In this document: piece by piece, positions 1-64,000 of the stretch
How the letters are laid out: every line of letters starts with the position of its first letter
How positions within the stretch are numbered: position 1 is the stretch's first letter
Assembly (NCBI RefSeq): GCF_028285745.1
Contig: NZ_JANQOP010000103.1
Location: 24,001 to 88,000 of the forward strand
Reading direction: 5' to 3'
Length of the DNA stretch: 64,000 nucleotides
DNA from: Acaryochloris sp. IP29b_bin.137
Lineage (GTDB): Bacteria > Cyanobacteriota > Cyanobacteriia > Thermosynechococcales > Thermosynechococcaceae
Made by a program: the position numbers and the translations under genes
The notes under the pieces: model-generated
What the model was told of the DNA's origin: nothing
What the model saw: the letters and a program-made list of their open reading frames with translations, nothing else
The model's database searches: none

Positions 1-482
1 TTACCCATTTTGTAATAGGTATTTCCTAGATCAAACAGTGCCTCGGGCACATCGGGCTTAATCTTCAGCCCCATCGTTAACAGTTGGGCAGCCTGTTCAT
101 ATTTTTCCTCACCAAAGTAGGCTGCGCCTAAGCTGAAGTGAACGCCAGCATTTTTAGCATTAAGGGTTCGGGATTTTTCTAAGGCTGAAATGCCTTTATC
201 AACTTGCTTTTGATTGAGATATAGCCCCCCCAGTAATGCCCATGCATCTGCAGACTTGGGTGCTAACTGAGTGGCTAACTTTACCCGGGCAAGGGCAGGT
301 TCAACTTGCTGAAATTGACTGAGATAGACAGCCTCTTTGAACAGAACTAAACCCGTTTTTTCGAGCTGTTTAGAATCCAATTTGAGGATGCGAGGTGCTA
401 CTGCTTGTCCCAGAGCGGGCGGTGAAATTGCACCTAGACTAGCCGCCAGGCATAGAGAGAACAGAGTTGAACGTCGAAGCAC
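1..482 (-). CDS. Secreted TPR-repeat protein, C-terminus outside window
   Basis: The reading frame runs off the left edge, so only about 160 N-terminal residues are visible. GTG at 482 is the only start codon after the in-frame stop at 507-509. The first 30 residues (basic LRRS, then a hydrophobic run ending ALGQA) look like a Sec signal peptide. From about residue 45 come degenerate 34-residue TPR units with the usual W-L-G-Y and A-L-P positions, for example around ADAWALLGGLYL and HFSLGAAYFGEEKYEQAA. TPRs mediate protein-protein contacts, and export suggests a periplasmic or thylakoid-lumen role. Substrate or partner cannot be told. It is divergent from the small gene at 627. Confidence 0.75.
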   Translation of the reverse strand, partial: MLRRSTLFSLCLAASLGAISPPALGQAVAPRILKLDSKQLEKTGLVLFKEAVYLSQFQQVEPALARVKLATQLAPKSADAWALLGGLYLNQKQVDKGISALEKSRTLNAKNAGVHFSLGAAYFGEEKYEQAAQLLTMGLKIKPDVPEALFDLGNTYYKMG

Positions 483-626
483 AGCGAATGCCCAAAGATA
501 ACGTATTCATAAGTAAGCTTAGCTTAGATTCTCTGCAGTTGCCTGAAACGATGACAGTCCAACGATCTAGAGCATTAAACAATTTGAATCGGTATGACTG
601 AGAAGAGCGGTTTTTGGACCTAGGGG

Positions 627-869
627 GTGAACGGGGTAATCCGATTGTTAGAATTATTAAGTCTTGTGTATGCTTGCTGTGAGGATAACGTGGTGGATAG
701 TCAAACGATGCGCGATCGCATTGCCCTTTTAGAAACCAAGCGGGGCTTGTTGGTACAATTGCTCGATCAACCCGACCTGGGCACCTTGAGAATCGATGTC
801 AACCAAGCGTTAGAAGAAATGGATGACTTGATTGATGAATTCAAAAAAACGTTTCCTGCTGATGCCTAG
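627..869 (+). CDS. Small acidic hypothetical protein
   Basis: An 80-residue protein that I do not assign to a family. It starts at GTG 627; an in-frame ATG at 708 would give a 53-residue version that keeps the more charged, helical part. The C-terminal half is rich in Asp/Glu/Leu and probably forms two helices, with no membrane segment or cysteine motif apart from CC near residue 17. It ends 16 nt before mnmH in the same direction, so co-transcription is likely. A HIP1 octamer lies inside the gene at 712-719, and a TAGAGCATTAAAC element lies just upstream. Confidence 0.55.
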   Translation: MNGVIRLLELLSLVYACCEDNVVDSQTMRDRIALLETKRGLLVQLLDQPDLGTLRIDVNQALEEMDDLIDEFKKTFPADA

Positions 870-885
870 CTTTCTCTAACTCTGA

Positions 886-1950
886 ATGCCTCTGACCCCA
901 AACATTACAACGGATCTATGTTCACAGGCCTATAGCGAAATTATCGATGTGCGATCGCCCGCTGAATTCGCGGAGGATCATCTACCGGGTGCCGTCAATC
1001 TTCCTGTCCTCGATAATCAGGAACGGGCTCACGTTGGCACGTTGTATAAGCAGGTCTCTGCATTTGCGGCTCGGAAACAGGGGGCTGCTTTGGTTGCCCA
1101 CAATTTATCCCGCCATTTAAGCCACCATTTTGCTGATAAACCCAAAGCGTATCATCCTCTCATCTATTGCTGGCGGGGCGGGCAGCGATCGCAGAGTATG
1201 GCCTTGGTTTTAACCCAGGTCGGCTGGCAAACGACTTTACTGGATGGTGGGTATAAAACCTATCGAGCTTATGTGCGGGAACAGTTAAATCAACTGCCGT
1301 ATCGTTTTTCGTATCGCATGGTGTGCGGACTGACGGGAACGGCCAAAACAGAGATTTTGGAGCGATTGTCGCGCCAAGATGCCCAGATCTTACAGTTGGA
1401 GGCGTTGGCTAATCATCGGGGGTCGTTGCTTGGAGCTGAACGAAACCGTCAACCGTCTCAGAAACAGTTTGAGTCTGACGTATTGTCGGTGTTGCAAACC
1501 TTTGATCCTTATCGACCGGTTTGGGTTGAAGCGGAAAGCAGCAAAATTGGAGAGCGGTTTGTGCCTCAAGCCTTGTGGCTCCAGATGAAGCAGGCACCCT
1601 GTATTGAGATCCAAGTCCCTATGGCGGCCCGTGTCAAATGGCTGCTGACTCACTATGCCCACTTCACCCTAAAGCCAGACCTATTAAAAGAGAAGCTCCA
1701 TCTCCTGAGGCGCAGTTATAGTAAGGCTCAATTTCAAGCGTGGCATCAGCTGATTGATGAGGGCGCTTGGTCTGAATTAGTGCGATCGCTGCTAGAGAAA
1801 CACTACGATCCAGCGTATCGCCGTTCGATGAATCGCCAATATTCCAATATTCAGCAGACGATTCAACTGCAAGATCTCTCTTCAACTAGCTTGGAAACAG
1901 TCGTTCAATCCTTGGCCACCACCAGGGATGTTGCGATAACAGGGAAATAG
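886..1950 (+). CDS. mnmH: tRNA 2-selenouridine synthase
   Basis: MnmH (SelU/YbbB) replaces sulfur by selenium in 2-thiouridine at the wobble position of tRNAs for Lys, Glu and Gln, through a geranylated intermediate, using selenophosphate. The N-terminal rhodanese domain (about 10-130) carries the catalytic Cys95 in CWRGG. A P-loop follows at residues 148-155 (GLTGTAKT), then the family-specific C-terminal domain. Length (354 aa) fits the family. No selD or selA is visible nearby. Without selenium the enzyme could still act as a geranyl-2-thiouridine synthase. Identification by motif order is firm. Confidence 0.93.
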   Translation: MPLTPNITTDLCSQAYSEIIDVRSPAEFAEDHLPGAVNLPVLDNQERAHVGTLYKQVSAFAARKQGAALVAHNLSRHLSHHFADKPKAYHPLIYCWRGGQRSQSMALVLTQVGWQTTLLDGGYKTYRAYVREQLNQLPYRFSYRMVCGLTGTAKTEILERLSRQDAQILQLEALANHRGSLLGAERNRQPSQKQFESDVLSVLQTFDPYRPVWVEAESSKIGERFVPQALWLQMKQAPCIEIQVPMAARVKWLLTHYAHFTLKPDLLKEKLHLLRRSYSKAQFQAWHQLIDEGAWSELVRSLLEKHYDPAYRRSMNRQYSNIQQTIQLQDLSSTSLETVVQSLATTRDVAITGK

Positions 1951-2093
1951 GCATCGGCTTAATTGAGTAAGATCAAACTCAACCGAACGGCAACTGTTTT
2001 CGGGCTAGGGGGATCCGAAATGGCAGCAAAACCTGGATTTGATCCAAACAGAGATATGGAAAAGATTAAGTAACCCGGGCAACTCGGCAGTCT

Positions 2094-2106
2094 TTATCCC
2101 GGATAA
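2094..2106. promoter_or_regulatory. Short palindrome upstream of sqr
   Basis: TTATCC-C-GGATAA is a perfect 6-bp inverted repeat around one base. It ends 33 nt before the ATG of the sulfide:quinone oxidoreductase, where an operator or promoter -10 element would be expected. It may be a repressor site, but a palindrome this short can also arise by chance. Confidence 0.3.
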
Positions 2107-2139
2107 TAACCGCAATGTCTAGTTGAGGGACACAATACA

Positions 2140-3432
2140 ATGACGGCGACTCAAACAGCTGCAGAAAAGACTAGTCAACCTCCCATCTCCCATCAAATCG
2201 TTATCGTTGGCGGGGGGGCTGCAGGGATTACGGTTGCCGCTCAGTTGCTGAAGCAAATGCGGTCCCTCGATATCCTCATTATTGAACCCTCTGATCAGCA
2301 CTATTACCAACCGGGTTGGACCCTCGTCGGCGGTGGCTGCATCCCTTTTGAGGCTACCGTCCAGCCTCAGCAAACCCTCATTCCGCCGGAAGTAACCTGG
2401 CTTCAGGATACCGTCGTCCAATTTGAGCCCGATCAGAATCGGCTCCACACTCAACATGGCACTCCGGTTATCTATGACTATCTGGTGATTTGCCCTGGGA
2501 TTCAGATCAACTGGGATCAGATCAAAGGGCTCCCAGAAGCGCTTGGCAATGGAGGCGTCTGTAGCAACTATGCCGTTGGGGGTGCAGCCTATACCTGGGA
2601 AACCATCCAAAAATTCCCAGGGGGCAATGCCATTTTTACCTATCCCGCCACCCCCATTAAGTGTGCAGGAGCGCCCCAAAAAATCATGTATCTAGCGGAA
2701 GAAGCCTTTAGTCGTAGGGGCATCCGACAGAACAGCCAGATCAGCTATTGCACTGCAACCGGAAAAATTTTTGGGGTCGATGTCTATGTCCCAGCGCTGA
2801 TGGACGTTGTCAAACGGAAAGGCATTAATCTGAAAACCCAGCACAATTTGACCGAAATTCATCCCGATGAAAAAGTTGCCATCTTTGCCGTGAGTAATGG
2901 GACTGAGACAGAAACGATCTCTTTGCCCTATGACATGATCCATGTGGCACCGCCCATGAGTGCTCCAGATGTGATCAGACACAGCCCTCTGGCGGTGGAG
3001 GGGCCAGGCGGTTGGGTTGATGTGGATCAGTACACCACTCAACATCATCGATATCCCAATATTTTTAGCTTAGGAGATGCATCTTCGCTGCCCACATCTA
3101 AAACCGCAGCCGCCATTCGCCGGGAAGCCCCGGTACTGGTGCAGAATTTGCTGTCCCACATGAACCAAGCTCCACTGACAGGTCAATACAATGGCTATAG
3201 CTGCTGTCCGTTAATCACTGGGTATGACAAAACAATCCTGGCTGAGTTCGATTACGAGGCTCAACCTTATCCCAGCTTCCCTCTGGACTCCACCCAAGAA
3301 CGGTCGAGCATGTGGTTTTTAAAACGACATGTTTTGCCCTGGGTCTACTGGAATCGGATGCTCAAGGGAGAAGAACATGAAGGCGATATCATCCGCCGCG
3401 TCCTCCCCGACCGGATGTTTGATCGCAGCTAG
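2140..3432 (+). CDS. sqr: Sulfide:quinone oxidoreductase, type II
   Basis: A membrane-associated flavoprotein that oxidises sulfide to zero-valent sulfur and passes electrons to quinone. The FAD-binding motif GGGAAG is at residues 24-29, followed by the QPGWTLVGGG segment. The two catalytic cysteines expected of the mitochondrial-like type II enzymes are present: Cys175 in KCAGAPQKI, and the second Cys of SCCP (residue 356) in front of PLITGY. The third cysteine typical of type I enzymes at the N-terminal position is not evident. Length 430 aa fits. It stands alone between mnmH and coaE, with no persulfide dioxygenase or ArsR regulator adjacent. Probable roles are sulfide detoxification or an auxiliary electron source. 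Confidence 0.92.
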   Translation: MTATQTAAEKTSQPPISHQIVIVGGGAAGITVAAQLLKQMRSLDILIIEPSDQHYYQPGWTLVGGGCIPFEATVQPQQTLIPPEVTWLQDTVVQFEPDQNRLHTQHGTPVIYDYLVICPGIQINWDQIKGLPEALGNGGVCSNYAVGGAAYTWETIQKFPGGNAIFTYPATPIKCAGAPQKIMYLAEEAFSRRGIRQNSQISYCTATGKIFGVDVYVPALMDVVKRKGINLKTQHNLTEIHPDEKVAIFAVSNGTETETISLPYDMIHVAPPMSAPDVIRHSPLAVEGPGGWVDVDQYTTQHHRYPNIFSLGDASSLPTSKTAAAIRREAPVLVQNLLSHMNQAPLTGQYNGYSCCPLITGYDKTILAEFDYEAQPYPSFPLDSTQERSSMWFLKRHVLPWVYWNRMLKGEEHEGDIIRRVLPDRMFDRS

Positions 3433-3480
3433 AACTGGAACATGTCAACCGCTCTTTAGGAGCCACCCCTGCCCCCATGC

Positions 3481-4062
3481 TCAGTTGATTGCTTGGTCCA
3501 CTTGAACATATAGATAAGGACAATCAGCGTCGTTGTAGAGGACAACCGTCCCTCGGCTTGCCTTCTCCATCATCGGCATTTGGCTGGCAACCCTAGCCTC
3601 CGCCTGAGACTGGGAAATAGAATCCCGCTGCATCAGTCGCTGACATTGCTGCTCTTCTGAACAGACGACCACCCAAATTTCTGTGACCAAATCCGTTAGC
3701 TTCGCTTCAAACAGCAATGGCACCACGGTCACAATAACCGGATTAGCCAGTTGTCGCTGGGTGGATAGGATTCGCTCCCGCACATAGGGATGAATTTGCC
3801 CTTCTAACCAAGCACGTTCCGATTTATCGTTGAAGACAATATTGCCCAACTGCTTCCGATCCAAATGTCCATTGGCAAGCAAAATCTCCGCGCCATATCG
3901 ATGCACAATATTAGTCAAAGCGACTGACCCCGGTTTCACCGCGTCCCGGGCATAGAGATCTGCATCTAAAATAGGAAGCTCATATCGAGATTCTAAATAA
4001 GCCGCAACGCTGGACTTCCCCGTCGCAATCCCCCCTGTCAACCCAATAATTCGCTGAGCCAT
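3481..4062 (-). CDS. coaE: Dephospho-CoA kinase
   Basis: Catalyses the last step of coenzyme A synthesis, ATP-dependent phosphorylation of the ribose 3'-hydroxyl of dephospho-CoA. The protein opens with the P-loop TGGIATGKS at residues 9-17, followed by LDADLYARDAV, which carries the family's conserved aspartate. The 193-residue length is normal. It is convergent with sqr, 48 nt away. The start is the ATG that places the P-loop at the usual distance from the N-terminus. Confidence 0.93.
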   Translation of the reverse strand: MAQRIIGLTGGIATGKSSVAAYLESRYELPILDADLYARDAVKPGSVALTNIVHRYGAEILLANGHLDRKQLGNIVFNDKSERAWLEGQIHPYVRERILSTQRQLANPVIVTVVPLLFEAKLTDLVTEIWVVVCSEEQQCQRLMQRDSISQSQAEARVASQMPMMEKASRGTVVLYNDADCPYLYVQVDQAIN

Positions 4063-4152
4063 TTTCTTTGCTAATCGACCGCTTGCTAGATCTTAGACTC
4101 TATATTTCAGGCGTTCCTCTGGTTCTTGTCATGGGACTAGCACCGATTCCCT

Positions 4153-4460
4153 AATGACGCCCCTGCGATCGCACGCGCCAATGTGGGTATTGCCATGGAG
4201 GGAATCGGCTCAGATACAGCCATTGAAACTGCAGATGCGGAGATATATGGCCCATACACCAACTTAAGCGGTAGAAACGATCCAAATGACTTACACAACC
4301 CGCCGCATTGTCTGGCAAAACATTGGGGTTGTATTGGGAGTCAAAAGTCTATTTCTACTCCTGGGGACAATTAAGTATCGTGACTCCATAGGAAGCTGTG
4401 TTTGCTGATGTCGGTGTTTCTCTATTAGCTATTCTCAATGCGGGGAGAGTATTGAAATAG
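4153..4460 (+). pseudogene. Remnant of P1B-type heavy-metal ATPase C-terminus
   Basis: The translation starts as [27 protein letters not shown], which is the hinge and C-terminal end of the ATP-binding domain of metal-transporting P-type ATPases. It continues in another frame as [18 protein letters not shown] (around 4299-4370) and in a third as EAVFADVGVSLLAILNAGRV, ending at TAG 4458-4460. The expected Trp before EAVFADVG is replaced by TAG (nonsense). So at least two frameshifts and one stop separate pieces that line up collinearly with the family. The catalytic DKTGT site and metal-binding membrane helices are absent. It is a dead 3' fragment; the intact paralogue, if any, is elsewhere. 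Confidence 0.88.
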
Positions 4461-4716
4461 CAATTGATGTGCTTAGAGGCTTCATTTACTTTAATCTTAC
4501 AGGTCTTGGAAACTTAGAGGGGAAAACCCCATTAAAAGTCAGATTTTTTTGCCTTTCACCCAAGCAATAGATTAGCATTCTGAGCAAGTTTCAGATCTGC
4601 ATATATGTAAGCCCAGTCAGCTTTTTGGGAAAACTATTTAAGAAGCTCTGAATATAAATTCTTGTTGTCCAGAGCAGTCGATATCATCCATTGATTGGAA
4701 TATTTTCGCTCTCAGT
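4461..4716. other. Non-coding stretch after ATPase remnant
   Basis: AT-rich sequence between the ATPase remnant and the FAIM-like gene. I see no ORF of interest, RNA gene or strong terminator. It presumably holds the promoter of the gene at 4717. Confidence 0.4.
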
Positions 4717-5217
4717 ATGACAAAACGAACATGGAAGTTTGAATTGGAAGATAGGGGCCATATTGTAGAACTCGATCATCCATTTCTGAGAAAGCCCAAA
4801 ATTACTGTCGATGGACAATCACTTGATTTATCATCTAGCTCATGGAAAGAGGACTTTGATGGGGACTATTCTTTCCAGATTGGTAAACATAAGGGTGTTG
4901 TTCACATTTACTCAAATTGTTTAAGCTGTCTGTACTATCTCACGATTGATGGACGTTCACCCACGACTGGTCGTCCACCCGATATAGCCACAATATCCAA
5001 ACACTATAAAAAAGGGCATGTCTTTATGGATTTCTGGTGCATCGGTAGTGGTTTGGTTTGCCTCATTTTTGGTGAGAACTGGTTATTGAATGGAATTCCC
5101 TTGCAGTATGTCGGTATACTTTTGATTATTTTTGGAATCTTTCAACTCTTGATGGTCAGTTTAGGTGGTAAAGAGTTTACTAGGGGGCCATTCGACCACC
5201 GACCGAATAGATCATAA
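4717..5217 (+). CDS. FAIM1-like domain protein with two C-terminal membrane helices
   Basis: A 166-residue protein. Residues 5-90 resemble the FAIM (Fas apoptotic inhibitory molecule) beta-sandwich: W-x-F-x-L near residue 6, H-x-V-x-L-x-H around 15-21, I-x-VDG at 30-34, a Y-x-F-x-IG strand near 50-56, and a closing YLTIDGRS near 76-83. The spacing follows the animal FAIM domain well by eye. Two hydrophobic segments at about 104-122 and 128-147 would anchor it in a membrane with the domain on one face. Function in bacteria is unknown; a peptide-binding or folding role is a guess. It lies in a strip of decayed genes, consistent with acquired DNA. Confidence 0.6.
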   Translation: MTKRTWKFELEDRGHIVELDHPFLRKPKITVDGQSLDLSSSSWKEDFDGDYSFQIGKHKGVVHIYSNCLSCLYYLTIDGRSPTTGRPPDIATISKHYKKGHVFMDFWCIGSGLVCLIFGENWLLNGIPLQYVGILLIIFGIFQLLMVSLGGKEFTRGPFDHRPNRS

Positions 5218-5343
5218 TTATGTGGTTCGCCACATACTTTTCTCTGCTTACTTACTCATTTCGCCGCGTTGCTGGAAATAAACAACTACCAACCAGATAA
5301 TGCCAACGAGGCTCTGTAAATACTGCTCAACCCTTCAACATGG

Positions 5344-5496
5344 CAGCGTGTTCGCAGACTTCGATCTCGCTTCACTGCTGATTATGACGGGCCTTCTCTT
5401 TCGATGTTGCAAAAGATTGCTCAAGCCCTGAACCAACGAGTGGAAATTGATCTGGTTCCCCTTGATAGTGAGTTGGCTCCCTTGGCACAGCCTTAG
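5344..5496 (+). pseudogene. HigA/XRE-type antitoxin C-terminal remnant
   Basis: One frame reads QRVRRLRSRFTADYDGPSLS then MLQKIAQALNQRVEIDLVPL before the stop at 5494-5496. That is the second half of the helix-turn-helix and the typical tail of HigA-like antitoxins, in which PSL-x-TL-x-KIA-x-AL is followed by an E-I-x-L-V strand. An in-frame stop at 5317-5319 leaves no start codon or first half of the domain. No partner toxin is visible next to it. It reads as a leftover of a toxin-antitoxin locus. Confidence 0.6.
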
Positions 5497-5515
5497 TCTT
5501 GTGAACTTGAAAAAT

Positions 5516-5917
5516 ATGACCACTTTGACGCCTAAAACCCACCTAGCCTTGCTTCTTATGAGCTTTGTTACATGGGGATTTTTCGTTCTATTAGGTTTAC
5601 CTGACTACTACCAAAGCTGGCCCTTCACGGCGAAGGTTGCCATCTGTATTGCAGTCACCATTCTCTATATTCCATTGGCCCCTATCATCTTGGAGCGAAT
5701 GGGCAACAAGGATTACGTCAAGAACGCCTTCTGGCTAGCGCTCTACTTAACCTTACCCCTGTTTATCTATGACTATGTATTTATTGTCTTGATTGGGGGC
5801 GATAATCTGTCCTTTGTCTTTCGATATTGGTATCTTTCGTTCTTTTACTTTTCCTTCTGGGTTCAGTTTCCATTGACGGCTCGGTTTATCATGAGCGAGC
5901 CAACAGACAGCCCTTGA
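5516..5917 (+). CDS. Small four-helix membrane protein, unknown function
   Basis: A 133-residue protein from ATG 5516. The open frame extends upstream to a start at 5447, but that part overlaps the antitoxin remnant and adds a non-conserved-looking leader, so the internal ATG is preferred. Four hydrophobic segments are visible: about residues 9-27, 38-58, 73-94 and 105-125. There are few charged residues and no recognisable motif. It ends just upstream of the CHAT-TPR gene, with a gap of about 105 nt. Confidence 0.6.
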   Translation: MTTLTPKTHLALLLMSFVTWGFFVLLGLPDYYQSWPFTAKVAICIAVTILYIPLAPIILERMGNKDYVKNAFWLALYLTLPLFIYDYVFIVLIGGDNLSFVFRYWYLSFFYFSFWVQFPLTARFIMSEPTDSP

Positions 5918-6023
5918 AGGAAATGGGGAAATATCAGATTAGCCTTCTCCAGAAATGGTACAAGTCTGTCCTGCTTCTGCCATGGAACAAGGCTAATCCA
6001 CCCCAAATGTTCCTAACATCTCA

Positions 6024-8522
6024 ATGAAGCGTCTACTCGTCTCCTTGCTTAGTGCCGTATCGTTATCGGTATTGTCCGTATCACCCCTGCTGGCCCAGGA
6101 CCCAAACGTTTTACGAGACTATTACCAACAGCGATTGCAAACCTATGAAGCTGAACTGATCGAAGCCCAGAAAGCAGGTCCTGAAAACCGCTGGCAGCAG
6201 GTTGATATTCTAAATGGAGCCGGGATTGCCCATCGCTACGTAGGTCAGTATCAGCAAGCGGTTCAGCTTCATCAACAGGCATTAGATTTAGCACGAGATA
6301 TTCGCGATCGCGGCAGGGAACGCAACGCCCTCAAAGAACTCGCCAGCAGCCACAGCAAACTCGGGGATTTAGAAGGAATTCAGTTTCTTGAGAATCAACT
6401 TCAGACATTTCCCACAGCTCCCAAAGCCCGCTCACTGATTTTGTTTCAGCTGGGTATTGCTCAGATGTCAACGGGCAACCAGCAGCGAGGGCTTGAAATC
6501 TTTGAAGAATATCTCCCCCTCGCTCAATCTTTGCATGAGCCCCAACAGGCCGGAATTGCTCGCACCTTTTTGGCAGGGATTTATTTGTCTCAGAAAAAGT
6601 ATGAGGTCGCCATCAAGCTCTTTCAGGAGAACCTAAACGACGCCCGCCGGCAAAAAGACACGACGGCCATCCATAACGCTCTCCTTGCCCTCGCGAGTGC
6701 CTATCAGGCTCAAGGGAATTTCTCCACTGCTGCCAAAACCTATGAGGAATTGACCCGTCTGGTCCGTCAGCAGTCCCAGCCTCGGATGCAGATGGTGGCC
6801 CAAAAACAATGGGGTGCCCTTTTGCAAAAAACGGGGGACACAGCAGCGGCCATTAAGCTTTTCCGCAACAATATTGACCTGGCTAAACAGGCTAACGATC
6901 CGTTCTGGCAAGCTTGGTCCCTGGAAGATTTAAGTCTGGCCTACACCCAGCGCCAAGACTACAAACAGGCCATTCAAGCCCAAAAACAGGGCCTTGCTCT
7001 TCTGAAGCAAGTGAATGCTTCCACACCCAAGAATGGAGATATTTCAGAAGCCCGTGCCCTGGAAAACTTAGGGTATATCTATTGGCAAGCCGGCCAGCTC
7101 CAGCCCGCAGAGCAGGCGCTTAAGCAAGCCATCCAGTCCTACACTGCTCTTCGCCAGCAGACGTTGGAAAATGCCAATCTTTTTTCCATGAGTCGAGACA
7201 GTCTCAACTTAAATCTGCGGGAAGGATTGAAAGATGCGTACCAGCTACTGCAGCAGATTTTGATTGATCAGGGCCGAACCGATGAAGGATTGCTAATCGC
7301 CGAACAGAGTCGCGCCCAAGCCACAGCGGATCTGATCCAGCAAAGTCAACCCCCCATCACCCTAGAGCAGATGCGCCAGGTTGCCCGCCAACAGCAGACC
7401 ACCATTGTCCAATATTCCTACCTATTAAAGGAGACGCGGACCCTAGCAGCCCGAACGGTCAATGGTCCTCAGGAATCGCGACTGTTTATCTGGGTGATTC
7501 AGCCTACGGGTATTATTCATTTTCGCCAAGTCAGGTTAGGAGAAGCAATTTCTTCCCCGCAGTCCCTGCAACGGCTGGTCGAAAAGAGTCGCCAGTCCAT
7601 TGGTGTGGTCAGTCGCGGCGTTGATTGGGCTACTCAAATTGCCTTTCGACCTACTCAAACGGCTCAGAATCAACCTTTAGAAACCCTGTATCAACGCTTA
7701 ATCGACCCGATTGTGGATTTATTACCCTCAGAACCGACTGCGCCAGTCACCTTCGTCCCAGATGGCAGTCTCTATCTCGCTCCCTTTGCAGCGTTGAAAG
7801 ATACCGCTGGTCGATATCTGCTAGAACAACATACCTTACTGTCAGCCCCCTCTATTCAGGTGCTCAGTCTGTTAGATAAAACCGATGCTACCCTCGACTT
7901 ACAGCAAAGCCAAGCACTGATTGTCGGCAATCCCACTATGCCCACCGTGCGATTGGGGGTCGGTGAACCCCTCGAAAAACTGATTCCTCTCCCCGGGGCA
8001 GAACAAGAAGCCAAAGCCGTGGCGAAACTCCTCAACACGCAGCCACTCATTGGTTCTACGGCCACCGAGACGGCGATTACGGATCAAATTCGTCAAGCAG
8101 ATTTGATTCATCTTGCGACTCATGGCTTACTCGACAGCACTTTGGGCCTCCGCAGTGCTGTCGCTCTCACCCCTACTACAACTGCCGATGGCCTGCTGCA
8201 TTCTTTTGAGATTCTCAATCTACCCCTTCAAGCCAAGCTTGTCGTTCTCAGTGCTTGCAACACTGGGCGGGGCCGCATTAGTGGGGATGGTGTGGTGGGA
8301 TTATCACGGGCCTTTCTAGGAGCAGGCGTCCCCAGCTTAGTTGTCTCTCTCTGGGCGATTCCCGATGACGCCACGGCAGAACTGATGACAGCGTTTTATC
8401 AAAATCTCCAGCGGAATCCTGATAAGGCGCAAGCCCTGAGACAGGCGATGCTAACGGTCAAGCAAACGCAGCCTCATCCGAGAGACTGGGCTGCGTTCAC
8501 CTTTATTGGTACGCCTCAGTAA
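6024..8522 (+). CDS. Secreted TPR-CHAT protein (caspase-like protease fold)
   Basis: The 832-residue product starts with a signal peptide (MKRLLVSLLSAVSL, cleaved near LLAQ). Tetratricopeptide repeats fill about residues 55-390, followed by a linker helix region and a C-terminal CHAT domain from about 520 to the end. The caspase-type dyad is intact: His700 in LIHLATHG and Cys745 in VVLSACNTG. CHAT peptidases belong to clan CD. Cyanobacteria encode many TPR-CHAT proteins, mostly uncharacterised; some CHAT proteases elsewhere (Craspase/TPR-CHAT, bacterial gasdermin loci) act in defence. Here no gasdermin or CRISPR gene is adjacent and the protein appears exported, so a periplasmic role is more likely. 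Confidence 0.88.
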   Translation: MKRLLVSLLSAVSLSVLSVSPLLAQDPNVLRDYYQQRLQTYEAELIEAQKAGPENRWQQVDILNGAGIAHRYVGQYQQAVQLHQQALDLARDIRDRGRERNALKELASSHSKLGDLEGIQFLENQLQTFPTAPKARSLILFQLGIAQMSTGNQQRGLEIFEEYLPLAQSLHEPQQAGIARTFLAGIYLSQKKYEVAIKLFQENLNDARRQKDTTAIHNALLALASAYQAQGNFSTAAKTYEELTRLVRQQSQPRMQMVAQKQWGALLQKTGDTAAAIKLFRNNIDLAKQANDPFWQAWSLEDLSLAYTQRQDYKQAIQAQKQGLALLKQVNASTPKNGDISEARALENLGYIYWQAGQLQPAEQALKQAIQSYTALRQQTLENANLFSMSRDSLNLNLREGLKDAYQLLQQILIDQGRTDEGLLIAEQSRAQATADLIQQSQPPITLEQMRQVARQQQTTIVQYSYLLKETRTLAARTVNGPQESRLFIWVIQPTGIIHFRQVRLGEAISSPQSLQRLVEKSRQSIGVVSRGVDWATQIAFRPTQTAQNQPLETLYQRLIDPIVDLLPSEPTAPVTFVPDGSLYLAPFAALKDTAGRYLLEQHTLLSAPSIQVLSLLDKTDATLDLQQSQALIVGNPTMPTVRLGVGEPLEKLIPLPGAEQEAKAVAKLLNTQPLIGSTATETAITDQIRQADLIHLATHGLLDSTLGLRSAVALTPTTTADGLLHSFEILNLPLQAKLVVLSACNTGRGRISGDGVVGLSRAFLGAGVPSLVVSLWAIPDDATAELMTAFYQNLQRNPDKAQALRQAMLTVKQTQPHPRDWAAFTFIGTPQ

Positions 8523-8583
8523 GAGGGTTCCGTTTGGTGTAAGTGGGTTGCAATCGCATTCTCCACCACGAATGATCTTACCC

Positions 8584-9456
8584 TTACCCATTCCCCTCTC
8601 TAGGATTGGATAGAGAGTGCAGAAACTCGATCACGGCTAAGTTAAAGTGCGCCGCTTCCACTAAAAACGGCCAATGGTTGCCCGGCAGACGTTTGATTTG
8701 AAGCTGCTTTAGATAGGTCTGGTAGGTTTTTAAGTTGCTGGCGCGGCGATTAATTCCCTGTTCTGGCTGTACCAAGAGGGTTGGAATATCGATGGGGGCC
8801 GTTAAGCCAGACACCGCCACAGATTCCTGAAAGATTTCATTGCGGGCAGGTACCGTAAACTTACTGCCCCAGCTACCATCCGCTTTTTGTTCAATCCCTT
8901 CTGCAAAGACCCGCTGCTGCAGAGAACTCCAACCTTGAAACTGATTGAGTTTTTGAGCCTGCTCTGCTGCCGCTTCGTAGCTGGGGAACGGTCCCATCCC
9001 TTGCAAAAAGGGCAACACCTTGTAGAGCAATGGAAAGGTAAAGTTGACAAAGCCAGGCATTCTGTTGATATAGAAGGGGTCCACCAGAACCATGCTGTGT
9101 AAACGTTGGGGGGCAGTGGTGGCCCAAATCGGCAGCAGCTTGGCCGTCCAAGAATGGGCAATCCCATGAACCTGAGACCAGCCCAAATGATCTAGCAGGG
9201 CTTCCAAGTCTCCCATTAACTCGGTAAAGGTATATCCCTGATTGGGTTTGTCACTCTCCCCATGTCCTCGCATATCTAGGGCCACCAGATGATAGCGATT
9301 GCCTAATGCGATCGCAAGATCAGACCAGACCCGGGCATGATCCCCTAAACCATGCAGAAGCAGCACAGGCTCAGGGCCTGTAAACCATTCCAAGTAGGAG
9401 AGTTGAATATGGGGGAGGGTTAGGGTCTTCCGCATCGGTTCCATAGGCTCAATCAT
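8584..9456 (-). CDS. Alpha/beta-fold hydrolase with atypical nucleophile elbow
   Basis: A 290-residue soluble hydrolase. The oxyanion HG motif is at 35-36 (LLLHGLGDH) and the DMRGHGESD segment at 61-69. The nucleophile elbow reads GIAHSWTAK with Ser102, an acidic residue candidate lies in VLVDPFYI (near 125), and the catalytic His sits in PGNHWPF near 261. Instead of the usual G-H-S-x-G-G, the elbow has Ala before His-Ser and Thr-Ala after. The serine is kept, so activity is plausible with an altered backbone geometry. Substrate is unknown. It is convergent with the CHAT gene and divergent from the PRC-barrel gene, with a very short intergenic gap. Confidence 0.85.
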   Translation of the reverse strand: MIEPMEPMRKTLTLPHIQLSYLEWFTGPEPVLLLHGLGDHARVWSDLAIALGNRYHLVALDMRGHGESDKPNQGYTFTELMGDLEALLDHLGWSQVHGIAHSWTAKLLPIWATTAPQRLHSMVLVDPFYINRMPGFVNFTFPLLYKVLPFLQGMGPFPSYEAAAEQAQKLNQFQGWSSLQQRVFAEGIEQKADGSWGSKFTVPARNEIFQESVAVSGLTAPIDIPTLLVQPEQGINRRASNLKTYQTYLKQLQIKRLPGNHWPFLVEAAHFNLAVIEFLHSLSNPREGNG

Positions 9457-9545
9457 CCCTAAGGTTGGGGGTCTTTGTCTACGGGGCCAGGACAGCGAAC
9501 CCCCTACGCTACACTAAAAAGCGTAAGCGGAATATTGAGGAGCCA

Positions 9546-10466
9546 ATGGCTGACGCTGCCAAGATCATGCGCCATAGCCAATTGTTAAATCGATTGGTGA
9601 TTGACCGTGATACGACAGAAGAATTAGGTCGGATCGATGTGGTCTGGATGCATCCCCCTGCCCACCGGGTCATGGGGTTTGTCTGCAAACCTGGCTTGAT
9701 GACCAAGCAGCGCTATGCCTTTAATCTGAAACAGCTCTATCGGATTGGCCCGGAAAGTATTTTGGTCTCTTCTGGGGCTGCTGAAACCAACGTCAAAGAA
9801 GTGGCCCTACTAGAAACCCTGATTGGTCTGGAGTTATGGACCGATGCAGGGGAACGGCTAGGCCGGATTATCGATTGCCTCTTTGATCGGCAAACGGGCA
9901 ATATTTCTCATTATTTGTTTAAGTCGGGAGGCTGGCGAGGCTTTACCAGTGGAATTTATCAACTCCCCCCCCGAGCCGTCATCAGCTTTGGCCGCAGAAA
10001 AGTTCTGGTTACGGCCAAGGTGAGTCAAAACCTGAGAGTCTTCCAAGAGGGACTGGAAGATCGGCTCGTACAGGTGAGCGATCGCATCAAGTCTGGCTAT
10101 ACCCAAGAACTGGATTCCCTTTCGTCTCGTGCCCAAAAGTTAACCCAACAAGCCGAAGAACGCCTGCAAAAACTGGCGCAACAGGCCAATGAACAGGTGG
10201 AATCCTTTGGCCAAGAAGCGGAGGAGGAAGAGGACTTTGGCCAACAGCTACAAGAAAAATCCCAGAAGCTGATGCAGCAGGCTAAGCAAAAAGGCCGAGC
10301 CCTTTGGGAGCGAGTCGAAGATAGTGCCTTTAACCTGACTGAGGAACTGGCTCACCCGGCTGAATCTCGACCTACATCTCACCCAAATGTCGAAGCGGTT
10401 ACCCCAGAAGACGTGATTAAAAATATTCCGATCGAGGACTTAGAGGATGACGAACCCTGGATCTGA
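9546..10466 (+). CDS. Tandem PRC-barrel protein with coiled-coil tail
   Basis: A 306-residue protein from ATG 9546, which has a GAGG ribosome site just before it (TTGAGGAGCCA). A longer frame from 9465 adds 27 residues without a ribosome site. Two PRC-barrel domains are visible: residues about 10-80 (NRLVIDRDTTEELGRID) and 85-160 (LIGLELWTDAGERLGRI). A long Gln/Glu-rich coiled-coil (about 185-270) and an acidic tail follow. PRC barrels occur in the photosynthetic reaction-centre H subunit and in RimM. Cyanobacterial members are thought to be thylakoid or photosynthesis-associated, but this one has no assigned function. Its 3' end overlaps the methyltransferase by 20 nt, suggesting translational coupling. 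Confidence 0.8.
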   Translation: MADAAKIMRHSQLLNRLVIDRDTTEELGRIDVVWMHPPAHRVMGFVCKPGLMTKQRYAFNLKQLYRIGPESILVSSGAAETNVKEVALLETLIGLELWTDAGERLGRIIDCLFDRQTGNISHYLFKSGGWRGFTSGIYQLPPRAVISFGRRKVLVTAKVSQNLRVFQEGLEDRLVQVSDRIKSGYTQELDSLSSRAQKLTQQAEERLQKLAQQANEQVESFGQEAEEEEDFGQQLQEKSQKLMQQAKQKGRALWERVEDSAFNLTEELAHPAESRPTSHPNVEAVTPEDVIKNIPIEDLEDDEPWI

Positions 10467-11160
10467 AGCCAGTGTCTTGCTAACGCGGGTCCCCGAACCG
10501 GAGTTAATGGATGATGATGGACAGGCGCAGGCCTATGCAGAGGCCAACTTTGAAGAGCCTCACAATCATTTTGTGCAGCTCCTGCAAGAGACGTTTCCCG
10601 AGTTACCCAAGACAGGAAAAGCCTTAGATTTAGGCTGTGGTCCTGGGGATATTACCCTGCGCTTTGCCCGCGCATTCCCAGCCTGGTCAGTGGAAGGATG
10701 GGATGCGTCGGAGGCGATGCTGAACTATGGCTATCAGGCCGTAGCCGCAGCAGAACTCCAAGACCGCATTACCCTCAAAAAAATATATGTACCTCAAAGG
10801 GATACGGCTAGTGATACCAAACGCGATACGGTATCGTTCCCCCTAATTTTTTCGAATAGTTTGCTCCACCATTTGGCTGATCCGATGGCCCTGTGGACAG
10901 AGGTTAAACAACAATCTGGGCCGGGAACTTGGGTCTTTATTATGGATTTAATGCGACCCGCAACGCGAGAGACCGCAAGGGATTTCGTCGATCTCTATGC
11001 CCAAGGGGAACCGGAGGTGCTGCGACGTGATTTCTTTAATTCGCTCTTGGCCGCTTATCGAGTGAATGAAGTGGAAGATCAACTGGTGAAAGCTGGATTA
11101 GCAGAATTACAGGTGCGAGCAGTGAGCGATCGCCACCTCATTATCTGGGGCCACATATGA
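10447..11160 (+). CDS. Class I SAM-dependent methyltransferase
   Basis: A 237-residue Rossmann-fold methyltransferase. Motif I is DLGCGPGD at 61-68, the acidic loop follows in VEGWDASEAML near 85, and the motif IV region is SNSLLHHLADP around 137-147. The C-terminal half has a small lid-like segment. The substrate is not evident; the LLHHL pattern is common in small-molecule methyltransferases. The start overlaps the PRC-barrel gene by 20 nt, so the two proteins are probably co-translated. Confidence 0.82.
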   Translation: MTNPGSEASVLLTRVPEPELMDDDGQAQAYAEANFEEPHNHFVQLLQETFPELPKTGKALDLGCGPGDITLRFARAFPAWSVEGWDASEAMLNYGYQAVAAAELQDRITLKKIYVPQRDTASDTKRDTVSFPLIFSNSLLHHLADPMALWTEVKQQSGPGTWVFIMDLMRPATRETARDFVDLYAQGEPEVLRRDFFNSLLAAYRVNEVEDQLVKAGLAELQVRAVSDRHLIIWGHI

Positions 11161-11322
11161 CTGTTCCGAGGATCACATCCCAGACCTTACCCCATTAGGT
11201 AAAATCTTCTATTGGGTGTTCAAGCAGGGGGGAGCGCCATAGGATTTCAACCTCTTTTGGACTCCCCAAGCATCTAAGGCGGTGCGATCTCACCCTGAAT
11301 CCCAGATTGTCCCCCTCCAAAG

Positions 11323-11360
11323 AAAAACGAGAGATGGCTTCTTTGCAGAAGCACCTCTCG
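11323..11360 (-). terminator. Rho-independent terminator of the phosphoesterase gene
   Basis: Read on the minus strand, CGAGAG-GTGCTTCT-GCAAAG-AAGC-CAT-CTCTCG folds into a stem with two paired blocks and a small internal loop, then runs into TTTTTC. It begins 46 nt after the stop codon of the giant phosphoesterase gene. Confidence 0.8.
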
Positions 11361-11405
11361 TCGCTGATTCAGTCGTTTATCTAAAGACAGACCTGAGAAT
11401 TCGGC

Positions 11406-14400
11406 TTAGATAACAAAAGCCTCAAAGCTCGAGCTAATGATGGTGTCGGCCTGTACCCCACTCAAAATAGCCAAGAGTTCATCGGTTGCTGCCACAGAAA
11501 TCAACGTATCTGCTGCTTCAGTTCCCACCCCTTGCTCAATTGCTAATTGAGCAAAAGAGAGGTCACCCACCAGTCCAATCACGTCATCAAGGGTAAAATC
11601 TGTGATGGTATCGATTCCTTCACCCACAGCAAGAGCAAACAGGTCTTCACCCGTACCCCCTGTCAGTAAGTCATTTCCCATACCACCAATCAGATTATCG
11701 TCACCCTCATTACCATTCAGAGTATCTTGATCGCGATCTCCATACAGATCATCATCGCCTTGGCCACCTTCTAGCAGATCATTGCCACGTCCACCAAGGA
11801 TGTTGTCGTCGCCTTCTCCACCAACAATAGTGTCGTCACCTCGTCCCCCGCTGAGGTCATCATCAGTTGTCCCCCCTGCAAGGGAATCGTCTCCACGACT
11901 CCCTTGGTGATCGGTGGGCGAATCACCGTTGTCGTCACCACCTGAGGAGCCCCCATCATTCTCAAGACCCGCTAGGCCCACTCGGGGATCAAGGTCAAGT
12001 GGTTCACTCAGCTTGATTTGAATGATTTCGTTGTTGTCGATGTCAGGTCCGCGACCAACGGAGAAAGGATAGTTATTGTCATTGGCGACCAATAGCGTGT
12101 CTTCGTCAATGACCAGGACATCTTCGATGGTGACGAAGGGAAAGTTGAAAGTTGTCTCTCCATCCCCATTCAAATCATTCGGATCATTGATGCTCAGAAG
12201 ATCAACCAGTTCTTCCTTCATCACAAACCCTTCGTCATCCAATTGAGACAAATCCACCTTGAAGATTTTCTTGAAGGCAGCTTCATCTCCTTGATTGCCA
12301 TCCCGCTCAATCACAAGATATTCGTTCTCATTAATGACTGTGAAATCACCAATGGCATGGCTGGGGTCATCTAGCTGATAGCGACCGACCAGACCTTGAT
12401 ATTTGCTGGATTCTACGTCGAATTCATAAATTCTGAGGGAACCTTCTGGATCGCCTTCGACGGTGCCCTCCAACATGGGATAGAGGGTCATCCGATCGGG
12501 GCTGATGGCCATTCCTTCGAATCCGCGTGAGCGAGGTAGGTTAGAGACCTCATCCCCTGCCAACACATCAGGATTATCGGGTGAGCGTACCACGTCGGCC
12601 ACGATTTGATCTCGAACTGCGTCTCCGGTCCCTGGAAAATCGGTGAAGAACCCATCTACCCCAATGTCAATCAGCTGCTTAATTTCCTCCTCAGGGGTTT
12701 GTGGAGTGCCATCGGCATTGAGGGTTAGAAACCGCTCTTCATTCCGCAGGGTATAGGGATGAACCTGTAATCCAGCGGCGTGGGCATCATCCACAAAAGA
12801 GGTCACTTCCCCGGTCAGTTGGGTGGTGATTTCAGCATTGCCGTCGCCATCCCCATCGACAGGAGTATCAAGGGCTTCTCGCAGTAAGAAATTATTTTTC
12901 CAAGGGCCAGCACCTTCGGCATATTTCTCGCTAATAATTTGGAGAATTTCAGGATTGTCTAAATCACTGTAGATGGTGTTTTCTGACAGCGCATTTTCTG
13001 CGGCATCTAAGAAGTCTTGCCCATAAATGGCCGCTAAGTCGTTGTCTTGTTCAACGTTGTAGCGAATATCGTAGGGCACAGAAAATCCAGAATCAGGATT
13101 GGCACTCGCAGTGGTATTGCCATAGAGCTGGACTAGGGGAATATTGCCTAACCCTTCTGCATCTAACATGCCTTGGAGTTCAATTAAGTTCTGAAACTCG
13201 AAGGACTGGATAAATAGACGGCTGGGATCCGTAAAGCCCGTTTCTTGGAGGGTCGCAATGAGTGGCTCTTCCAGGGATAGATCCTGTAAATCAAAGAAGG
13301 TGGGATGCTTAGTTTCGGGATAAATACCAACTACTTGTCCAGTTTGGGCTTCGACGTCCTGGACCAGCTCAATCACTTCTTTGAGGGTGGGAATCTCGAA
13401 AGCGCCGTTGAAATTCTGCGATCTAAAATCACGAGACTGCACGGCTCGCAGCATTTTGATTTCTTCTAAGGTGAAGTCTTCGGCGAAGTAGCCAGTGGTT
13501 TCCACCCCATCCAGCATTTTGGTCGACATCCGCTCAGGACCGAAGACATCGGCGACGTTGGTGGTGTCATCCAGCAATGGCTCATGGCGAGCAATCAGAA
13601 CACCATCTTTGGTAATCACCAAGTCAGGCTCAATAAAGTCAGCTCCTTGGGCGATGGCTGTGGCATAGGCCTCTAAGGTGTGCTCGGGCAAAATACCGCT
13701 GGCCCCCCGGTGTCCAATGACGATGGGATCTTGGCCGTTGAGGGTATTCAGTTCTACCGGGTTGGGTGTAGCAGTGGGGGCTTCGATTAACTCACCATCG
13801 CTATTGAAGTGCAGGAGGTAAGGGCCAAATTCTTCACCCACCCAAATGTCGCCATTGCCATCAATGACAAAAGACTCAACATCGAAATCAGACCCGGTGA
13901 GCTGACGCTCAGTCGTACCTTCATTCTGAATCTCAAAAGGAATGAGGTTATTGGGATCAGAGAGTTGAATAAAGTCTTCGACCTCAACCGATCCATCGCC
14001 ACCTTCTGAACCTGCAAAGCTGGGGTCAACTTTGTAGAGTCGCAGTAAATAATCAGAGCTATTGGTTTTCGCCCCAAAGCCATTGTCAGACAAGAACCAG
14101 AAACTACCATCGCTGTCTGCAAACTGTACACCACTAAAACCTTGGACGGGTTGACCCTCAAAAGGACCCGTGCGACCGTTGGCATCGATGGGGCCGCCAT
14201 TACCATTGTCGCCACCTGCAGGAGGTCCCTCAGCAAAGGTGTCGGCGGGGAGAGACGCAAATCCTTCTAACTCGCTGTTACCTGCTGCTTCAGGAGCAAC
14301 ACCAAACAGGGTCTGATACATGACGCGATAGATATCAGTATTGTCTGTTGTGGCAGGTAATAGGTCAGCATTTAGACCATAGGTTTTGGAGACGATGCCA

Positions 14401-17027
14401 CCATTGACATCAGAGCGAGTGGCCCAAGCAACACCGAAGTCAAACACGTCACCGTCGGCATCGGGAGCGCCTGTGGTGAAAGCTTCGAAAATATCGGTAC
14501 TGAAGCCAGGTACGTCATTGCTGCCGTCAATATCATCAACCTGAACAAGCGTTCCGTCAGCGTCATCGCCAAAAGCGGCCAATTCAGCTTGAGTTCGAAG
14601 GGTAAACCCTGCGGCTGGATCGGCTGGATCTAAGCCAAAGCCACTAATCGGGACATCGTCGACTTCTAAGCCACCTGCATCAGAATCTGCAGCTGTGATG
14701 ACTAATGTGTTGGGATCAACATTGTCGACAAAATCAAGGGCAACACCGATAGCTTCATCTGCACGGAGAGCGGCTTCGATAGTGCCAGCAGCATTGTTAT
14801 CATTACCGAAATTGTCTGTTCCTTCCTCTTCCAAGGCCAAGAAGAAACCATCTGGGTCACGGTTGAGAATCGGCAGTGCCACCTCCAGCATCTCAGCCAC
14901 AGTCGGTGGATTGGGGTTGAGGGGGGGCTGACCATACAAAATCAGATCACCATTTTCGTCGACAAAACCATCTCGACGCAGCTCATCTTCGAAAAAGTCG
15001 TTATAGGTGTCTTCTGCTGCAAAAATACCCAGCAAGCGATCCGTATTGGCGGTGTCGACCGCTAACAGTTCGTCGCGGGTGAAAACAACCTCATACCCTG
15101 CTGATTCGGCTTCCTCAATCAGGTTGCGGCCATCAGTTCGGGTTCCTTCTTCCCCGAAAAAGCCCACTGTACCAACGGGTAAATAATCTGTTTCACCCGC
15201 CCCAAGCATCACATCTGGACGCTGATCCAGAATTTCAGCAGTGATGGCCTCCGTCTCACCTCGATTGTCTACATCAGCCAGAAAAACGCCTGTGCCGGGC
15301 TCGGCAATAAATCCAGAGTTAATGATGCCGACGGCTTTACCAGCAGCCTGGGCCTCTTGGGCAATGGTGGCATTCTGACCGGAAAGGGCAACGATTTCTT
15401 GGCCCCCTTCGTCAACAGGCGCATCAAACCCATAGCTACCTGCAAAGGGTTTTACACCGTACGCATGAACAACCGCTCCTGCATTAGAAGTGGAAACGAG
15501 ACGATCATCAATATGGCCTAAATAGACCCCTGCATTGCTCATCTGGTCCCAATTCAGACGGCCATCGGTCCCCAAGGATGAGAACCGTGCTGCTGCATAG
15601 TGCGAGGGGCTGGTCCCGTCCGGGTGAATAAAAATGACGTTGCCAGTATCGGCAGTGGGTTCTGGAGCTTCACGAGGATCCAGATCATCGGGCACACCCT
15701 CTGGTGCATCTAGGCGAACATCAAAGAGACTTTCGTAGATCAGTCGATAAATCGTTGTGTTATCGAGGGTTGCAGGTAAACGGTCTGCCCCTTCGCCGTA
15801 GGCTTTTGAAACAATGCTCCCCGCAAAGTCCGGTAGACCCGCCCATGCAACGCCGAATTCGTAGCTGTTGCCGTTTCTATCCGGTGCGCTCACAAATGGC
15901 GCGGTGTCGCTGCCCGTTGTGCCATCTAAAGGTACGGTAATGCCGCTGTCTTCCCCAGCTTCGTCCAACTGCCGTTGGGTCGTGGTGGTTCCTACTGTGG
16001 GGCCGGAAACATCGTCAATCTCTAAAGCTCCGCCTGCACTGTCTGCAGCGGTGACGACAAAGGTATTGGCGTTGACGTTATCAATAAAATCGCGTGCTAC
16101 CCCAATGGCGGCATCGGCTCTGAGAGTAGCATCAATCGTCCCCCGAGCATTGTTGTTATTGCCAAAGTTATCGGTTCCTTCTTCTTCCAGAACGATAAAG
16201 AATCCGTCTTCTTCTTGGCTAAATAAATCGAGCTTGAGCGTTGCTTCCAGCATCTCAGCCACAGTAGGCGGATTTGGATTGAGAGGTGGCTGACCATAGG
16301 TAATCAGTTCACCGTTATCATCCACAAAACCGTCTTGAATGAGTTGCCCTTCAGGAACGTCGTTATAGGTATCATCGGCAGCGAAAACACCCAGCACGCG
16401 TTCGGTGTCTGCTGGCAAACTTTCCAATTGCTCACGGGTATACACAACGGTATAGCCCATGACTTCGGCTTCCTCGATGAGGTTACGGCCATCTGTTCGG
16501 GTTCCTTCTTCACCGAAGAATCCAACAGTGCCAACAGGAAGATAATCAATTTCACCCGCAGCCATGATCACGTTGACACCAGACTCTACTATCTGAGCGG
16601 TAATGCCTTCGCGATCGCGCCGACTTTCCGCATCGGCTAGAAATACGCCTGTACCAGGTTCAGCAATAAAGCCTGAGTTAATCACAGCCGTTGGGCGGCC
16701 TGCAGCAATCGCTTCTTGTAGAACCGTTGCGTCTGGAGCTGAACCCGCAACATTCTGGCCTTGAAGGGCAGCAAGGGATTGATATGCAACCCCGTTTTCA
16801 TCAAAGCCATAGCTGGGCGCAACGGACTTGATGCCATAAGCGTGGACGACCGCACCCCCATTGGATGTTGCGACTACGCTATCGTCTAGGTGTCCCAGAT
16901 AGACACCCGCTGCAGGTGCTTCATCCCAATTCAAGCGACCATCAGGGCCAACGGATTCGAACCGGGCAGCAGCAAAATGTGATGGGTCCGCTCCATCTGG
17001 ATGAATAAAAATAACGTTACTTGTCAT
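11406..17027 (-). CDS. Giant RTX-type multidomain phosphoesterase (2x alkaline phosphatase, phytase-like with nested GDPD)
   Basis: A protein of 1873 residues from ATG 17027, which is preceded by GAGGTCTATTTC; a frame starting at 17117 adds 30 residues without support. Domains in order: alkaline-phosphatase-like 1 (about 1-450), alkaline-phosphatase-like 2 (about 460-930), an esterase/phytase-like beta-propeller start (about 940-1090), a glycerophosphodiester phosphodiesterase (about 1095-1470; VIGHRGASG, EPDLVIT, ARHEP), resumption of the propeller (about 1495-1680; RGFEGMAISPD), then at least seven RTX nonapeptides of GGxGxD type (about 1696-1800) and a short C-terminal tail. RTX repeats bind calcium, and the C-terminal tail would direct type I secretion; no classical signal peptide is seen. 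Each phosphatase copy lacks the usual His ligands (see findings). Likely role: scavenging phosphate from organic esters outside the cell. Confidence 0.85.
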   Translation of the reverse strand: MTSNVIFIHPDGADPSHFAAARFESVGPDGRLNWDEAPAAGVYLGHLDDSVVATSNGGAVVHAYGIKSVAPSYGFDENGVAYQSLAALQGQNVAGSAPDATVLQEAIAAGRPTAVINSGFIAEPGTGVFLADAESRRDREGITAQIVESGVNVIMAAGEIDYLPVGTVGFFGEEGTRTDGRNLIEEAEVMGYTVVYTREQLESLPADTERVLGVFAADDTYNDVPEGQLIQDGFVDDNGELITYGQPPLNPNPPTVAEMLEATLKLDLFSQEEDGFFIVLEEEGTDNFGNNNNARGTIDATLRADAAIGVARDFIDNVNANTFVVTAADSAGGALEIDDVSGPTVGTTTTQRQLDEAGEDSGITVPLDGTTGSDTAPFVSAPDRNGNSYEFGVAWAGLPDFAGSIVSKAYGEGADRLPATLDNTTIYRLIYESLFDVRLDAPEGVPDDLDPREAPEPTADTGNVIFIHPDGTSPSHYAAARFSSLGTDGRLNWDQMSNAGVYLGHIDDRLVSTSNAGAVVHAYGVKPFAGSYGFDAPVDEGGQEIVALSGQNATIAQEAQAAGKAVGIINSGFIAEPGTGVFLADVDNRGETEAITAEILDQRPDVMLGAGETDYLPVGTVGFFGEEGTRTDGRNLIEEAESAGYEVVFTRDELLAVDTANTDRLLGIFAAEDTYNDFFEDELRRDGFVDENGDLILYGQPPLNPNPPTVAEMLEVALPILNRDPDGFFLALEEEGTDNFGNDNNAAGTIEAALRADEAIGVALDFVDNVDPNTLVITAADSDAGGLEVDDVPISGFGLDPADPAAGFTLRTQAELAAFGDDADGTLVQVDDIDGSNDVPGFSTDIFEAFTTGAPDADGDVFDFGVAWATRSDVNGGIVSKTYGLNADLLPATTDNTDIYRVMYQTLFGVAPEAAGNSELEGFASLPADTFAEGPPAGGDNGNGGPIDANGRTGPFEGQPVQGFSGVQFADSDGSFWFLSDNGFGAKTNSSDYLLRLYKVDPSFAGSEGGDGSVEVEDFIQLSDPNNLIPFEIQNEGTTERQLTGSDFDVESFVIDGNGDIWVGEEFGPYLLHFNSDGELIEAPTATPNPVELNTLNGQDPIVIGHRGASGILPEHTLEAYATAIAQGADFIEPDLVITKDGVLIARHEPLLDDTTNVADVFGPERMSTKMLDGVETTGYFAEDFTLEEIKMLRAVQSRDFRSQNFNGAFEIPTLKEVIELVQDVEAQTGQVVGIYPETKHPTFFDLQDLSLEEPLIATLQETGFTDPSRLFIQSFEFQNLIELQGMLDAEGLGNIPLVQLYGNTTASANPDSGFSVPYDIRYNVEQDNDLAAIYGQDFLDAAENALSENTIYSDLDNPEILQIISEKYAEGAGPWKNNFLLREALDTPVDGDGDGNAEITTQLTGEVTSFVDDAHAAGLQVHPYTLRNEERFLTLNADGTPQTPEEEIKQLIDIGVDGFFTDFPGTGDAVRDQIVADVVRSPDNPDVLAGDEVSNLPRSRGFEGMAISPDRMTLYPMLEGTVEGDPEGSLRIYEFDVESSKYQGLVGRYQLDDPSHAIGDFTVINENEYLVIERDGNQGDEAAFKKIFKVDLSQLDDEGFVMKEELVDLLSINDPNDLNGDGETTFNFPFVTIEDVLVIDEDTLLVANDNNYPFSVGRGPDIDNNEIIQIKLSEPLDLDPRVGLAGLENDGGSSGGDDNGDSPTDHQGSRGDDSLAGGTTDDDLSGGRGDDTIVGGEGDDNILGGRGNDLLEGGQGDDDLYGDRDQDTLNGNEGDDNLIGGMGNDLLTGGTGEDLFALAVGEGIDTITDFTLDDVIGLVGDLSFAQLAIEQGVGTEAADTLISVAATDELLAILSGVQADTIISSSFEAFVI

Positions 17028-17140
17028 GAAATAGACCTCAGTAATAAATTCATTCGCTGCTGTATCAGCTCTGGACATGAAACTCGTGGCCCAGAAGAGA
17101 ATGTCAACAGCGGACAACTAAATGGGATTTTTCCTTATTG

Positions 17141-17181
17141 AGGTTAAGTAACAGACATCAGGAAGTTAATAAGCGGATAAG
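17141..17181 (-). promoter_or_regulatory. Pho-box-like array upstream of the phosphoesterase
   Basis: On the minus strand the octamers CTTATCCG (17181-17174), ATTAACTT (17170-17163) and CTTAACCT (17148-17141) fall on one 11-bp register, with one weak unit (17159-17152) between the second and third. The cyanobacterial Pho box is a set of CTTAACCT-like octamers spaced by 3 bp. The array lies 114 nt before the ATG. SphR/PhoB control under phosphate starvation is inferred. Confidence 0.6.
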
Positions 17182-17872
17182 TTTAAATGAACAACAGTGC
17201 TTGTTAATAAATACCTGAAATATCCACATCAAAAACTGCCAAATGATTAAGTTCTAAAGATCCATCACTTGACTAATATAAAAATCTTAAAAACCTGAGG
17301 AAGTTTAAGTGTATCTGCCGTTCTATTCAGATTTTGTTAGGTTTTTTGTTGGAGTTATTAACTCAAGCTTGTGATATATGTACTGTTAGATGATCCACCC
17401 AAGAGTACTAATACTATGGTGAAAGTTTTTGAGCTGCCGAAGTGACAACTAATCGTCATAAAAGAGAATAGCTTTGCCGATAATGGCTCTAGAGTCCCCG
17501 CAATAATTCCCCTTTGGGAATTTCAAAAGATATTCAACTTGAAATCTATCTCCAGTCTTAGAGTTTCATTCCAACTTTAAGAGTAGAGAAACTGAAGTTT
17601 AAGAATAAAATAATTCTTGATTAATGAAGAGAGATTTTGCTGTTTGAACAACAAGAAGCTACATCATGAATCGATCACAGAGAGGCATGGTTTCTTGAAA
17701 GCCTTAAAAACAGAGAAAATGTGCTCCTTTTTTATCAAAGCAATTGTTGTTGGCGTTAGATCATGGTGATGACGTAAACTAATGCGATCGTTTACGTAGA
17801 TTTTAAAATTCAATACGTTATTGAGACTAGGTGATTTATAACCTAAAGCCTGAGATGATATGAGTGCGGTAC
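17182..17872. other. AT-rich intergenic region between sdhA and the phosphoesterase
   Basis: About 690 nt downstream of sdhA and upstream of the phosphoesterase Pho box. I see no convincing gene. A perfect 7-bp inverted repeat AATTCCC-CTTT-GGGAATT lies at 17505-17522. With the TAATGGCTCTAG block at 17481-17492 it matches a second copy at 23464-23501. The rest is AT-rich with short palindromes and probably carries the distal promoter. Confidence 0.45.
17481..17522 (-). repeat. Dispersed non-coding repeat, copy 1
   Basis: On the minus strand this reads AATTCCCAAAGGGGAATTAT, then a GC-rich spacer, then CTAGAGCCATTA. The same blocks in the same order occur at 23464-23501 on the plus strand with a shorter spacer. 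Both copies lie upstream of genes. The nature of the element is not known; a small mobile repeat or a shared regulatory site are the options. Confidence 0.5.
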
Positions 17873-19600
17873 TCAATATTTTCGTTCCTGAGGCTCAAAT
17901 CGATTGAGATTAACGGGCATATATTGCAGTTCTATCCCGGCTGAAGAGAAATAGGCCAGGGTGTGTTTGAGAAATTGCTGATCATTTCGAGTGGGAAAGT
18001 CTTCTCGGGAATGGGCCCCTCGGCTCTCTTGGCGGTGGAGGGCACCCGTCATAATCACTTCACCGACGACCAGTAGATTTCGTAATTCCAGGGCCTCGAT
18101 AATTTCGGTATTCCAAAGCAGCGCTTTGTCATCCAGGTGAATTTGTTGATACTGCTGCTTCAAGGTTTGGAGTTGCGCTAGGCCCGCTTTAATAATGTCT
18201 TCGGTGCGAAACACGCCACAATGCTGGCTAAGACAGTCTTGGACTTGTTGTCGAACATCATAAATGCGTAAGTCACCTGACTGAGCCAGTAGTTCTTTGA
18301 TCTGCTGTTGGGCCTGCTGGAGATAATGCTGTTCATTCACCCTAGGTAGGAATTGGTTTTGAACATAGGTTGCGATCGCACGCCCCGTCCGCCGACCATA
18401 CACGACACATTCCAGCAACGAATTGCTGCCTAAACGATTGGCTCCATGGACAGACACGCAGGCACATTCCCCAGCGGCAAAAAAGTTATCCACCAAACCA
18501 TCCGCACTATTACGAACTTGTCCATCGGTATTAACCGGAATACCGCCCATGGAGTAGTGAGCGGTGGGGCGAACTGGAATCGGTTCGCTGACCGCATCAA
18601 CCCCTGCCAACCGATGGGCTTCTTCCCAGCAAAAGGGGACGCGACTCATGATTTTGTCTCGTCCCATATGGCGTAAATCCAGGTAAACAAAGGGTCCACC
18701 GGCACTGCCATCGGGATGAATACCATGGCCCTGGCGAATTTCCGTGGTGATTGCTCTGGAGGTAATATCCCGCGGGGCCAACTCCATTTTGTTGGGCGCA
18801 TAGGTCGCCATAAAGCGATCGCCTTCACTATTGATTAGATAAGCGCCTTCGCCGCGAACCGCTTCAGAAATCAAAACCCCTGCCGGGTATAAGCCCGTGG
18901 GATGGAACTGGACAAACTCCATATCCTCTAGGGGCAAACCCGCCAGTGCCGTCATCGATAATCCATCGCCCGTGGAGGCAAAGTCATTAGAGGTGGTGTT
19001 AAAGACCCGACCATAGCCGCCCGTGGCAAACATCACGGCTTTCGCCCTTAACACCTGCAGCTTACCATCGAGGAGATGGTACATTACCACGCCTTTCGCC
19101 CGGTTCTCTTCCAGGATCAGTCGCATCACATACCATTCGTCGTAGATGGTGATGCCGTAGCGGCGGATATTGTTATATAGCTCGTGGAGAATGGCATGGC
19201 CGGTTTTATCGGCGGCGTAACAGGTGCGGTTATGGCTATGACCGCCAAAGGCCCGTTGAGCAATCCGACCGTCCTCCAGTCGAGAGAACAAAACGCCTAG
19301 ATGCTCGAGATCAATCACGACTTCAGGGGCTTCTTGGGTCAACAGGGCCACGGCATCTTGATCGGCGAGGTAATCGGAGCCTTTAACGGTATCGAAGGCA
19401 TGGGCCTCCCAACTGTCCTGGTCATCCACATTCTTAAGAGTGGCGGCAATCCCACCCTGGGCAGCAACGGAGTGGGACCGAATGGGATGGGTTTTGGCAA
19501 TCATTGCCATATTCAGCTCAGGTGCCTGGCGAGCAATTTCTAGTGCAGCTCGACACCCGGCCAAACCACCCCCAACGATTACAACATCATGCTCTAACAT
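17873..19600 (-). CDS. sdhA: Succinate dehydrogenase flavoprotein subunit
   Basis: Catalytic subunit of succinate dehydrogenase/fumarate reductase, oxidising succinate to fumarate and feeding electrons toward the quinone pool at the membrane. It has [11 protein letters not shown] near the N-terminus for [13 protein letters not shown] with the His used for covalent FAD attachment, [15 protein letters not shown], and the late active-site segment [11 protein letters not shown]. These distinguish it from L-aspartate oxidase. ATG 19600 places the FAD motif at the usual distance and gives 575 aa; an upstream TTG at 19633 is possible. sdhB is not adjacent, which is common in cyanobacteria. Confidence 0.92.
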
Positions 19601-19754
19601 GGCCGTTTCTTTACCGCTTTGAATACGTTCCAAATCTATCGCACATATTCTTTATGAATCCTTAGCTACAGGGTTTTGTAATAGTGCTATACTCTGCTCA
19701 CAATCAATGATTTGGAGCGCTATTTGCTGCCAATCAAGTTGCTTTTGGGGCTTG

Positions 19755-19912
19755 TCAATACAGATTTGCATCTCAGCAACTGGGGAAAGTTCGGTGAAAT
19801 GCCGTCGCTGTCCCGCAACTGTAAGTTGTTTATGCATCCTAGCGACCCGATGTCGCTTAACAGGCGAGCTATCACCTGCACAAAGGTTGCTAAACAGTAA
19901 GCCAGAATACCC
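19755..19912 (+). ncRNA. Cobalamin (adenosylcobalamin-type) riboswitch
   Basis: The conserved core is visible: GGGGAAAGTTCGGTGAAATG at 19782-19801, then CTGTCCCGCAACTGTAAG (the B12 box) at 19808-19825, and the 3' closing segment AGTAAGCCAGAATAC at 19896-19910. It sits directly in front of the HupE-family gene with no clear terminator before the GTG start. Control by hiding the ribosome-binding site GAGGT is therefore more likely than attenuation. When cobalamin is plentiful the metal permease should be turned down. Confidence 0.9.
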
Positions 19913-19955
19913 TTGATTGCATTCTTTTCGCCAATATATCTGCGAGGTACAGATT

Positions 19956-20594
19956 GTGAATAAGATATTGCGCTCGTTGCGATCGCTCGATAGAAGCACT
20001 CGATTATCGCAGCGTCTACTGCCCTTGTTGTTGCTAGGAATTGTGCTGGTTCCGGTGAGTGCTCAGGCCCATTTTGAGGGCAGTCACTCTTTGGGGTTCT
20101 TTCATGGATTGGCCCATCCGATCAGTGGAGTAGATCACCTGGCTGCCATGGTGGCGGTGGGATTATGGGCAACTCAACTCGGTCGTCGGGCATTCTGGGC
20201 TGTCCCCCTGACCTTTGTCGCGGTCATGATTCTAGGTGGCTTGATGGGCACCACGGGGTTCACCATTCCGTTTATTGAGCAAGGCATTGCCTATTCGGTC
20301 CTCATGCTAGGAGCCTTGATTACAGCAGCAATTTGCCTGCCTCTGAGTCAGAGTGCTGGAATTGTGGCTTTATTTGCTCTGTACCATGGTTATGCCCACG
20401 GTGCAGAAATGCCAGCCTCGGCCTCTGGTCTATCCTATGGATTGGGATTTGTGGTGACGACTGCACTACTCCATTTAAGTGGCATTGGGCTGGGCCTTGT
20501 TTGCCAGCAGGTGTTTCAACGCCATGCTCGTCTCGCTCAACTATTTATGGGTGGGCTTGTGACTAGCGTGGGTGTTTATCTTTGTGTGGCCTAG
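19956..20594 (+). CDS. hupE: HupE/UreJ family metal permease (probable cobalt uptake)
   Basis: A 212-residue membrane protein from GTG 19956, which has GAGGT seven bases upstream; a TTG at 19917 in the same frame lies at the end of the riboswitch and is less likely. An N-terminal hydrophobic segment ends in VSAQAHFEGSH, a signal peptide that exposes an N-terminal His-containing stretch, followed by HPISGVDHLAAMVAVG, the HupE signature. About six membrane helices follow. HupE proteins move nickel or cobalt. Because the gene sits behind a B12 riboswitch, cobalt is the likely substrate, as proposed for cyanobacterial B12 regulons. Confidence 0.88.
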   Translation: MNKILRSLRSLDRSTRLSQRLLPLLLLGIVLVPVSAQAHFEGSHSLGFFHGLAHPISGVDHLAAMVAVGLWATQLGRRAFWAVPLTFVAVMILGGLMGTTGFTIPFIEQGIAYSVLMLGALITAAICLPLSQSAGIVALFALYHGYAHGAEMPASASGLSYGLGFVVTTALLHLSGIGLGLVCQQVFQRHARLAQLFMGGLVTSVGVYLCVA

Positions 20595-20622
20595 GGCTAC
20601 GGCATTAGCAGGGACTGGCCGC

Positions 20623-23289
20623 TTACTCCACTGGACCCACAGACACAATCACAACGCGCTCAGGGTGAATAAACGCCTGAATCGCTTGATCGACCTCGGC
20701 CATGTTTACTGCCGCAATATGGTGAGGAAGTTGTTGAATGTCTTCGAGGGGTAAACCGAGAACTTCATTCATCAGTAATCGTTGAGCCAAATGATCGGGA
20801 TCCGCCAGGTCTACTGGGTAGCTGTTGAGGATGGATCGCTGAGCGGTTTCTAGCTCGAATGGAGTAATCCCCTCAGCCTTCACTTGTTTAAGTAGGGCAA
20901 GGGTACTGGAAATGGCGGTCTGGGTATCTTCGGGTGCGGTCTGCATTTGCACTGCAAAGGGACCCGCATGAATGCCGGCAGCGAAATAGCTATAGATTCC
21001 GTAGGTGAGTCCTTTGCGATCGCGAATTTCAGTTCCTAATCGACTGGATAGCGTATCGCCCCCAATAATCTGGTTAAGCAGCATGGCTGCGTAGTATAGG
21101 GGATGGTGGCGCTCAATCCCGGGATAGCCCATATAAGTCACTACTTGTGTCTTACCCGGCAGAGCTTGGTTAACCCGTTGAATCGTCGGGGGAAGCTGAG
21201 GTTCAGAAAAATCTAATGGAAGGGCAGATCGGGGATTTTGCCATTGTCCGAGGGTGCGGGAGAGGTGCGATCTCACCTCCGCTACCTTAAAATCCCCCAC
21301 CAAAGTCAGAATCATATTGTCAGGACGATAGTGCTGCTCATAGAATCGCAGAATCCCTTCTTGACTGATGTTTTTCAGGCTGTTTGCAGTCGGAAAGCCA
21401 TGAAAGGGATGGTCTTGAGCATAAATTTTTTGCTGAAAGGTTCGTCGGGCCAAGGCACCGGGATCATCTAGCTCGAGCTGCAAATGGGTAAGCATACGCT
21501 GGCGAGATAAGTCCAACTGCTGTTGGGGAAAGGTCGCGTTCTGCAAGACATCGGCCAAGGTCTCCAACACAATCGGTAAGTCAGGAGACAAGGCATATCC
21601 AGACACATCAACCCCTTCTCGCAGTGATAGAAAATCTAAACTGGCCCCGCGATCTTCTAGGGTTTTGGCAATCGCTAGATCATCTTTGTCAGTGGTACCA
21701 CTCATCAGGTTATCTGCTGTCAGGCTGGCAACCCCACCCAAGGTCAGGTAATCCCATTCATTGCCCGCGCCAATATAACCACTCAGAGTCACGGTAGGCG
21801 TACTGTGATCAGCCAGCAACAGCACCGTTAATCCGTTCTCTAGGACCCACCGCTCTGGCAAAGACTGCATATCAGAGGGGGCTGAAGCGGCTAAGTTCGG
21901 CAGATAGTTAGCTACCTCAACCGGATCGACGGGTTCACTCGGGGTGAAATTCTCTGCGGTTTGGGTTGCAGGTAGACCAGCAGCCATGGGTGGTCCCTCG
22001 AGTTGAGTCGGCTCAAAAAAACCAACCGTTTTTTGCGTAGGGGTGAGATAGGTCTGAGCCACTCGCTGTACATCGGCAGGGGTTACCGCTTCAATGCCCC
22101 TGAGGTAGCGATCGCTAAAGCAGTAATCGTTCGTGACAATTTGGTTATAGGCCAACTGACTGGCCTGATTCTCAATTTCCCGATTACTCAGAATAAAGCC
22201 AGCTTTGACTTGCGTTTTGGCCCGTTCCAGCTCTTCAAGGGTAATCGTCTGACGGCGAAGCTGCTCCAGGGTTGACTCCACTACCTGATCTATCTCAGTA
22301 AGTTGGCCCGTTGCTGCCGTCACCGAAATGTTATACCATCCCCCATCCATCAGCGAGGCCACATAGGCATGGGCATGGGTGGCTAAACCGGACTCAATTA
22401 AGGCTGGATAAAACCGTGAGTTCCGCCCAGCAGACAGAATTGAATCCAAAATTTCTAAGGCAGGAATATCAGGATGTTGGGCATCGGGGATCGGATATAC
22501 CGCATCCAGCAAGGGGGCACTGCCAGGCTCTTTCAGCACAATTGGCGGGGCCGGGCGGGCTTTAGGATCCATCGGCAACGGTGTAGGGGCCGTATTAACA
22601 GGACTACTCGGAATCTGACCAAAGTGGGTCTGAATTTGCTCTAAAACGATGCGATGGTCAAAATCTCCCGTAATGACTAACGTGACATTGCTGGGCTGAT
22701 AATACGTCTGGTAGTACTCCTGCACTTGATCTAGGGTCAATTGTTCTACATCCGCCTTATTCCCTCCGACAGGTACCCCATAGTGAGAATTCGGAAACGC
22801 CTGTTGCATCACGGCCTTGCTGAGGCGATAGTCAGGGCTATTTTCATAGCCCTGCAGCTCCGACACCACAACTCGTTTTTCGCTGTCCAGATTCTGCGGC
22901 GTCAGAGCCATATTCTGCATGCGATCGGCTTCTAGAATCAGTAAGGCTTCTAATTTGTCACTGCCAACGGTCCCGTAATAGGCCGTCATATCGTAGCTGG
23001 TAAATGCATTAGAGGCACTGCCTAAAGCACTAAAGAGCTTGCCAAATTGAATGGGGCGGGATTGCGTGCCCTTAAACATCAAATGTTCTAGCTGGTGAGT
23101 AATGCCGTTCAGTCCGGAGGTTTCGTTGCGGGAACCGACCCGGTACCACACTTGCACACTGACAACGGGGGCGGTATGGACTTCCTTCAGCAAGAGCGTT
23201 AAGCCATTATTGAGGGTTGTTTTGCTGACACCTTTGGTCAACACATTTTGTAAATCAGAAGTACTGGAGGTCGTCACGTTGTTCGTCAT
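20623..23289 (-). CDS. M16 (insulinase/pitrilysin-type) zinc peptidase, two-repeat form
   Basis: An 888-residue protein from ATG 23289; a TTG at 23325 could add 12 hydrophobic residues. The inverted zinc motif HxxEH is at 65-69 (HQLEH), with the downstream glutamate expected near 140-146. The second half (about 480-888) is the inactive repeat: it has the family's fold signatures (VLENGLTVLLL, RQRMLTHLQ, HPLYYAAMLLNQIIGG) but no HxxEH. Such full-length single-chain forms enclose peptides in a chamber and degrade them. No clear signal peptide. The gene is convergent with hupE and divergent from the rhomboid gene. Confidence 0.88.
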   Translation of the reverse strand: MTNNVTTSSTSDLQNVLTKGVSKTTLNNGLTLLLKEVHTAPVVSVQVWYRVGSRNETSGLNGITHQLEHLMFKGTQSRPIQFGKLFSALGSASNAFTSYDMTAYYGTVGSDKLEALLILEADRMQNMALTPQNLDSEKRVVVSELQGYENSPDYRLSKAVMQQAFPNSHYGVPVGGNKADVEQLTLDQVQEYYQTYYQPSNVTLVITGDFDHRIVLEQIQTHFGQIPSSPVNTAPTPLPMDPKARPAPPIVLKEPGSAPLLDAVYPIPDAQHPDIPALEILDSILSAGRNSRFYPALIESGLATHAHAYVASLMDGGWYNISVTAATGQLTEIDQVVESTLEQLRRQTITLEELERAKTQVKAGFILSNREIENQASQLAYNQIVTNDYCFSDRYLRGIEAVTPADVQRVAQTYLTPTQKTVGFFEPTQLEGPPMAAGLPATQTAENFTPSEPVDPVEVANYLPNLAASAPSDMQSLPERWVLENGLTVLLLADHSTPTVTLSGYIGAGNEWDYLTLGGVASLTADNLMSGTTDKDDLAIAKTLEDRGASLDFLSLREGVDVSGYALSPDLPIVLETLADVLQNATFPQQQLDLSRQRMLTHLQLELDDPGALARRTFQQKIYAQDHPFHGFPTANSLKNISQEGILRFYEQHYRPDNMILTLVGDFKVAEVRSHLSRTLGQWQNPRSALPLDFSEPQLPPTIQRVNQALPGKTQVVTYMGYPGIERHHPLYYAAMLLNQIIGGDTLSSRLGTEIRDRKGLTYGIYSYFAAGIHAGPFAVQMQTAPEDTQTAISSTLALLKQVKAEGITPFELETAQRSILNSYPVDLADPDHLAQRLLMNEVLGLPLEDIQQLPHHIAAVNMAEVDQAIQAFIHPERVVIVSVGPVE

Positions 23290-23463
23290 CAAATGGGCCA
23301 ACAGAGGATAAACCAGGAAAAACAATAATCTACATTCTTCAGATCTTAAGTATCGCTCACTTCCAGCGCAGTTGTTCGCAGGATGCGATAGCCTCCGACC
23401 GAGCTATGTCTGACAGACAGTAAGCAATAGTCATTCCCTTTCCGTGGCCTTTCTTTGGCAGCC

Positions 23464-23501
23464 TTCCCCCAAAGGGAATTATCATGGCTAGAGCATTAAA
23501 C
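23464..23501 (+). repeat. Dispersed non-coding repeat, copy 2
   Basis: It contains TTCCCCCAAAGGGAATTAT (23464-23482), then CTAGAGCATTAAAC (23488-23501). It matches the minus-strand copy at 17481-17522. The second block alone also occurs at 567-580, and a one-mismatch form at 52144-52156, both also shortly upstream of gene starts. Confidence 0.5.
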
Positions 23502-23521
23502 CGTTGAACTGAGAGGCATCC

Positions 23522-23554
23522 ATGACCATCAAGTCTGGATCTAAGGATCGGTGA
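23522..23554 (+). CDS. Ten-codon upstream ORF overlapping the rhomboid start
   Basis: ATG 23522 opens MTIKSGSKDR and stops with TGA at 23552-23554, which overlaps the rhomboid ATG (TGATG). GAGAGG lies five bases before the ATG. The arrangement would allow translational coupling or control of the rhomboid gene. A ten-codon ORF can arise by chance, so this is tentative. Confidence 0.35.
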   Translation: MTIKSGSKDR

Positions 23555-25173
23555 TGAACTTAAATCAACTGCTGATGTGGATGGTCTATGTATCCAGCAT
23601 TAGCCTTCTGATCATCGGCTTTAAACGAGGGAAGACTGCCAGAGGTTGGCGCTTTGTAGCGGTATTTCTCATCGGATTAACCTTCTTACTCCAGCGGGTC
23701 TTGCCGAATCATGGGGGGGTAATCAGTGGGGCAATTTGGTTTCTAATCGTGTTAATCCCTCAGCGGGGTGCGGTTCGCATCAATCAACTCACCTGGCAAC
23801 AGCATTTTCGAGCGGCTCGACGATGGGCTCAAGTCCTGCGGCTGCTGCATCCGATGGATAGTTTTTGGCAATGGCCGCGCTATCTTCAAGCCATGGAGTT
23901 GGCCCAGATGGGTCAACTCGCTGAAGCTGAGGCACACCTGATCCCTGTCAACTCATCCGCCTCCCTTATGGGGGTGGTCGCGCGCTGCCAACTCTTTCGT
24001 TTTCGGGGAGACTGGCAGGCCATGTTGGACTGGATGACCCAAGAGATTCCCAAGGAAACAGTCATGAGTAGTGGCTCACTCATGACCACCTACCTGATGG
24101 CCTTGGGAGAAACCCATCGCCTCAATGAAATGATTGCGGAATTAGAGCGGTTCCAGCCCCAAGTGGCCAATGCGACTATCAAACATTATTGGGATTTCAG
24201 CCGTCTCATTGTGTTTGCATTCTGTGGTCAGCCAGAGCTGGTTGCGCGGCTACTCCAAGGTCCCCTGGCTAAAATCGCGGACTCAGCTCAACTGTTTTGG
24301 GGATCGACCGCTGTGATGGCCGCGGGAGAACCAGAGGTCGCTCAAAAAGAGTTCGATCAGCTGATTGCGAGTGGCAATGGTTTATACGCTAATACCTTGC
24401 GACAGCGTACCCCCCAAGCCGACATTAACGATCCGTTAAACGATGATTCACGCCACCAGCTAAAAATGTGGGGAGATGCCTTATTCTCCGAATTACAGGA
24501 TCGTGAACGGCAGCAAGGTAAGATAGGGCGCTCACCGATCACTTTGGGCTTAATTGCGATTAATCTTGCCTTTTTTATTGCCGAAATTATTCTCGGAAGT
24601 AGTGCCAATGAGCTTAATTTTGGGACTGATACTGTGGCCTTATATACCCTGGGAGCTCTCATTCCTGCAGAAGTCGTTGCAGGAGAGTGGTGGCGACTTT
24701 TAGCAGCCGCTTTTCTTCACTTTGGCCCTTTGCATCTGAGCCTTAATATGTTTGGGTTAGCCCTGCTCGGTCCATTTGTGGAAAAAATGCTGGGAACCTG
24801 GCGGTTTTTGGTCTCTTATTTGACCACTGCGATGGGGTCCATGCTGGCATTAACGCTATTGACCATCACCCATATTTTTGTCACTCCTGCGGCCGTAGGG
24901 GCCTCTGGCGCAATTATGGGGGTGATCGGAACTGAAGCTGCGATCCAAATCCGCATCTTGCGCCAGCATTCATCAAAAATGGCAGCGACCCGATTACGAT
25001 TGATTGGTCTATTTGTCGTGCTTCAGACGATCTTCGACGTGATGACGCCCCAAGTTAGCTTTATGGGCCATGTATCGGGTTTAGTCATTGGGTTTGGGAT
25101 GGGATGTCTATTGAAGTTGCAAAATCAGGCATCTATGTCCCGGCCAATTGCGCTACATGCTCCAAAATCTTAG
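23554..25173 (+). CDS. Rhomboid-family intramembrane serine protease with helical N-terminal domain
   Basis: A protein of about 539 residues from ATG 23554 (AAGGA six bases upstream; GTG 23551 directly before it is possible). Two membrane helices at the N-terminus (about 5-22 and 28-65) are followed by a soluble helical region (about 75-300) that resembles TPR-like repeats. The rhomboid core starts near 325: GEWWRLLAAAFLHFGPLHLSLN, then GASGAIMG with nucleophile Ser451, and MGHVSGLVIG with His506, which complete the catalytic dyad. It would cleave membrane-protein helices, but the substrate is unknown. The long cytosolic middle could recruit substrates. Confidence 0.87.
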   Translation: MNLNQLLMWMVYVSSISLLIIGFKRGKTARGWRFVAVFLIGLTFLLQRVLPNHGGVISGAIWFLIVLIPQRGAVRINQLTWQQHFRAARRWAQVLRLLHPMDSFWQWPRYLQAMELAQMGQLAEAEAHLIPVNSSASLMGVVARCQLFRFRGDWQAMLDWMTQEIPKETVMSSGSLMTTYLMALGETHRLNEMIAELERFQPQVANATIKHYWDFSRLIVFAFCGQPELVARLLQGPLAKIADSAQLFWGSTAVMAAGEPEVAQKEFDQLIASGNGLYANTLRQRTPQADINDPLNDDSRHQLKMWGDALFSELQDRERQQGKIGRSPITLGLIAINLAFFIAEIILGSSANELNFGTDTVALYTLGALIPAEVVAGEWWRLLAAAFLHFGPLHLSLNMFGLALLGPFVEKMLGTWRFLVSYLTTAMGSMLALTLLTITHIFVTPAAVGASGAIMGVIGTEAAIQIRILRQHSSKMAATRLRLIGLFVVLQTIFDVMTPQVSFMGHVSGLVIGFGMGCLLKLQNQASMSRPIALHAPKS

Positions 25174-25313
25174 TTGTTTCTCAATGACAGTACCCGCAGT
25201 GAAAGAGTGATTTCTATCCATTTCTGGCTGATTATCATGTTTTGCTGCATCGGCTTGCCGAGATTCACTATCAATGTCTAGATTCAAAAGACTAGGGTAT
25301 GACGAGGTGATTT

Positions 25314-25850
25314 ATGCGGAAGCTGAAATACTACATTGCATCGACAGTGGATGGTTTTATTGCCCATCAAGATGGTTCCTTGGATGGTTTTTTGATGACA
25401 GGGGACCATGTCTCTGATTATTTAGCTGCTTTAAAACAATTTGATGCGGTGTTGATGGGGCGAAAGACTTATGAAGTGGGTGTCAAAGAGGGCGTAACCA
25501 ATCCATACCCCCATATGCAGCAATTTGTGATTTCTCGAACATTGCAAACTAGCCCAGATGAATCAATCACCGTCGTTTCAGATGGACTGGAGACCCTAGT
25601 CCGAGATCTGAAAGCCAGAACGGGTCAAGATATCTACCTCTGTGGAGGTGGACAATTGGCAACAACACTTCTGGCTGCCCAACTCATTGATGACATTATT
25701 CTCAAAGTCAATCCGGTTCTGTTTGGTACGGGTATTCCTTTGTTTGCAGGGTCTCAGCTGTCCATCCCCACCACTCGTTTGCAGCTATCGGACCACACTA
25801 TCTATAGCAATGGTTTAGTGTTGTTGCTCTATACAGTCCTCTACGACTAA
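25314..25850 (+). CDS. RibD C-terminal/dihydrofolate-reductase-like protein
   Basis: A 178-residue protein with the DHFR-like fold seen in the RibD C-terminal domain and in YyaP/YwjB proteins. Visible signatures are KYYIASTVDGFIA at the N-terminus, VLMGRKTYEVG near 46-56, DIYLCGGGQLATTLL near 105-119 and a closing VLFGTGIPLF. These proteins bind NADPH, but physiological substrates are mostly unknown, so a folate or riboflavin role should not be assumed. It stands alone and is followed by a hairpin. Confidence 0.82.
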   Translation: MRKLKYYIASTVDGFIAHQDGSLDGFLMTGDHVSDYLAALKQFDAVLMGRKTYEVGVKEGVTNPYPHMQQFVISRTLQTSPDESITVVSDGLETLVRDLKARTGQDIYLCGGGQLATTLLAAQLIDDIILKVNPVLFGTGIPLFAGSQLSIPTTRLQLSDHTIYSNGLVLLLYTVLYD

Positions 25851-25897
25851 TAGAGATAAAAGGTCCCTCCTTAATGGAGTTCAGCATGAATGCTGCT

Positions 25898-25924
25898 GCC
25901 TGGACTTCTTAGTCTCAGGCTTTT
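25898..25924 (+). terminator. Probable intrinsic terminator after the RibD-like gene
   Basis: GCCTG-G-ACT-TCTT-AGT-CT-CAGGC forms a short stem with one internal mismatch, followed by TTTT. It lies 48 nt after the stop codon. Confidence 0.6.
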
Positions 25925-26066
25925 ATGTTCTTTGTAAGGTTGGCGCTAAGACCGAAATTTATTTGTGAGGATGTGCCAAAGGGGCCAATTTGTATTAAGT
26001 TTTGTCAAAGGGGTCTTATGACTCTCGCTTTGCTTTAGAAATCGTATTTAGACATTTAGAGAAGAT

Positions 26067-26561
26067 ATGTTCCGGATTCGCACCGTTATTTTATGTACGT
26101 TGTTAGTTTTATTCTTATTACTGCCTTTACCCGTACATGCAGCAAGTTCTGCTGCGACCCGTGCCATTGATGATGCCGATATCGCCACCCAAGATTTTTC
26201 CGGCCAAAATTTACGAGAAGCCGAGTTTAGTAGTAATCAATTAGCAGGGGCTAATTTTCGTGAGGCGGATTTGACGGCTGTTGTATTCAATGGGGTCGAC
26301 CTTACGGGGGCCAATTTCCAAAATGTCGATATGACGGGCGGCATGGCCTATCTCAGCAGCTTTGCGGAAGCCGATCTCAGCGGGGCCATTTTGACGGAGG
26401 CGATGCTGTTACAGTCCAGCCTTCGCGATGCCAAGGTAACAGATGCCGACTTTAGTTTTGCGGTCATTGATAAGGATCAAGTCAAAATCTTGTGTGAAAC
26501 GGCCAGTGGTGTTAATCCAGTCACAGGGGTGGATACGCGCGATTCTTTGGGCTGTCCTTAA
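26067..26561 (+). CDS. Lumenal-type pentapeptide repeat protein
   Basis: A 164-residue protein. Signal peptide at 1-25, with a long Leu-rich core ending PLPVHA. About eighteen pentapeptide units of the A(D/N)LxX/F type run from 40 to 135 (for example GANFREADLTAVVFNGVDLTG). A C-terminal cap with two cysteines (ILCETASG and SLGCP) probably forms a disulfide. This layout is that of the thylakoid-lumen/periplasmic pentapeptide proteins found widely in cyanobacteria and plant chloroplasts. The right-handed quadrilateral helix is known but the function is not. Confidence 0.85.
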   Translation: MFRIRTVILCTLLVLFLLLPLPVHAASSAATRAIDDADIATQDFSGQNLREAEFSSNQLAGANFREADLTAVVFNGVDLTGANFQNVDMTGGMAYLSSFAEADLSGAILTEAMLLQSSLRDAKVTDADFSFAVIDKDQVKILCETASGVNPVTGVDTRDSLGCP

Positions 26562-26578
26562 CTGAGAAAATTTGCGTT

Positions 26579-26615
26579 CCTTGCTGTCTGGTCTCTCTCG
26601 ACACAGGCAGTAAGG
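26579..26615. repeat. Twelve-base inverted repeat between convergent genes
   Basis: CCTTGCTGTCTG at 26579-26590 pairs with CAGGCAGTAAGG at 26604-26615 using two G-U pairs, with a 13-nt loop. It lies just after the pentapeptide gene and 79 nt beyond the stop codon of the convergent EamA gene. There is no strong T-run on either side, so it is at best a weak bidirectional terminator. Confidence 0.5.
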
Positions 26616-26693
26616 ACTAGAACTACCCGTGAGAAGAACTGTATTTCTGTTAGAACCTTTGATGCAATAGTGCTTGCGGATATTGCTCGAACC

Positions 26694-27683
26694 TTAAGAC
26701 GTAGACATGCAGCTTTCAGCCCCGTCGGCCATCTCGTTCGTTTCCATCGGGCGCGAAGACTGCCGATTAAAGCTCGTCACGCAAATCCCAGCCATAATCA
26801 CCAGAAACGCCAAGAACTGAGCCATGGAAGGCCGTTCACCATTGAGCAAAAAGGCATAGGTCACCCCAAATACGGGGGATAAAGCCGTCCATTTACCCAC
26901 CGTTTGCGAACTCAACTGTTCCAGGGCGGCGTACCACAGAAACTGCGCCAAGACGATAATAATCAACGCATAGATGACCATCACCATCCAGAGCTGCCCT
27001 GCCAGTACATCTGTAAAATGCTCCGGGCCAAACACCAGATTGGCAATGATAAAAAAGATAATGGACGAGATGAAATTACGGCTAAATACAACCATGCGTA
27101 AATTCGTCTGTTTAGAGAGCATCAGCTTCCCTAAGGTAGAGCTGGCCGCATACACAACCGCCGATAGCAAAATCAATAGATCTCCCTGATTGATCTGAAA
27201 GTTGCTGGTCTTGAGGACAATCCCCAATACCCCGGCAATGATCAGGGAAAACCCAAGCCATTCAAATCGCTGGATTTTACGGCCTAGAATCAGCGTGCCA
27301 ATCAAGGCATAAATTACTGGGCCTAAACGGCTTAAAAGCACAGCATTGGTGACCGATGTATAGGCTAGACCCACAAAGATTAAAGAAGACAGGAGCGCCG
27401 CCAAGCAGCCATTGAGAAACAGTCCGACCTTAATCCGTCGATCCAAACGCTGCCAATCTTGCCAAATTGCTCGCCAGCCAAACCAGGTACCCACTGCGAT
27501 CGCAGCACATAAATTCCCCACAAATAGAACATTACAGAAGGAGATAGGCGTCTGGGTTCCCCCACTCAGAAGCATGGCATTGGTGACTAGAAACGCAATC
27601 AGCGAAGGCCGCAAAGCCGCTAATGCTCTGGAAATAACCAAGGCCAGCTTGGGATTAATCGCGGAGAAGGACAGTTGGGGCAT
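26694..27683 (-). CDS. EamA/DMT-family membrane transporter
   Basis: A 329-residue protein with ten predicted membrane helices arranged as two EamA repeats (about 30-160 and 175-310), with typical patterns ALLSSLIFVGLAYTSVTNAVLL and LGFSLIIAGVLGIVLKTSN. The family exports amino acids, nucleotides or other small metabolites; the substrate cannot be read from sequence. It begins at the base after the stop of the upstream cysteine-motif gene (27684) and is most likely the last gene of that minus-strand operon. Confidence 0.85.
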   Translation of the reverse strand: MPQLSFSAINPKLALVISRALAALRPSLIAFLVTNAMLLSGGTQTPISFCNVLFVGNLCAAIAVGTWFGWRAIWQDWQRLDRRIKVGLFLNGCLAALLSSLIFVGLAYTSVTNAVLLSRLGPVIYALIGTLILGRKIQRFEWLGFSLIIAGVLGIVLKTSNFQINQGDLLILLSAVVYAASSTLGKLMLSKQTNLRMVVFSRNFISSIIFFIIANLVFGPEHFTDVLAGQLWMVMVIYALIIIVLAQFLWYAALEQLSSQTVGKWTALSPVFGVTYAFLLNGERPSMAQFLAFLVIMAGICVTSFNRQSSRPMETNEMADGAESCMSTS

Positions 27684-28445
27684 TTACAGCAGCTGATAGG
27701 TGGCTGGATCCGCTTTGAGGACAAAGGTATCCGCATATTGAATCACTTCTCCGGTAATTTGAACCGGATCCGCGACCAAGTCCAGAACCTTTGCATTCAC
27801 CGCTGTCCCGTCTAGATCTGACAGCAAGAAATAGAGCTTGTCCCCCGCCTGATTATGAACCACAAACACAGGCGGTACGCCACCGGCGATGCAGCGAATC
27901 GCACAGGAACGATGGGTTTTAGTCCGTCCTGGCTTCATCACGCCGGGATAGCATTTGCCATCTACGATTTCTCCTTTGAGGGAAAACTCGCCTAATGAGC
28001 TGCTGGCCGGTTGGGTCGGTCCCGCCGTCGGCGCTGCCATCGGTTCCGCAGATTTGGTGGCAATCACCGTTAAGTGGTTGCGGTGGAAGGGTGTGCCTTT
28101 AAGTTTGACCCATTTATCCACATGCTCCAGCACCTTGGGTTTAGGGGAGGTTTTGCCCGGTCCTGATAAAAGGTAGAGGGAAAAGTCGCTGCCAGTGCCC
28201 ACGTCTCCCGTTCTGGGCACGAGGAGATGGGGGGAGGGTTGGCCCACCAGCAGTCCTTCAAACTCTGGGACTTTCGTCCGTTTGCCTAAATTAGACTGAT
28301 CAAAATGTAGGGGCGGCAGAATAGAGGCAAAGGCTAGAGCAGCCAGCACGAGGACAGGAATAAACCCCAACAAAAACCGTTTTAAGTGGGGGGGCACTCC
28401 TAGATAGCCAATAAAAAATTCATCCTGGGAATCGAGGCGACTCAT
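27684..28445 (-). CDS. Membrane-anchored protein with conserved Cys motif, redox operon
   Basis: A 253-residue protein with one membrane helix at about 25-45 and the rest probably on the extracytoplasmic side. A Pro/Ala linker sits near 135-150. The C-terminal part has GEIVDGKCYPGVMKPG followed by THRSCAIRC, so Cys165, Cys181 and Cys185 with His178 form a compact possible metal- or thiol-redox site. I do not know a named family. It starts six nt after the end of the Rieske fusion gene and is almost certainly in the same transcript, so it is probably a partner of that electron-transfer protein. Confidence 0.75.
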   Translation of the reverse strand: MSRLDSQDEFFIGYLGVPPHLKRFLLGFIPVLVLAALAFASILPPLHFDQSNLGKRTKVPEFEGLLVGQPSPHLLVPRTGDVGTGSDFSLYLLSGPGKTSPKPKVLEHVDKWVKLKGTPFHRNHLTVIATKSAEPMAAPTAGPTQPASSSLGEFSLKGEIVDGKCYPGVMKPGRTKTHRSCAIRCIAGGVPPVFVVHNQAGDKLYFLLSDLDGTAVNAKVLDLVADPVQITGEVIQYADTFVLKADPATYQLL

Positions 28446-28450
28446 GATCG

Positions 28451-29512
28451 TTACACTTGACCGATAACAGCAGGGACAACAGGCGTGCCAGGGAGATTGG
28501 GGGTTGCACTGACCAGAATCTGATCACCCTGGAGCTTGACATTAAAGGTGGGAATTTTTTCCGTAAACGGTGGTGGAGAGATGCCGCTGTCGGGCAGATA
28601 CTGATAACCATGCCAGGGACAGGTAATACAACCATCCACGATTTTGCCTTCTCCCAAGGGACCATTTTGATGTTGACAAACATTAGAAATGGCCGAGATC
28701 TGACCGTCATACTTGAAGATGGCCACCCGTTCCCCAGCGATGACTGCGATTTTGGCCCTGTTCTCAGGAATGTCATGGACACTGCCCACATTGACATAGC
28801 CATCGGCATCCACTTGGGGCTGCGCAGGCGTTCCAAACAGGGGCGCACCGTCTTTTTTCGCTTCTCGAAGCGCAGTGATCAGGTGCAGCCCCACAATCCA
28901 CACAAATCCCACGCCAACAGCCAGGGTCAGGAACGGATGGGTGTTGGTTTCCAACGCCCCTAGGACCACATGACCGACCAATAAGCCGTAAGCCAAATAG
29001 ACGCCCATATGCAGGGCTTTCCAAACCGGAGCCGTTAGATTAGTGAGCCAAAAGTCATGGCTGGTCGCCGCCATCAAGAATAAGATAACGAGGGCCACCC
29101 CTCCCAGGGCTTCAAAGGGAAAACGGATAAAGTCTGCATAGTGGGTGTTGCTAACAAACAGACTCACAATGGGTTCGAGGTTGCCAAAGTCGTGATACCA
29201 GGCCAAGGCATCCCGGGCATGGAGCAGGGCCAGAATAAACATAGTGACGCCCATATGTCGCCGATTGTAGAGCAGCGGCAAGAACTTTGGGCTCAGACGA
29301 CTAAGGGGACCAATGGAAAGAATCACGTGCAGCAGGATAAAGGCGGCAGAGCCAAAGGCCCGAATCCAAATCCCTTTAATATCTAAATCACTACTCAATT
29401 GGAGGCTCATGCCTTCAAAGAAAAAGAGATAGAAAACGACAGTGGTCAGCAAAATAAGGTCGTAAACGAACTTTTGCCGATTCCACTGCACTGCTTTATA
29501 TGCAACGCCCAC
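28451..29512 (-). CDS. Ferric-reductase-like haem membrane protein fused to a Rieske [2Fe-2S] domain
   Basis: A 353-residue protein. Six hydrophobic segments fill about residues 15-215, with histidines at 62, 86, 98, 168 and 181 spaced like the haem-binding helices of the FRE/MsrQ/YedZ family. A Rieske domain follows at about 235-340: Cys279-Gln-His281 and Cys298-Pro-Trp-His301 bind the [2Fe-2S] cluster. The fusion suggests a self-contained quinol- or haem-to-iron-sulfur electron path. Small membrane-associated genes flank it on both sides within one minus-strand operon. The terminal acceptor is unknown. The fold assignment of the membrane part is by pattern only; the Rieske part is certain. 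Confidence 0.86.
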   Translation of the reverse strand: MGVAYKAVQWNRQKFVYDLILLTTVVFYLFFFEGMSLQLSSDLDIKGIWIRAFGSAAFILLHVILSIGPLSRLSPKFLPLLYNRRHMGVTMFILALLHARDALAWYHDFGNLEPIVSLFVSNTHYADFIRFPFEALGGVALVILFLMAATSHDFWLTNLTAPVWKALHMGVYLAYGLLVGHVVLGALETNTHPFLTLAVGVGFVWIVGLHLITALREAKKDGAPLFGTPAQPQVDADGYVNVGSVHDIPENRAKIAVIAGERVAIFKYDGQISAISNVCQHQNGPLGEGKIVDGCITCPWHGYQYLPDSGISPPPFTEKIPTFNVKLQGDQILVSATPNLPGTPVVPAVIGQV

Positions 29513-29535
29513 AGATGAATTCCTCTCAGAATGGA

Positions 29536-30057
29536 TTAGGGTTTGGGTTGGGTTAAATCAGGATCTAGGGGAAAGGCAGAGATGATTTCTTGGGTTGCTT
29601 GGCTAAACAGCAGCAGGTGTCCCGTTTGTCCCTGCATGGCAGTGGGGATGGCAAATTGACGATTCGACGCCCCCGACAATGCCCCCAATAAGATCGACGT
29701 CTCGCTGAGGGCTTCGGGGGGCGTGTCTCCCTGCTGCCAGTAGACGAGCAAATCGGGTTGCTGTAAATCCGTCTGGGGCTGAAGATTGAGAAAGGGATCG
29801 CCGCCCGCTTTGGCAAATACCTTTTCTGCCCGGAGCTGAATTTGATCCTGTTTGATCAGGTTGGGTTTACGCCATACCTCCTGGTTCTCCCAAGTGAAGG
29901 AGGGGGCAAATCCCGCTCGTTGAAATAAGGCGTCCGCTGAAGCATCCACTGGCGCGAAGGTTGGTCGCCAGACTAATCCGGCGATGAAGCAAAGGGGCAG
30001 CACAATCGCCAGAACCACAAACGAGTAGAGGTGAACCTGACGGCGAGAAATGACCAT
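29536..30057 (-). CDS. Single-pass membrane protein of the Rieske operon
   Basis: A 173-residue protein from ATG 30057, supported by AGGAG seven bases upstream; the frame is open further up to 30156 but that stretch overlaps the previous gene. One membrane helix at about 10-32, then a soluble domain without cysteines that includes ALFQRAGFAPSFTWENQEVW and FLNLQPQTDLQQPDLLVYWQ. No recognised family. Stop-start overlap with the gene upstream (TAATG) and 23 nt before the Rieske fusion show it is part of the operon. Confidence 0.75.
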   Translation of the reverse strand: MVISRRQVHLYSFVVLAIVLPLCFIAGLVWRPTFAPVDASADALFQRAGFAPSFTWENQEVWRKPNLIKQDQIQLRAEKVFAKAGGDPFLNLQPQTDLQQPDLLVYWQQGDTPPEALSETSILLGALSGASNRQFAIPTAMQGQTGHLLLFSQATQEIISAFPLDPDLTQPKP

Positions 30058-30335
30058 TATTGGGCTCCTGTGCTTTGCTTGGCGGCGATTCGATGGGCAT
30101 TTTTTTCGGTGGGATGGCCTTTGCCCCGCAATAGCCGAATTGCAAACATCGGCCAAAACGCAACTACCCCCGGAATAATCAGAACTCGAAAGCCAATGGC
30201 CCAGCCCTGGGCACCCGAATCCACGCGTTTGACTAAGAAGGTGACGAACAGAAGGGCGAAAATCAAACCTGCGATCGCATAGGCTCGTACCAGATTAATC
30301 ACCCACTCAACCACGGAAATAGGGATGCTATCCAT
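30057..30335 (-). CDS. Small two-helix membrane protein, first gene of the Rieske operon
   Basis: A 92-residue protein with two hydrophobic segments at about 8-36 and 46-66 (RAYAIAGLIFALLFVTFLV; FRVLIIPGVVAFWPMFAIRL) and a basic C-terminus. The pattern looks like a small subunit of a membrane complex. Its stop overlaps the ATG of the next gene by one base, a sign of coupled translation. Function unknown. Confidence 0.72.
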   Translation of the reverse strand: MDSIPISVVEWVINLVRAYAIAGLIFALLFVTFLVKRVDSGAQGWAIGFRVLIIPGVVAFWPMFAIRLLRGKGHPTEKNAHRIAAKQSTGAQ

Positions 30336-31124
30336 AGACTGTCAACCTTCTTGAAGTTACAGAGGCCAGTGTTGATAGGTATGAGAATACCAGTCCAGTC
30401 GTCCTCTGGTAAATATTCCAGTGCACCCCATTCCAATCCCCTAAAACTTGAGTGATCTTAAGGGTGTTGCTAGAGATAGATGGGGGCAGCCTTACAAATC
30501 CCAAGAAGGCACAATGTTCACTGAACTGGCTCGCCTGCAGGCTTTAACAGAGCGATCTCATATCGGTTGCTTCACCCATTGGATACTGGAATATGCCCGG
30601 ACACCCCATCTATTCAGAACTGGAAAGCGGCTCCAGGAAGGTAACGATACTTGATGCCCAGTAGAGTGTGTCGGCAGATGTGGGTCAATCTAAATAGCAG
30701 TGTCAACTCTCAGCGACACAACACTCTACAAAGCAGATCAAAGAATTTATAAGACAAGTTAAAGAATGTCGCCCAAATTTGGGGATCAAGATTAGGATGC
30801 GATTAACCTGTCCATTTTGTAGGTGAGCAAATCTAAATCAATTCGCATTCAGTTGAGTGGTGCCCGCCCATTCCTTAGCGAACCGTTTATTGTTAACGTC
30901 TTACATCCGTTTCACCTTCCGATCCGTCTCCTGTCGCCGTCTATTGCTGTAGTGATTGTCCTGTCTCCGTGCTCAGCAATTTGAGGACCTTGATCATTGT
31001 CGTGAGCCGTTAAACATCAACCATTTTTGAAAATTTTATATTCTACGCCTCTCAGTCCTTAAGGAGGTTAGACGCACCTTAGTTTTTTGTTTCTGTTGAA
31101 GACTTACCACCGCAAGGAGCATTC
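30336..31124. other. Long intergenic region upstream of pntA
   Basis: About 790 nt between the divergent Rieske operon and pntA. No convincing gene. It holds an imperfect long inverted repeat at 30661-30729 and the pntA leader with AAGGAG just before the ATG. A second Shine-Dalgarno-like AAGGAGG occurs at 31061-31067 without a good ORF behind it. Promoters for both directions must lie here. Confidence 0.5.
30661..30729. repeat. Imperfect inverted repeat, possible mobile-element end or MITE
   Basis: GTAGAGTGTGTCG at 30661-30673 pairs with CGAC-ACA-ACACTCTAC at 30714-30729 (13 pairs and a 3-nt bulge). The 40-nt interior contains TGGGTCAATCTAAATAGCAG and TGTCAACTCTCAGCGACA, which remind me of IS21-type terminal repeats. 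No transposase remains and no target duplication is evident. Confidence 0.4.
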
Positions 31125-32738
31125 ATGACAGTTGCCGATAAGACATTAGCGAACGCTGATAGCCCCAAATCCCAAACAGGTCTCAAGATCGGTATCCCCA
31201 AAGAAGTTTTTCCAGGAGAACGCCGGGTTGCTGCTACTCCTGATACCGCCAAAACCCTCCAAAAAATGGGATTTGAGGTACTGGTTGAATCTAAAGCAGG
31301 CGCTGAAGCCACCTTTTCTGATCAAGTGTATGAGCAGGCTGGATGCCAAGTGGTATCCGATGCTGCTCAACTCTGGGAGGCTGCCGATATTATTCTTAAG
31401 GTGCGGGCACCCCAGATGCACCCCACCCTCAACTGTCATGAGTCTGAACTGCTACACGAAGCCAAAACCCTAATCAGCTTTATCTGGCCTGCCCAAAACG
31501 AAGACTTACTCAAGCAGTTGGCTGAGCGAAAGGCCAATGTCCTGGCGATGGATGCGATCCCTCGAATTAGCCGCGCCCAGAAAATGGATGCCCTTAGCTC
31601 CATGGCTAATATTGCGGGTTATCGAGCAGTAGTGGAATCGGCCAATAACTTTGGTCGCTTTTTTACCGGACAAATCACTGCTGCGGGTAAAGTACCGCCT
31701 GCAAAGGTATTGGTGATTGGGGCTGGCGTTGCGGGTCTTGCCGCCATTGGTGCCGCTCGAGGCTTGGGTGCCGTAGTTCGCGCTTTCGACACTCGCCCTG
31801 TTGTCAAAGAACAGGTGCAAAGTATGGGGGCTGAATTCCTAGAATTGGAATTTGAAGAAGATGGCACCGGAGCGGGGGGCTATGCCAAAACCATGAGCCC
31901 TGAATTTATTGCTGCTGAAATGGCGCTGTTCGCTGAGCAAGCCCAAGAAGTCGATATCATCATCACCACTGCTTTGATCCCAGGTAAAAAAGCGCCGTTG
32001 CTGATTACCAAGGATATGGTAGAGAGCATGAAGGAAGGCTCTGTGGTGGTGGATATGGCTGCGGAGCAGGGGGGTAACTGTGAAGTAACCCGACCGAACG
32101 AAGTCTATCAACACCATGGCGTCACGATTGTCGGGTTGACGGACTTACCTAGCCGGATGGCGAACCAATCCAGCCAGCTTTATGGCAATAACCTCTGCCA
32201 TTTGCTCAAGGATATGGGCGGAGCGGAAGACTACAAAATTGACTTTGAAGATGAAGTGGTGCGCGGCGCTACGGTTCTGCAAGAGGGCAAAATTACCTGG
32301 CCTCCCCCCCAAGTTAGCCAACCTTCTCCTCCTAAGCCTACTGCTGAGGCTAAGAAGCCGGTCATGCCGGCTGAGCCAGAGGTGAAAGAGAAATCAGTCA
32401 TTGGTCAGTGGCTTCCGCTCATTGCAGTGGGCGCAGCCTTGTTTGGGATTGGCTTAACCGCGCCTCCTTCATTTTTGACCCACTTCACCGTGTTTGTGTT
32501 GGCTTGTTTCGTGGGTTGGCAGGTGATTTGGAATGTCGCCCCCGCCTTGCATACACCTCTGATGAGTGTCACTAATGCGATTAGCGGCATCATCATTCTG
32601 GGTGGCATGCTGCAAATCTCCGGTCCATTGGGTTCGCCGACGACCATACTGGGTGCGATCGCAATTCTGGTTGGCACGATCAATATTGCTGGTGGATTTC
32701 TCGTCACCCAACGGATGCTGCAAATGTTCCGTAAATAA
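31125..32738 (+). CDS. pntA: NAD(P) transhydrogenase subunit alpha
   Basis: The alpha subunit of the proton-translocating transhydrogenase, which reduces NADP+ with NADH at the cost of the proton gradient. The 537-residue chain has the alanine-dehydrogenase-like NAD domain ([17 protein letters not shown] near 20; [19 protein letters not shown] near 200; [13 protein letters not shown] near 340). A Pro/Lys linker (about 390-425) and four C-terminal membrane helices (about 430-530) follow. So the soluble and membrane parts are fused, not split as in some bacteria. RBS AAGGAG. pntB follows after 70 nt. Confidence 0.95.
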
Positions 32739-32808
32739 TGTCTCAGCTCATGCCGTCCTCAACTGGATAGGACGGCTCACTCTTTTCCCGCTTTCTTAGG
32801 AGTCGACT

Positions 32809-34233
32809 ATGACCAATAGCCTTGTCACCGTGGCTTACATCGCAGCAAGTGCCTTATTTATCCTCAGTTTGGCCGGTTTATCGAATCAGGAAACCGCTCG
32901 TAAGGGCAACATCTATGGCATTCTCGGCATGGTGATTGCGTTGGGGGCTACCGCTCTTAGTGCCGAAGTGACCAGCTACAGCACCCTAGCTGCTGTTGTT
33001 ATTCCCGGCGGCATTATTGGCGCGATTGTGGCGTCCCGCGTTGCGATGACCTCTATGCCTGAACTGGTTGCTATCTTGCATAGTTTTGTTGGTTTAGCGG
33101 CAGTGCTGGTTGGCATTGCCAACTATCTCCAACCGGAATCAGGTTTATCCGGGGGGGAAGAAGTCATTCACCATATCGAAATTTACCTCGGGGTCTTTAT
33201 TGGCGCGGTCACCTTTACCGGATCGATTATTGCCTTTGCCAAGTTACGAGCCATTATGGGTAGCAAGCCCTTGATGCTGCCTGCGCGTCATTTCCTCAAT
33301 ATTGGCATGCTGGTGGGCTCGGTGATTCTAGGGGCTCAGTTTATGGGCGCTGAAGGCACTACTGGCTTGCAGCCGCTGCTGATCATGACTGCGATCGCAA
33401 GTCTGCTGGGCATCCATTTGGTTGCCGCCATTGGCGGGGCCGATATGCCAGTGGTGATTTCCATGCTCAACAGCTATTCTGGCTGGGCAGCGGCCGCTGC
33501 GGGCTTTATGCTTGGGAATGACCTGTTGATTATTACAGGTGCTTTAGTGGGCAGTAGCGGTGCCATCCTCAGCTACATCATGTGTAAAGCCATGAACCGG
33601 GGATTCTTCAGCGTGATTCTCGGTGGTTTTGGCGCCGCCCCTAAAGGTGGCTCCAAGTCAGCAGATGGCCCCGTGGGCGAAGCCACCTCAACTACCGTTG
33701 AAAACACGGTGGAAATGCTCAAAAATGCCAAGAATGTCATTATTGCCCCAGGCTATGGCATGGCTGTGGCCCAGGCCCAACATCCTGTGGCTCAAATTAC
33801 CAAAATCTTGCGGGAGCGGGGTACCAATGTCCGGTTTGGTATTCATCCGGTCGCAGGGCGATTACCCGGACATATGAATGTTCTACTGGCAGAAGCGAAC
33901 GTTCCCTACGATATCGTGTTGGAAATGGACGAGATTAATGATGACTTTGGTGAAACTGATTTGGTCCTTGTTATTGGCGCGAATGATACGGTTAATCCTA
34001 GTGCCCTGAGCGATCCAGAGAGCCCCATTGCGGGGATGCCAGTGTTAGAAGTCTGGAACGCAGAAAACGTCGTTGTAATGAAGCGTGGCATGTCGAGTGG
34101 CTATGCCGGTGTTGATAACCCCTTGTTCTACAACGACAACACCGAAATGTTGTTTGGCGATGCCCGCCAAAATGTCGATGCCATCTTAGGGCAACTGGCA
34201 GCTGAGAAGTCCAAAACGGCTGTTGCGGCCTAA
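32809..34233 (+). CDS. pntB: NAD(P) transhydrogenase subunit beta
   Basis: Partner of pntA. Membrane helices fill about residues 1-265 (roughly nine), followed by the NADP(H)-binding domain III with [37 protein letters not shown] and the [12 protein letters not shown] motif. Its 474 residues are a normal length. RBS AGGAG lies before the ATG. In cyanobacteria this complex sits in the thylakoid membrane and balances NADH and NADPH pools, especially under mixotrophic low light. Confidence 0.95.
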
Positions 34234-34257
34234 TTGCTCTAACTCATTATTCTTCGT

Positions 34258-34302
34258 AAAGTAGAGAATTCCTGTTTTTATTTGGGGTTCTCTACTTTTT
34301 TT
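34258..34302 (+). terminator. Strong intrinsic terminator after pntB
   Basis: GTAGAGAA (34261-34268) pairs perfectly with TTCTCTAC (34288-34295), extended by AAA/TTT on the flanks, and is followed by a run of T. It lies 25 nt after the pntB stop. Confidence 0.92.
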
Positions 34303-34415
34303 ATGGATAAATTCCTTGTTTTGAACCAAAATCTCAAACCAAAGGCGTTGAACTTTTCGCCTAAAAATACCGTCTACACTGTTAATTAATATCCTCTGAA
34401 TCTCTCGCCAGTTCT

Positions 34416-35099
34416 ATGCCTCCCAGCCTCTCCAAGGATCATTGGTTTTTAGCGCAACGTGGATCTGCCTCAACACTTCTTCTCTCTGTCGGTTTAGCAA
34501 CGAGTCTATGGCTAACTGCCTCTGGGCCAGCCACTAGCCAAACCCTGCGTCAGAAAGTCAATTTTGCCAATTCCGATATCAATGCGTTTTGGGATAAAAC
34601 CTTTAAGCAGATGGGGCGTAAATGGTATCGCCCCAAATCCTACACCTACTACCGTGCCGTTCGAACGGCCTGTGGAGTCTCTGGTCCGTTTAATGCCCTC
34701 TACTGTCCTCGCGATCATGGCATTTATCTCAATATTCCGTTTCTAGTCCGCGCCGATCGACGTTGGGGGGATTTTGCCGCGATCACGATCATGGCTCATG
34801 AATATGGTCATGCTGTTCAACGCCAACTGGGGCTCAGTCGATTAAACCGCTATCTCTATCAAGAAGAGCTACAGGCTGATTGCTTCGCAGGGGTTTATGC
34901 TCAGTATGCGAGCCGTAAGGGCCTACTGGATCCCAATGATGCCAGGGAAGGATACTACCAGTCCTACTCTAGTGGTCACGCCCGATTTAATCCCAACACC
35001 CACGGCACTCGGACTCAGCGAGCTCAAGCCTTTCGCACTGGCTATAGAAACGGGTTCAGAAGTTGCTTAAAATATACCGTATTAAGATTTAGACGGTAG
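34416..35099 (+). CDS. Neutral zinc metallopeptidase, YpfJ-like
   Basis: A 227-residue protein. A hydrophobic N-terminal segment (about 20-38; signal peptide or anchor) precedes the catalytic domain. The zincin motif HEYGH is at 128-132 (MAHEYGHAVQRQLG), followed by YQEELQADCFAGVYAQYA, which supplies the third ligand Glu/Asp region typical of YpfJ-type neutral zinc metallopeptidases. An intact CxxxxxxxxC pattern (TACGVSGPFNALYCPRD) lies before it. Probably exported; substrate unknown. Confidence 0.85.
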   Translation: MPPSLSKDHWFLAQRGSASTLLLSVGLATSLWLTASGPATSQTLRQKVNFANSDINAFWDKTFKQMGRKWYRPKSYTYYRAVRTACGVSGPFNALYCPRDHGIYLNIPFLVRADRRWGDFAAITIMAHEYGHAVQRQLGLSRLNRYLYQEELQADCFAGVYAQYASRKGLLDPNDAREGYYQSYSSGHARFNPNTHGTRTQRAQAFRTGYRNGFRSCLKYTVLRFRR

Positions 35100-35141
35100 T
35101 TTCTTCTCCCTCTTTCACTGCAACCCTCACGGTCTGCTCTC

Positions 35142-35927
35142 GTGACCCAACCCGATACTCTTGCTCAGTTGCTAACGGACGTTTCAACAGGTAAGGTCAG
35201 TCCAGAACTGGCCTTGCAAAAATTGAAATATCTGACCTACGAACCCGTCGGTGATTTTGCCAAAATCGATCACCATCGCACCCTACGAACTGGTTTCCCA
35301 GAGGTGATTTGGGGGCCAGGCAAAACCCCTGAGCAAATTATCGAAATTTTCAAAACCATGCAGGCTCAGTCGGATTGTGTGATCGCCACGCGGATAGACC
35401 CCGAGGTCTTTGCCCAATTGCAGCCAACATTGCCCCATCTGCAGTATTTTGACAAAGCTAGAATTTGTTCCACTACTCCATTACCAACCACCTCTAAACA
35501 TCCAGGACAGATTGGGATTCTGTCAGCAGGGACAGCGGATCAAGCTGTTGCTGAAGAAGCCGCTGTAGTTTCGTCTCTCTGGGGATTTTCGATTACCCGA
35601 TTTTGGGATGTGGGGGTGGCTGGAATTCATCGACTCCTGAGTTGCCGAGATGCGATCGCATCTACAGATGTCTTGATCGTAGTGGCAGGCATGGAGGGCG
35701 CTTTAGCCAGTGTTGTGGCGGGCTTAGTCGATTGTCCCGTGATTGCCGTCCCCACTAGCATTGGCTATGGCGCCAGCTTTAATGGCCTTGCGCCTTTGCT
35801 CACGATGCTCAACTCCTGTGCCCCCGGCATTGGAGTGGTCAATATTGATAACGGCTTTGGCGCAGCAATGTTAGCGGGCCAGATCTTGAGAACAGCAGTT
35901 AAACTGCAGGCTTCACATTCTGAGTAG
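35142..35927 (+). CDS. larB: Nickel-pincer cofactor biosynthesis protein LarB
   Basis: LarB carboxylates and hydrolyses nicotinic acid adenine dinucleotide to give the pyridinium-dicarboxylate precursor of the nickel-pincer nucleotide used by lactate racemase and related enzymes. The N-terminal signature DHHRTLRTGFPEVIWGPGKT is present at about 44-63. The PurE-like domain follows, with ILSAGTADQAVAEEAA and GMEGALASVVAGLVDCPVIA, ending in GYGASFNG. GTG start at 35142. larC and larE are not adjacent. The next gene starts four nt after its stop. Confidence 0.9.
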   Translation: MTQPDTLAQLLTDVSTGKVSPELALQKLKYLTYEPVGDFAKIDHHRTLRTGFPEVIWGPGKTPEQIIEIFKTMQAQSDCVIATRIDPEVFAQLQPTLPHLQYFDKARICSTTPLPTTSKHPGQIGILSAGTADQAVAEEAAVVSSLWGFSITRFWDVGVAGIHRLLSCRDAIASTDVLIVVAGMEGALASVVAGLVDCPVIAVPTSIGYGASFNGLAPLLTMLNSCAPGIGVVNIDNGFGAAMLAGQILRTAVKLQASHSE

Positions 35928-35931
35928 ATAG

Positions 35932-36498
35932 ATGCCTATTATCGATCTACCCCCAGATAATCCTCAGATCCATACTGACGTCGCGACTTTGCTAGTCGAT
36001 AGCTTTCGCGAAAACTGGCCCGATGCGTGGCCTGATCTAGCCGCTGGTATGCAGGAAGTCCAAGAATCATTACAGCCAAATCGGATCAGTCGGATTGCGA
36101 TCAATACTGACGGTGAGGTTTTGGGTTGGATTGGCGGGTTGCCTTATCCAGGCTATTCAGGCAATGTTTGGGAACTGCATCCGCTCGTGGTTAAGGCTTC
36201 CGAGCGGGGACAAGGTTGGGGGAGCCGCTTAGTCGCCGATTTAGAAACTTGCGTGTGGCAACGTGGTGGATTGACTCTTTGGGTTGGGACCGATGATGAG
36301 AGCGGCCAAACGAGTTTGAGTGATACCCACCTCTATCCCAATGTGCTGGAGCATCTTGCTCAGCTCCAAAACCTACACCAGCATCCTTATGAGTTCTACC
36401 AAAAGTGTGGGTTTTCTGTCGTCGGCGTGATGCCGGATGCCAATGGGCTGGGTAAGCCTGATATTTACATGGCTAAATCTATTACGCCCAGACGCTAA
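35932..36498 (+). CDS. AAC(6')-like GNAT acetyltransferase
   Basis: A 188-residue GNAT-fold protein. The acetyl-CoA loop is ERGQGWGSRLVADLE (about 94-108). The segments AWPDLAAGMQEVQESL, VWELHPLVV, GGLTLWVGTDDESGQTSLS, HPYEFYQKCGFSVVGVMPDANG and KPDIYMAK match the aminoglycoside 6'-N-acetyltransferase group closely by eye. Activity on aminoglycosides is possible but not shown, and chromosomal relatives often have other natural substrates. It starts four nt after larB in the same direction, so it is co-transcribed. Confidence 0.8.
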   Translation: MPIIDLPPDNPQIHTDVATLLVDSFRENWPDAWPDLAAGMQEVQESLQPNRISRIAINTDGEVLGWIGGLPYPGYSGNVWELHPLVVKASERGQGWGSRLVADLETCVWQRGGLTLWVGTDDESGQTSLSDTHLYPNVLEHLAQLQNLHQHPYEFYQKCGFSVVGVMPDANGLGKPDIYMAKSITPRR

Positions 36499-36501
36499 TT
36501 C

Positions 36502-36924
36502 CTATTTTCGATGCTGCACTTCAATGACGGTGTGGACGTTCCCTCTAGGCAAGAAGTCACCCTTCACTTTGATTTCTAAGGGATCACAAGCAGCAACCAG
36601 ATCATCTAAAATTTGGTTTACCGATTCCTCATGGGAAATATAGCGATCGCGGTAGCTATTGATATAGAGCTTTAACGCTTTTAGCTCCACCACTCGCTGA
36701 TCGGGAACGTAGGTCAGGTAAATAGTCGCGAAATCAGGATATCCAGAAAAAGGGCATTTACAGGTAAATTCTGGCAAAGTGATGTGAATGTCATAGCGGC
36801 GACCGACACGAGGATTCGGAAAAGTAATCAACTCCCCAGCTTCAATTTGGCGTTCACCATATTTGGGTTTTGGCTTCTCTGGGTGGGGGGATTGAGTAGA
36901 TTCAGACGTTGGAGATTGGCTCAT
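36502..36924 (-). CDS. queF: NADPH-dependent 7-cyano-7-deazaguanine reductase
   Basis: Reduces preQ0 to preQ1 in queuosine synthesis. The 140-residue unimodular form has Cys57 in CPFSGYPDFA (the thioimide-forming cysteine), the following Asp64, and the substrate-binding segment VVELKALKLYINSYRDRYISHEE. It is convergent with the acetyltransferase, three nt apart. No other queuosine genes are in view. Confidence 0.94.
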   Translation of the reverse strand: MSQSPTSESTQSPHPEKPKPKYGERQIEAGELITFPNPRVGRRYDIHITLPEFTCKCPFSGYPDFATIYLTYVPDQRVVELKALKLYINSYRDRYISHEESVNQILDDLVAACDPLEIKVKGDFLPRGNVHTVIEVQHRK

Positions 36925-37034
36925 AAGGTTCGGTCACAAGTGGGGGTCACCCCACCGCCATTACAGAAGGTTGGAGTAAGAAACGACTAAACTTGTTATA
37001 GCGTAGACGGTGGCAGCAAAGCAGAAAGAAACCT

Positions 37035-38261
37035 ATGAATATGCTTTTCTCAAAGTTCATTCAAGCATTATTCTCCCTCGCTCGGCCAACACAGTGGCCT
37101 GCCTGGCTGCAACGAGGGTTAGCATCCATTTTGGTGATGGGTTTTACCTTAGGGGCTATCCTGCCCGTACAGGCAGAAGTTGCTCCGGCTAGTCCTGCTG
37201 CCAAAATTCTCACCAGTGCAGCGACCGGAGCCCCCCATAACTTTATCTCCGACGTGGTCCAAAAGGTGGGAGATACAGTGGTCCGAATCGATACAGAACG
37301 GACTGTTGTTCGCCCTGCTGCAGATCCCTTTTTTGATGATCCCTTCCTACGAGACTTCTTTGGCCCGGAAGGGTTCTCCCGAGGCCCCCGAGAAGATCGG
37401 CTCCGGGGACAAGGCTCTGGATTTATTATTGAGAGTTCGGGCATTATCCTGACCAATGCCCATGTGGTTAGCAAAGCCGATACTGTTTCTGTCACCCTCA
37501 AAGATGGCCGAATGTTTGAAGGTGATGTCCGCGGTGTCGATGAAGTCTCTGATTTAGCGGTGGTCAAACTCAAGGGGGTCGAAGCACCACTGCCGGTTGC
37601 GCCATTGGGCAATTCGGATCAAGCCCAAGTCGGGGATTGGGCGATTGCGGTTGGGAATCCCGTTGGCCTAGATAACACCGTCACCCTGGGCATTATCAGT
37701 ACCCTGCATCGCACCAGTGCGGAGGTCGGCATCCCCGGTAAGCGATTAGATTTTATTCAAACCGATGCGGCGATTAATCCTGGTAATTCTGGGGGGCCTT
37801 TACTGAGTGATGCTGGGGAAGTGATTGGCATTAATACCGCGATTCGTGCCGATGCCATGGGCATTGGATTTGCGATTCCGATTAATAAAGCCAAAAGTCT
37901 GAAAGATCAACTGGTTCGGGGTGAAAAAATTGCCTATCCCTATGTGGGGGTGCAAATGACCACCCTGACTCCCCAACAGGCCCAGGAGAACAATAAAGAT
38001 CCCAACTCTCCCTTTATCCTGCCTGAAATTGATGGTGCGCTTGTGATGAAGGTGTTCCCCAATACGCCTGCTGCCAAGGCAGGTATTCGCTGGGGGGATG
38101 TGATTGTGTCGGTGGATGGTCAGCCCATTAAGAGTGCCAACGAGATGCAGTCTTTTGTTGAGAAGACGAAGGTGGGACAAAATCTGCAGCTTACCCTCAA
38201 GCGCGGCGAACGAACCCAGCAGATTGCAGTACGGACGGCAGCTTTGGAAAACGCGGCTTAG
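37035..38261 (+). CDS. HtrA/HhoA-type serine protease with PDZ domain
   Basis: A 408-residue periplasmic or thylakoid-lumen quality-control protease. A membrane segment or signal peptide spans about 30-50. The trypsin-like domain has its triad at His143 (TNAHVV), Asp173 (VSDLAVVKL) and Ser252 (GNSGGP). One PDZ domain follows at about 300-400 (VFPNTPAAKAGIRWGDVIVSVDG). The FFDDPFLRDFFGPEGF stretch is typical of cyanobacterial HhoA/HhoB/HtrA. Which of the three paralogues it is cannot be decided here. The next gene begins at the base after its stop. Confidence 0.92.
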   Translation: MNMLFSKFIQALFSLARPTQWPAWLQRGLASILVMGFTLGAILPVQAEVAPASPAAKILTSAATGAPHNFISDVVQKVGDTVVRIDTERTVVRPAADPFFDDPFLRDFFGPEGFSRGPREDRLRGQGSGFIIESSGIILTNAHVVSKADTVSVTLKDGRMFEGDVRGVDEVSDLAVVKLKGVEAPLPVAPLGNSDQAQVGDWAIAVGNPVGLDNTVTLGIISTLHRTSAEVGIPGKRLDFIQTDAAINPGNSGGPLLSDAGEVIGINTAIRADAMGIGFAIPINKAKSLKDQLVRGEKIAYPYVGVQMTTLTPQQAQENNKDPNSPFILPEIDGALVMKVFPNTPAAKAGIRWGDVIVSVDGQPIKSANEMQSFVEKTKVGQNLQLTLKRGERTQQIAVRTAALENAA

Positions 38262-39665
38262 ATGAGCGCTTCACCCTCTCGTCCTCCGCTGTGGTTTTGG
38301 ATCGGCATAGGCTGCGTTTGGGTCTTTGCCCTTGCCTTCAGATTCTGGGGATTAGAACGGTTTAATACCCTCGTTTTTGATGAGGTCTATTTTGCCAAGT
38401 TCGGCCATCATTATCTGACCCAAACGGAGTTCTTCGATGCCCATCCGCCCTTGGGGAAATATTTAATTGCTCTGGGAATTGCCCTCAAGGGGTTTAATCC
38501 TTGGGGGTTTCGATGGATCAATGCCCTGGTTGGGGCCACGATTCCTTTGATACTGGCGGGAATGGCCTACCAGCTCAGTAAGCGACCTAGCTACGCTCTA
38601 ATCGCGGCAGTACTCACTAGTCTGGATGGTCTGCTGTTGGTGGAATCCCGATATGCGCTCCTCAATGTTCATATTCTGTTCTTTGGCTTGTTGGCCCACT
38701 GGTTGGTACTTATCGCTTTGAATCACAAAGGCCATCAGCGCAATGGCTGGTTGGCGGCTGCAGGGGCGAGTTTTGGGGCAACCATAGCTGTCAAATGGAA
38801 TGGATTAGGGTTTCTACTCGGTCTCTACTTACTGTGGGGAGGTGCCAAATTCTGTCGCTCTAGGTTTGACGATTTGAAGCGCCAAACGCGACTTTTGCCG
38901 ATTCAGAGGCTGTCGGAATTAACCTGGCTACAACTGTTTGGGTATCTCCCTGCGATCGCACTCTTTACCTACAGCCTCTTGTGGATTCCTCATCTGGCCC
39001 AAAACCCTGACTTTAACTTTTGGCAGGTTCACAAAGAGATCTTTAGCTATCATCGCTATCGGGTAGGCGGGGCCGACGTTCATCCCTATTGCTCGGCTTG
39101 GTATACTTGGCCGCTGTTGCTTAAACCCATTAGTTACTTTTATCAGCTGACCCGGAGTCCAGTTGAACCGTTACCTGTCACTGGCCCACCCCTCCCGCAG
39201 GCTGCTGCTAACTGGATTTACAGCGTTTATGCCACGGGCAATCCTATTCTCTGGTGGGCTTGCACCATTGCCATTCTCTTCCTATTGGCCCAGGGGGGGC
39301 AGCAAATTTGGCACCGTCTTGCCCCCCCGATCAAAGACCATCAGGCTCTTTCCAGTCTTTCTGAAGAACAGGTCTGGATTTCTTGCTATGTAGGGGTGAA
39401 CTATTTGGCCAACTATCTACCCTGGATAGGGGTCAGTCGCTGCACTTTTTTGTATCACTATATGCCTGCCTCCATGTTTAGCAGTTTAGCTTTAGCATGG
39501 TTGATGAACGATTGGCTTTACAGCCCAGATAGGCGGTTGCGGGCCTTCACAATCATCCTGCTTTTGGCTAGCGTTTTCAGCTTTATCATTTGCTTACCCC
39601 TCTATTTAGGGCTCCCTCTTTCACCTTGGCAGTGGCAGTTATTAAGGGGACAATGGTTAGGCTAA
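38262..39665 (+). CDS. PMT-type phospholipid carrier-dependent mannosyltransferase family protein
   Basis: A 467-residue membrane protein with about ten helices. The first extracytoplasmic loop contains FDEVYFAKFGHHYLTQTEFFDAHPPLGK (split here by its key residues: Asp-Glu near 34 and the DAHPPLGK turn), the hallmark of GT39 protein O-mannosyltransferases and their bacterial relatives. These use a lipid-linked sugar. The acceptor is unknown here. ATG follows the TAG of the HtrA gene directly, which suggests co-transcription with the protease. Confidence 0.85.
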   Translation: MSASPSRPPLWFWIGIGCVWVFALAFRFWGLERFNTLVFDEVYFAKFGHHYLTQTEFFDAHPPLGKYLIALGIALKGFNPWGFRWINALVGATIPLILAGMAYQLSKRPSYALIAAVLTSLDGLLLVESRYALLNVHILFFGLLAHWLVLIALNHKGHQRNGWLAAAGASFGATIAVKWNGLGFLLGLYLLWGGAKFCRSRFDDLKRQTRLLPIQRLSELTWLQLFGYLPAIALFTYSLLWIPHLAQNPDFNFWQVHKEIFSYHRYRVGGADVHPYCSAWYTWPLLLKPISYFYQLTRSPVEPLPVTGPPLPQAAANWIYSVYATGNPILWWACTIAILFLLAQGGQQIWHRLAPPIKDHQALSSLSEEQVWISCYVGVNYLANYLPWIGVSRCTFLYHYMPASMFSSLALAWLMNDWLYSPDRRLRAFTIILLLASVFSFIICLPLYLGLPLSPWQWQLLRGQWLG

Positions 39666-39673
39666 TCGAGATC

Positions 39674-40498
39674 CTAGGTAGACTGGCTTGCCAGCGTCTC
39701 AGGCTTTAGCTTCAATTCTTTAATAGCACCCGGTTCTCCCATTAACTGCGCGGGTTGTTTATTGACGGCTAACATCACACCTCCCGCATTGCCTGCCGTA
39801 ATCACAAGCTGTTCTTTCGCTACAACGGTTTTATTGGTTCCGGGAGACAGAATGCCTTCGTAGCTGACTTCGCCATCAACAATAATTTCCATCCATGAGG
39901 CTTCTTTAATGCTGAGATCCACTCGCACCAGATCGGGCTTTGTGGCTGTGGGCGCGGCAACGGGCTTCGAAGAAGTGCCCTGTTGAGCATTCGCTTTGTT
40001 CTCAGGGGCGGTTGGTTCAGATGGTGCATCAATTGCGCCAGAACTGGCGGGGGGATCGCCGGTAGAGGTGATTGCTGAAGGATTTGTCAGATAGGATAGG
40101 CCTACACCCGCAGACATGATTAGAGCAATGTAAAGCACATACAAATGAACCGGTCGTAAGCCGCCCCTTAGCCCCCTCAATCGCTTCTTTCGTTGCTTGG
40201 TTTTGGTCTCAGTTTCGAGGTGATCTTGACTCAAATTACCTGAATAGACATCGGCCAGATTGGGCCCATTTAAACCCACACTATCGCCAAACCGTCGAAT
40301 AAACCCGCGAGTATAAATGGCTTCTGGTAAACTATCCACTCGCCCCTCTTCAATGGCGGATAGCAATCGCGTTGGGATCATGGTTTTCCCAGAAATCTCT
40401 TCTAGAGACGTGTCTTGGGCTTGGCGAGCTTCCCGGAGGCGAGCCCCAATTTCGGTTAGCTTTTGCGTCAAATCTGGCTCAATTTCGAGCGGATTCAT
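39674..40498 (-). CDS. RodZ-like helix-turn-helix membrane protein
   Basis: A 274-residue protein. The N-terminal HTH domain (about 10-80; LREARQAQDTSLEEISGKTM, AIYTRGFIRRFGDSVGL) is followed by a basic stretch RKKRLRGLRGGLR, one membrane helix (about 122-142), a Pro/Ala-rich linker and a C-terminal beta-rich domain (about 195-270; ASWMEIIVDGEVSYEGIL). This is the layout of RodZ, which links MreB to the membrane for rod shape, and of RodZ-like cyanobacterial proteins. It overlaps the upstream pseudouridine synthase by 20 nt. Confidence 0.85.
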   Translation of the reverse strand: MNPLEIEPDLTQKLTEIGARLREARQAQDTSLEEISGKTMIPTRLLSAIEEGRVDSLPEAIYTRGFIRRFGDSVGLNGPNLADVYSGNLSQDHLETETKTKQRKKRLRGLRGGLRPVHLYVLYIALIMSAGVGLSYLTNPSAITSTGDPPASSGAIDAPSEPTAPENKANAQQGTSSKPVAAPTATKPDLVRVDLSIKEASWMEIIVDGEVSYEGILSPGTNKTVVAKEQLVITAGNAGGVMLAVNKQPAQLMGEPGAIKELKLKPETLASQST

Positions 40499-41288
40499 AA
40501 GGGAAACTCCTTCTTGGGCTTAGACTGCTCCTAACTGTGATCATATGCCGCAAACTCTCAATTTCAGAGGATGTGAGCGACCGATAGCGTCCCTGAGGTA
40601 ATAGTTTACCTGATGGAGAACGCAAGGATATTGAACCGATCTGGGTCCGATGCAGACTGCGAACGGGATAGCCCAGTTGTTTGGCAATACGACGAATTTG
40701 GCGGTTTCTCCCTTCCAGTAGAATAACCTCTAGACAAATAGAATTGGTGTTATTTTGGTAAGGCTTTAGGATTCGGACTTCCGCAGGCAAGGTTTTTTTC
40801 CCTTCCAGCCACACCCCTTGACGCCATTGCGACAAAGTCGCAGGGGGAGGACATCCTTCCAGCCAAACATGATAGGTCTTAGCAACATGATGACGAGGAT
40901 GGGTCAGGGAAAAGGTGAGCTGCCCATCATTGGTGATCAGCAGTGCGCCCGTAGAAGCGGCATCTAAGCGACCAACGGGATGCAGGCCCTGTCCTTGCCG
41001 ATACTCAGAAGGGAGGAGATCTAAGACGGTTGGTCGCTGCTGGGGATCCTTACAGGTGGAGACTATTCCCTTGGGTTTATTTACCAGTAGATATAGGGGC
41101 TGAGGGCGATTAGTCGGTCTCAGAATTTGTCCTTTTAGGGTAATTTGATCATGAATGGGATCGGCTTTTTGACCCAATTCTGCAATTTGCCCATTGAGCT
41201 TAACTTGCCCCGCTAAAATAAGCTGCTCTGCCTGACGACGAGACGCAATCCCCCACTGAGATAATAATTTTTGCAGCCTAACTTCCAT
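40479..41288 (-). CDS. RsuA/RluB-type pseudouridine synthase
   Basis: A 269-residue enzyme from ATG 41288; a GTG at 41309 would add seven residues. An S4-like RNA-binding domain lies at 2-60 (RLQKLLSQWGIASRRQAEQL) and the catalytic domain follows, with Asp109 in HPVGRLDAASTGALL. The ending QIRRIAKQLGYPVRSLHRTQIG is typical of the RsuA/RluB/RluE/RluF group. The exact target (likely large-subunit rRNA) cannot be fixed by reading. Overlap of 20 nt with the RodZ-like gene suggests co-translation. Confidence 0.9.
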   Translation of the reverse strand: MEVRLQKLLSQWGIASRRQAEQLILAGQVKLNGQIAELGQKADPIHDQITLKGQILRPTNRPQPLYLLVNKPKGIVSTCKDPQQRPTVLDLLPSEYRQGQGLHPVGRLDAASTGALLITNDGQLTFSLTHPRHHVAKTYHVWLEGCPPPATLSQWRQGVWLEGKKTLPAEVRILKPYQNNTNSICLEVILLEGRNRQIRRIAKQLGYPVRSLHRTQIGSISLRSPSGKLLPQGRYRSLTSSEIESLRHMITVRSSLSPRRSFPYESARN

Positions 41289-41430
41289 ACAAGCGCAGGA
41301 CAGATGCACTGTCCAATTCTAGCGATTGAATAGGGAGGTAGCCATTTTCAGAAAGAAAAAGTAAATCGAGAGCCATGCGCTGTCCCGTCGGAGAACATTG
41401 TCGAATGGCAGAACAGGTGGATCGATACCG

Positions 41431-42129
41431 CTATCCTAGGGCGTTATGCTGGCGATCAGACGTCTGTTTGGCTTGAGCCAGTTGAGCAATGGTCTGCACA
41501 ATGATCTGATGCTCTTGCGTTTGAATTCGTTGGTGCAAGAGGGAGGGCGTGTCATTGGAAAAAACGGGCACTGCGGCCTGCATCAGGATCGGTCCACTAT
41601 CGACTTCAAGACGCACAATATGAACGGTACAGCCCGAAATTTTAACCTGATGTGCCAAAGCTTGTTCGACAGCTCGAATGCCTGGGAAACTGGGTAATAA
41701 ACTGGGATGAATATTGATGATGTGATCAGGAAATGCCTCAATTAACACTGAGGTCACTCGTCGCATCCACCCCACCATGACCACCCATTCAACGTCGGCT
41801 GCCCGCAATCGATCAGCAATTTGTTGGTCAAAGGTTTCACGCGCTGCAAAGTCGCGATGATTGATTAAATACGCTGGAATATGTCGTTCTTGGGCTCGTT
41901 GGGCAACGGGGGCCTCAGGATTGTTATAGATTAATAGCTGGATTTGCGCTGCTAAGCGATGTTGGGCAATGGCATCTGCGATCGCAACAAAGTTACTCCC
42001 GGTCCCCGATGCCATTAATCCCAGTTTTAAGGGCTGACCCAAAGGATCGATCTCTTCTAAACAACCCGCATCTGGAGAAACCAGCGCAGGAGATAAGTCC
42101 GGAGTGGAGCAGCTGATACGGTATTCCAT
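41431..42129 (-). CDS. purN: Phosphoribosylglycinamide formyltransferase
   Basis: Transfers a formyl group from 10-formyltetrahydrofolate to GAR, the third step of purine synthesis. The phosphate-binding loop is LMASGTGSNF near 38-47. The catalytic segment follows, with HPSLLPSFPG near 141-150 and GCTVHIVRLEVDSGPIL. An N-terminal extension of about 30 residues beyond the E. coli enzyme is present. Its 232 residues are otherwise normal. It is downstream of the coiled-coil gene. Confidence 0.94.
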   Translation of the reverse strand: MEYRISCSTPDLSPALVSPDAGCLEEIDPLGQPLKLGLMASGTGSNFVAIADAIAQHRLAAQIQLLIYNNPEAPVAQRAQERHIPAYLINHRDFAARETFDQQIADRLRAADVEWVVMVGWMRRVTSVLIEAFPDHIINIHPSLLPSFPGIRAVEQALAHQVKISGCTVHIVRLEVDSGPILMQAAVPVFSNDTPSLLHQRIQTQEHQIIVQTIAQLAQAKQTSDRQHNALG

Positions 42130-42198
42130 CTATCCTGGCAGACCTCTATCGTTTTCCATACGCCGCATCCCCCATCAACCCGTCTTAAGTCTTTGTTC

Positions 42199-43485
42199 CT
42201 AAGTCTTGGTATTGCGCCAGCGGTGCAGTAGAGCAGGTAAATCGAGTTTAATATTTTTGCGAGCGGTCGTTGTCGGGTCTCCATCTTCAGATGAATACGC
42301 TTGAGACAGCGCAGTAATTGCATCATCTAATTTCTCGGACAACGGCAACTCAGGGCCTTTGCGATCGGCCAGCAAATGCTCCAGGACTTGCTTCATCTGG
42401 GCCACCGTTTGCTCTGCCGAGAAAGAGCGATCTTTCCAATGCTGTACAGCCGTCTCGTACTCACTGGCCTGTTGGGCTTGATGCAGGATTTGTTCTTGCA
42501 TCTCCGCCACTTGCTGCTCTAACTCTTCAGAACGGTCTTGAAACAACTGAGCTTGTTCCGCAAATTCTTGGGTTGAATGTTGAAATTGAGCTTGCACAAT
42601 CGATTGGTTTGATAACTGAGTTTCCAGCTCAGCAATTTTGTTTTGTGCCTTTAAGAGACTGGCACTGAGGCTTTGGATGGCTTGGTTTTTATGAGAATCT
42701 GACTTACCAGAGCTTTGCAGAGACTCAATAATGTCCTGCTGATTGGTATGGCTTTCCCTCGCCTGCTGCAACTGCACTTCTAAGGCCTGAATATCAGCTT
42801 CACATTCTCGCAATTGTGTTCGCAGCCGTTCCGCCGTCGTTTGGGCAATAATGCGCTGTTGAGTCTCATGAACAGCCGTTTTTTGGGAGGACTGTATTTG
42901 GAGAGAGAGGCGTTCGGCTTGATCTTGGAGGCGTTCCAAGGCAGTCCGTTCTTCCACCACTTGGTCTCGGAGCTTGAGGATTTCTGACTCTTGAAAGCGC
43001 AGGGTTGACGCCTGATCCTCGACCTGTTGAGTGAGATTCGACTTTGATTTGCGAAGGTTTTCTAATTCTCCCTGCAACTGCTCGCGGTTGGCGAGCTGGT
43101 TCTGGAGCGTCAAAACCGCTTGCTTTTGAATATGCGAAAACTCTTCTGTGGTCGCCAGCTGCTCTTCCAAAAAGGCTTGATTGACCAACTGAGATTTAAG
43201 TTCATCGATATAGCGTTGACATTGCTCAAGGGCTTGCTCTAACAGCTTGATCCGCTGCTGAGGCGTATTTCCCTCCGGCTCAGGCAGGGAATCGTCATCC
43301 CCTGGCAGGGCAGCAATGGCTTCAGATGCATCGTCAGGCTCAAGCCAATCAGTTGAGGGGAAGGGCGTATCGCCTGCCAGATTTTGAGCGATCGAGTCTG
43401 CCTCCGCTTCCAAGGGCGATTGGGATGGTGTGGTTGGCTCTGCCAAACCCTGATTAACCCAATTAATCTCCAGTTGCTCTGCCAA
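42199..43485 (-). CDS. Long coiled-coil protein, unknown function
   Basis: A 428-residue protein from TTG 43485, the only usable start after an in-frame stop. An acidic, disordered N-terminus (about 1-75) is followed by near-continuous heptad-type coiled coil from about 75 to 370, rich in Gln, Glu and Leu. A short basic C-terminal segment contains TTTARKNIKLDLPALLHRWR. There is no membrane segment or enzymatic motif. It could be a cytoskeletal or scaffold protein, as with other cyanobacterial coiled-coil-rich proteins, but this is only inference. Confidence 0.7.
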   Translation of the reverse strand: MAEQLEINWVNQGLAEPTTPSQSPLEAEADSIAQNLAGDTPFPSTDWLEPDDASEAIAALPGDDDSLPEPEGNTPQQRIKLLEQALEQCQRYIDELKSQLVNQAFLEEQLATTEEFSHIQKQAVLTLQNQLANREQLQGELENLRKSKSNLTQQVEDQASTLRFQESEILKLRDQVVEERTALERLQDQAERLSLQIQSSQKTAVHETQQRIIAQTTAERLRTQLRECEADIQALEVQLQQARESHTNQQDIIESLQSSGKSDSHKNQAIQSLSASLLKAQNKIAELETQLSNQSIVQAQFQHSTQEFAEQAQLFQDRSEELEQQVAEMQEQILHQAQQASEYETAVQHWKDRSFSAEQTVAQMKQVLEHLLADRKGPELPLSEKLDDAITALSQAYSSEDGDPTTTARKNIKLDLPALLHRWRNTKT

Positions 43486-43603
43486 AGTAAGGCTCCCACG
43501 CGATCACCATTGCCTGGTGCAATCCAATGTGATTCAGTTTATCAGGCGACTTGTAAAGCTCTCGATAAGCATAGCCTTTTTTAAAAACCTGGACCGATTC
43601 AGA

Positions 43604-43852
43604 TCATCGAACATCGACTTTTGGGATGGGTTGGTCATTTAATGACCAACGATGTTCCACCTGACGATCGGAACAACGACAGTGAGCTTCTAACGCTTTT
43701 TGGTGGGATAGCGCTTTCCGCAGCGAGACCACAACTTGCTGAGCCTGGCTATATTCGCTAGACGTGGGATTCAGAGATGGCAAGGTTTGTCGCTCCAAAA
43801 TTTGGAGCAGAAGTTCGTAATGGATATGTGATGGAAGCGGAAGTGTCCCCAT
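43604..43852 (-). CDS. Small cyanobacterial hypothetical protein (possibly DUF5340)
   Basis: An 82-residue soluble protein opening MGTLPLPSHIHYELLLQILE. I associate this opening with a small cyanobacterial family (DUF5340), from memory only. The middle is helical (YSQAQQVVVSLRKALSHQKAL). Two cysteines (CRC near 59-61) are present. Function is unknown. It is flanked by trpC upstream and the coiled-coil gene downstream, all on the minus strand. Confidence 0.65.
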   Translation of the reverse strand: MGTLPLPSHIHYELLLQILERQTLPSLNPTSSEYSQAQQVVVSLRKALSHQKALEAHCRCSDRQVEHRWSLNDQPIPKVDVR

Positions 43853-43953
43853 AATCGACCTATAGACTCTTTAGGGTATAACGGTTAGCTATCACCAAGC
43901 GGTTGGGCAGCAACCGCTGATAGCAGCATTAGCATTCAATCAATAGTCTAGCC

Positions 43954-44859
43954 TCAAGCAAAAAGAGCAGATATTTTAGTTTGCATCCGTTCTGTTTCGC
44001 TGGAGGCAGCAGCAGTATCCTTAACTAGAGATTCTCCAATTAAGACCGCTCCTGCACCGGCTTGCTTGACGGTGGTTAAATCGGCTGATGTTTGTAATCC
44101 AGACTCACTCACAACCAAGATATTGTTCTGCTGAAAAAAGTCTCTATACTGAGTCAGTAGGTGACAGGTCACCTGTAGATCCACTGTGAAGGTCTCTAGA
44201 TCTCGATTATTAATGCCAATCAGCTCAATGTCGGGGAGATGCATCACCCGCTCTAACTCTTCAAGGGTATGAACTTCGACTAAAGCAACCATCCCCAGGG
44301 ATTTAATGATTTTGAGAAAATACGTCAGATCCTGATCACTCAAAATTGCCGCAATCAGTAACACGGCATCAGCGCCGCGAGAGCGGGCCAAATAAATTTG
44401 GTAGGGATAGATCACAAACTCCTTGCAGAGTAAGGGAATATCAACCGCAGCGCGAATTTGCTGCAAATAGTCAAAGCTACCTTGGAAAAATTCAGCATCG
44501 GTGAGGACGGAGAGGCAGGAGGCCCCTGCTGCTTCGTAAGCCTGGGCAATGGCCACCGGATCGAAATCTTCCCGTAAGACCCCTTTACTAGGTGATGCCT
44601 TTTTGACTTCAGCAATCAAGGCGGGTTGGGTCTTGCCGTTTCTTAAGGCGTCAATAAAAGAGAGGGGTGGCTTGCAATTCTCAACCTGCTTACGCAAATC
44701 TAGAAGAGAGACAGAGTCTCGCATCTGCGCTACCTCCGTTTCTTTGAACCAAACAATCTTTTCTAAAATATTGCGCGGTTCATTTTCAGGGGTTTTAACC
44801 TGGTATTGCAGCTCTTGAACATTGACGGCCACACTGGGGGGGCGACGGCGAATTTGCAT
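43954..44859 (-). CDS. trpC: Indole-3-glycerol-phosphate synthase
   Basis: Closes the indole ring in tryptophan synthesis. A TIM barrel with [15 protein letters not shown] (catalytic Lys), [39 protein letters not shown] and VSESGL. ATG 44859 is chosen over a TTG three codons upstream; length 301 aa. The N-terminal 40 residues before the barrel are the usual cyanobacterial extension. It lies 88 nt downstream of lpdA on the same strand; no other trp gene is adjacent. Confidence 0.94.
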
Positions 44860-44947
44860 GGAGACCAAAAACAGCTAGGGTCCAACAATTATAACGATTT
44901 AAGCGCCCCCCTTACGGTTTCAACTGTTCAATCGGAACAGATGGCTA

Positions 44948-46387
44948 TCAATGGGCAAAGCCGACAGCCGCCCGCTTAAACGCTTCGTCCAGAACTTCGG
45001 AAATAGTGGGATGGGTGTGGACCAGATGGGTGAGGCTTTGGACTGGTTGTCCTTGGGCGACGGCATTCGAAACTTCATGGATGAGATCAGCGGCATGGAG
45101 GCCGATGATATGTCCGCCCAAAATCTCGCCCGTATCTTCGCGGTAGATGAGTTTCGCTAAGCCATCGGCTTCGCTTTCTGCCAGGGCTTTGGAATTGGCC
45201 TTGAAATAAGAGCGCACCGTTTTAATTTTGAACCCTTCAGCCTTTGCCAACTCTTTAGCTTGGGGTTCCGTTAAACCAACAAAGCTAATTTCAGGGTGGG
45301 TGAATGCCGCTGCGGGAATGCTGCGGTAATTGACATCCCGAGGGCGATCGCAAATGTTCTCCACGACCACAATCCCTTGAGCAGAGGCGGCATGGGCCAA
45401 CATCATTTTGCCCGTTGCATCGCCAATCGCATAAACATGAGGCACCACTTCCCCTTGACTCAATACCTGCATGCGATCGTTGACGGGGATAAAGCCACGT
45501 CGATCCGTTTCGACACTAATGGCTTCTAAGCCCAGATTATCGGTGGCGGGAATCCGCCCAGTAGCGACGAGACATGCATCTACCTCCAAGACCTCCAAGA
45601 CTTCTTTGGTCTTCACATCTGCTAGCTCAATCACCACCGGGGAACCAGGGGTAACTTTCTTGGCTAAGCGGCCGGCATGGGTTTCAATATCCCGGGGATC
45701 AATGAGAACGCGCTTGGCAATTTTGGCGATATCCGGGTCAAAGGTGGGCATTAAAGTGTCGAGAGCTTCGATAATCGTTACTTCGCTGCCCAAGGCTGTG
45801 TAAACGTCAGAGAACTCTAGGCCAATATAGCCACTGCCTATAATCGCCACCCAATCGGGCAACCAGGATAAGCGAATGGCATCATCGCTGGTAAACACGG
45901 TTCGACCATCAATTTCAATGCCTGGGGGCACCCAAGGCACAGAGCCACTGGCAATGATAATGTCGCGAGCAGTAACGGTCTGTTCGCCTGCATCGGATTT
46001 GACCACCACTTTTTGGTTGCCCACCACTTTGCCCCAACCTTGGATAATTTCTACCTTGAGGCGCGTCAGACTATTGGTGAGGTTGCCCCGAATGGTATCC
46101 ACGAGGTTATCGGCATGGGCGGCAATTTGGCCGCGGTCGAAGTTGACCTGACCCAGCTGAATACCCAAAGACTGCAAATGATGCTGGTCGCGTAGCTCCC
46201 GTACCCGCCCCGAAGCAGCTAACAAGGCTTTGGAGGGAATGCAGCCCCGATTAACGCAGGTCCCTCCCATATCAGCGGCTTCGATAATGGCTGTTTTTAG
46301 ACCACAGTCCACTGCATGTAAAGCCGCTCCATGACCGCCAACACCAGCGCCAATAATTACCAGGTCATAGTCAAATTGTTGGGTCAC
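44948..46387 (-). CDS. lpdA: Dihydrolipoyl dehydrogenase (E3)
   Basis: The flavoprotein that reoxidises dihydrolipoamide in pyruvate dehydrogenase and glycine cleavage. The N-terminal FAD motif is [13 protein letters not shown]. The redox-active disulfide follows in [13 protein letters not shown] (Cys44 and Cys49), with the NAD motif [12 protein letters not shown] and the C-terminal HTHPTISE, which supplies the catalytic His-Glu pair. GTG 46387 is preferred because GGAG lies six bases upstream; a TTG eight codons earlier (46411) is an alternative. About 479 aa. Confidence 0.93.
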
Positions 46388-46497
46388 GTTGCTCTCCAGA
46401 TCAGGATTCAAGTCGATGGGCTAGACGCAGGGTCATCGAACAGCCCTATCCTATTGTTCACTGGAGCCGAGGCTTAAGCAAGCGGGTGAGTCAGCAA

Positions 46498-47850
46498 TTA
46501 AGGGGTCAAAATTTTCAGACGTCGGTCAATTTTACAGGTGTGAGTTTGATCGGCACGGGCGGCAAACAGGGGATGCGCTTTGCGATAATCTGCGATCGCA
46601 GCCGGACGATTCCCATTTAAGACCTGAGCGCTGGCCCGATTAAAATAGGCCCGAGCATGCTCAGGATCGCGCTTGAGGATTTCGGAGTACTCCATAATCG
46701 CGCCCGGAAAATCGCCCAGGGCAAAGTAAGCATTCCCTTTGCCTAAATAAATCTCTGGGACATCGGTTTCCAGACGGAGGGCAGCTTGGAAATCGCTGAG
46801 GGCGGCTTGCTTCTTCCCCAACTGTAGATACGCATTGCCTCGATTATGGAGGGCAGCGGCATTCTGGGGGTCCTCCTCCAAGAGGGTATTGAAGGACGCG
46901 ATCGCTGCTTGCAATCGCATCTCTACCGTGGCATCCAACCCTTCTTGGAATTGATGATTGGAGGGAGTGGCCAATAAAAATTCTGCGTCCAGATAACTAA
47001 AATCAATTGGGCGAATCGTGGGTTTTGGGGCAGTGGAGCGAACCGAACCCTTAGGAGAACGGTCAGTAGAAACCTGAACATTGACCGTTGCAGTTGCTAA
47101 ATTTCTGGGGGAGTGTCGCTCTGTCGCCAGGGGCAGCAATGCCCCATCAAAGAGCAGATGTCTGAGGCAGGTCATTAACCCTAAGTACAGCATCCACACC
47201 CCTAAAAACGGTTGTTTCCCATACCAGATTACCCCTAAAGCAATCGCGCTACCCCCTGCAATGTAGGCACCATAAATATCATGGTCTGCAAGCGGATGTT
47301 GCTTCCGCGTCCACTCCCACTGGAGCCCCCTAAAGATATAGCCCCCATTCAGCGGAACGAGGGGAACAAGGGAAAAAATTGCCAGGACGAAGTTAAATTC
47401 CTTAATGTGATGGAGGGAAATAATTGCTATGCCCCCCCAATTGAGGGATAACGTGCTCAGCAAATTCAGCGAGGCGTACAAGATGAAGCTCACCAGTGAT
47501 CCAGCAAAGTAAACCTCCAACATTTGGAGGGGATGGGCAAAGGTTTGATCAGTTTTCGCCACTGAACCCAATCCCCGAAGATAAACCCCCTGTATGGGTA
47601 TTTGATAATGCTTGGCGGTCAAGGCTCGACTCATCTCATGAATGAAGATGCAGAAGGGGAGCGCTAAGCCGTCGATGAGACCGATGAGTAGCCCCATAGT
47701 GGGGTGAAACGTTTGACTCATCCAGGCCAAACAGAATGACCCCAGTGCAGTCGAAACCAAGCAGGTGAAATCAGCATAGAGGGGAATGCCTGCAACGGCT
47801 CCAATTCGCCAGGGGTGAATGAAAATTTGCAGGACTTTTGGGATGTTCAC
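46498..47850 (-). CDS. M50-like membrane protein with altered zinc site, fused to TPRs
   Basis: A 450-residue protein from GTG 47850. The N-terminal half has the site-2-protease fold pattern: membrane helices at about 28-48, 53-72, 110-135, 140-162 and 190-220. The zinc motif reads H71-E72-M-S-R75, not HExxH, and the second site reads LVPLNGGYIFRG, with Asn168 where the family has Asp. Three of the family's four key positions would be needed for zinc, so loss of two points to a pseudoprotease. From about 310 to 435 come three or four TPRs (ALHNRGNAYLQLGKKQAAL and repeats). It may hold or present a membrane partner without cleaving it. Confidence 0.75.
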   Translation of the reverse strand: MNIPKVLQIFIHPWRIGAVAGIPLYADFTCLVSTALGSFCLAWMSQTFHPTMGLLIGLIDGLALPFCIFIHEMSRALTAKHYQIPIQGVYLRGLGSVAKTDQTFAHPLQMLEVYFAGSLVSFILYASLNLLSTLSLNWGGIAIISLHHIKEFNFVLAIFSLVPLVPLNGGYIFRGLQWEWTRKQHPLADHDIYGAYIAGGSAIALGVIWYGKQPFLGVWMLYLGLMTCLRHLLFDGALLPLATERHSPRNLATATVNVQVSTDRSPKGSVRSTAPKPTIRPIDFSYLDAEFLLATPSNHQFQEGLDATVEMRLQAAIASFNTLLEEDPQNAAALHNRGNAYLQLGKKQAALSDFQAALRLETDVPEIYLGKGNAYFALGDFPGAIMEYSEILKRDPEHARAYFNRASAQVLNGNRPAAIADYRKAHPLFAARADQTHTCKIDRRLKILTP

Positions 47851-47962
47851 GCTGAGATAGGCTAGTAACTAAAGCAGCGATGCGCTGTATGCGATCGCTG
47901 GCGGGCAGGCATCAAAGACTTTAGGCCAACGGACGAGATTGTCTGGCTGATGCTGGATAGAC

Positions 47963-48286
47963 TTAATTGGCAGTCACAGCAAACTTTTGCTCAAATTCAT
48001 GGCGATCGGCACAAATTTTAAAAATTTGGTCCATTTTGGTTAATTCGAAAATGATACGCACCTGATCGTTCAGGGAGCATAGGAACATCTCGCCACCGCC
48101 AGCACGGACAGCTTTGAGCGTCGCCACTAATGCGCCAATGGCTGAACTGTTCATAAATGTCACGTCTTGTAAGTCTACAAGGATCGTTTTGACGCCTTCA
48201 GCCATCACATCAGTGATTTCACGGCGTAGTTGATTTGCACTGATCCCATCTAGTAGTTCGGTCGGTTGGACAACTTTATGGCTCAT
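47963..48286 (-). CDS. STAS-domain anti-sigma factor antagonist
   Basis: A 107-residue single STAS domain. The phosphorylation loop is VTFMNSSAIGALVA, with Ser47 or Ser48 as the kinase target, as in SpoIIAA/RsbV. Partner-switching proteins of this type bind anti-sigma kinases or other regulators. No kinase or phosphatase gene is next to it. It is divergent from ftsH with a 364-nt gap. Confidence 0.88.
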   Translation of the reverse strand: MSHKVVQPTELLDGISANQLRREITDVMAEGVKTILVDLQDVTFMNSSAIGALVATLKAVRAGGGEMFLCSLNDQVRIIFELTKMDQIFKICADRHEFEQKFAVTAN

Positions 48287-48650
48287 CGGTTGAACTCCTC
48301 GTTCAGTTCGGTATGGGTTTGGTTAGAACATGGGCAAGGCAATCTATTCGCCCATAACCCGCAAGCAGGCGTAGTATACTCAGAATTCCCTATTCTGAGG
48401 GTGAGGGAACATTTAGACCCAAATTTCAGACATAGCGGTAACCTACCCCCCCAAGAAAGCCCCCAGCACAAAGACTTAGGGGAAACTGAAGCTGTTTGAA
48501 TCTCCAAAAATGGAGCACCCAATATCCCTCGCTAGATTCTGAACAGTTGCTGACTAAATGACTTGTAAACTAGGCTTGAAGAGGCAGGATCAATTTACCT
48601 CAACTTAGGGTAAATATCGTCTCCCCAGAAATGTCAAAAGTTACACGAGT
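48287..48650. other. Intergenic region between STAS gene and ftsH
   Basis: Holds a perfect inverted repeat at 48379-48399 and otherwise no gene. A promoter for ftsH is expected in the last 100 nt, but no motif stands out. Confidence 0.5.
48379..48399. repeat. Perfect 8-bp inverted repeat upstream of ftsH
   Basis: CTCAGAAT-TCCCT-ATTCTGAG. An operator for one of the two divergent genes or a transcript hairpin; no T-run follows, so a terminator is unlikely. Confidence 0.5.
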
Positions 48651-50555
48651 ATGAACCACAATTTTGGTCACCGTCGATGGGTTGGGAAACTCTCTGCTCT
48701 GGCAGTTGGGCTTTTACTGTCCCAGTCTTTACCGGTTTTGGCCCAGTCCGATGAGGAGAAAGTCCCCTACAGCAAGTTTATTGAGTATGTAGAAACAGGC
48801 CAGCTTAAGACTGTAAAAATCTATGAAAAGCAAAAAATTGCTGAATTTAAGCTTAAGAAGCAACCAGATGAAGAGGCGTTTTCCAAAGTGGTTCTGTTCG
48901 ACAAGAACCCAGAACTGTATGGACTTTTAAGAGATAAAAAGGTTGATTTTGAGCAGGTCCCAGATCCTGGAGAGAACCCCTTGCTGGGGATTTTGACTCA
49001 GTTTTTCTTTATTATCGTTATCATCTTCCTGTTCCTTGTCTTTTTACGGCGCACCGCTGGCTCCAACAGTGGGCCTGGCCAAATCCTAAACTTTGGTAAA
49101 TCGAAGGCCCGGTTCCAGATGGAGTCAGAGACGGGGGTGACCTTTGTGGATGTGGCTGGCATCGAAGAAGCCAAAGAAGAGCTGCAAGAAGTGGTCACTT
49201 TTCTAAAACAACCGGAGCGTTTCACTGCCGTTGGGGCCAGAATTCCCAGGGGGGTGTTACTGATTGGTCCGCCCGGAACGGGGAAAACCTTACTTGCGAA
49301 AGCGATTTCAGGCGAGGCAGGGGTTCCCTTCTTCAGTATTTCAGGTTCAGAATTTGTCGAGATGTTTGTCGGCGTCGGTGCGTCCCGCGTTCGCGATCTG
49401 TTCAAGAAGGCTAAAGAAAATGCCCCTTGTCTGGTTTTTATTGATGAGATCGACGCTGTCGGACGTCAGCGGGGCGCTGGTATTGGTGGTGGCAACGACG
49501 AGCGGGAACAGACCCTCAATCAACTGCTGACTGAAATGGATGGGTTTGAAGGGAATACTGGCATTATTATCATTGCCGCCACAAACCGCCCGGATATCCT
49601 GGATTCTGCCTTACTGCGGCCCGGACGGTTTGATCGCCAAGTCACGGTTGATTTGCCTGCCTTCGAAGGTCGCCTGGGCATTCTTGAAGTCCATAGCCGA
49701 GAGAAGAAGATCGCCTCTCAAGTCTCCTTGGAAGCGATTGCTCGCCGTACACCTGGTTTCTCGGGTGCAGCATTGGCGAATCTCCTCAATGAAGCCGCTA
49801 TCCTAACGGCTCGACGCCGCAAAGATGCCATTACAGATTTAGAAGTAGATGATGCCATCGATCGCATCACCATCGGTTTAGCCATGGCCCCCCATGTAGA
49901 CAGCAAGAAGAAATGGTTGATTGCTTATCATGAGGTCGGTCATGCGTTACTAGCAACGCTATTAAAAGACGCTGACCCGCTCAATAAAGTGACTATCTTG
50001 CCTCGGTCTGGGGGGGTAGGTGGTTTTTCGCAACCTACCTACAATGAAGAACGTGTGGATAGTGGTCTTTATACCCGGGCGTGGCTCCTGGATCAAATCA
50101 CCATCTTTCTGGGGGGTCGTGCAGCCGAAGTAGAAGTCTTTGGCGATGCTGAAGTTACCGCTGGTGCCAGTGGTGACATCGAGCAAGTGGCCAATCTGAC
50201 CCGGCAAATGGTCACTCAGCTAGGGATGTCTGATCTGGGGTATGTAGCCCTTGAAAAAGGCAATGGTGGAGATGTCTTTTTAGGAGGAGAATGGGGCAAT
50301 CGGGCTGAGTACTCTCAAGAGATGGCTGTCCAAATTGACCGACAGGTTCGGGAAATTGTGATGTATTGCTATGAGACAGCTCGGCGAATGCTACGCGAAA
50401 ATCGCAGTTTAGTCGACAGGCTAGTGGAGGTCCTTCTTGAACGTGAAACCATTGATGGAGAAGAATTCCGGCAAATTGTCATAGAGTATGGTCAGACGGT
50501 CGATAAGAAACCTGTTTTGCCTGAACCACTGCCGTCCTTGCCTTTACTGTCCTAA
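48651..50555 (+). CDS. ftsH: ATP-dependent zinc metalloprotease FtsH
   Basis: Membrane AAA+ protease that removes damaged membrane proteins; in cyanobacteria it includes photosystem II D1 turnover. A hydrophobic N-terminal helix or signal (about 10-30), a lumenal domain (about 35-105) and a second helix (about 107-127) come first. The AAA module follows with Walker A GPPGTGKT at 206-213, Walker [11 protein letters not shown] and the SRH region [13 protein letters not shown]. The protease domain has HEVGH at 427-431. Length 634. Which of the four cyanobacterial FtsH types is not decided; the C-terminal half is rather divergent. It is the first gene of a likely four-gene run with the chelatase, cobA and pyrF. 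Confidence 0.94.
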
Positions 50556-50591
50556 GGCCTCAAACCAGTTGTTGCGTTGGTCCTTTAAGGG

Positions 50592-51320
50592 GTGAGTTCT
50601 TCCACTGCTTACGTGTTGGTGGCCCATGGGAGTCGTGATCCGCGATCGCAATCGTCGTTGCATCAGTTAGGCCAATGGGTTCAAGCGGCCTTAGAGTCTC
50701 AGAGCGGGGATTCACAGTGGGTGAAAACCGCAACCCTGGAGTTTGGGTCGGTTCCCCTCACCCAGCGAATTTGTGGCTGGGGCCAAGCTTTGCACCAACA
50801 GCAAATTCACCAATTGGTCATTGTGCCGTTATTTTTGCTGCCTGGAACTCATGTCAGCGTGGATATCCCCAAGGTCGTGGCTACGGCACAACCCTTTTTA
50901 CCAAAGTCGATGACGATTGAGGTGAGATCGCATCTCGGTCACCATCCTGAAATGGCTCAAATCTTACGGACCTCCATGTCCACAGAAGATCTGGATCGTT
51001 GGATTCTCCTTTCCCATGGCAGTCGCTACCCGGGGGGGAACCAACCGATTGAAGCCCTGGCTAAACAGCTAAACGCTACGCCAGCCTTTTGGTCAGTCCA
51101 CCCGAGTTTGCGGCAAACCCTGGCCCGGGTAGCCAATCAACCGGGGTTAAAAGTAGGTATCAAACCCTATTTTCTGTTTACAGGCAGTATCATAGACACC
51201 ATTTCCCAGGAAGTGGATCAGCTAAAATGTGATTTTAAGCACATAAATTTAACTTTTTCTTCACCTTTAGAACCAAGTGCGCAACTCGTTCGTTTAATTT
51301 TTGATTTAATAACTGCCTGA
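50592..51320 (+). CDS. Sirohydrochlorin chelatase (CbiX/SirB type)
   Basis: Inserts iron (for sirohaem) or cobalt (for B12) into sirohydrochlorin. The 242-residue protein has two chelatase half-domains: the first with AHGSRDPRSQ (His12) and VVPLFLLPGTHVSVDIP, the second with LLSHGSRYPGGN near 140 and GIKPYFLFTG. Two-domain forms resemble CbiXL/SirB. GTG start at 50592. cobA follows after 28 nt, so together they turn uroporphyrinogen III into metallated precorrin-2 derivatives. Metal specificity is not readable. Confidence 0.87.
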   Translation: MSSSTAYVLVAHGSRDPRSQSSLHQLGQWVQAALESQSGDSQWVKTATLEFGSVPLTQRICGWGQALHQQQIHQLVIVPLFLLPGTHVSVDIPKVVATAQPFLPKSMTIEVRSHLGHHPEMAQILRTSMSTEDLDRWILLSHGSRYPGGNQPIEALAKQLNATPAFWSVHPSLRQTLARVANQPGLKVGIKPYFLFTGSIIDTISQEVDQLKCDFKHINLTFSSPLEPSAQLVRLIFDLITA

Positions 51321-51348
51321 TAGTGTTTCCTTGTGATTCAGGTTATCT

Positions 51349-52146
51349 ATGACCGTTGATTCTGCCCCAGCGTCAGCCGACTGCCTCGGAAAAGTTTACC
51401 TTGTGGGCGCGGGTCCGGGCGATCCGGGTTTGCTAACCCTCAAAGGGAAGACCCTCTTAGAATGTGCGGATGTGGTGGTTTACGATGCCCTCGTAAGTTC
51501 CGAGATCCTAGCCATGATTGGTGAACAAGCCGAGCAAATCCATGCGGGTAAACGTCGAGGTCATCATTCTTTACTGCAAGCAGAAACGACTCAATTACTG
51601 ATTGATAAAGCCCAAACCCAAGCCGTTGTGGTTCGACTCAAGGGGGGGGATCCTTTCGTGTTTGGCCGGGGTGGAGAAGAGATGGAAGATCTCATCCGAG
51701 CTGGGGTTTCCGTTGAGATTATTCCTGGGATTACGGCGGGAATTGCCGCACCTGCCTATGCCGGAATTCCAGTCACCCATCGCCACTACAGTTCTTCCGT
51801 AACCTTTGTGACCGGGCATGAGCCGGTCGATAAATATCGGCCTCGGGTCAATTGGCGGGCTATGGCGGAGGCGTCAGAAACGCTGGTGATTTATATGGGG
51901 GTGTACAATTTGCCTCATATTTTGTCTGAACTCCAAGCAGCGGGGAAAGATCCTGAGACCCCCATTGCCTTAGTCCGCTGGGGCACACGGCCTGATCAAG
52001 CAGAACTGGTGGGTACGCTAGCCGACATTTTGGCCCAAATGGAAGCCACCCAATTTGAGGCGCCAGCCGTGGCAGTGATTGGCAATGTCGTTAATCTACA
52101 CCATTTGCTAGCCGAGAGTCGCCCAAAACTAATGCCTAGGCAGTAG
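51349..52146 (+). CDS. cobA: Uroporphyrinogen-III C-methyltransferase
   Basis: Adds two methyl groups from SAM to uroporphyrinogen III, giving precorrin-2, the branch toward sirohaem and cobalamin. Motifs: VYLVGAGPGDPGLLTLKG near the N-terminus, VVRLKGGDPFVFGRGGEE near 95-112, VEIIPGITAGIAAPAYAGIP and a late IALVRWGTRPDQ. It is the stand-alone 265-residue form, not fused to a dehydrogenase/ferrochelatase as in CysG. It pairs with the upstream chelatase. Confidence 0.94.
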   Translation: MTVDSAPASADCLGKVYLVGAGPGDPGLLTLKGKTLLECADVVVYDALVSSEILAMIGEQAEQIHAGKRRGHHSLLQAETTQLLIDKAQTQAVVVRLKGGDPFVFGRGGEEMEDLIRAGVSVEIIPGITAGIAAPAYAGIPVTHRHYSSSVTFVTGHEPVDKYRPRVNWRAMAEASETLVIYMGVYNLPHILSELQAAGKDPETPIALVRWGTRPDQAELVGTLADILAQMEATQFEAPAVAVIGNVVNLHHLLAESRPKLMPRQ

Positions 52147-52179
52147 AGTATTAAACGACCGCTATTGCAGGCTGCTGTC

Positions 52180-52896
52180 GTGACTTTTGCTCAACGGATT
52201 ATTGTGCCTCTGGATGTATCGTCAGAGGTAGATGCGATCGCACTGATCGATCAAATTCCTCAGGTTCAGTTTTGGAAAGTGGGCTTAGAACTATTTGTAA
52301 GCTGTGGTCCCAGCATTCTAGAACAGCTTAAGCGACGGCAAAAGCGCATTTTTTTAGACCTAAAGTTTCACGATATTCCCAATACCGTAGCGGGCGCTTG
52401 TCGGGCCGCTGCCGCCTATGGGGTCGATTTGGTAACGATTCATGCCACAGCAGGCCGCCCTGCCCTCACTGCTGCGCATCAGGCGTTGCAAGAGGGAGCT
52501 CAGACCACTCAAACCCTGCCCCCGAAGCTGATCGCGATTACGGTGCTCACCAGCCTCTCCCTGCGAGAACTGGCTTTAGATCTAAAGATCCCTTTAGAGC
52601 TGCCTGAATATGCCTTGCAAATGGGATTGCTAGCCCAGGCAGTGGGGCTAGAAGGCGTTGTCTGTTCTCCCCAGGAAGCAGCTCAAGTGCGTCAAGTCTG
52701 TGGAGATGACTTCTTGATTGTCTGTCCAGGGGTCCGACCTCAAGGGACTCAAATGGGGGATCAAAAGCGGGCAATGACCCCGGCTGCGGCCCTCCAAGCA
52801 GGCGCAAATTATCTGGTTATTGGTCGTCCGATTACGGCTGCAGCGGATCCTCAACAAGCCTTTGGCAATATCTGTGCTGAGCTGGAGCAAGGCTGA
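52180..52896 (+). CDS. pyrF: Orotidine 5'-phosphate decarboxylase
   Basis: The final step of UMP synthesis. The catalytic Lys-Asp cluster is in [23 protein letters not shown] and [15 protein letters not shown] bind the substrate. GTG 52180 gives 238 residues and starts just before RIIVPLDV; a TTG at 52165 would add five. A TAGAGTATTAAAC element lies 24-36 nt upstream. Confidence 0.93.
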
Positions 52897-53154
52897 GTTG
52901 GGGCCAGAAGAGCAGGACACAATGAATTAAACAGGCTGACTTTGGGGAAGCTGACAGCCCTTCTTGGCAGCATTGCGAGAGGGTGTAGCCCTTATCTCTT
53001 GGAGGCGTGGTAGGCCGTTTGGGGCAACATCACAGTTAATCGACGGGGGCACATTCAACCCTTGCAACTTGTTTTCAAAAAAATAACTGGATAAGTACAG
53101 CAGTACAATCGATCCATTCACAGACGGTTAGACGATTGGACGGAAAGTAACCTT

Positions 53155-54111
53155 ATGAAACCCTATCGACCTAGCAACACAGTGCCTGGAACAGGATGGG
53201 TATGGCTACTGGCGCTCTCAACTCTGGGAGGGGTAGTCGTAGGGGGTGCGATCGCATTTATCGCCCGTTGGCTTTATTTGTTGCTGATCTTTCCAGCCCT
53301 GATGGGGTTTACAAGTGGCGGAAGCACTGCCATTGCCATTAAGAGAGGCAAAGTTCGAAATCCATGGGTCGGTTTACTATTTGGGTTGCTGACAGGCTTG
53401 ATCACCTATGGGTCCTATCAGGGGGGGGAATACTTCTTCACCCAGCAGTCCTTTGCCAAACAGATTGAGGCAGAGTTTGGGCAAGACATAGATCCAGCGG
53501 AGGCAAACGCTCTGATAGATGCTTTTTGGCAGGAACAAACCGGATCATCCGGCTTTTTGGGATATCTCAAATATGCTGCCAAACAGGGAATTAGCATCGG
53601 TCGCGTCGGTAGCAGTGGTGATGGTCTCCCCCTAAATGAAACGTTTACCTGGCTATATTGGCTGATTGAGTTAGCCATTATCGAAGCCATCAGTTTAGCC
53701 ATAGCGAAGCCTGCAGCTGAGGAACCGTTTTGCGAGACCTGCGAACAGTGGTACGCCCAGGGCCAAAGGATAGGTACGGTCGCAGACGATCGATCTGAGA
53801 TTTTCCTCAATACGGTACAGGCCGATCAGATGGTCCAAGCCGCAACCTATATACAGGCGAAGACGGTCGCGCACCCCCGTTTAGAAGTTGACCTCCGTCA
53901 GTGTTCAGGATGCGACCGGGGAGAAGTTGCCCTTGAGGTTCAACGCTATTCTGAGAATAAAGAAGGGGAAGGTAAACGCTCTCAAGTCTTAATGGGAATG
54001 TTATCCCATCGCCAATCTTTACAGTTGTCTGAGGCCGTTTCCGCTTCATCAGAGTCTGACCATAAACCTGAATCAGATGCGAATGAATCAGATGCCAGTC
54101 AGGAAGGCTAG
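53155..54111 (+). CDS. Membrane protein with paired CxxC motifs
   Basis: A 318-residue protein of no recognised family. Two or three membrane helices occupy about 15-90 and a further hydrophobic segment about 167-187. The remaining part contains CETC (about 194-197) and CSGC (about 246-249), two CxxC pairs that could bind one zinc, followed by a Ser/Glu-rich disordered tail. The overall plan (membrane domain plus cytosolic zinc site) fits a sensor or scaffold, but this is inference. A 26-nt gap separates it from the sugar kinase gene in the same direction. Confidence 0.7.
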   Translation: MKPYRPSNTVPGTGWVWLLALSTLGGVVVGGAIAFIARWLYLLLIFPALMGFTSGGSTAIAIKRGKVRNPWVGLLFGLLTGLITYGSYQGGEYFFTQQSFAKQIEAEFGQDIDPAEANALIDAFWQEQTGSSGFLGYLKYAAKQGISIGRVGSSGDGLPLNETFTWLYWLIELAIIEAISLAIAKPAAEEPFCETCEQWYAQGQRIGTVADDRSEIFLNTVQADQMVQAATYIQAKTVAHPRLEVDLRQCSGCDRGEVALEVQRYSENKEGEGKRSQVLMGMLSHRQSLQLSEAVSASSESDHKPESDANESDASQEG

Positions 54112-54137
54112 ATGTCACGCGATGCGAAGCGGGACCT

Positions 54138-55448
54138 ATGAATTATTCCTTAGGGATTGATTTTGGCACATCGGGTGCCCGAGCGATTGTCATTGATCAG
54201 CATGACAGCGTCTTAGCAGAAGAGAGTTGTGCGCTTTCTGAAATGTCTCCAGCAGAGCGCACGGGCCATTGGCAAAATACCCTATGGGAATTAATCGGTG
54301 GGATATCTGCAGATGTGCGATCGCACCTAAAAGCCATTGCCATTAACGGTACCTCCTCCACCATTTTGCTCTGTAGCGCTGACGGCACGCCCCTTTATCC
54401 ACCGCAGATGTATAACGATACCTGTGATCCAGCCAGTTTAGAGTTGCTGGCCACTTTGGCTCCTGCGGGTCATCCCGTACTCAGTGCTAGCTCTAGTTTG
54501 GCGAAATTGCTGGGGATGAGTCGATCGGTAGATATGGCCCCTGTACGCTATCTAATGCATCAGGCTGATTGGCTGGCCGGGTTACTTCATGGTCGCTGGG
54601 GTCTGAGTGATGAACACAACAGTTTGAAATTGGGATATGATCCGGCGATGACCGTTGCTTGCTGTCCGAAGGATATAGGCCGCTCTTCGAGCATCGCAGC
54701 CTATCCCGATTGGTTTCAACAACCACCCCTCAATCAGCTTCTCCCCCTGCTCCCCCAAGTCCTCAAACCGGGTTCAAGAATTGCTACCATTCAAGCGCAT
54801 CTCGTCGATCGCTTTGGCATCCCTTCAGAGTGCCAAATTTGTGCTGGCACCACGGATAGCATTGCTGCTTTTATCGCCAGTGGTGCCGACCAACCGGGTA
54901 TGGCTGTCACATCCTTAGGCTCTACCCTTGTCCTCAAACTGTTAAGTCCGACTCGTATCGATCAGGCAGACTACGGCATCTATAGCCATCGCTTTGGAAA
55001 TTACTGGTTGGTCGGTGGCGCATCCAATACGGGTGGAGCGGTGCTTCAGTCTTTTTTTTCCACAGCAGAACTCGTGGAACTCAGCCAACAGATAGACCCT
55101 AGCCAGCCGAGTCCCTTGAATTACTACCCGCTTTTAAAACCCGGAGAACGATTTCCCCTTAACGATCCCCATATGCAGCCGCGACTCACTCCTCGCCCAG
55201 AAGATCCAGCGGAATTTTTACAGGGTCTACTCGAAAGCTTGGCCCGGATCGAAGCCCAGGGCTATCATCTATTGCAAGCGCATGGCGCTCCTTCGCTGCA
55301 GACCGTGTATACGGCGGGTGGGGGTGCTCAAAATTCTGTCTGGCAAACGATTCGTCAACGCCATCTTCAGGTTCCTGTCTATGCCGCCCAACATCAACAA
55401 GCCGCCTACGGTTCTGCCCGACTTGCAGCCCAAGGATCACCGCTATGA
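54138..55448 (+). CDS. FGGY-family sugar kinase (probable D-ribulose kinase)
   Basis: A 436-residue ATP-dependent sugar kinase. The N-terminal ATP/sugar-binding segment is GIDFGTSGARAIVID (5-19). IAINGTSSTILL, AGTTDSIAAFIASG and TSLGSTLVLKLL follow, with the second-domain phosphate loop GGASNTGGAVLQ. The short length and NTGGAVL resemble the cyanobacterial/plant D-ribulose kinases (Synechococcus enzyme and plant XK1) more than bacterial xylulokinase. It overlaps the 2OG oxygenase gene by 4 nt (ATGA). Confidence 0.82.
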   Translation: MNYSLGIDFGTSGARAIVIDQHDSVLAEESCALSEMSPAERTGHWQNTLWELIGGISADVRSHLKAIAINGTSSTILLCSADGTPLYPPQMYNDTCDPASLELLATLAPAGHPVLSASSSLAKLLGMSRSVDMAPVRYLMHQADWLAGLLHGRWGLSDEHNSLKLGYDPAMTVACCPKDIGRSSSIAAYPDWFQQPPLNQLLPLLPQVLKPGSRIATIQAHLVDRFGIPSECQICAGTTDSIAAFIASGADQPGMAVTSLGSTLVLKLLSPTRIDQADYGIYSHRFGNYWLVGGASNTGGAVLQSFFSTAELVELSQQIDPSQPSPLNYYPLLKPGERFPLNDPHMQPRLTPRPEDPAEFLQGLLESLARIEAQGYHLLQAHGAPSLQTVYTAGGGAQNSVWQTIRQRHLQVPVYAAQHQQAAYGSARLAAQGSPL

Positions 55449-56287
55449 TTAACGCTTTACCCACCCTGGACTATCGTTCTGTCGATGCTTCCCAAGCGGT
55501 TGCTCAGTCACTACAGCAGTCCGGGTTTGCTGTTCTTCGTCATAGTCCGATTGATCCGGCATTAGTGGCACAGACGTATCAAGACTGGCAAGCCTTTTTT
55601 GAGGGCGATGATAAAGTTCAATATACCTTTGACCCCAAAATCCAAGCAGGTTATTTCCCATTTCAAACGGAGCAGGCCAAAGGGCATTCCACCCCTGACC
55701 TCAAAGAGTTTTTTCATATCTATGAAGGACATCCGCTCCCCAAAGGGATAGGGAATGCCACTTGGGAGTTATTTAACCAACTACAGCACTTGGCAATAGA
55801 GTTGCTGGAGTGGGTCGAAGTTCAAGCACCGCCCAGCATTCGCTTACGCTTTACAGAGCCCTTAGGGGCCATGATTGCCAATAGCAAAGAAACGCTGTTT
55901 CGATTGCTTCACTATCCGCCATTATCTGATGAGATTCCGCCAGGTTCAGTTCGCGCAGCCGCCCATGAAGATATCAACTTGATTACGCTGCTGCCTGCAG
56001 CGACAAGCATGGGTCTAGAGTTGTTAGATGCTGAGGGGCAGTGGCAGTCCGTGAATTGCGATCGCGGCGATATTGTGGTCAACGTTGGGGATATGCTGCA
56101 GCTCGCCAGCCAAGGCTTTTACCGCTCCACCACCCATCGCGTGGTTAATCCTGATGGTCCGGCTCGGTATCAATCTCGCTTATCCATGCCCCTGTTTTTG
56201 CATCCTCGGCCTGAAGTCATACTCGCAGAGGGTAAAACAGCCCGACAATACCTGCAAGAACGGTTACGGGAAATTGGCTTAGTCTGA
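55445..56287 (+). CDS. 2-oxoglutarate/Fe(II)-dependent oxygenase, isopenicillin-N-synthase-like
   Basis: A 280-residue non-haem iron oxygenase. The facial triad is His174 and Asp176 (AAHEDINLIT) with His231 (STTHRVVNP); the 2-oxoglutarate salt bridge is the RLS motif at Arg245/Ser247. The family includes plant-type dioxygenases and IPNS; the substrate is unknown. The ATG overlaps the stop of the sugar kinase, so a shared pathway is suggested, perhaps oxidation of a sugar or nucleoside-related compound, but nothing in the sequence names it. Confidence 0.87.
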   Translation: MINALPTLDYRSVDASQAVAQSLQQSGFAVLRHSPIDPALVAQTYQDWQAFFEGDDKVQYTFDPKIQAGYFPFQTEQAKGHSTPDLKEFFHIYEGHPLPKGIGNATWELFNQLQHLAIELLEWVEVQAPPSIRLRFTEPLGAMIANSKETLFRLLHYPPLSDEIPPGSVRAAAHEDINLITLLPAATSMGLELLDAEGQWQSVNCDRGDIVVNVGDMLQLASQGFYRSTTHRVVNPDGPARYQSRLSMPLFLHPRPEVILAEGKTARQYLQERLREIGLV

Positions 56288-56316
56288 GGACTTTATACCT
56301 ACTCAATGGGGGAGGA

Positions 56317-57765
56317 CTAATTCGGTGGGGCGATACGGGTGGCAAAATTTTGCGATCGCGTCGGTGAAAGCTGGCGGGCTTTGAGAATCGCAGCCGTTAA
56401 AAAGACATAGGCCAAGACACCAACAATCATCAGGGCTAGAACAACAGCCAAGTCTCCGAAATTTTGAGCTAGACCACCGGAAGCATTCCAAAAGGCATGA
56501 ATGCCAGAAGAGGTTAGATAGCCAATCCCTAAAATTTTCCATCTTTGAGCTGGCTTGAGAATGCTCAGACCAATAAAATAGCCAAAAATACCGCTATAGG
56601 CCATATGTCCCGCGACAGAACCTAGAATCCTGGGAATCAAGAGCTGAACCGCGGCTAAGGCTCCAGCAAACTCATTTGCAGACGATCTTGCAACGTCTGC
56701 CGCAATGCCAGGAACATATTGACCTAAGGTTTCCAGTAAGGTAAATCCCAGCGCCGAAGCCGCCCCAATTAAAATGCCATCTAAGGGCTCCCAAACGCCA
56801 ACTTTTTGACGACTGGGGGGACGTAACTGTGATCCCAAAAAAAAGAACCCAAAGATAGGAAGCGCTTTCAATAGCTCTTCCATTAAACCCGCCCCAAAGA
56901 AGTGGCTAATTAGTTGAGAAATAAAATCTGGAGAGGCATCTTGAACATTCCCTGGCAAAATTCCTCGAAAAATCAGAATAAACAAACTCAAGACGGGCGT
57001 TACCAGAATCACCATCGTAAATAAGGTGCTAAGGAATAACACCCACCAGGGCTTCTTTTTACCGCATAATCGGTAAATGAAATAGAACCCGCCACCCCCT
57101 AAATACAACGCCAAGAGCAAATTAAAGATCGGTGGGTTGGTCGCAAAGATAAACAGCAATACCACCATCATCACCGTCAGAATTCCGGGTATTAGATATC
57201 CTTTGCCCAAGAGATCTTTGCGAGCTGAAACGATGGGAAACAATTGGCTAGCAGTGACCTGATTAGACACAGCGCCTGGCTGAGGTGGGTAAACCGGTGG
57301 TTGAGGTGGGTAAACCGGTTGTGCAGGTTGAGGCGGGGGATATGAGGGCTGTGTTGGAATGGGGGCAGAAGAGCCCGTTGCCGCAGCCTGGTCCACGAGC
57401 TGGGTTGCTCGATGCTCAAACAGGAACTCAGGGCCATTGTGGCTCAGCATAATCCGATCCCCCACATTCAAGGTTTGACACCCTTGAATTCGCTGACCGT
57501 TCACATAGGTGCCGTTGGCACTATTGAGATCACAAATCTGCCAGATGGGGGCACCTTGGGGAGTTCGAGACCCCGTTGGTCTGACCACCGCATGGCGGCG
57601 CGAGACCCCGCCATAGAGCGTTGAATCGATAATGACTTGGCAATCTGCTGTCCGACCTATCGCTGTTTCATCCGTTTCAGATAGGGAATAACAAGACTGT
57701 GATGCATCAGCACTAGACTGCGCTGAAATGAGTCGGAGTAAACCACTCTGCTGATCGTTCACCAT
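56317..57765 (-). CDS. FHA domain fused to PrsW-family intramembrane protease
   Basis: A 482-residue protein. The FHA domain (about 20-125) has GR at 37-38, S55-R-R-H58 and NSANGTYVNG at 81-90, all needed to bind phosphothreonine. A Pro/Gln-rich linker (about 135-165, repeats of PPQP) leads to a membrane domain of about eight helices. That domain shows the PrsW signature: E296-E297-x-x-K300, Glu345 in FTLLE, His387 in GHMAYSG and His423 in HAFWN. PrsW cuts anti-sigma factors or similar membrane proteins. The FHA domain would make cleavage depend on a threonine-phosphorylated partner. Divergent from two other FHA genes. Confidence 0.87.
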   Translation of the reverse strand: MVNDQQSGLLRLISAQSSADASQSCYSLSETDETAIGRTADCQVIIDSTLYGGVSRRHAVVRPTGSRTPQGAPIWQICDLNSANGTYVNGQRIQGCQTLNVGDRIMLSHNGPEFLFEHRATQLVDQAAATGSSAPIPTQPSYPPPQPAQPVYPPQPPVYPPQPGAVSNQVTASQLFPIVSARKDLLGKGYLIPGILTVMMVVLLFIFATNPPIFNLLLALYLGGGGFYFIYRLCGKKKPWWVLFLSTLFTMVILVTPVLSLFILIFRGILPGNVQDASPDFISQLISHFFGAGLMEELLKALPIFGFFFLGSQLRPPSRQKVGVWEPLDGILIGAASALGFTLLETLGQYVPGIAADVARSSANEFAGALAAVQLLIPRILGSVAGHMAYSGIFGYFIGLSILKPAQRWKILGIGYLTSSGIHAFWNASGGLAQNFGDLAVVLALMIVGVLAYVFLTAAILKARQLSPTRSQNFATRIAPPN

Positions 57766-58085
57766 AGGTTGCCCCGCTGCTGATTACTTCTGAATGGTGG
57801 CGCTAAAGATAGCTGCCAAGAAATAGGAGTCTGTTTTATTTCTTAGCAGGATTGGGATATTGCTGCAATCTTAAGAATGCCCCTTATTCAGCCATCTATA
57901 GCTTGTAGCAGACTGAGATCGCGGTGATGATTGTCACGGCAGCGCGGGTATGCTGAGGGGAAGGTAAGGCTCAAAAGAGTCCTTAAAACATTTGGTACCT
58001 TATCCTGCTGTGGGCAAGATCCTGCCTATTAATAGGGAATACTGCTTCTGCACTTGACTCAGACCTTAACGAGCTGGCGGCATCC
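57766..58085. other. Divergent promoter region between FHA genes
   Basis: 320 nt without a gene. It contains an inverted repeat AAGAAATA (57818-57825) / TATTTCTT (57837-57844) with an 11-nt loop, nearer to the FHA-PrsW gene. Promoters for both directions must lie here; co-regulation of the two sides is plausible. Confidence 0.5.
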
Positions 58086-58598
58086 ATGAGTGAATTAACA
58101 CTCCAATGGTCAGAATTCGGCCAAACTAAAACCCAAGTTTTACGCAATCAACAACCTAGCAAGCAGCCGGGGAAAATTCGTTTAGGTCGCGACCCAGCCC
58201 TATGTGACATTGTGTTTCAAGAGCGCTCTGTCTCAGGATTGCACGTCGAAATTTTCTTTCAACCCCAAGCGCAGCAGTTTTTTATTCGGAGCTTGCGCCT
58301 GCAAAACCCCCCCCTAGTAGACGGCATTTTGCTTAAACAGGGAGATTTACCGATACGGGCGGGCAGCCGGATCAAGTTAGGGCGCGTGGAGCTGCAAATT
58401 ACGGCCATGACCATTACGCCCCCAGCCATTCCCCCCACCTTTCCCAAAAGTGGCCCCTCCTCCACGGCTGCCTATGGACTGCAATGCCCCCAATGCCACC
58501 ATGTTTCTGCCTATAGTAACGATGCGATTAAGCAAGACTGTCCCATGTGTGGTCATTCAATGGCCACCTCCAACACGGTCTTTATTGGCAAGCCTTAG
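58086..58598 (+). CDS. FHA domain protein with C-terminal zinc ribbon
   Basis: A 170-residue protein. The FHA domain (about 10-110) has GR at 34-35 and S50-G-L-H53. The asparagine that usually contacts the peptide in the NG loop is replaced by a LVDG loop near 77-80, so binding may be altered. The C-terminus is a zinc ribbon: Cys134-x2-Cys137 (CPQC) and Cys152-x2-Cys155 (CPMC). It is 12 nt upstream of the FHA-oxidoreductase gene, so co-transcribed. The ribbon could bind a protein or nucleic acid. Confidence 0.82.
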   Translation: MSELTLQWSEFGQTKTQVLRNQQPSKQPGKIRLGRDPALCDIVFQERSVSGLHVEIFFQPQAQQFFIRSLRLQNPPLVDGILLKQGDLPIRAGSRIKLGRVELQITAMTITPPAIPPTFPKSGPSSTAAYGLQCPQCHHVSAYSNDAIKQDCPMCGHSMATSNTVFIGKP

Positions 58599-58610
58599 GG
58601 ACTGTAAAGT

Positions 58611-60566
58611 ATGAGCACCATTCCTGGGCAAGTACGGCTGAGCTGGCAAGATCCAGTCACCGGAGAACAACGAACCCCACTTTTAACTTGTCCGATTGCC
58701 TTTGGTCGCGAATTTGCCCGCATGCCTGCTGAACTAAACAACCAGCGCGTGGCCCGGATCGTCCTGAATAGTAGCCAAGTCTCCCGTTATCACACCCTGA
58801 TTGAGTGGGTGCAAGGCCATATTCGCATCACCGACCAAAACAGCAGTAACGGCACCTGGGTGAATGGGGTCCTGCAATCGAGCTGTAACGTCAGCAATGG
58901 CGATCTGCTCAAGATTGGTCCCTACGAAATCACCTTGATGTTTACCCTGGACGGGACGGGGCTACCCACAGCCGAGGCCAGTGAGCAATCGATTATTCAA
59001 GTTCCTGAACCAGACTCTCCCGTTCCGGCTGAGCCTGTCGCAGCCCCTGCTAACGTGTTACCCCCAGCCTTTCAAGCGCATCAGGTTGTGGTCCAAGATT
59101 TGTATGCCACTCGACTCTCAGTGGAGGAGATCGATTATTTAGCTGTGGGGGCGGGGTTAGGGAGCTTTATTTGGGTCGATTTTCTCCGCATCTTTGGGGC
59201 TGCGCCCCAGCAAATTCGCGCATTGGGCATCGAAGATCGCCCCTATGCTCGTTACCAAAGGCTCTGCCTCAATTCCCAGATTCCCCCACACGAGCGTTTA
59301 CGGTCTAATTCCGACTCCTGCCCTGACAACATCTGGGGTTGGCCGGGCTATGCCCTACGAGAAGCTTGGCAAGAATTTAATAAAGGCAAACTCAATCCTG
59401 CCCTGCAGTATCTATGGCAGGTTTTTGCAGAGCCCACCTTTGCCCAAACCTACACCCCTAGAGCAGGCAATGTGTTTGCCTCGATTGATCGAGAGGCCAT
59501 TCGGATTGGCTGGCCCCAAATCTATCGGTTCGGTCGAGTCCGAGCGATTCGGCAAACGAATGATGGCCGCTATGCGATCGCGTATTCTCCAGGTCGCAAA
59601 CAAACAGCCTTTGTCATCGCCCGTCATGTCCATCTAGCCACTGGCTATCCGGTCTTACAATTTCTACCTGACCTCAAAGCCTATCGAGAGCAAACCCGAG
59701 ACTTTAAATCCGTTGTCAATGCCTACGAAGATCATAACCACGTTTATGAAACCCTAGAACGCCAGGGAGGAACAGTTGTGCTTCGGGGGCGGGGAATCGT
59801 AGCCTCAAGGATTATTCAGCGGATCCATGAGGCTCGCCATCGCAATCCCAATATTTCGATTTTGCACTTAATGCGGTCGCCTAAGCCTAAAGGGAATCGA
59901 TTTCGCAAAGCCCAGAGGCCGGTCGATAATCATTTTGAATTCCAACCCTTTAATTGGCCCAAAGCCTGTTGGGGGGGGACCTTACGGGAAGAACTGGAGC
60001 AGGCCACACCCGATCAGCGCACGAACTTACTGGCCGATTGGGGTGGGACCACCACAGCCGATCGTCAGGATTGGAAAGTCATTGTTCAACAAGGACTGGA
60101 TCAAGGCTGGTATCAAATTACCTTTGGTGAGGTCACTCGCGTGGTCCCTAATACCCAATCTCGTCCCACGACCTATATCCAAGAGAAAGGTCCACGGGGT
60201 GAAATTAAGTTGGAAGCTGACTTTATCATTGATGCCACCGGTCTGGATAGCAAGGTAAAAGCGAGTCCTTTACTGAACGACCTGGTCACCCACTATAATT
60301 TGCCCCTTAACCCAGCTGGTCGATTGGCTGTCGCCAACGATTTTGAACTCCTGGAAATGCGGAACCAAAATGGTCGTATGTATGGGGCTGGAGCGATCAC
60401 CTTTGGCGGTCCCTACGCTGCTGTAGACAGCTTTTTGGGCCTTCAATACACTGCCTTACGAGCTGTCGATGGATTAGTCACAGCGCGTGCCCCCAATTTA
60501 CGCCGCCTCAACGGCATTGGCTCATTCTGGCAATGGCTGAGATGGGCGCAAAACCAAACTCCCTAA
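58611..60566 (+). CDS. FHA domain fused to FAD/NAD(P)-dependent oxidoreductase
   Basis: A 651-residue protein. The N-terminal FHA domain (about 8-115) has Gly32-Arg33, Ser58 to His61 (SRYH) and SSNGTWVNG at 78-86. A Pro/Glu-rich linker runs about 118-160. The rest is a flavoprotein with Rossmann motif AVGAGLGS at 178-185, a second nucleotide-binding site RGRGIVASR near 400, DFIIDATGLDSKV near 545 and the closing GAGAITFGGPYAAVDS. The layout resembles N-hydroxylating or Baeyer-Villiger-like monooxygenases, but the substrate is unknown. The FHA fusion implies recruitment to, or control by, a phosphothreonine-bearing protein. A gap of 12 nt separates it from genes on both sides. Confidence 0.83.
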   Translation: MSTIPGQVRLSWQDPVTGEQRTPLLTCPIAFGREFARMPAELNNQRVARIVLNSSQVSRYHTLIEWVQGHIRITDQNSSNGTWVNGVLQSSCNVSNGDLLKIGPYEITLMFTLDGTGLPTAEASEQSIIQVPEPDSPVPAEPVAAPANVLPPAFQAHQVVVQDLYATRLSVEEIDYLAVGAGLGSFIWVDFLRIFGAAPQQIRALGIEDRPYARYQRLCLNSQIPPHERLRSNSDSCPDNIWGWPGYALREAWQEFNKGKLNPALQYLWQVFAEPTFAQTYTPRAGNVFASIDREAIRIGWPQIYRFGRVRAIRQTNDGRYAIAYSPGRKQTAFVIARHVHLATGYPVLQFLPDLKAYREQTRDFKSVVNAYEDHNHVYETLERQGGTVVLRGRGIVASRIIQRIHEARHRNPNISILHLMRSPKPKGNRFRKAQRPVDNHFEFQPFNWPKACWGGTLREELEQATPDQRTNLLADWGGTTTADRQDWKVIVQQGLDQGWYQITFGEVTRVVPNTQSRPTTYIQEKGPRGEIKLEADFIIDATGLDSKVKASPLLNDLVTHYNLPLNPAGRLAVANDFELLEMRNQNGRMYGAGAITFGGPYAAVDSFLGLQYTALRAVDGLVTARAPNLRRLNGIGSFWQWLRWAQNQTP

Positions 60567-60578
60567 CACGATTCAATT

Positions 60579-61013
60579 ATGACACCCACTCTTCTTGGTC
60601 GCTGGCAAACTCGTATTCTCCTCATGGAAACCGTGGGCCTTGTGATTACACTCTTATTCGGGGGTGGTTTCCTTGGCAATCCCGAAGGTTCTGTTTATTT
60701 CTGGTTGCTACAATACATTATTGTCTTTGGCTTGGGTTGGGACTACCTTTACATCCAGATCCAAAATTTCCGTTGGGACCAAGATTGGCCTGCAGCGCTG
60801 CAATGGCTTGCGGCTATTTGGGAAGCAATATTTATTGTGTTATTGGTGGAGGTTTTGGGTATCGAGCTGCCTCTCATACCTGCGTCTGACTGGCAGTTAG
60901 GGTGGTTTATTGTTCACTACGGCTTTGTTTGGGTTGGAGTATTTATCGCATCCCAAAGCTTGATGCGGCTGATGTTTCCCCGTTGGCGCTTCCGGGGCGG
61001 TCAGTGGCTGTAA
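60579..61013 (+). CDS. Small four-helix membrane protein of the FHA cluster
   Basis: A 144-residue protein. Hydrophobic segments at about 13-30, 37-54, 72-90 and 103-125. No charged active-site pattern is evident; basic at the C-terminus (RWRFRGGQW). It follows the FHA-oxidoreductase by 12 nt and is presumably its membrane partner. No family recognised. Confidence 0.7.
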   Translation: MTPTLLGRWQTRILLMETVGLVITLLFGGGFLGNPEGSVYFWLLQYIIVFGLGWDYLYIQIQNFRWDQDWPAALQWLAAIWEAIFIVLLVEVLGIELPLIPASDWQLGWFIVHYGFVWVGVFIASQSLMRLMFPRWRFRGGQWL

Positions 61014-61837
61014 GCCATTGTGGTTGCTTGATCAAGCAGACTACTTACCCCACACTCCAATGATTTAACAAGTGGCGTGGAAATAGCTGCCCCCTTCGCT
61101 TTTACTAGGAGAGATATCGATACAGCCTTTTTTATGCCGGGAATATTTTTACTGTACGCTAGACCGTTATCTCCCCAATTGATGACTTCTTTACTACCAC
61201 AACTCAATTCAGAGATCTTCGACTCAGGCTATGGTTGTAGCCTTCCTAAGTCCTCTACCTTTATCACATAAGTAAGGGGTTATTTAGTGGACGGTTCCAG
61301 TCGGCAACTGCCAGGATTAATAGAATATCCGGCACCCTCTAGATGAATATATTCATGGCGGTACAGGCAAAATGAATAAAATACCTAGATGCCTGCTCCG
61401 ATCGCCCAATCTTGAGACACACTTATATCTGAATTAGGATTGATATACGTAAAAAACTATGGCATTTACTAGTTATTTCTTAATATAGAATCATGTGGTT
61501 TCTCCAACCAACGACAGCATCTCAATTCATTGGAGAAGTGGATTTACAGAGCCAGTGTAACGGAAAATGGCAAGAGACTACCAGAAAACAGTTTTTGCTG
61601 TTCTAATTAAGGGATACATTTGATTCCCTCTACAGATCTAGTCCTAATAGCTACTATCTCCTTCTCTCGATAAAGTCGATATTTTTTGCCATTTACGCTC
61701 AGTCATTGCAGCGCAGGAGGAGCATGTGTTTGATCTAGAAATAATCCCACGCTAGGCTTTGTCTTTATTGATGACTAGAAGTAGCATATATTATGCTTAT
61801 CTCAATAGGTGATATTGCAGGATAGGATTTAGAAATC
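61014..61837. other. Long AT-rich intergenic region upstream of cyAbrB
   Basis: About 820 nt. No gene with support. It contains AGGAGG (61715-61720) followed at ATG 61724 by the 4-codon frame MCLI, and in another frame from GTG 61726 by nine codons. A perfect hairpin AGCATA-TAT-TATGCT lies at 61783-61797, about 40 nt before the cyAbrB start. The rest shows no clear RNA gene. Confidence 0.45.
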
Positions 61838-62227
61838 ATGGCTAAAAAGCAAAAACAAGGCAAGGCTCCTTTAAGTGGACAAGCCTTGGTTGAGAAAGTC
61901 AAACAGCTTGAAGACCTAAGTCGTGAAGAGAAAGCGAAAGAATGTGGTTACTACACCCTGAATGAAGATGGGTCAGAACGCATTAGTATGATGAAATTTC
62001 TGAATGCTCTCATTGATGCAGAGGGTGTAGAGCTAGATGGAAAAAGTGCAAATGGTAACGGTCGAGGGGGGCGAAATGCCAGCTACCGAATTAGCGTTCA
62101 GTCCAACGGAAACTTGTTGATTGGTTCTACTTACACCAAGCAAATGGAGCTGAATCCTGGTGATGAATTTGAAATTTCCCTGGGACGAAAGCATATCCAT
62201 CTGAAGCAAATCACGGATGAAGAGTAG
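61838..62227 (+). CDS. cyAbrB-type transcription regulator
   Basis: A 129-residue cyanobacterial AbrB-like DNA-binding protein. The basic N-terminus (KKQKQGKAPLSGQALVEKVK), the LSREEKAKECGYY segment and the C-terminal swapped-hairpin DNA-binding domain (RISVQSNGNLLIGSTYTKQM, then LNPGDEFEIS) are all characteristic. cyAbrB proteins control carbon/nitrogen balance, hydrogenase and other genes. Acidic end. Stands alone. Confidence 0.9.
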   Translation: MAKKQKQGKAPLSGQALVEKVKQLEDLSREEKAKECGYYTLNEDGSERISMMKFLNALIDAEGVELDGKSANGNGRGGRNASYRISVQSNGNLLIGSTYTKQMELNPGDEFEISLGRKHIHLKQITDEE

Positions 62228-62416
62228 ATTTTTATCTGCGCCATCTGTGTTATCAAATTTTTTCAATCTATGTCCATGAAAACTGTGATGGATCTGCGCG
62301 TAAGTTGATAATCCGAGCACCATTGCTTCGTTTATCGTTATTGAATGTGCGATTAAACTCAGCTTTAAGATCAATTGCCTTGATAGGATACAAAGGTCAT
62401 AAACGCTGATACGCCA

Positions 62417-63304
62417 ATGGTGCTTAAGCAAGTTCGATACCGGAATTGGTTATCTAAAGGCATCACGTACCTAGTCCTTAGCGTGATCGCCTTAGTAATG
62501 CTGCTGCCCCTGCTGTGGTTGGTGAGTACAGCCTTTAAAGGCCAGGAAAATCTTTTTCCAAGCACAGCTTCTCAAGGCTCAGCCTTAGAAAATATCGTCT
62601 TTTTCTTCAAGCAATTTTTCCCTTCTGATCCAACTTGGCGCAATTTTCCCAGTGTTTGGCAACAGGAGCCTCTCTTCGGTCAGTATTTTCTCAACAGCCT
62701 TCTAGTTTCATCCCTTACGGTTACTCTTAACGTTTTATTCAGTTCTCTGGCTGCTTACCCACTGGCTAGACTCGATTTTAAGGGCAAAGATTTGATTTTT
62801 GCAGTGGTTGTTTCCACTATTATGATTCCTTTTCAGATTGTGATGATCCCGCTCTACGTGTTAGCAGTCGAGTTGGGACTCAAAAATACCTATCTGGGCG
62901 TAATCTTCCCCTCAATCGCATCTGCATTTGGAATCTTCCTTTTGCGTCAAGCTTTCCAAGGGGTTCCCAAAGAACTTGAAGAAGCAGCCAGAATTGATGG
63001 TTGTAATGATCTTGGGATTTGGTGGCATGTTATGCTTCCATCTGTTCGCCCTGCCCTAATAACCCTCGCTATTTTTGTCTTCATTGGTTCTTGGGGAGAG
63101 TTTCTATGGCCTCTCATCATTCTTGATCAACCAGAGTACTACACATTGCCATTAGGAGTATCTAAATTATCCAGTGCTTTTTCTAACAATTTCCGCCTTG
63201 TCGCAGCAGGGTCTCTAATTTCAATTGCGCCAATTCTATTATTCTTCCTGATTATGCAGCGGTACATTGTTCCTTCGGAAGCTGGGAGTGGTGTCAAAGG
63301 CTAA
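62417..63304 (+). CDS. Carbohydrate-type ABC transporter permease (MalG-like), orphan
   Basis: A 295-residue inner-membrane permease of the CUT1/MalG group, with about six helices. The EAA loop that contacts the ATPase is EEAARIDGCNDLGIWWHVML at about 190-209. No solute-binding protein, second permease or ATPase is next to it. In cyanobacteria the parts of sugar and glucosylglycerol uptake systems are often scattered, so the gene may still be functional. Substrate unknown. Confidence 0.88.
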   Translation: MVLKQVRYRNWLSKGITYLVLSVIALVMLLPLLWLVSTAFKGQENLFPSTASQGSALENIVFFFKQFFPSDPTWRNFPSVWQQEPLFGQYFLNSLLVSSLTVTLNVLFSSLAAYPLARLDFKGKDLIFAVVVSTIMIPFQIVMIPLYVLAVELGLKNTYLGVIFPSIASAFGIFLLRQAFQGVPKELEEAARIDGCNDLGIWWHVMLPSVRPALITLAIFVFIGSWGEFLWPLIILDQPEYYTLPLGVSKLSSAFSNNFRLVAAGSLISIAPILLFFLIMQRYIVPSEAGSGVKG

Positions 63305-63426
63305 GGAAAATTGACAGTGCTAAAACACAGCGCAGCTTGCAAAAATCTTCACAACATCTAAAGTTCTTGTTCGCCTTGGGCATGCTTTTATAACAAGTGA
63401 AGATGTTCCAAGAGGGACCTACGCCA

Positions 63427-63657
63427 ATGAACCTAGCACTCGTTCAGTCCACCCTAGATCTGGTGAGTCAAAGTCATATTGCTCAAAAGATCATCTTCCA
63501 GACCCATCAACACAGCATATGGATCGCTCAATTTGAAGATAACTTGGGTTCTTCTTTTCAGTCCGCTTGGGATAACTTTATCCAATCGGGTCAGGTTTGG
63601 GCCCTTATTATCGGCTTTATTGTTGGCTATGTCTTTCGTAGCATTACCTCTTACTAA
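63427..63657 (+). CDS. Small single-pass membrane protein
   Basis: A 76-residue protein from ATG 63427, preceded by AGAGGG; a GTG at 63397 would add ten residues. A soluble N-terminal part is followed by one hydrophobic segment at about 55-74 ([17 protein letters not shown]). Unknown function. It lies 46 nt before argH. Confidence 0.55.
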
Positions 63658-63703
63658 AAAACTCAATAGACGTTATCTTTGCTGTTTTTTTCGACTCAGT
63701 ACC

Positions 63704-64000
63704 TTGACTTTCTCTTCATCGTCTCCCCCTCCCCAAAAAGCGGATTCGACTGATTCACCACTCTGGAGCCAGCGGTTTGAATCGGCCTTAAACCCTGTTA
63801 TAGCGGCTTTCAACGCCAGTATCCAGTTTGATATTGCCCTTATTGAATATGATCTCACGGGGTCTCAAGCCCATGTCCAAATGCTGGCCCAGACCGGGAT
63901 TATTCCTCAAGCTGACGCTGACGCCATTTATCAAGGTTTAGAGCAAATTCGCCAAGAATATCGTCAAGGCTTATTTCGACCTGGTATCGAGGCAGAAGAT
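63704..64000 (+). CDS. argH: Argininosuccinate lyase, N-terminal part
   Basis: The last enzyme of arginine synthesis. Only about 99 residues are in the window. [20 protein letters not shown], then [20 protein letters not shown], match the N-terminus of the ArgH/fumarase superfamily enzyme. No ATG lies in front of this part in frame, so TTG 63704 is the likeliest start. It continues past the right edge. Confidence 0.85.

Follow-up and report, generated by a model that had tools for sequence, protein, structure and literature searches.

The stretch of DNA analysed here (the window, 64,000 nucleotides) holds four neighbouring genes, three of which encode an FHA domain. They specify an intramembrane protease of the PrsW family (FHA-PrsW), a putative zinc-ribbon adaptor (ZR), a flavoenzyme-like protein (OX) and a small membrane protein (MEM). 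The host is of the Acaryochloris type, the closest OX genes being found in Acaryochloris bins at 90-92% identity. The genes and their parts are as follows, with the basis of each assignment in brackets.

56317-57765, minus strand: FHA-PrsW, FHA domain plus PrsW-family intramembrane protease, 482 aa (Pfam PrsW 1.2e-35, FHA 2.7e-15)
57445-57663, minus strand: FHA domain of the PrsW protein, aa 35-107 (Pfam)
57766-58085, no strand: divergent intergenic region, 320 bp, with conserved blocks such as CCTTAAAACA-T-GGTACCTTATCC (alignment of three Acaryochloris loci)
58086-58598, plus strand: ZR, FHA domain plus putative C-terminal zinc-ribbon adaptor, 170 aa (Pfam FHA; full-length orthologues in OX genomes)
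58485-58550, plus strand: zinc-ribbon cysteines of ZR, C134 ... C152xxC155 (C134 and C152 invariant, C155 at least 90% conserved)
58611-60566, plus strand: OX, FHA domain plus flavoenzyme-like protein, 651 aa (ORF, Pfam FHA, alignment, predicted fold)
58710-58919, plus strand: FHA domain of OX, aa 34-103 (Pfam E=2.2e-12; core residues conserved)
59103-60563, plus strand: enzyme part of OX, aa 165-651 (matches no Pfam or NCBIfam family)
59148-59165, plus strand: first dinucleotide (FAD) loop of OX, GAGLGS, aa 180-185 (G180, G182 and G184 invariant in all aligned rows)
59787-59804, plus strand: second dinucleotide (NAD(P)H) loop of OX, GRGIVA, aa 393-398, of the form GxGxxA (G393, G395, A398 and the subsequent R422 invariant)
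60579-61013, plus strand: MEM, predicted four-helix membrane protein, 144 aa, obligate partner of OX (co-occurrence; AlphaFold2 model)

An ORF check confirmed all four reading frames where the first-pass annotation had placed them, and its description of the layout held. ZR, OX and MEM are transcribed away from the PrsW gene, which lies divergently across the 320 bp region, and they are separated by two gaps of 12 nt each (58599-58610 and 60567-60578). No match to a sigma-70 consensus was seen in the divergent region (57766-58085). The three consecutive FHA genes noted previously also stand, as each FHA domain scores above the curated Pfam cut-off (E=2.7e-15 in the PrsW gene, 2.8e-9 in ZR and 2.2e-12 in OX). 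Since the genome holds 30 FHA matches in 5.5 Mb, three such genes in succession are well above chance, for which a rough estimate (5000 x (26/5000)^3) gives about 0.0007.

Conservation of these genes was followed across 339 cyanobacterial genomes, in which OX was searched for with its enzyme part alone to keep out matches due to the FHA domain. OX is present in 56 of the 339, with open frames of about 640-735 aa in all 56, and an FHA region precedes the enzyme part in every OX reading frame read (57 loci). Searched for with its own profile, MEM turned up in 55 of the 56 OX genomes and nowhere among the 283 that lack OX; for full-length ZR the figures are 49/56 and 0/283. These counts come from related genomes, which are not independent samples, and carry no correction for shared ancestry, so that Fisher P values exaggerate the association. 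In each of 49 loci, ZR precedes OX and shares its strand, and MEM shares that strand in 44 of 46 loci. Where ZR is missing from OX genomes (seven in all, e.g. G064, G103 and G051), only a divergent OX subclade is present, and ZR is inessential to the core because it is absent from this one clade. The module occurs in tractable strains such as Picosynechococcus sp. PCC 7117 (L097) and many Nostoc, and no viral copies were found in IMG/VR. The expectation that all four genes would co-occur was not borne out: FHA-PrsW is found without OX in 23 genomes, and seven OX genomes lack it. Judged by gene content, the unit kept by evolution is ZR-OX-MEM and not all four genes.

Within this unit, the strongest link is that between OX and MEM. 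The sole OX genome in which MEM was not found (G278) is an assembly of 170 contigs, and the three genomes with two OX genes (G174, G284 and G255) have two copies of MEM. Among 58 close relatives, OX is present in 16 and MEM in the identical 16 genomes; the genus labelled g17 includes genomes with the two genes together and one, G048, with neither. MEM is also retained where it lies far from OX (G068, G125, G167, G197, G157 and G262). The distance matrices of the two proteins correlate with r=0.84, against a maximum of 0.37 in 500 permutations. Taken together, these matched gains, losses, duplications and relocations make mere shared descent an unlikely explanation for the pairing. In the actinobacterium Nonomuraea gerenzanensis (L031), MEM comes immediately after an OX that has no FHA domain. 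It therefore looks as if OX-MEM is the core, to which FHA and ZR were added in cyanobacteria, based on this one actinobacterial sequence.

The protease gene has a different distribution. Of the 339 genomes, 72 hold a member of the wider FHA-PrsW family, and OX is present in 49 of these; within the window's own family, FHA-PrsW is common without OX. Two of the seven OX genomes from which it is absent, G177 and G332, retain ZR, OX and MEM. On the OX tree, PrsW adjoins the module in one clade only (Acaryochloris-Lyngbya-Vasconcelosia-Petrachloros), where the adjacency arose once; it is seen in the window, in Acaryochloris relatives, in Lyngbya confervoides BDU141951 and in Vasconcelosia and Petrachloros (L089, L090, L092, L093 and L094). 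By position, adjacency is also seen in G339, G342, G343, G347 and G350, some of which are possibly the same as the named loci. In the 57 loci sampled outside the clade, no FHA-PrsW lies within 8.5 kb of OX. Flanking genes differ between the genera of the clade, showing that the divergent PrsW/module pair was kept while its surroundings changed. The protein itself scores 123 bits against a Pfam PrsW cut-off of 23.5, and across 30 orthologues the EELLK, GHxAY and HAFW motifs, residues E296, E297, K300, H387 and H423, and the FHA core (GR, SRRH and NGT) are conserved. It reaches 19.6 bits against the cut-off of 225 for the NCBIfam PrsW equivalog, the anti-sigma factor protease, and is therefore assigned to the PrsW superfamily only.

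A phosphothreonine-binding role had been proposed for all three FHA domains, and the conserved residues agree with it in part. In OX, G32, R33, S58, H61, N85 and G97 are invariant in 40 homologues and N80 is kept in 39 of the 40, so that the domain, which scores above the Pfam cut-off, also shows the expected core (GR, SxxH and N), and the core is likewise kept in PrsW. The ZR domain keeps GR, the Ser, the His and an Asn, but it reads SGLH where OX and PrsW have SRYH or SRRH, and it lacks both the Arg after the Ser and the NGT turn. The zinc ribbon assigned earlier to ZR is similarly divided, with three conserved cysteines but only a sub-threshold library match.

The enzyme part of OX (487 residues) was compared with the family libraries using 13 diverse members, and no significant Pfam or NCBIfam family was found. 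Searching the PDB with the OX profile gave no sequence match, and the only match to PF13434, in one of the 13 members, was not significant (E=0.14). Full-length identity is 51-92% among cyanobacteria and 38% in Nonomuraea. From actinobacteria to cyanobacteria, more than 80 residues of the enzyme part are invariant; those of the two dinucleotide loops are among them, as is a polar cluster, RxRSxS...PDNxWGxP. The conserved features comprise an FAD-type loop (GxGxGS), an NAD(P)H-type loop (GxGxxA), LATGYP, IIDATG and an Arg past the second loop, of which GxGxG, GxGxxA, GYP, DxTG and R422 are invariant. An AlphaFold2 model built from 40 own-locus sequences has a pLDDT of 79, with highly conserved residues around 229-243 modelled at low confidence. 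Foldseek places this model among the two-dinucleotide-binding flavoproteins, and the best matches are the ornithine N-hydroxylases SidA and PvdA (E of about 1e-15 to 1e-14, TM by target 0.60-0.66, rmsd of about 8.5 Å and about 14% identity). As OX matches no recognised family, the flavoenzyme call rests on motifs and the predicted fold. What had been described as a full FAD/NAD(P) oxidoreductase thus keeps its motifs and gains a predicted two-nucleotide-binding flavoprotein fold but no known family; OX has the look of an enzyme that depends on flavin and NAD(P)H, and it is not filed under one. A disulfide oxidoreductase (Pyr_redox) was considered and rejected because the invariant alignment columns contain no Cys; with Nonomuraea included, this absence argues against disulfide-reductase chemistry.

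MEM likewise belongs to no Pfam or NCBIfam family, and a fold search in the PDB returned no match. Its AlphaFold2 model (pLDDT 86) consists of four long helices. Mean conservation reaches 0.96 at the N-terminus and 0.87 at the C-terminus; among the loops, the one between TM2 and TM3 has 0.78 and the remaining two have 0.45 and 0.53. A four-helix topology would bring the three conserved segments to one side of the membrane, and since the termini are positively charged (mean net charge +2.0 at the N-terminus and +3.6 at the C-terminus), this side is predicted to be cytoplasmic by the positive-inside rule. The conserved face of the model fits a docking platform for soluble OX.

The best explanation of the whole, to which we assign a probability of roughly 0.55, is that ZR, OX and MEM form a functional unit in which a membrane-docked, NAD(P)H-dependent flavoenzyme is placed under phosphothreonine control by way of FHA domains. 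We infer that OX docks on the cytoplasmic face of MEM. The enzyme itself would use flavin and NAD(P)H and adopt the predicted two-dinucleotide-binding fold, closest to that of N-hydroxylating monooxygenases, and once docked it would oxidise a membrane or membrane-associated substrate, for example a lipid, a quinone, a carotenoid or a membrane-bound protein. Cyanobacteria would have joined an FHA domain to the N-terminus of OX and recruited ZR as an FHA/zinc-ribbon adaptor, and a threonine kinase would place or switch OX via phosphothreonine. FHA-PrsW would have been brought under the same divergent control region in one clade; as a guess, it may cleave one of the module's membrane components there, most obviously MEM.

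Three other readings deserve consideration, all of them less probable. Docked at the membrane, OX could act as an NAD(P)H dehydrogenase or an electron-transfer flavoprotein, of the fold class of NDH-2 or SQR, passing electrons via MEM to the quinone pool or to another membrane acceptor. This is unlikely but the strongest of the three, as access to quinone is consistent with an obligate membrane partner and many Foldseek matches, dihydrolipoamide dehydrogenase among them, are to the same two-dinucleotide fold class. The N-hydroxylases are nevertheless the best matches by both E-value and TM, the dehydrogenases having TM values of about 0.36/0.47 and an rmsd of about 13 Å; moreover, the OX family is without an invariant Cys, and MEM is without an invariant His, H113 being lost in Nonomuraea. 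A reading of OX as a catalytically inactive nucleotide-binding sensor or scaffold, which would respond to redox state or NADPH and signal via its FHA domain and MEM, draws on its lack of a known family, on the FHA fusion, which suggests signalling, and on the non-enzymatic nature of its partner ZR. We regard it as the most improbable of the three, as the invariant residues, with their dinucleotide loops and polar cluster, resemble an active site that has been kept.

Between these two in probability, and still doubtful, lies a signalling system of four genes, in which a Ser/Thr kinase would drive FHA-PrsW, FHA-ZR and FHA-OX, with proteolysis by PrsW at its core. The co-occurrence of FHA-PrsW with OX is above chance (49/56 genomes against 23/283 without OX, or 31/35 genera against 12/94), and their divergent arrangement is kept across several genera whose flanks otherwise differ. 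Kinases are found near 11 of 57 loci where 5.6 are expected (P=0.02 before correction for shared ancestry), an enrichment of Hanks kinases near the locus that is suggestive and lends weak support to the earlier proposal that such a kinase drives the set. The sensor domains of these nearby kinases differ, however, and PrsW is adjacent in none of the 57 sampled loci, is missing from seven OX genomes, often occurs in this family where OX does not, and became a neighbour once on the tree. The previously suggested undescribed system is thus better sought in ZR-OX-MEM, a conserved and apparently undescribed cyanobacterial module, than in the four-gene set, from which PrsW, adjoining in one clade, is separable.

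A description of an FHA-flavoenzyme or of the ZR-OX-MEM gene set was not found in the open-access literature, and to our knowledge there is no earlier account of the obligate pairing of OX with MEM. The parts are of known kinds (FHA, the two-dinucleotide flavoprotein fold and PrsW), while the OX and MEM families are unannotated in the libraries searched. More tentatively, and with rather less than even odds, OX and MEM may found two undescribed families that make up one membrane flavoenzyme complex with phosphothreonine recognition built into its catalytic subunit, such that a Ser/Thr kinase would directly position a redox enzyme at the plasma membrane or the thylakoid membrane and a clade-specific intramembrane protease would shut it off. 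Ser/Thr kinases and FHA proteins number in the dozens in cyanobacteria, with kinase matches averaging 6.6 per Mb in 35 genomes, and few of their outputs are known; this module links an FHA domain directly to a putative enzyme and its obligate membrane partner. Two protein families lacking annotation thereby gain a testable joint function, and if the docking model is true, they would be an instance in which phosphothreonine directly controls a redox enzyme at the membrane of a photosynthetic bacterium.

Several known systems share features with this locus. Fusions of FHA to PrsW have already been noted as signalling versions of PrsW (PMC3482391), and the fusion is common to both; the part of that source at hand mentions no divergent partner operon, and the adjacency described here is clade-specific. 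The N-hydroxylating flavin monooxygenases (SidA and PvdA; PF13434), whose fold combines FAD, NAD(P)H and substrate domains and which are the best matches to the predicted OX fold, share with OX the order of an FAD loop followed by a GxGxx(G/A) NADPH loop, here G393-R-G-I-V-A398 with G393, G395 and A398 invariant, and the C-terminal D-x3-DATG segment of OX recalls their family motif D(x)3(L/F)ATGY (PMC4909778). Unlike these enzymes, OX reads D-x3-D-ATG-L in place of the full substrate motif D(x)3(L/F)ATGY(x)4(H/P), the tyrosine being Leu and the final H/P not kept; its FAD loop ends in Ser, and at about 14% identity there is no significant sequence-profile match. It also carries an FHA domain in front and has an obligate membrane partner.

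The FMO-like and Pyr_redox_3 flavoproteins (PF00743 and PF13738) have the same overall two-dinucleotide architecture. A single hhalign match aligned their NADPH loops with that of OX in register but was not significant, and OX differs in having no family match in Pfam or NCBIfam. Tryptophan halogenases (PF04820) gave weak, sub-threshold matches in three of the 13 OX members, and WGWP (aa 242-245) in OX recalls the flavin-dependent halogenase motif WxWxIP (PMC10696468). Assignment as a halogenase was rejected, as xIP is missing from OX and the second W is not invariant, being F in Nonomuraea. OX further differs from two-component halogenases in carrying its own NAD(P)H-type loop. A parallel in regulation is offered by OdhI and GarA, bacterial FHA proteins that tie threonine phosphorylation to metabolism and whose FHA domains match that of OX weakly. 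Whereas these are stand-alone FHA inhibitors, the FHA domain of OX is fused to the putative enzyme itself.

The FHA-PrsW gene and the gene for ZR, the FHA protein with a zinc ribbon, diverge from a region in which comparison of three Acaryochloris loci revealed conserved blocks, for example the two listed here:

57766-58085, divergent intergenic region
near 57894-57925, conserved block ATCTATAGC...TGT...GATCGC
near 57980-58005, conserved block CCTTAAAACA...GGTACCTTATCC

A sigma-70 consensus was not found between 57766 and 58085. Separately, of 29 FHA-PrsW loci (L170-L198), 17 have a conserved ORF close to the FHA-PrsW gene; judged by eye, this ORF resembles CHAT-type proteases.

Elsewhere in the window, a putative membrane protein of 318 aa without a Pfam match (53155-54111) is encoded upstream of an FGGY carbohydrate kinase gene. 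A 1903-aa ORF (11406-17117, minus strand) appears by eye to join repeats resembling phosphatases to a part resembling glycerophosphodiester phosphodiesterase, with calcium-binding (RTX-like) repeats at its C-terminal end.

OX, the FHA protein with a flavoenzyme-like part, also occurs in variant forms. At L088 (G255:C1, 8024-10231), a shortened second copy reads in frame into the gene for MEM, the four-helix membrane protein, giving a single 735-aa ORF that either arose by deletion or represents a natural fusion of OX with MEM. OX also has a divergent second clade (L080-L087; 51-55% identity), mostly lacking ZR, which is found in Nostocales and others, at times as an additional copy alongside the main OX type, for example in G284.

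Hanks-type kinases lie within 8.5 kb of the ZR-OX-MEM module in 11 of the 57 loci sampled around OX (L032, L033, L041, L064, L078, L081-L085 and L088), and their sensors vary, including DUF4189, WD40, TPR/PDZ, RDD, GUN4 and PsbP. The genome containing the window has 30 FHA and 35 kinase matches, which together constitute a large phosphothreonine signalling set.
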